Below are positions 1-12,801 of a stretch of 12,801 nt of DNA, one piece after another. The stretch is taken from NCBI GenBank assembly GCA_024681875.1, contig JAILAA010000075.1:1-12801 (forward strand). The letters run 5' to 3'. Within the stretch, counting starts at the first letter, position 1. Every line of letters begins with the position of its first letter. The notes under the pieces are model-generated. The model saw nothing but the letters and a program-made list of their open reading frames with translations, did not search any database and was not told where the DNA came from. Position numbers and translations under genes: made by a program. Source of the stretch: Prevotella sp. (lineage in GTDB: Bacteria; Bacteroidota; Bacteroidia; Bacteroidales; Bacteroidaceae).

Positions 1-2061
1 AGCCACAGCCAAGTTAGAATCCTGGCCTACGCTGATGGTCACAGTCGGCACGCGTCCAAAGACAGCGTTCTGCGAGATGGCGGTGAAGTTGGGAGCACGG
101 CCCGTCAGTTTCGATGTGGAGCGGTGGTTACCCACGGGATCGCCAAAGCCGCTGATGCCCATCACGCCGTCGCTGAGCACAATCTCGGCAGCAGCCCAGT
201 CTTCAGGCACAGTGAAGGAAACGGACTGTGCACCGGCGTTAGAAGCCATTGTGTACTGATTTTTCTTGCCGTCTGTCAAGGTGATGCCCTCAGTGGCCTT
301 CTTGTAGCTGAGGCCTGCAGAGAAGTTATGGATGCCTGCCAGTTTACCGGCGGGATGATAAAGACCAGCGTATTGCACGGTGACCTCATCGCCGGGCTTC
401 ACGCTCGTGACGCTCTCGCCACCCACCAGAATGTCGCGATGGCAAGGCTTGGCGGTGATGACCTGATAGACACTCTGTCCACCGGCATTGGTCAGGCACA
501 CGATGTTGCGGCCCATGGTGAGATGCAGGGTGTAACTGCCATCGGCATTCTGTGTCACGCCCTCAGCCGAGAATCCTGTATAGGAAGCGGCACTCTGACC
601 GATAACCGGACGTGCCAATGTTACACTGCTGACGCCCTCCGGCATGAAGGTATAGTCGAAGCCGTCCTCGGTGTCGAGGTAATAGAGTACGTCGAACTCG
701 GCATCAATGTTCTCCATTGAGAGTTTCGTGTCAATGGGGTCCGTGCTGCCCCATGCGGTGACTGTGGTCAGATAATCCTTATTGATAGTGATGTTGGGTG
801 TGATACCAGTGGCCTGCTCGCCCACGGTAACAACGAACACACCAGTGTTCTCGGGCCAGATGGCTCCCCAGTCGCTGCCACCCACGAAGTCCTTTCTGGT
901 GGCGCCGCTATATTGGTCGAGATGAATGGCGTCGTAGGTAACAAGCACGATGGCAGTTCCCGTTCCAACAGCCGTCAGCAGCTCGTTCTCCACCTTCACT
1001 ACTGAGTTGTCCTCCTGTCCGTTCAGGCTGACGACGGTGAAGTGGTAGTCTGGCTCAATGAAGTAGTTGCTGGTGATGCCGTCGATGAGCTCCCAGTTGC
1101 GCATGGGCAGGATATCGTAGGTGTCGCCCACGTTAGCCAGCTGCAGATGGCCGGCGGGGTTGATGTTCAGGAAGAGGTCGCCCACGTTGTAGCCATTGTT
1201 CGAGTTGACGTCGTGGTCGATGAACTTCGGGGCTTTGGCCGAGAGGTCGGCATCGGTGATGACCAGCTCCGGACGCTTCTCAGGGTCGATGCTCATGGTG
1301 AAGATGCCGGCGTGTGTCAGTTTGCCGGGCTGGCTGACACGGTAGTTGTACTGCTGCTTGTCGGCCAACTTAAAGGTATAGACCTTGGCACCGCCCTCGG
1401 TAGTGACGTTCTGCGCTTCCACCTCCTTGAACTTTACATAGTGGGCAGTCTTCGTGCCAAGGAAAAGAGCGGCCTCGGCAGGCACAGTGATGCTATAGGC
1501 GGCACTCATAGGAGCCTCGGCCTGAATAGTGGGATTGTTGGTCACCGTGCCGCTGTAGTTGACAGGAAGATAGCCCTCAGCCTGACGTGCCTCGGAAGGG
1601 ACGAGGTCAAGGTAGTAGGTGCTTCCGCTGAACACAAGGAACATTTTGTTGCCACTGGTGTACTCACCCATAGTGGTGTTCACCACGGCACCCTCCTTGG
1701 TTGTCACTTTCAGATTGAAAGTGTAGTCGGTGCCATAGACCCAGTCGGCGTTCTTCACGCGAATCTCGGGCGAGAAGATGGCGAAGGTGGTGTGGCTGGC
1801 GTCAACGGTCAGCTCGATGGTGCCGCTCACGGTTTCGCCATCGGCTGCGGTGGCCGTCAGCAGATAGGTGCCGTCGGGTGCGTCAAAGATGTACTTGTTG
1901 CTGGTGGGCTTACCCACCTCAACAGGCTCATTGGTTGCAGTGTTCACCAACGACTTAATGAGTTTGCTTTTCGCGTTCATGGTCACCTCAACCTGCGTGG
2001 CAAAGGCGTTGCTCACTGCCATCAGTGCCAGCACCATGAAACTTAGTAGAAACTTCTTCAT
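1..2061 (-). CDS. Large secreted Ig-like surface protein, third gene of the B12 operon (3' end outside window)
   Basis: The reading frame is open from ATG at 2061 to the window edge, giving 687 residues with no stop, so the C-terminus is missing. The N-terminus is a clear signal peptide (MKKFLLSFMVLALMAVSNAFA, then TQ); there is no cysteine at the cleavage site, so this is a Sec/SPase I substrate rather than a lipoprotein. The rest is beta-rich and low in cysteine. Residues about 55-95 look like a carboxypeptidase-regulatory-like beta sandwich (DGTYLLTATAADGETVSG), and residues about 310-415 look like a bacterial Ig-like group 2 domain (SVVKVENELLTAVGTGTAIV, then a GAIWPENTGVFVVTVG strand pair). 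It lies 120 bp downstream of the BtuG-like gene on the same strand and has no clear promoter of its own, so it probably belongs to the riboswitch-controlled unit. A role in cobalamin capture at the cell surface is inferred from position only; no B12-binding motif is recognised. Confidence 0.8.
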   Translation of the reverse strand, partial: MKKFLLSFMVLALMAVSNAFATQVEVTMNAKSKLIKSLVNTATNEPVEVGKPTSNKYIFDAPDGTYLLTATAADGETVSGTIELTVDASHTTFAIFSPEIRVKNADWVYGTDYTFNLKVTTKEGAVVNTTMGEYTSGNKMFLVFSGSTYYLDLVPSEARQAEGYLPVNYSGTVTNNPTIQAEAPMSAAYSITVPAEAALFLGTKTAHYVKFKEVEAQNVTTEGGAKVYTFKLADKQQYNYRVSQPGKLTHAGIFTMSIDPEKRPELVITDADLSAKAPKFIDHDVNSNNGYNVGDLFLNINPAGHLQLANVGDTYDILPMRNWELIDGITSNYFIEPDYHFTVVSLNGQEDNSVVKVENELLTAVGTGTAIVLVTYDAIHLDQYSGATRKDFVGGSDWGAIWPENTGVFVVTVGEQATGITPNITINKDYLTTVTAWGSTDPIDTKLSMENIDAEFDVLYYLDTEDGFDYTFMPEGVSSVTLARPVIGQSAASYTGFSAEGVTQNADGSYTLHLTMGRNIVCLTNAGGQSVYQVITAKPCHRDILVGGESVTSVKPGDEVTVQYAGLYHPAGKLAGIHNFSAGLSYKKATEGITLTDGKKNQYTMASNAGAQSVSFTVPEDWAAAEIVLSDGVMGISGFGDPVGNHRSTSKLTGRAPNFTAISQNAVFGRVPTVTISVGQDSNLAVA

Positions 2062-2107
2062 GTTAATGATTATTTAAAGGGTTAACGTATTTTTTATTTT
2101 GTCCGCG

Positions 2108-2179
2108 AAAATCCGAAGGCTTCGGATTTTTGTCCGACCGGGTCGGATTTTTGTCCGAAGGCTCCGGATTTTTTCGGAC
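2108..2179. terminator. Array of three related hairpins with T-runs between the btuG-like gene and the surface protein gene
   Basis: Three near-copies of a roughly 21-nt unit of form TCCGA-(centre)-TCGGATTTTT follow one another directly after the btuG-like stop codon. The first is a near-perfect hairpin (stem AAAATCCGAA/TTCGGATTTT, 3-nt centre). The second is TCCGACC/GGTCGGA. The third can fold as GTCCGAA/TTCGGAC. Each T-run reads in the plus direction, and the first hairpin also has four T on the minus strand. The array could act as a partial terminator or mRNA-stabilising element between btuG and the downstream gene. It may also be a dispersed repeat. No plus-strand gene ends here. Confidence 0.5.
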
Positions 2180-2181
2180 AA

Positions 2182-3462
2182 TTACTTTTTCATCACTTTC
2201 TTGTGCCCTTGTCGTATGAAAAGGTTGCCAGTACGGAAATACTTGCAGCGAATACCACGAAGATCAAAGGAATTACTATTGACGGATTTACTATTGACGA
2301 TTTGGCTGATGCTATTGAAATGCTGTCCATCGGGCGGCAGGGCAAGGAAGTGGCCCGGGTTGACATAGACCTTGTATTTGCCGAGGAGCTGACCTTCGGG
2401 CGTCCACTGATAGAGGTAGCCGGCCCCTTCGAAGGAGCCGGCGTCTGTGCCATAGACGTAGCCGGTATAGGGGTTGACATAGATGCCGTAGGGCTGGGCC
2501 ATCTTTTCGAAGTTGGCCTTCAGCGTGCCGGGCAGCGCCTTGGTCACGCCGCTGGCGCCACGTGTCTCCATCACCGTCTGCGGGTCGATGGTCATGCAGC
2601 TAAACTCATAGTCGCCGGTGATATAGGAGAAGCTGGAGCCGACGGCCATAAATTTGCCATCGCGCGTGGTGCAGTTGTAGGTAGCCGGCTCGTCAAACCT
2701 TACAAAACAGTTTCCGCCAGTGAGAGCCGCCTCGCAGTCGAAGACGAGGCTGGCGGTGGGAATGTTGTAGTAGTCGCCGGGCGAGTTGACGAGCAGGTAG
2801 CGTCCGCTCTGCGACATCTTTCCAAAGAGGTTGGGCACGCCTGTGTCTACAGTCTTCTCCACCATCATCGTGGCGGCATTGACGATACTCACCGTCGTCT
2901 CATAATCATGGTTTTCCTGTGCGGCGTAGCCGCCGGTGTTGGCCACGAAGAGACGGCCCTTATAGAGGGCGATGCCCTCTGGCTCATAGCCCACTTCGCA
3001 GGCTGCCACGGTCTTGAAGGTCGTGACATCGATCTTCGCCACAAAGCCACGCTCGAAATACTTGAAGCCGCTGGTAGTCAGGCATTCATGACCGTAGCTG
3101 GTGACGTAAACGTAGCGGCCGTCGGTGCACAGCTTGCGGTTGTTGGGTATGTCCTCGGTGGCGGCCACAGCCTTGCCCTCTGGCGTGATGAACTGCACGA
3201 TGTTTGACCAGTTGACGGCAATGGCAATCAGGTTGTCGTTCACCTGTATGATGTCGTTGGGTGTATCACCGATCTTCTGCTTGTTCACGTCACGGAACCA
3301 CGAATTGCTCACCACATGGTCGTTCTCGAAGTAGGTCAGGCGGCCGTTGTCGGCCTGCCACATGCCCTCGTTCAGCAGGATAAGCCTCTCCTGTGCTGCA
3401 AGGCCAACTGCCAGCAATAGCAGCAAAGATGTAATAGATATCCTCATTCTTGTCATAGTCAT
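2182..3462 (-). CDS. btuG: BtuG-like YncE/DUF5074-type beta-propeller, cobalamin-capture partner of BtuB
   Basis: The product is about 426 residues from the chosen ATG. The frame is open as far as 3552, but the first 30 residues of that longer version come largely from the palindrome at 3507-3550 and precede the signal peptide, so a later start is preferred; ATGs at 3474, 3462, 3456 and 3447 are all possible. The signal peptide core is MRISITSLLLLLAVGLAAQ and has no lipobox cysteine. The body has propeller-like blades with repeated G-R-Y/F-V/L-Y/F-V motifs (DGRYVYVTSYG, KGRLFVANTGGY, SGRYLLVNSPGDYY) and ends with a typical propeller closing strand (YQWTPEGQLLGKYKVYVNPG). In Bacteroides, BtuG lipoproteins bind cobalamin tightly at the cell surface and sit as a lid on BtuB. 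Position directly after btuB and behind a cobalamin riboswitch supports the same job. The last 30 residues (FDLRGIRCKYFRTGNLFIRQ followed by a KKVMKK end) resemble the short sorting tails of T9SS cargo. The linker before the tail includes a 15-nt repeat. Confidence 0.75.
   Translation of the reverse strand: MTMTRMRISITSLLLLLAVGLAAQERLILLNEGMWQADNGRLTYFENDHVVSNSWFRDVNKQKIGDTPNDIIQVNDNLIAIAVNWSNIVQFITPEGKAVAATEDIPNNRKLCTDGRYVYVTSYGHECLTTSGFKYFERGFVAKIDVTTFKTVAACEVGYEPEGIALYKGRLFVANTGGYAAQENHDYETTVSIVNAATMMVEKTVDTGVPNLFGKMSQSGRYLLVNSPGDYYNIPTASLVFDCEAALTGGNCFVRFDEPATYNCTTRDGKFMAVGSSFSYITGDYEFSCMTIDPQTVMETRGASGVTKALPGTLKANFEKMAQPYGIYVNPYTGYVYGTDAGSFEGAGYLYQWTPEGQLLGKYKVYVNPGHFLALPPDGQHFNSISQIVNSKSVNSNSFDLRGIRCKYFRTGNLFIRQGHKKVMKK
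2275..2304. repeat. Two copies of a 15-nt repeat in the btuG-like linker
   Basis: ACTATTGACGGATTT (2275-2289) is followed directly by ACTATTGACGATTTG (2290-2304). On the coding strand this gives the low-complexity IVNSKSVNSNS stretch between the propeller and the C-terminal tail. The period is a multiple of three, so a change in copy number would keep the frame. Confidence 0.75.
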
Positions 3463-3506
3463 TTCATAGTTCATAATGCAAAGAGAACCATTTTCTTTAG
3501 AATCGC

Positions 3507-3550
3507 GCGCAGCCATTCCCCTCCCCTTGAGGGGCGGGGAATGGCTGCGC
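3507..3550. repeat. Long palindrome between btuB and the btuG-like gene
   Basis: GCGCAGCCATTCCCC (3507-3521) is the exact reverse complement of GGGGAATGGCTGCGC (3536-3550). Inside it, CCCC (3523-3526) pairs with GGGG (3531-3534) around a TTGA loop, so the whole element folds as a 15-bp stem, one mismatch, a 4-bp stem and a tetraloop. It is GC-rich and sits in the leader of the btuG-like gene, about 45-85 bp upstream of the start. On the plus strand it is followed by ATTGTTTTTC, which resembles a terminator, but there is no plus-strand gene here. On the minus strand no T-run follows. A role in differential expression or mRNA processing within the operon is possible, or it may be a dispersed REP-like element. 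Confidence 0.7.
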
Positions 3551-3575
3551 ATTGTTTTTCATTCCGCTGGTTTAG

Positions 3576-5699
3576 TCATAATCCAATGGTAAGGGTGAGT
3601 TTATAGTTACGACCCGGCATGGGATAGCGGGGAATATGCTCGTATTGCTCATCCAGCACGTCGCAGACCTCGAGGCATAGGCCAAGAGAGGTGAGAGGTG
3701 AGAAGTGAGAGGTGAGAGATTTGGGCAATGTGCAAGAGAGCTTCGCATCGATGTTCTGATAGGGTTCAAGAATGTCCTCGGGGTCGGCATAGCTCCACAT
3801 GCGCTCGCCTACGTGCATATAGGAAACGGTGAGCGACAACTCCTTCCATGCAGCTACGCCTGTCAGAGTATAGGACAGCTCCGGTGAGTAGCAGATGGGC
3901 TTGTTGTAGGTGTCCTCATCGTCAGGGTCAGTGCGGTTGAGGTCTTTCTGCCACGTCAGCGAGGTAAGCAGCGAGAAGCGCCAGTCTTTCGTGTCGTAAT
4001 GTCCCTGTGCCGTGGCATTGAGGCCTCGACAGAAGGTGTAGCCGTAGTTCAACATCGTCCAAGTGTAGGTGCCCTTCAGCGGCAGGCAAACGATGCGGTT
4101 CTCTATCTTGTTCTGGTAGACGTCGGCCTGAAGGTCCATTGACCATTGACCGTTGACCATTGAACGTTGACCATTGAACGTTGAATGTTGTCTTTTTGCC
4201 CAGTGATATTCCAATCCGATGTTCCACTGCTTCGTATACTCTGGCTTGAGGTTGCGGTTGCCCACCTGCGTGTAGTAGAGGTCGTTGAGCGTGGGGGCAC
4301 GGAATATCTTCTTGTACCACGCACGCATCGTCACGCCGTACAGCGTATAGGCCACTGACATGGCTGGCGTCCAGCGGTCCAGTGGGTCAGCGGCGCCTAC
4401 TCGGGTGAAGGTAAAGTCATGATAGTGCTGGTGCAGCATGGACGCGGCGGCCTGCACGCCATGCAGGTTCATCTGTGCCGCCACCACTTCTTTCTGGTCC
4501 AGGCGGAACACGTTGTCAAAATGCTTGAGGTCGGCACGCAGTTTACTGTACCTGACATCGTAACTGGTTGAGAGCGAGAGCCACGGCCAGGGCGTATAAC
4601 CGTAGCAGAGCGCGCCGTATCCGTCTTCCTGCCGATAGTGGTTGTTGACACGCGCCGTGTTCTGGTTCTCAGGGTAGTCAGTGCAGTAGCGCAGGTATTC
4701 GTTGGTGTACTTCGCATTGGCTTTTACACGGTGATGGCCCAGAAACTCGTGCTGGAACGAGGCTTGCACAAAGAAGTCACGGTCCCACTCACGGCCCACG
4801 TTGACATATTTGTCGCTCAAACGGCGGACAATGCCGCCAGGGCAGCCGCGCTCAGAATCATAATAATAAAGATGTGTAGCGAAGCCTCCCTTGAACAGTG
4901 CCCCCTCGATGCGCCCGTAACGGATGTCGCTGTTGGCACGGCGCCCTATGGTATCCTCATAATCAGAATGATAACGGAAAGGATAGTCGCCACGCGAATC
5001 GCAATACTCACCATCTACGAAGCCACGCAAGCCATTGGCCATTGACCATTGGCCATTGACCTTCGCCATATAGGTAGAGAACGAGGCACGGCGCAGCTGC
5101 ACCGACAAGGAGTCTTTCGTAGGCCGACGCGTTGTGAGGTAAACAGTGGCGCCAGAGGCGTATTCCGAAGCCGACTGGCAGTTGTCGAGCTTGTTGGCGT
5201 TGTAGAGCGACACCGTCTCCAAGGAAGAGAGAGAGAACTTCCCCAGATCGACGGTGCCGTTCTGCGCGTTGGTAATGCGGATGCCGTCGACGTAGATACC
5301 CACATGCTGGGCGCCCATCGAGCGCACGTTGACGGTCTTCAAACCGCCCAATCCGCCATAGTCCTTGATTTGCACGCCCGAGAAATACTTCAGCGCATCG
5401 GCCACGGATGTGGTGGACAGAGCTCTGAGGTCAGCGCCGCGCAACGTCTGCGACGTGGCGATGGGCCGCTTGCCATACACCTCCACCTCGCTGAGTGTCT
5501 GTGCCGTGTCGGCAAAGAGGCCTCGCTCCTGGTGCCTGCTTGCCGCGGGTACTATGTCAAACGGTGCGGCAGCCTCAGACTGGAGCGAGGCGTTCTTCTT
5601 TTCATCTGTGTTCAGAGTTGAATCCTTCAACTCTTCTCCCCATAGCGTCTGGGTGAAGAGAACCAGCGATAACCAACCAATGAGCCATCTTCTACTCAT
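3576..5699 (-). CDS. btuB: TonB-dependent vitamin B12 outer-membrane receptor BtuB
   Basis: The product is 707 residues and complete. It starts with a signal peptide (MSRRWLIGWLSLVLFTQTLWG). A TonB-box-like stretch (LSEVEVYGKRP, residues 69-79) leads into the plug domain (about 75-190) with typical motifs: VADALKYFSGVQIKDYGG, VNVRSMGAQHVGIYVDGIRI and LSSLETVSLYN. The rest is a 22-strand-type barrel, with the family motif FRAPTLNDLYYTQVGNRNLKPE near residue 470 and a final strand YPMPGRNYKLTLTIGL ending in a hydrophobic residue. Cobalamin is the likely substrate because the gene is the first one behind a cobalamin riboswitch and is followed by a BtuG-like protein. It imports substrate across the outer membrane using TonB-ExbBD energy. 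Oddly, three tracts of 7-bp tandem repeats lie inside the coding sequence (residues about 214-223, 504-522 and 661-672); all are read through in frame and probably fall in barrel loops or strand edges. Substrate assignment is inference from context and from the family. Confidence 0.9.
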   Translation of the reverse strand: MSRRWLIGWLSLVLFTQTLWGEELKDSTLNTDEKKNASLQSEAAAPFDIVPAASRHQERGLFADTAQTLSEVEVYGKRPIATSQTLRGADLRALSTTSVADALKYFSGVQIKDYGGLGGLKTVNVRSMGAQHVGIYVDGIRITNAQNGTVDLGKFSLSSLETVSLYNANKLDNCQSASEYASGATVYLTTRRPTKDSLSVQLRRASFSTYMAKVNGQWSMANGLRGFVDGEYCDSRGDYPFRYHSDYEDTIGRRANSDIRYGRIEGALFKGGFATHLYYYDSERGCPGGIVRRLSDKYVNVGREWDRDFFVQASFQHEFLGHHRVKANAKYTNEYLRYCTDYPENQNTARVNNHYRQEDGYGALCYGYTPWPWLSLSTSYDVRYSKLRADLKHFDNVFRLDQKEVVAAQMNLHGVQAAASMLHQHYHDFTFTRVGAADPLDRWTPAMSVAYTLYGVTMRAWYKKIFRAPTLNDLYYTQVGNRNLKPEYTKQWNIGLEYHWAKRQHSTFNGQRSMVNGQWSMDLQADVYQNKIENRIVCLPLKGTYTWTMLNYGYTFCRGLNATAQGHYDTKDWRFSLLTSLTWQKDLNRTDPDDEDTYNKPICYSPELSYTLTGVAAWKELSLTVSYMHVGERMWSYADPEDILEPYQNIDAKLSCTLPKSLTSHFSPLTSLGLCLEVCDVLDEQYEHIPRYPMPGRNYKLTLTIGL
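3686..3718. repeat. Heptamer tandem repeat (GAGAGGT) inside btuB
   Basis: Units of GAGAGGT occupy 3686-3692, 3693-3699, 3700-3706 (GAGAAGT) and 3707-3713, with a partial unit to 3718. On the coding strand this is the CTCTCAC-type repeat that gives a Leu-Thr-Ser-His-Phe-Ser-Pro-Leu-Thr-Ser stretch. The unit length is not a multiple of three. Confidence 0.85.
4136..4190. repeat. Heptamer tandem repeat (CCATTGA) inside btuB
   Basis: There are nearly eight 7-bp units in a row: CCATTGA, CCATTGA, CCGTTGA, CCATTGA, ACGTTGA, CCATTGA, ACGTTGA and ATGTTG. The coding strand reads this as the 7-residue periodic sequence STFNGQRSMVNGQWSM. It interrupts the receptor between the barrel strands EYHWAK and DLQADVYQNKIENR, where a loop is expected. 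Confidence 0.9.
5032..5059. repeat. Heptamer tandem repeat (CCATTGR) inside btuB, second site
   Basis: Four 7-bp units follow one another: CCATTGG, CCATTGA, CCATTGG, CCATTGA. They belong to the same family as the tract at 4136-4190, 840 bp away. The coding strand reads them as VNGQWSMANG near residues 214-223, just after the plug domain. Confidence 0.85.
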
Positions 5700-5745
5700 G
5701 TCTGTGTAAATCCGTATCAGTCCGTGGCTAATAATAGTCCGAGGC
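5700..5745. repeat. Probable dispersed ATCCGT/GTCCGTGGCT repeat in the btuB leader
   Basis: The stretch just upstream of the btuB start holds TGTAAATCCGT and CAGTCCGTGGCTAAT, which resembles the degenerate AATCCGTG...AATCCGTGGCT repeats seen between genes in many Bacteroidales genomes. It sits between the riboswitch and the start codon and so is part of the mRNA leader. The family assignment is from memory of such repeats, not from a search. Confidence 0.4.
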
Positions 5746-5789
5746 TTGAATCGTGGCCTGCCTTCCTAACCCCAGAGGCTCATGCAGGA

Positions 5790-5965
5790 CATCCACACCG
5801 TGGCAGGTCTTCTGGCTCGTCGCTCGGACTGCAAGCGTCTTCCCGAAAATCTCAGTGACGTTATGCTTGCGCCGTTCAAAGGCGACTCACAGCTGCGGGA
5901 CAGCAGGGGATTCACACCCCTTTCCCTTTTGATCGGGCTCCAAAGGGCCCAAACCACCGTGTTTG
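5790..5965 (-). ncRNA. Cobalamin riboswitch controlling btuB
   Basis: Read on the minus strand, this region has the landmarks of the cobalamin aptamer. The conserved core at 5889-5926 reads GGGAAAGGGGTGTGAATCCC, then CTGCTGTCCCGCAGCTGT. About 70 nt further on is the B12 box AGCCAGAAGACCTGCC (5802-5817). The order and spacing fit the class. The riboswitch starts close to the predicted transcription start and ends about 90 nt before the btuB ATG, so it should lower btuB expression when cobalamin is plentiful. A GGCAGG segment at about 5757-5762, downstream of the aptamer, could pair with CCTGCC of the B12 box and form part of the switch. That pairing is inference; no obvious intrinsic terminator follows, which favours control of translation. 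The exact ends are approximate. Confidence 0.93.
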
Positions 5966-5971
5966 CGAGTG

Positions 5972-6002
5972 CAAAGGTACGACAAACGAATGAGATGGCA
6001 AA
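5972..6002 (-). promoter_or_regulatory. Bacteroidota-type promoter of the B12 operon
   Basis: On the minus strand, TTTG (5999-6002) is followed after 19 nt by TACCTTTG (5972-5979). This matches the Bacteroidota primary sigma consensus TTTG - 19 to 21 nt - TAnnTTTG. Transcription would start near 5965, immediately before the riboswitch. Confidence 0.8.
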
Positions 6003-6095
6003 AGCTTTGAGCGCATTTTTTATTGTTCTGTTAAAAAAAAATAACGCCATGTAAAAAAAATCACAATCCTTAACTCTCAACTCCTAACTTTTTCG

Positions 6096-6103
6096 TACTT
6101 TTG
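6096..6103 (+). promoter_or_regulatory. Bacteroidota -7 box for the DUF349 gene
   Basis: TACTTTTG matches TAnnTTTG 50 bp upstream of the ATG at 6153. No good TTTG box is present 19-21 nt upstream, so the -33 element is weak. The region just upstream (6070-6090) is a TTAACTCTCAACTCCTAAC repeat-like stretch. The promoter is divergent from that of the B12 operon. Confidence 0.5.
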
Positions 6104-6152
6104 TCCCGAATTGTGAACATACTCAATAAAATCAGTAACTTAAAACAGTTAA

Positions 6153-8051
6153 ATGATGGACTCTCAAGAAAACGCACTCGTCAATGCTTCGCCAGTCGAA
6201 GAGACAGTAAACAAAGTAGAAAAAGTTGAAGAACAGGCTGTTCCTGTGGTTTCGGAGGATCCGGAGACCCCGGAAATCCCGGAAGCACCGGAGATTTCAG
6301 AAAACCCTGAAGAAGCTCCGGAAGCCCCAGCCGCTCCCAAGACCTACGCCACAAAGGCCGAGGTGCTTGACCGTGTAAAAGAGCTGGCCCACGGAGAGGA
6401 GATGCCTCAGAAGGATGAGGTAGAATACCTTAAGACCGTCTTCTACAAATTGCACATTGCCGAGCGCGAGGCCCGCCTCAAGGAATATATCGAGGGCGGC
6501 GGCGACCCAGAGACCTACCAGATAACACCGGACGAAGCCGAAGAAGCCTTCAAGGCTGAGATGGGCGTCATCAAGGAGCGTCGCCAGCAGTTATTCCGCG
6601 AGCAGGAGGCTGAGAAGGAAGAAAACCTGAAGAAGAAGCTCGCCATCATCGAGAAGATCAAGGGAATGGTCACCTCGCCCGAGGAGGCCAGCAAGACATA
6701 CCAGGAATTCAAGGCCCTGCAGCAGGAGTGGCGCGACATCAAGGCAGTGCCTGCAGAAAAAGCCAATGAGCTATGGCGCAACTATCAGCTCTATGTGGAG
6801 CAGTTCTATGACCTGCTGAAGCTGAACAGCGAAGCCCGTGAGCTGGACTTCAAGAAGAACCTTGAAGCCAAGACGAAACTCTGCGAGGCCGCCGAGAAGC
6901 TGGCCGACGAAAGCGACGTCATCAGCGCCTTCCACCAGCTGCAAAAGCTGCATCAGGAATATCGCGAGATAGGCCCCGTGAGCAAAGAACTGCGTGAAGA
7001 GGTTTGGCAGCGCTTCAAGGCCGCCAGCACCGTCATCAACAAGCGTCACCAGCAGCACTTCGAGGGTCTGCGTGCCCGCGAGGAAGAAAACCTGCAGAAG
7101 AAGACGGCCCTTTGCGAGAAAGCTGAAGCCATCCTGGCCGAGGAGAACAAGGGCAGCGCCGACTGGGAGCGCCATACACAGGAGATGATTGCCTTACAGA
7201 CAGAATGGAAGACCATCGGCTTTGCACCGCAGAAAATGAACGTGAAGATTTTCGAGCGTTTCCGCGCCGCCTGCGACACGTTCTTCACCAGCAAGGGTGA
7301 GCACTTCCGTGCCGTCAAGGACACCTATAAGGAGAACGCCGAGAAGAAGCGTGCTCTCATTGAAAAAGCCAAGGCCCTGCAGGACAGCACCGAATGGCGC
7401 TCTACCGGCGACAAGCTCATCGCCCTGCAGAAAGAATGGAAGACCATCGGCATGGTGCCCAAGAAGCTGGGCGACCAGCTGTGGGAGGAGTTCCTCGGTG
7501 CCTGCAACAAGTTCTTCGAGGCCCGCAACGCTGCCGGCGCCGGCCAGCGCGGCGAAGAGCGCGAGAACCTGCAGAAGAAGCGTGACGTTATCGCCAAAAT
7601 CAAGGCCGTAGCCGAGGAGGGTGGCGACAACATCCAGACACAGGTGCAGCAGCTGGTCGAGGAATACAACTCCATCGGCCATGTACCGTTTAAGGAGAAG
7701 GACAAGCTCTACGAGGAATATCATGAGGTATTAGACAAACTGTACAAAGACCTGAACATCAGCGTACAGCGCCGCCGCCTGTCGAAGTTCAAGGACAACC
7801 TGAAGCAGGTGGCCGAGCGTGGCGAAGGCGCTCTCGACAGCGAGCGTGCTCGCCTAGTGCGCCAGCTCGACCAGATGAAGCAGGACGTGCAGACCTACGA
7901 GAACAACCTCGGCTTCCTCAGCGCCAGTTCGAAGAAGGGCAACTCGCTCATCGACGAGATGAACCGCAAGATGCAGAAGCTGAAGGACGACATGCAGCTG
8001 GTGAAGGACAAGATCAAGGCCATCGACCAGGAGAACGCCGCCAAAGAATAG
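6153..8051 (+). CDS. Five-repeat DUF349 protein
   Basis: The product is a 632-residue, highly charged, helical cytoplasmic protein with no signal peptide. Residues 1-65 are disordered and acidic, with a Pro-Glu-rich run (PEAPEISENPEEAPEAPAAP). Five DUF349 helical repeats follow, at about 157-225, 232-305, 311-385, 393-460 and 468-538, each marked by a Gln/Glu-Glu-Trp/Tyr-Arg/Lys-x-Ile-Gly-x-Val/Ala-Pro motif (QEWRDIKAVP, QEYREIGPV, TEWKTIGFAP, KEWKTIGMVP, EEYNSIGHVP). A C-terminal coiled coil spans about 560-628. The function of DUF349 is not established; proteins of this shape are common in Bacteroidales. The gene starts with two consecutive ATGs (6153 and 6156) and either could be used. It has its own promoter box and ends at a strong terminator, so it appears to be a monocistronic unit independent of the T6SS genes downstream. 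Confidence 0.93.
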   Translation: MMDSQENALVNASPVEETVNKVEKVEEQAVPVVSEDPETPEIPEAPEISENPEEAPEAPAAPKTYATKAEVLDRVKELAHGEEMPQKDEVEYLKTVFYKLHIAEREARLKEYIEGGGDPETYQITPDEAEEAFKAEMGVIKERRQQLFREQEAEKEENLKKKLAIIEKIKGMVTSPEEASKTYQEFKALQQEWRDIKAVPAEKANELWRNYQLYVEQFYDLLKLNSEARELDFKKNLEAKTKLCEAAEKLADESDVISAFHQLQKLHQEYREIGPVSKELREEVWQRFKAASTVINKRHQQHFEGLRAREEENLQKKTALCEKAEAILAEENKGSADWERHTQEMIALQTEWKTIGFAPQKMNVKIFERFRAACDTFFTSKGEHFRAVKDTYKENAEKKRALIEKAKALQDSTEWRSTGDKLIALQKEWKTIGMVPKKLGDQLWEEFLGACNKFFEARNAAGAGQRGEERENLQKKRDVIAKIKAVAEEGGDNIQTQVQQLVEEYNSIGHVPFKEKDKLYEEYHEVLDKLYKDLNISVQRRRLSKFKDNLKQVAERGEGALDSERARLVRQLDQMKQDVQTYENNLGFLSASSKKGNSLIDEMNRKMQKLKDDMQLVKDKIKAIDQENAAKE

Positions 8052-8081
8052 TCCCCAAAGTTTCCTATGGGGAAAACTACT

Positions 8082-8126
8082 GTTTCCTGCAGAGAAATCA
8101 CGGTTTCTCCGCAGGAAACTTTTTTT
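8082..8126 (+). terminator. Intrinsic terminator of the DUF349 gene
   Basis: GTTTCCTGC (8082-8090) pairs with GCAGGAAAC (8111-8119), and after a single A/C mismatch GAGAAA (8092-8097) pairs with TTTCTC (8104-8109), leaving a TCACGG loop. Seven T follow at 8120-8126. It lies 30 bp after the stop codon and separates the DUF349 gene from the T6SS operon. Confidence 0.9.
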
Positions 8127-8178
8127 GCGCAGTCCGAAAACCATTTGGTTCTTCTGCAATTTCGTTGATACAAATGAG

Positions 8179-8227
8179 AATTTTATGTTTCCTGAAACTT
8201 GTGTACTACGCCCAGAAACATAAAATT
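8179..8227. repeat. 13-bp inverted repeat upstream of the T6SS operon
   Basis: AATTTTATGTTTC (8179-8191) is the exact reverse complement of GAAACATAAAATT (8215-8227), with 23 nt between. No T-run follows on either strand, so it is not an intrinsic terminator. The left arm can alternatively form a small GTTTC-CT-GAAAC hairpin (8187-8198). It could be an operator, a structural cruciform site or a recombinase site. It lies about 125 bp upstream of the promoter box. Confidence 0.75.
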
Positions 8228-8350
8228 AATTGCGATTAGGGAAAAAGACGAATTGCTTTCAACATAACAAAAACATATCATTTTGTATAAAAAATAACTC
8301 ATTTTTAAAAAAAAAATACCCCAAAACACTTTTGTTTTGTTTTTTTTCGT

Positions 8351-8358
8351 TAACTTTG
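8351..8358 (+). promoter_or_regulatory. Bacteroidota -7 box for the antiterminator-T6SS operon
   Basis: TAACTTTG matches TAnnTTTG 49 bp upstream of the ATG at 8407. A TTTG at 8331-8334 gives a spacer of 16 nt, shorter than the usual 19-21, so the -33 box is uncertain. The predicted leader is only about 40 nt. Confidence 0.55.
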
Positions 8359-8406
8359 TACCGATTTTGACTCTTCAGAATCAACCTCGAAATGTAAAAG
8401 GCAGAT

Positions 8407-9093
8407 ATGAGCACATTGACTAATGTGGATATCAAAGCCCAACGTGCTGAGAATAAGCGTAATGAAAGAATCAGCGCAGCCATGAAAGGCATCAGCACCA
8501 TCCCCAAGGCCGCCAGTTCAAAGACCGGGGTGTCGGTGGAATATGCACATGACCCAAACAAGAACTGGTATGTGGTGCGCGCATCATACGGGCGCGAGCG
8601 CCGCGCACATGACTATATAGTTGAGGATGGCACTTACACTTACCTGCCCATGCATCTGGTATACAAGGTCAAAGACGAGAAGCGGATACGCACAGAGGAA
8701 GTGCTCGTACCCAACATACTCTTCATCTACGCCACACGCGAGAAGGCCGACGAATATGTCAAGGCAACGGCACAGCTGGACTATCTCACCTACTACTATG
8801 ACCATTTTAACACCGACAACGGCAAGAATCCGCCACTGGTGGTGCCTGGTAATGAGATGTACAACTTCATGCTGGCCACCTGCACCGACAGCGAGCACGT
8901 CCGAATGGTCAGCGCAGATCAGTGTCACTTCAAGAGAGGCGACACCGTGCGAGTCATCGGCGGCCCATTCATCGGCGTCGAGGGCCGCGTGGCACGTGTG
9001 GCCGGACAGCAGCGTGTCATCGTCACCATCAACGGTCTGTGCAGCGTCGCTACGGCCTATGTGCCCACTGCCTTCCTCGAAACCATCAATTAG
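8407..9093 (+). CDS. UpxY/NusG-family transcription antiterminator at the head of the T6SS operon
   Basis: The product has 228 residues. Residues 1-50 are a basic N-terminal extension. The NGN domain begins at NWYVVRASYGRERRAHDY (residues 53-70) and includes the family's YLPM and VPNILFIYAT motifs (to about 165). A KOW domain follows, FKRGDTVRVIGGPFIGVEGR (175-194), with VIVTINGLCSVATAYVP after it. This pattern matches the UpxY group of specialised NusG paralogues, which in Bacteroides act as processive antiterminators and are normally the first gene of a capsular polysaccharide operon. Here no glycan gene is in view and no UpxZ-type inhibitor follows. The next gene is tssH, 51 bp away with no terminator in between, so the two are probably co-transcribed. 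The inferred job is to let RNA polymerase read through the long T6SS operon. It is unlikely to be housekeeping NusG, given its divergent sequence, N-terminal extension and location. Confidence 0.88.
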   Translation: MSTLTNVDIKAQRAENKRNERISAAMKGISTIPKAASSKTGVSVEYAHDPNKNWYVVRASYGRERRAHDYIVEDGTYTYLPMHLVYKVKDEKRIRTEEVLVPNILFIYATREKADEYVKATAQLDYLTYYYDHFNTDNGKNPPLVVPGNEMYNFMLATCTDSEHVRMVSADQCHFKRGDTVRVIGGPFIGVEGRVARVAGQQRVIVTINGLCSVATAYVPTAFLETIN

Positions 9094-9144
9094 CAATCCG
9101 TATAGAACAAGAACAACCAACTATTAACCCATAAACATATTTAA

Positions 9145-11580
9145 ATGGACAAGTACACAGAACTTTTAGCGAATCTTCCATTCGACCTGCTGCACATCGC
9201 ACAGTCGTTTGCCACCGACAACAAGTCGCCGAAGATTGAACCTGCCCACATGCTGCGTGCGCTGCTGCACAAAAGTGCCGGGCTCGTGAACTACATCGAG
9301 GACACCCTCGACGAGGATTACTACTACATGGTGGACTGGGCCGACATGCGCATGAAGCAATGCGAGAAGTCACCCTACCCCATGAAAGGCATCGAGCTGT
9401 CGCACGACGCACAGAACGTAGTGAAGGAAGCTCAGGACATCGCCGAGAAAGCCGGTTTGGACGCCATCGACGGTCCCTGCCTCTTGGCAGCCCTCGTCAG
9501 CCCGGGTGTAGGCTTCTCGTATGAGCAGTTGAAGACGCTGGCCATCTCTGCCGACAAGATCAAGAAGCAGATAGGCAGCGGCGCTCCTGTCAAGCCTGCC
9601 GCTGGCACCATCTCAGCAGGCGGCGGTGCCTCGAAGGCTGCCGCAGCAGCTGCCGACAGCGGTTTCTTTGTCGACATGCTGGCCGAGCTGCCCGAGGAGG
9701 ACGTAGTAGGTTTCGACGATGAAGTGCGCTCGATGACCGAGGTGCTGGCACGTAAGGACCGCGCCAACCTGCTCATCGTGGGCGAGACTGGCGTCGGCAA
9801 GACCAGCCTCATCCACGCCATCCTGCAGCGCATCCGCGCCGGAAAGGTGGCCGCATCGCTTGAGGCCCTTCAGCCCTACGAGCTCGACCTAATCGCACTC
9901 AGCCAGGGCGTCAGCTACAAGGGCGAGATTGAAGACCGCTTCAAGCAGGTCACCGAACAGCTGATGGCACAGACACAGCCGCTGCTCGTCGTCGAGAACT
10001 TCCACCGTGTGGAGGACAAGCAGTCGACACTGAACGGCATCCTGCCCGGCCTGAAGAAACTGCTGTCGAAGAACCAGTTGCAGGTGGTCATCACATCTAC
10101 CGTCGACGGCTACACCAAGGACATCGAGAAGGACAAGGAGCTGACCAGCTTCTTCGAGAAGATTACCGTGGAGGAGCCTAACGAGGAACAGGCCATCGCC
10201 ATCATCCAGGCAAAACGCAAGGGCTATGAGGACTTCCATCACATGCCCATCGAGGACGAGGTGCCTGCCGAAATCGTCCGTCTGGCTAAGCGCTACATGC
10301 CGGACCGCCGTCTGCCGTCATCGGCACTCGACCTGCTCGACCGCGCCATGGCATCGACAAAGATCAACAACGAAATGGCTGCCCTTGCAGAGGAAGGTGC
10401 AAACGTCACCATCGCCGAGAAGCTGGAGAAAGACGCCGTGCGCGACGTCGTAGCCAAGATGACCGGCATACCTATGGGTAACATCCAGAGCGAGGAGCGC
10501 GAGAAGCTGGGCAACGCCGAGCAGATTCTGCATCAGCGCGTCGTAGGCCAGGGACACGCCATCAAGAGCATCCTCGACGCCATCTTCGAGAGCCGCTCAG
10601 GCTTGAACAAGAAAGGACAGCCCATGGGCTCGTTCTTCTTCCTCGGCCCGACGGGTACAGGTAAGACCGAGCTGGCCAAGAGTCTGGCCAACTTCCTCTT
10701 CGACGACGAGACGGCCATGCTACGCTTCGACATGTCGGAGTACAAGGAAGAGCACTCTGTAGCACTGCTCTACGGCGCACCTCCGGGATACGTCGGCTAT
10801 GAGGAGGGCGGTCTGCTGGTGAACCAGATCCGTCAGCACCCCTATTCCGTCGTGCTGTTCGACGAGATTGAGAAGGCCCACAAGAGTGTCTTCGACCTCT
10901 TCCTGCAGATTCTCGACGAAGGTAAGCTGCACGACCGTCTGGGACGCGTCGGCGACTTCTCGAACTCACTCATCATCTTCACGTCAAACATCGGATCAGA
11001 CTATATCTTCAAGTCATTCGATGCAGGCAAGGTGCCTACACACGACCAGCTCCTTGAGGTGATGCAGGGCAACTTCCGTCCGGAGTTCCTGGCCCGCCTC
11101 ACCGAGATTGTGCCGTTCTCGCCCATCACCACCGAGATGATCAACCGCATCTTCGACATCCACATCAAGAACCTGCTGAAGACGCTCAACGAGCAGAACA
11201 TCAAGCTGGTCATCGACGACACAGCCCGTAAGTATGTCACCAGCGTAGGCTTCAACGCCCACTACGGCGCACGTCCTATCCTCGGCATCATCCGTAAGGA
11301 GATTCGCCGCCCGTTGTCGAAGCTCATCATCGCAGGCACCATCACGCCAGGCGACACCGTCACGATGAAGTTCGATGAGGAGAACAAGCAGATACAGTGG
11401 GATATTGACAGCCCCGACGGCGAGGAAACAACGGTACCAGGCAATCCTGCCCAGCCCAAGCCCGAACCCGTAGAGGCCCCGGAAACTCCTGAGGCACCTG
11501 CTGCACCAGAGGCACCAGAAAAGCCCAAGAAAGGCAAGAAGGCCAAGGCCGCCGAAGAGGAAGCTCCCGCTGAGGCATAA
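9145..11580 (+). CDS. tssH: T6SS sheath-recycling AAA+ ATPase TssH (ClpV)
   Basis: The product is 811 residues, HSP100 class with two AAA+ domains. It disassembles contracted TssB-TssC sheath so that it can be reused. Residues 1-145 are the double-helical-repeat N-domain, followed by an Ala/Gly linker (150-172). The first ATPase domain has Walker A GETGVGKT (213-220) and pore loop SYKGEIEDRF, but the Walker B position reads LLVVENFH (280-287) instead of hhhhDE, and the usual arginine-finger region reads SFFEKITVEEP with no arginine. The second domain is intact: Walker A GPTGTGKT (501-508), Walker B VVLFDEIEKAH (569-579), sensor 1 TSNIGS, FRPEFLARL and the sensor-2 motif GAR (708-710). The middle domain is short, unlike ClpB. 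The C-terminus (764-811) is a Pro/Glu/Ala run followed by lysines. Identity as TssH rather than ClpB or ClpA rests mainly on the adjacent tssB and tssC. Confidence 0.9.
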   Translation: MDKYTELLANLPFDLLHIAQSFATDNKSPKIEPAHMLRALLHKSAGLVNYIEDTLDEDYYYMVDWADMRMKQCEKSPYPMKGIELSHDAQNVVKEAQDIAEKAGLDAIDGPCLLAALVSPGVGFSYEQLKTLAISADKIKKQIGSGAPVKPAAGTISAGGGASKAAAAAADSGFFVDMLAELPEEDVVGFDDEVRSMTEVLARKDRANLLIVGETGVGKTSLIHAILQRIRAGKVAASLEALQPYELDLIALSQGVSYKGEIEDRFKQVTEQLMAQTQPLLVVENFHRVEDKQSTLNGILPGLKKLLSKNQLQVVITSTVDGYTKDIEKDKELTSFFEKITVEEPNEEQAIAIIQAKRKGYEDFHHMPIEDEVPAEIVRLAKRYMPDRRLPSSALDLLDRAMASTKINNEMAALAEEGANVTIAEKLEKDAVRDVVAKMTGIPMGNIQSEEREKLGNAEQILHQRVVGQGHAIKSILDAIFESRSGLNKKGQPMGSFFFLGPTGTGKTELAKSLANFLFDDETAMLRFDMSEYKEEHSVALLYGAPPGYVGYEEGGLLVNQIRQHPYSVVLFDEIEKAHKSVFDLFLQILDEGKLHDRLGRVGDFSNSLIIFTSNIGSDYIFKSFDAGKVPTHDQLLEVMQGNFRPEFLARLTEIVPFSPITTEMINRIFDIHIKNLLKTLNEQNIKLVIDDTARKYVTSVGFNAHYGARPILGIIRKEIRRPLSKLIIAGTITPGDTVTMKFDEENKQIQWDIDSPDGEETTVPGNPAQPKPEPVEAPETPEAPAAPEAPEKPKKGKKAKAAEEEAPAEA

Positions 11581-11585
11581 CCCAT

Positions 11586-11612
11586 AGGGGCCTTTGACCA
11601 AATGAGGCCCCT
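11586..11612 (+). terminator. Intercistronic hairpin between tssH and tssB
   Basis: AGGGGCCT (11586-11593) pairs exactly with AGGCCCCT (11605-11612) across an 11-nt loop. Only three T follow directly, then a further run of six T at about 11629-11634. It looks like a weak or partial intrinsic terminator within the operon, or an mRNA-stability hairpin for tssH. No promoter box is seen between it and tssB at 11659. Confidence 0.6.
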
Positions 11613-11658
11613 TTCAACAAAAACCCTATTTTTTATTAACCAATAAAACCAAACAATT

Positions 11659-12114
11659 ATGGCAAGAAAAACTGTTATTTCGAAAGTGCTCGATGTCGAA
11701 GCACAAGACGGCATCATCGAGTTCCCGCAAAACCGAGCTCTCTATGCTGACCAGTTCACTGACGAGGCTCCCCAGTCGGATGAGGACCGCGAAGGTTTCA
11801 AGGCCAAGAGCATGAAGGACGTCTTTGAGCACTACCAGCCCTCAAAGAAGGATGTCGCCCTCGAGAACGAGGAAGGCGGCGCAGTGTTTGAGGACTTCGA
11901 CTTCAAGTCTGTGAAGGACTTCGAAGACGATGCTCTTATCGCCAACAGCGGACTGATGAGCGCTGCCAAAGGCAAGATCGATGCCTACAATAGCGTCATC
12001 CGCCAACTGGAGAAGAACAAGAGCCTACGCAACGCCCTGAAGGACGATGCAGCCAAAGGCAACCTGAAGAACGCCCTCAAGGCCCTCCTGGCTGAGATTG
12101 AAGCAGCTGAGTAA
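11659..12114 (+). CDS. tssB: T6SS contractile sheath small subunit TssB
   Basis: The product has 151 residues. The diagnostic part is FEDFDFKSVKDFEDDALIAN (residues 77-96) followed by a helix KIDAYNSVIRQLEKNKSLRNAL. This matches the TssB/VipA family arrangement of a phi-x-phi-x-S/G-phi-x-DF-x-P/D strand followed by a helix ending in a lysine/asparagine-rich turn and LR-x-x-L. The N-terminal 60 residues are acidic and divergent from proteobacterial TssB, as in other Bacteroidota T6SS. Order tssH-tssB-tssC on one strand supports the call. TssB pairs with TssC to form the contractile sheath in the cytoplasm. It follows tssH by 78 bp, with the hairpin at 11586 in the gap. Confidence 0.85.
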   Translation: MARKTVISKVLDVEAQDGIIEFPQNRALYADQFTDEAPQSDEDREGFKAKSMKDVFEHYQPSKKDVALENEEGGAVFEDFDFKSVKDFEDDALIANSGLMSAAKGKIDAYNSVIRQLEKNKSLRNALKDDAAKGNLKNALKALLAEIEAAE

Positions 12115-12165
12115 AGTTGAAAAATTTAAAAATTAAAAAGTTAAAACATTAAACCATAGAATATT
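12115..12165. other. AT-rich spacer between tssB and tssC with A/T repeat
   Basis: This 51-bp gap is nearly all A/T and contains an AAAAATTTAAAAATTAAAAA-type periodic stretch. It holds no hairpin with GC pairs and no clear promoter box, so tssB and tssC are probably translated from one transcript. The low structure may help ribosome binding, since Bacteroidota often use A-rich leaders instead of a Shine-Dalgarno sequence. Confidence 0.5.
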
Positions 12166-12801
12166 ATGGCAGCAGAAGAACTGAAACAAGAAGAACAGGG
12201 CCAGGCCCTCGAACTTCGCGAGAAAATAGAAAACCCGGGACAACTTTTGCAGGACAGCCTCGGCGGACTGGACAAGTTCGGCGGCTTCCAGCTGCTCAAG
12301 GGCCTCATCAAGGGCGTTGAGAACATGGATCCGCGCCGCAAGGCCGTGAAGAACATCTTCCTTGGCGACGCTTCCTATGCAGAGGCTCGCAAGAAGCTGA
12401 AGAACGAGCTCGAGCTCTGGGTCGACATCTTCGAGGATGGCGCTTCCGACCCCATGGAGATCATCGAGAACTGCAAGGAGAAGCTGGCCAAGACCGAGAC
12501 GAACCTGAAGAACAACCTCTTCACCGTACACGACGAGGTGCGCAAACTGGAGATTACCTACCGCGCACTCGACTCCTTCTTCGCCAACGCCGGACAGGGC
12601 AAGATTGACTGCCTCACCCTGATGAACGTGAACAAGGAGGAGCTGGAGTATCACGACTCTGAGGACACACTGGCCATCCGCGACGAGCTGGAGCGCTACT
12701 ACGACCGTCTGAGCCTGAAGAACAACTACTCGCTGCTCATCGTGCCCGGATACATCGGCGATGCCAACACCATCCGCATGTGGGCCGACACGGCTTACCG
12801 C
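12166..12801 (+). CDS. tssC: T6SS contractile sheath large subunit TssC, N-terminal part (3' end outside window)
   Basis: The ATG at 12166 opens a frame that runs to the window edge, giving 212 residues without a stop. The sequence fits the Bacteroidota-type TssC (DUF5458). It has an N-terminal helical region with GGLDKFGGFQLLKGLIKGVE and PRRKAVKNIFL, a charged helical stretch around residues 85-125, and then the start of the conserved core, VRKLEITYRALDSFF (about 126-140). This core is equivalent to the LEatWRGL motif of proteobacterial TssC. The KNNYSLLIVPGYIGDA strand follows near the edge. It assembles with TssB into the sheath around the Hcp tube. It lies 51 bp after tssB on the same strand. 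Remaining T6SS genes are expected beyond 12801 but cannot be seen. Confidence 0.88.
   Translation, partial: MAAEELKQEEQGQALELREKIENPGQLLQDSLGGLDKFGGFQLLKGLIKGVENMDPRRKAVKNIFLGDASYAEARKKLKNELELWVDIFEDGASDPMEIIENCKEKLAKTETNLKNNLFTVHDEVRKLEITYRALDSFFANAGQGKIDCLTLMNVNKEELEYHDSEDTLAIRDELERYYDRLSLKNNYSLLIVPGYIGDANTIRMWADTAYR

Follow-up and report, generated by a model that had tools for sequence, protein, structure and literature searches.

The locus and its genes

The window, that is, the whole stretch of 12,801 nucleotides of Prevotella DNA analysed here, carries a gene for a NusG paralogue of the UpxY family directly upstream of tssH, tssB and tssC (Table 1). The earlier note had read this arrangement from the DNA, and it is confirmed: the protein scores 137.6 bits (E 3.7e-40) against the curated UpxY model NF033644, whose cut-off is 100, and genes of a type VI secretion system (T6SS) follow it. 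By model, the protein is neither an RfaH (TIGR01955, 43.5 bits for a cut-off of 144.5) nor a LoaP (NF033641, 31.6 bits for a cut-off of 125). Pfam recognizes its NusG domain (38.2 bits, cut-off 22.2), and the KOW domain scores 21.3 bits, just below the cut-off of 22.3. The best AlphaFold2 model (pLDDT 85, pTM 0.81) is the only confident one of five, the remaining four having pLDDT values of only 71.5 to 36.7; compared with the PDB, it matches NusG and RfaH chains with a best E of 1.9e-7 and a TM-score of about 0.3-0.45 (query length). The predicted architecture of the window UpxY therefore combines NGN and KOW domains, the latter just under its Pfam cut-off.

Table 1. Features of the window around upxY and the T6SS genes
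Feature	Position	Strand	Basis or remark
DUF349 gene	6153..8051	+	Pfam DUF349; upstream flank, outside the operon
Intrinsic terminator 3' of the DUF349 gene	8082..8126	+	stem-loop 8082-8119, T run 8120-8126 (T7), dG -21.5
Putative promoter -7 box TAACTTTG	8351..8358	+	pattern TAnnTTTG, 56 nt 5' of the ATG
Putative upxY 5' leader, ~42 nt, weak hairpin	8365..8406	+	transcript start is a guess
UpxY-family NusG paralogue, 228 aa	8407..9093	+	NF033644 match and predicted fold
upxY-tssH gap, 51 bp	9094..9144	+	no -7 box, no terminator
tssH, ClpV-like ATPase, 811 aa	9145..11580	+	AAA+ match; TssH tree
Predicted hairpin between tssH and tssB, -16.6 kcal	11586..11612	+	no T run adjoining
tssB, sheath small subunit	11659..12114	+	place and profile
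tssC, cut at the window end	12166..12801	+	PF17541, 154 bits

The tssH product is a ClpV/TssH-like AAA+ protein by Pfam and reaches 461.9 bits against the TssH model TIGR03345, below its cut-off of 884.95. The product of 11659-12114 is without a match in Pfam and NCBIfam and without a credible one in the PDB (best E 0.19). It was named TssB from its place and from the matches of a TssB profile of the window group in GA-type loci, our own provisional label, set by score, for places with a TssC of 716-768 bits (16 places in the family sample and 6 in the genus sample described below, G186 and G328 being in both). This profile matched a gene upstream of TssC in 16/16 GA-type loci of the family sample with 42-97 bits, right beside TssC in 15 and 1.7 kb off in the remaining one (L130). 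Both sheath proteins, TssB (profile and place) and TssC (PF17541), thus occur in the window together with the ATPase TssH (AAA+).

The continuation of such a locus can be followed in L004 and its extension L189 (L numbers denote loci, G numbers genomes), where co-directional genes run for at least ~27 kb after upxY. Ten of them were scanned and four lack a Pfam match; the genes beyond the point that corresponds to the window end encode TssD (Hcp; three open reading frame readings, two of them overlapping), VgrG-like Phage_GPD/Phage_base_V proteins and a DUF4280 protein, which we take to be a PAAR-like spike protein. Together these genes identify the locus as a T6SS.

An own promoter for upxY, a strong terminator insulating the upstream gene and a gap free of terminators before tssH had all been proposed for this stretch, and each has a counterpart in Table 1; a -7 box is absent from the gap as well. 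The pattern TAnnTTTG is one that we take to be the Bacteroidetes-type -7 promoter motif; the box is kept 56-59 nt before the upxY ATG in L001-L006, and a simple sigma-70 scan finds no promoter at 8351-8358. The DUF349 gene is a neighbour common to L001, L002, L004, L005, L006, L207, L209 and L210. As far as anatomy goes, upxY opens a long operon, given the box at 8351, the terminator at 8082-8126 and the ~27 kb of co-directional genes in L004/L189. A simple terminator scan reports the 8082-8119 hairpin on the minus strand only, and the hairpin between tssH and tssB is an addition to the features noted earlier.

The window was also said to show no glycan gene and no UpxZ-like inhibitor, and this holds. 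What follows upxY is a set of T6SS genes and not a glycan operon as in B. fragilis; UpxZ (PF06603) was found in 0/34 T6SS-bearing genomes. Because that search came back empty, a positive control was run, in which one of five control genomes (G240) gave 5 matches and the other four none. A glycan product is a trait of the best-studied UpxY members and not of the NF033644 model.

Conservation of the upxY-tssH linkage

Relatives of the window UpxY were sought by an alignment scan of one genome per species in 84,980 species, which returned 138, the best 80 being retained as loci. Among these best 80 of 138, tssH lies just downstream by tblastn in 8; in L002, the ninth, the sequence stops within the opening codons of tssH. 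For the other 71, downstream genes on the plus strand were read if they had 120 aa or more, which gave a first gene in 68 and a second in 65. Most frequent among the first genes are sugar transferases (14), followed by short-chain dehydrogenases (9), ketoacyl synthases (5) and polysaccharide export proteins (4); among the second genes there are ketoacyl synthases (9), radical SAM proteins (8) and others. This diversity indicates that the UpxY group of the window heads many kinds of operon.

The linkage was then viewed from the side of the secretion system, with TssC as bait. In the family of G002 (399 genomes), 33 genomes carry TssC over the cut-off at 35 places. The 16 GA-type places have no UpxY by profile in the fetched stretch, although G316 has one 13 kb away, upstream of a TssC and co-oriented with it. 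The order tssH-tssB-tssC is found at 19 places, six of which (in G002, G003, G130, G041, G314 and G106) have an over-cut-off UpxY directly before tssH; when G002 and G003, reached through their UpxY, are excluded, the count is 4/17. The branch of the TssH tree that holds the window comprises 9 of these 19 places and contains all six UpxY loci. In G176, a UpxY gene heads a co-directional run that reaches tssH ~15 kb further on.

In the genus of G002 (398 genomes), 62 genomes have TssC over the cut-off, and their 65 places were sorted by score into window-type (29 genomes; 31 places, some of them fragments or doubles), 28 'mid' and 6 GA places. In 25/29 window-type genomes, NF033644 has a match just before tssH, 2.9-3.2 kb upstream of TssC and co-oriented with it. 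Three others (G493, G708 and G465) were set aside since their contigs break off in tssH or at most 90 bp from it, which leaves 26 informative genomes, 25 of them with UpxY directly before tssH. All but one of these 25 proteins score over the NF033644 cut-off, the exception being a frame-broken copy in G443. Five of the 25 were first met through their UpxY (G002-G005, and G616, the contig of L005), and excluding them gives 20/21. The 26th genome (G449, locus L217) keeps a long leader before tssH, followed by what we read as an N-terminal remnant of upxY, unscored by profile. Elsewhere in this sample, UpxY precedes tssH at 1/28 'mid' places (G006, itself found through UpxY) and at 0/6 GA places. 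The 'mid' entry of G531 is probably a GA fragment. The two samples overlap, the TssC of G002, G003, G130, G186 and G328 being in both. The gaps between upxY and tssH are short (median 36 bp), and only 1/32 contains a -7-type box. The earlier note would have given up its proposal had the linkage not been conserved in related genomes; in the window-type loci of the genus it is kept almost without exception.

Several UpxY lineages, two of them at one chromosomal site

The phylogeny of the UpxY proteins was reconstructed from 84 rows, 32 of them linked to a T6SS; L005 and L209, one contig, count as two rows. The background came from places and loci not linked to a T6SS, with 40 of 60 over-cut-off places and 12 of 71 loci; L213 (frame-broken) and L218 and L219 (repeat fetches of L061 and L046) were left out. 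The T6SS label changes 7 times on this tree (6-8 times in bootstraps), gains and losses counting alike, and 5 of these changes are forced by well-supported branches. A previous tree with 12 linked rows of 76 likewise gave 7 changes, 6 of them forced. The single clade for which such a tree was meant to look is thus replaced by several, which appear to have been recruited repeatedly, and what is kept before tssH would be a UpxY, not one particular UpxY.

The 18 loci of lineage A have open reading frames of 182-224 residues, most of which lack the N-terminal extension; the lineage clusters with two rows that are not T6SS-linked (94/96). The window clade makes up lineage B (100/99), and lineage C consists of L046, L061 and L059 (100/97); L139, L140, L141 and L211 occupy single positions. 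A tree of TssH (48 rows, without L003, L214, L218 and L219) follows different lines. Eleven cores form a well-supported group (100/99): those of lineage B, four of lineage A and one of unknown state. The lineage-B cores are split by the lineage-A locus L207, which groups with L005, L006 and L209 (100/97). The L059 core lies among UpxY-less cores. Within the UpxY-bearing branch, L132, L133 and L137 form a group without UpxY, so that a T6SS of this kind can run without one.

The exchange can be located precisely in two lineage-A loci. L207 and L210 have the DUF349 gene of the window as their immediate upstream neighbour (86-88% identity in the 378-385 residues retrieved). They resemble the window in TssH (85%), TssB (89-93%) and TssC (88-89%), and their UpxY proteins are only 29% identical to its own; within a single lineage, UpxYs whose TssH proteins are equally far apart share 64-65% (window against L005, L006 and L209) or 70% (L207 against L210). 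Along the DNA, similarity to the window breaks off where the DUF349 gene ends and sets in again 25-26 bp ahead of the tssH start codon (from 9119/9120). This break between DUF349 and tssH implies that leader and upxY were replaced as one unit. As judged from such comparisons, the place before tssH seems to need filling, for which exchange in place is the strongest argument; together with the decayed upxY behind a kept leader in L217, it suggests that the gene serves the T6SS operon.

Leader RNAs

The leader of the window is short (~42 nt), forms a weak hairpin of -3.4 kcal and, by terminator scan, contains no terminator before upxY, so that the classic target of UpxY, a leader terminator, is missing there. 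A conserved hairpin of the window-clade leaders was considered and rejected: it is clear in L001, L002, L004 and L005, weak in the window, and L003 and L006 are predicted to fold differently. Neither of the two leader types described below occurs in the window clade.

In lineage A, a -7 box lies ~120-260 nt before upxY in 17/18 loci, none being seen in L201. The leaders contain a hairpin motif RCTGGANNNCAGYRC (H1), then, 66-90 nt further on, a six-pair hairpin (H2), then TG[AT]CCCYC. The arms of H2 vary and yet pair (CCACTA/TAGTGG, CTGCAA/TTGCAG, CCGCAT/ATGCGG, TCGCAT/ATGCGA). A script counted the pairs of H2 at a set position upstream of TG[AT]CCC: with the loop chosen for most pairs, 13 of 17 loci have 6/6 pairs and 4 have 5; with loops of 4-7, 12 of 16 have 6 pairs and 4 have 5. 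At control offsets (-90 to +60, the nearest 8 omitted), at most 6/16 loci reach 5 pairs, and 11% of single positions have at least 5. RNAalifold run on the lineage-A leader alignment returns H1 and does not find H2, which MAFFT shifts in several rows; the leader alignments omit L203 (nearly equal to L202) and L201 (start motif missed by the pattern).

A covariance model, R1, was built from 16 lineage-A leader sequences. Searched in 63 sources, it matches 18/18 lineage-A T6SS loci (among them the 16 used to build it) and nothing else, the window being without a match; in L201 the match lies ~500 nt before upxY. In 200 genomes of the genus it gives 26 matches in 22 genomes. A co-oriented match to the UpxY model follows 23 of the 26 at a distance of -8 to 144 nt; two of the UpxYs concerned score below the cut-off, and one of the two has an in-frame stop. 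Leaving out the 4 T6SS loci already used, 19/22 adjoin UpxY. Sixteen non-T6SS R1 cassettes were fetched, 43 proteins aligned and ten first genes scanned; these encode a glycosyltransferase, CpsB, UDP-glucose dehydrogenase (two), a Wzy-like protein (29.5 bits, under the cut-off of 31.7), the fimbrial anchor Mfa2 and a PD40/LysM protein, and three have no match. Rfam searched with E up to 1 in 8 sources, four of them of lineage A, returned only one sub-threshold miRNA match; at gathering score, 8 sources including no lineage-A locus gave a cobalamin riboswitch in three and one tRNA. The lineage-A UpxYs, the commonest ones linked to a T6SS, are thus tied to a covarying leader RNA that has no Rfam match in the four loci searched and is undescribed; it also precedes UpxYs at the head of capsule-type and other operons.

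A second leader type is found in L046, L061, L139 and L141, whose long leaders carry an intrinsic terminator (GTGGAA...TTCCACG and a T run) ending ~50 nt before upxY. The same form is readable in L213 and in the remnant locus L217; it is absent from L059 and L140 and present in L211 only as a weak variant.

A proposed dedicated elongation factor and its alternatives

Taken together, the anatomy, the linkage, the recruitment of several lineages, the cassette exchange and the covarying leader make it likely that the window upxY is the first gene of a T6SS operon and encodes its dedicated cis-acting elongation factor. Dedicated control of the T6SS, which the earlier note had suggested, is supported by the linkage, the exchange in place and the leader kept in L217, and antitermination in cis would be its means. 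Transcription would start just after the box at 8351-8358 and cover upxY and the tss genes alike. UpxY would be made first and would join the RNA polymerase transcribing its own leader, as RfaH and LoaP do; the polymerase so equipped would resist pausing and termination, and the operon (at least ~27 kb in L004/L189) would be read through. Where a terminator stands in the leader before upxY, as in L046, L061, L139 and L141 and not in the window, positive feedback would result and the gene would act as a self-feeding switch. Since the window leader has no terminator, the effect must there fall on the body of the operon.

Terminators inside the operon were considered as the special target of UpxY and rejected. 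Strong ones follow tssD in L004, L005 and L140, and a second small gene in L059; none was found in L001, L006, L046, L061, L134, L139 or L141, and similar ones occur in the UpxY-less loci L133, L145, L146 and L147. Missing in some UpxY loci and present in UpxY-less ones, they do not discriminate between the two.

This last result and the terminator-free leader of the window would equally suit a UpxY that stands first in the T6SS transcript and works mainly in another way, for example by ribosome recruitment, by suppression of Rho-dependent polarity or by regulating its own leader, while hardly affecting intrinsic terminators. RfaH offers a precedent, being described as weak on intrinsic terminators, able to abolish Rho-dependent termination and active as a translation factor (PMC7819879). 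Against this stands the intrinsic terminator between promoter and upxY in L046, L061, L139 and L141, an arrangement that the same review reports for the UpxY leaders of B. fragilis (PMC7819879). We rate such a mode of action as rather unlikely.

The protein might instead serve a capsule or another glycan locus in trans and merely hitchhike before tssH. Many UpxY relatives do head glycan or other operons, and 32/33 T6SS-bearing genomes of the family sample have more than one match to the family (the housekeeping NusG included); the place before tssH is, however, filled in 25/26 informative genomes, and by unrelated UpxY lineages, which renders this explanation very improbable. Still more improbable is a functionless passenger of T6SS loci that share an ancestor, since, for all the loss of upxY in L217, its broken frame in L213 and the three close cores without UpxY, 24/25 copies are open frames over the family cut-off and one would not expect a passenger to be exchanged for an unrelated UpxY, as happened at one site.

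Beyond the dedicated elongation factor proposed for the window, opinion could fall evenly on either side of a broader reading, in which Prevotella-type bacteria would place upxY together with its leader RNA, as a portable transcription switch, before long operons of very different function (T6SS, capsule-type glycans, fimbriae) and would exchange such switches in place. H1, the covarying H2 and TG[AT]CCCYC would then be the loading signal of their own UpxY lineage, giving each operon a private channel, and the T6SS would be gated at elongation and not at initiation. We know of no solution to the question of how UpxY-type factors find their own operon; the R1 leader RNA is a concrete candidate.

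Relation to known systems

UpxY, RfaH and LoaP are described as binding the elongating polymerase on their own leader and suppressing downstream termination or pausing (PMC7819879, PMC7593976, PMC12691694). With the UpxY capsule operons of B. fragilis, the window shares the curated family NF033644 and a first gene behind a promoter and leader; it differs in that its operon is a T6SS with no glycan gene and no UpxZ partner, and in its short leader without a terminator. LoaP of Bacillus, a factor of antibiotic operons, is likewise a NusG paralogue for long operons, but it belongs to a different phylum and its model is missed by the window protein by a wide margin (31.6 of 125 bits). The LoaP targets are reported to have a leader hairpin and a terminator (PMC12691694), and the lineage-A leaders resemble them in their hairpins, those of L046, L061, L139 and L141 in their terminator. 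Enterobacterial RfaH shares the NGN-KOW architecture and is among the structural matches of the window protein, but its gene stands alone and the protein acts in trans at ops sites, and its model too is missed (43.5 of 144.5 bits). Its targets include secretion and surface operons, and NusG paralogues are said in a review to associate with 'capsular and TSS operons' (PMC7819879).

Like the Bacteroidales T6SS of types GA1-GA3, the window class is a Bacteroidota T6SS with TssB, TssC and TssH. It differs from the GA-type loci in its order tssH-tssB-tssC and a TssC of ~430 bits; these have no UpxY adjoining tssBC, and their tssH lies apart from tssBC or outside the stretch. A TetR-family gene is named as the predicted regulator of GA1-3 T6SS in one study (PMC4714493). 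In another source, upxY stands first in several resistance-gene operons behind invertible promoters, and T6SS operons are placed in variable regions of some ICEs (PMC8748976).

The earlier note knew of no described UpxY control of a Bacteroidota T6SS, and our literature search, whose coverage leaves out most subscription papers and bioRxiv preprints, found no such link either: papers naming both mention them apart in their available text. Nothing on it appeared among the papers listed for antitermination, antiterminators and leader hairpins, and term searches of PMC11204068 and PMC10781749 returned no NusG, UpxY or antitermination. A known protein family thus appears in a new and conserved place, with an undescribed leader RNA. 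The control of Bacteroidota T6SS is largely open, and a private elongation factor, kept across the genus while its identity changes, would be a testable answer; a UpxY dedicated to a T6SS would shift the family from capsule regulator to general switch for long operons.

The nearest genome relatives of the window UpxY are rumen Prevotella-type MAGs, and the identical protein is found on two contigs in a large protein set.

Leader elements

A sequence piece, GTTGTCTGTTC...AATGCNAGAGCC, located 5' of the terminator, was found with a loose pattern in 12 of 86 leaders: those of the T6SS-linked upxY genes of L046, L061, L139 and L141, which have a long leader and an intrinsic terminator, of the frame-broken upxY of L213 and the putative upxY remnant of L217, and of the loci L012, L016, L017, L020, L028 and L026. 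The GTTGTC of this common piece could pair with a GACAAC carried by the terminator loop. Among those of the 12 leaders that were searched, Rfam returned no match.

Directly 3' of the -7 box, the motif CGATT occurs in 28 of 81 UpxY-group leaders, a plain count obtained with a loose box pattern, and represents a possible start-site signal. The UpxY-less T6SS cores L132, L133 and L137 share a hairpin leader ending in GGTGAAGTAA, about 100-120 nt upstream of tssH, that may constitute a control element of a different kind.

Features located in the window
Feature	Position	Strand	Remark
-7 box and CGATT stretch	8351-8376		one of 28 leaders, 27 others alike; loose box pattern
Cobalamin riboswitch	5785-5973	-	Rfam, 105.4 bits
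Gene region downstream of the riboswitch	3576-5699	-	TonB-dependent receptor

Gene content of related and neighbouring loci

Some operons led by non-T6SS relatives of the window's UpxY encode SrfB/Virul_Fac proteins; judged by gene size, the SrfB locus is probably L042. The second genes of the non-T6SS loci encode TIR-domain (3/65), SIR2-like (2/65) and caspase-like (1/65) proteins.

In the T6SS locus L188 (genome G176), about a dozen co-directional genes separate UpxY from tssH; judged by their first residues only, some of these resemble kinase, phosphatase and FHA proteins. Downstream of its putative upxY remnant, L217 (genome G449) contains two matches each to tssB and tssC within one T6SS locus.

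Beside the UpxY-T6SS region of the window, the cobalamin riboswitch precedes the TonB-dependent receptor and a weakly DUF5074-like protein, an arrangement suggestive of a locus for vitamin B12 uptake. L001 and L004 also carry a cobalamin riboswitch.
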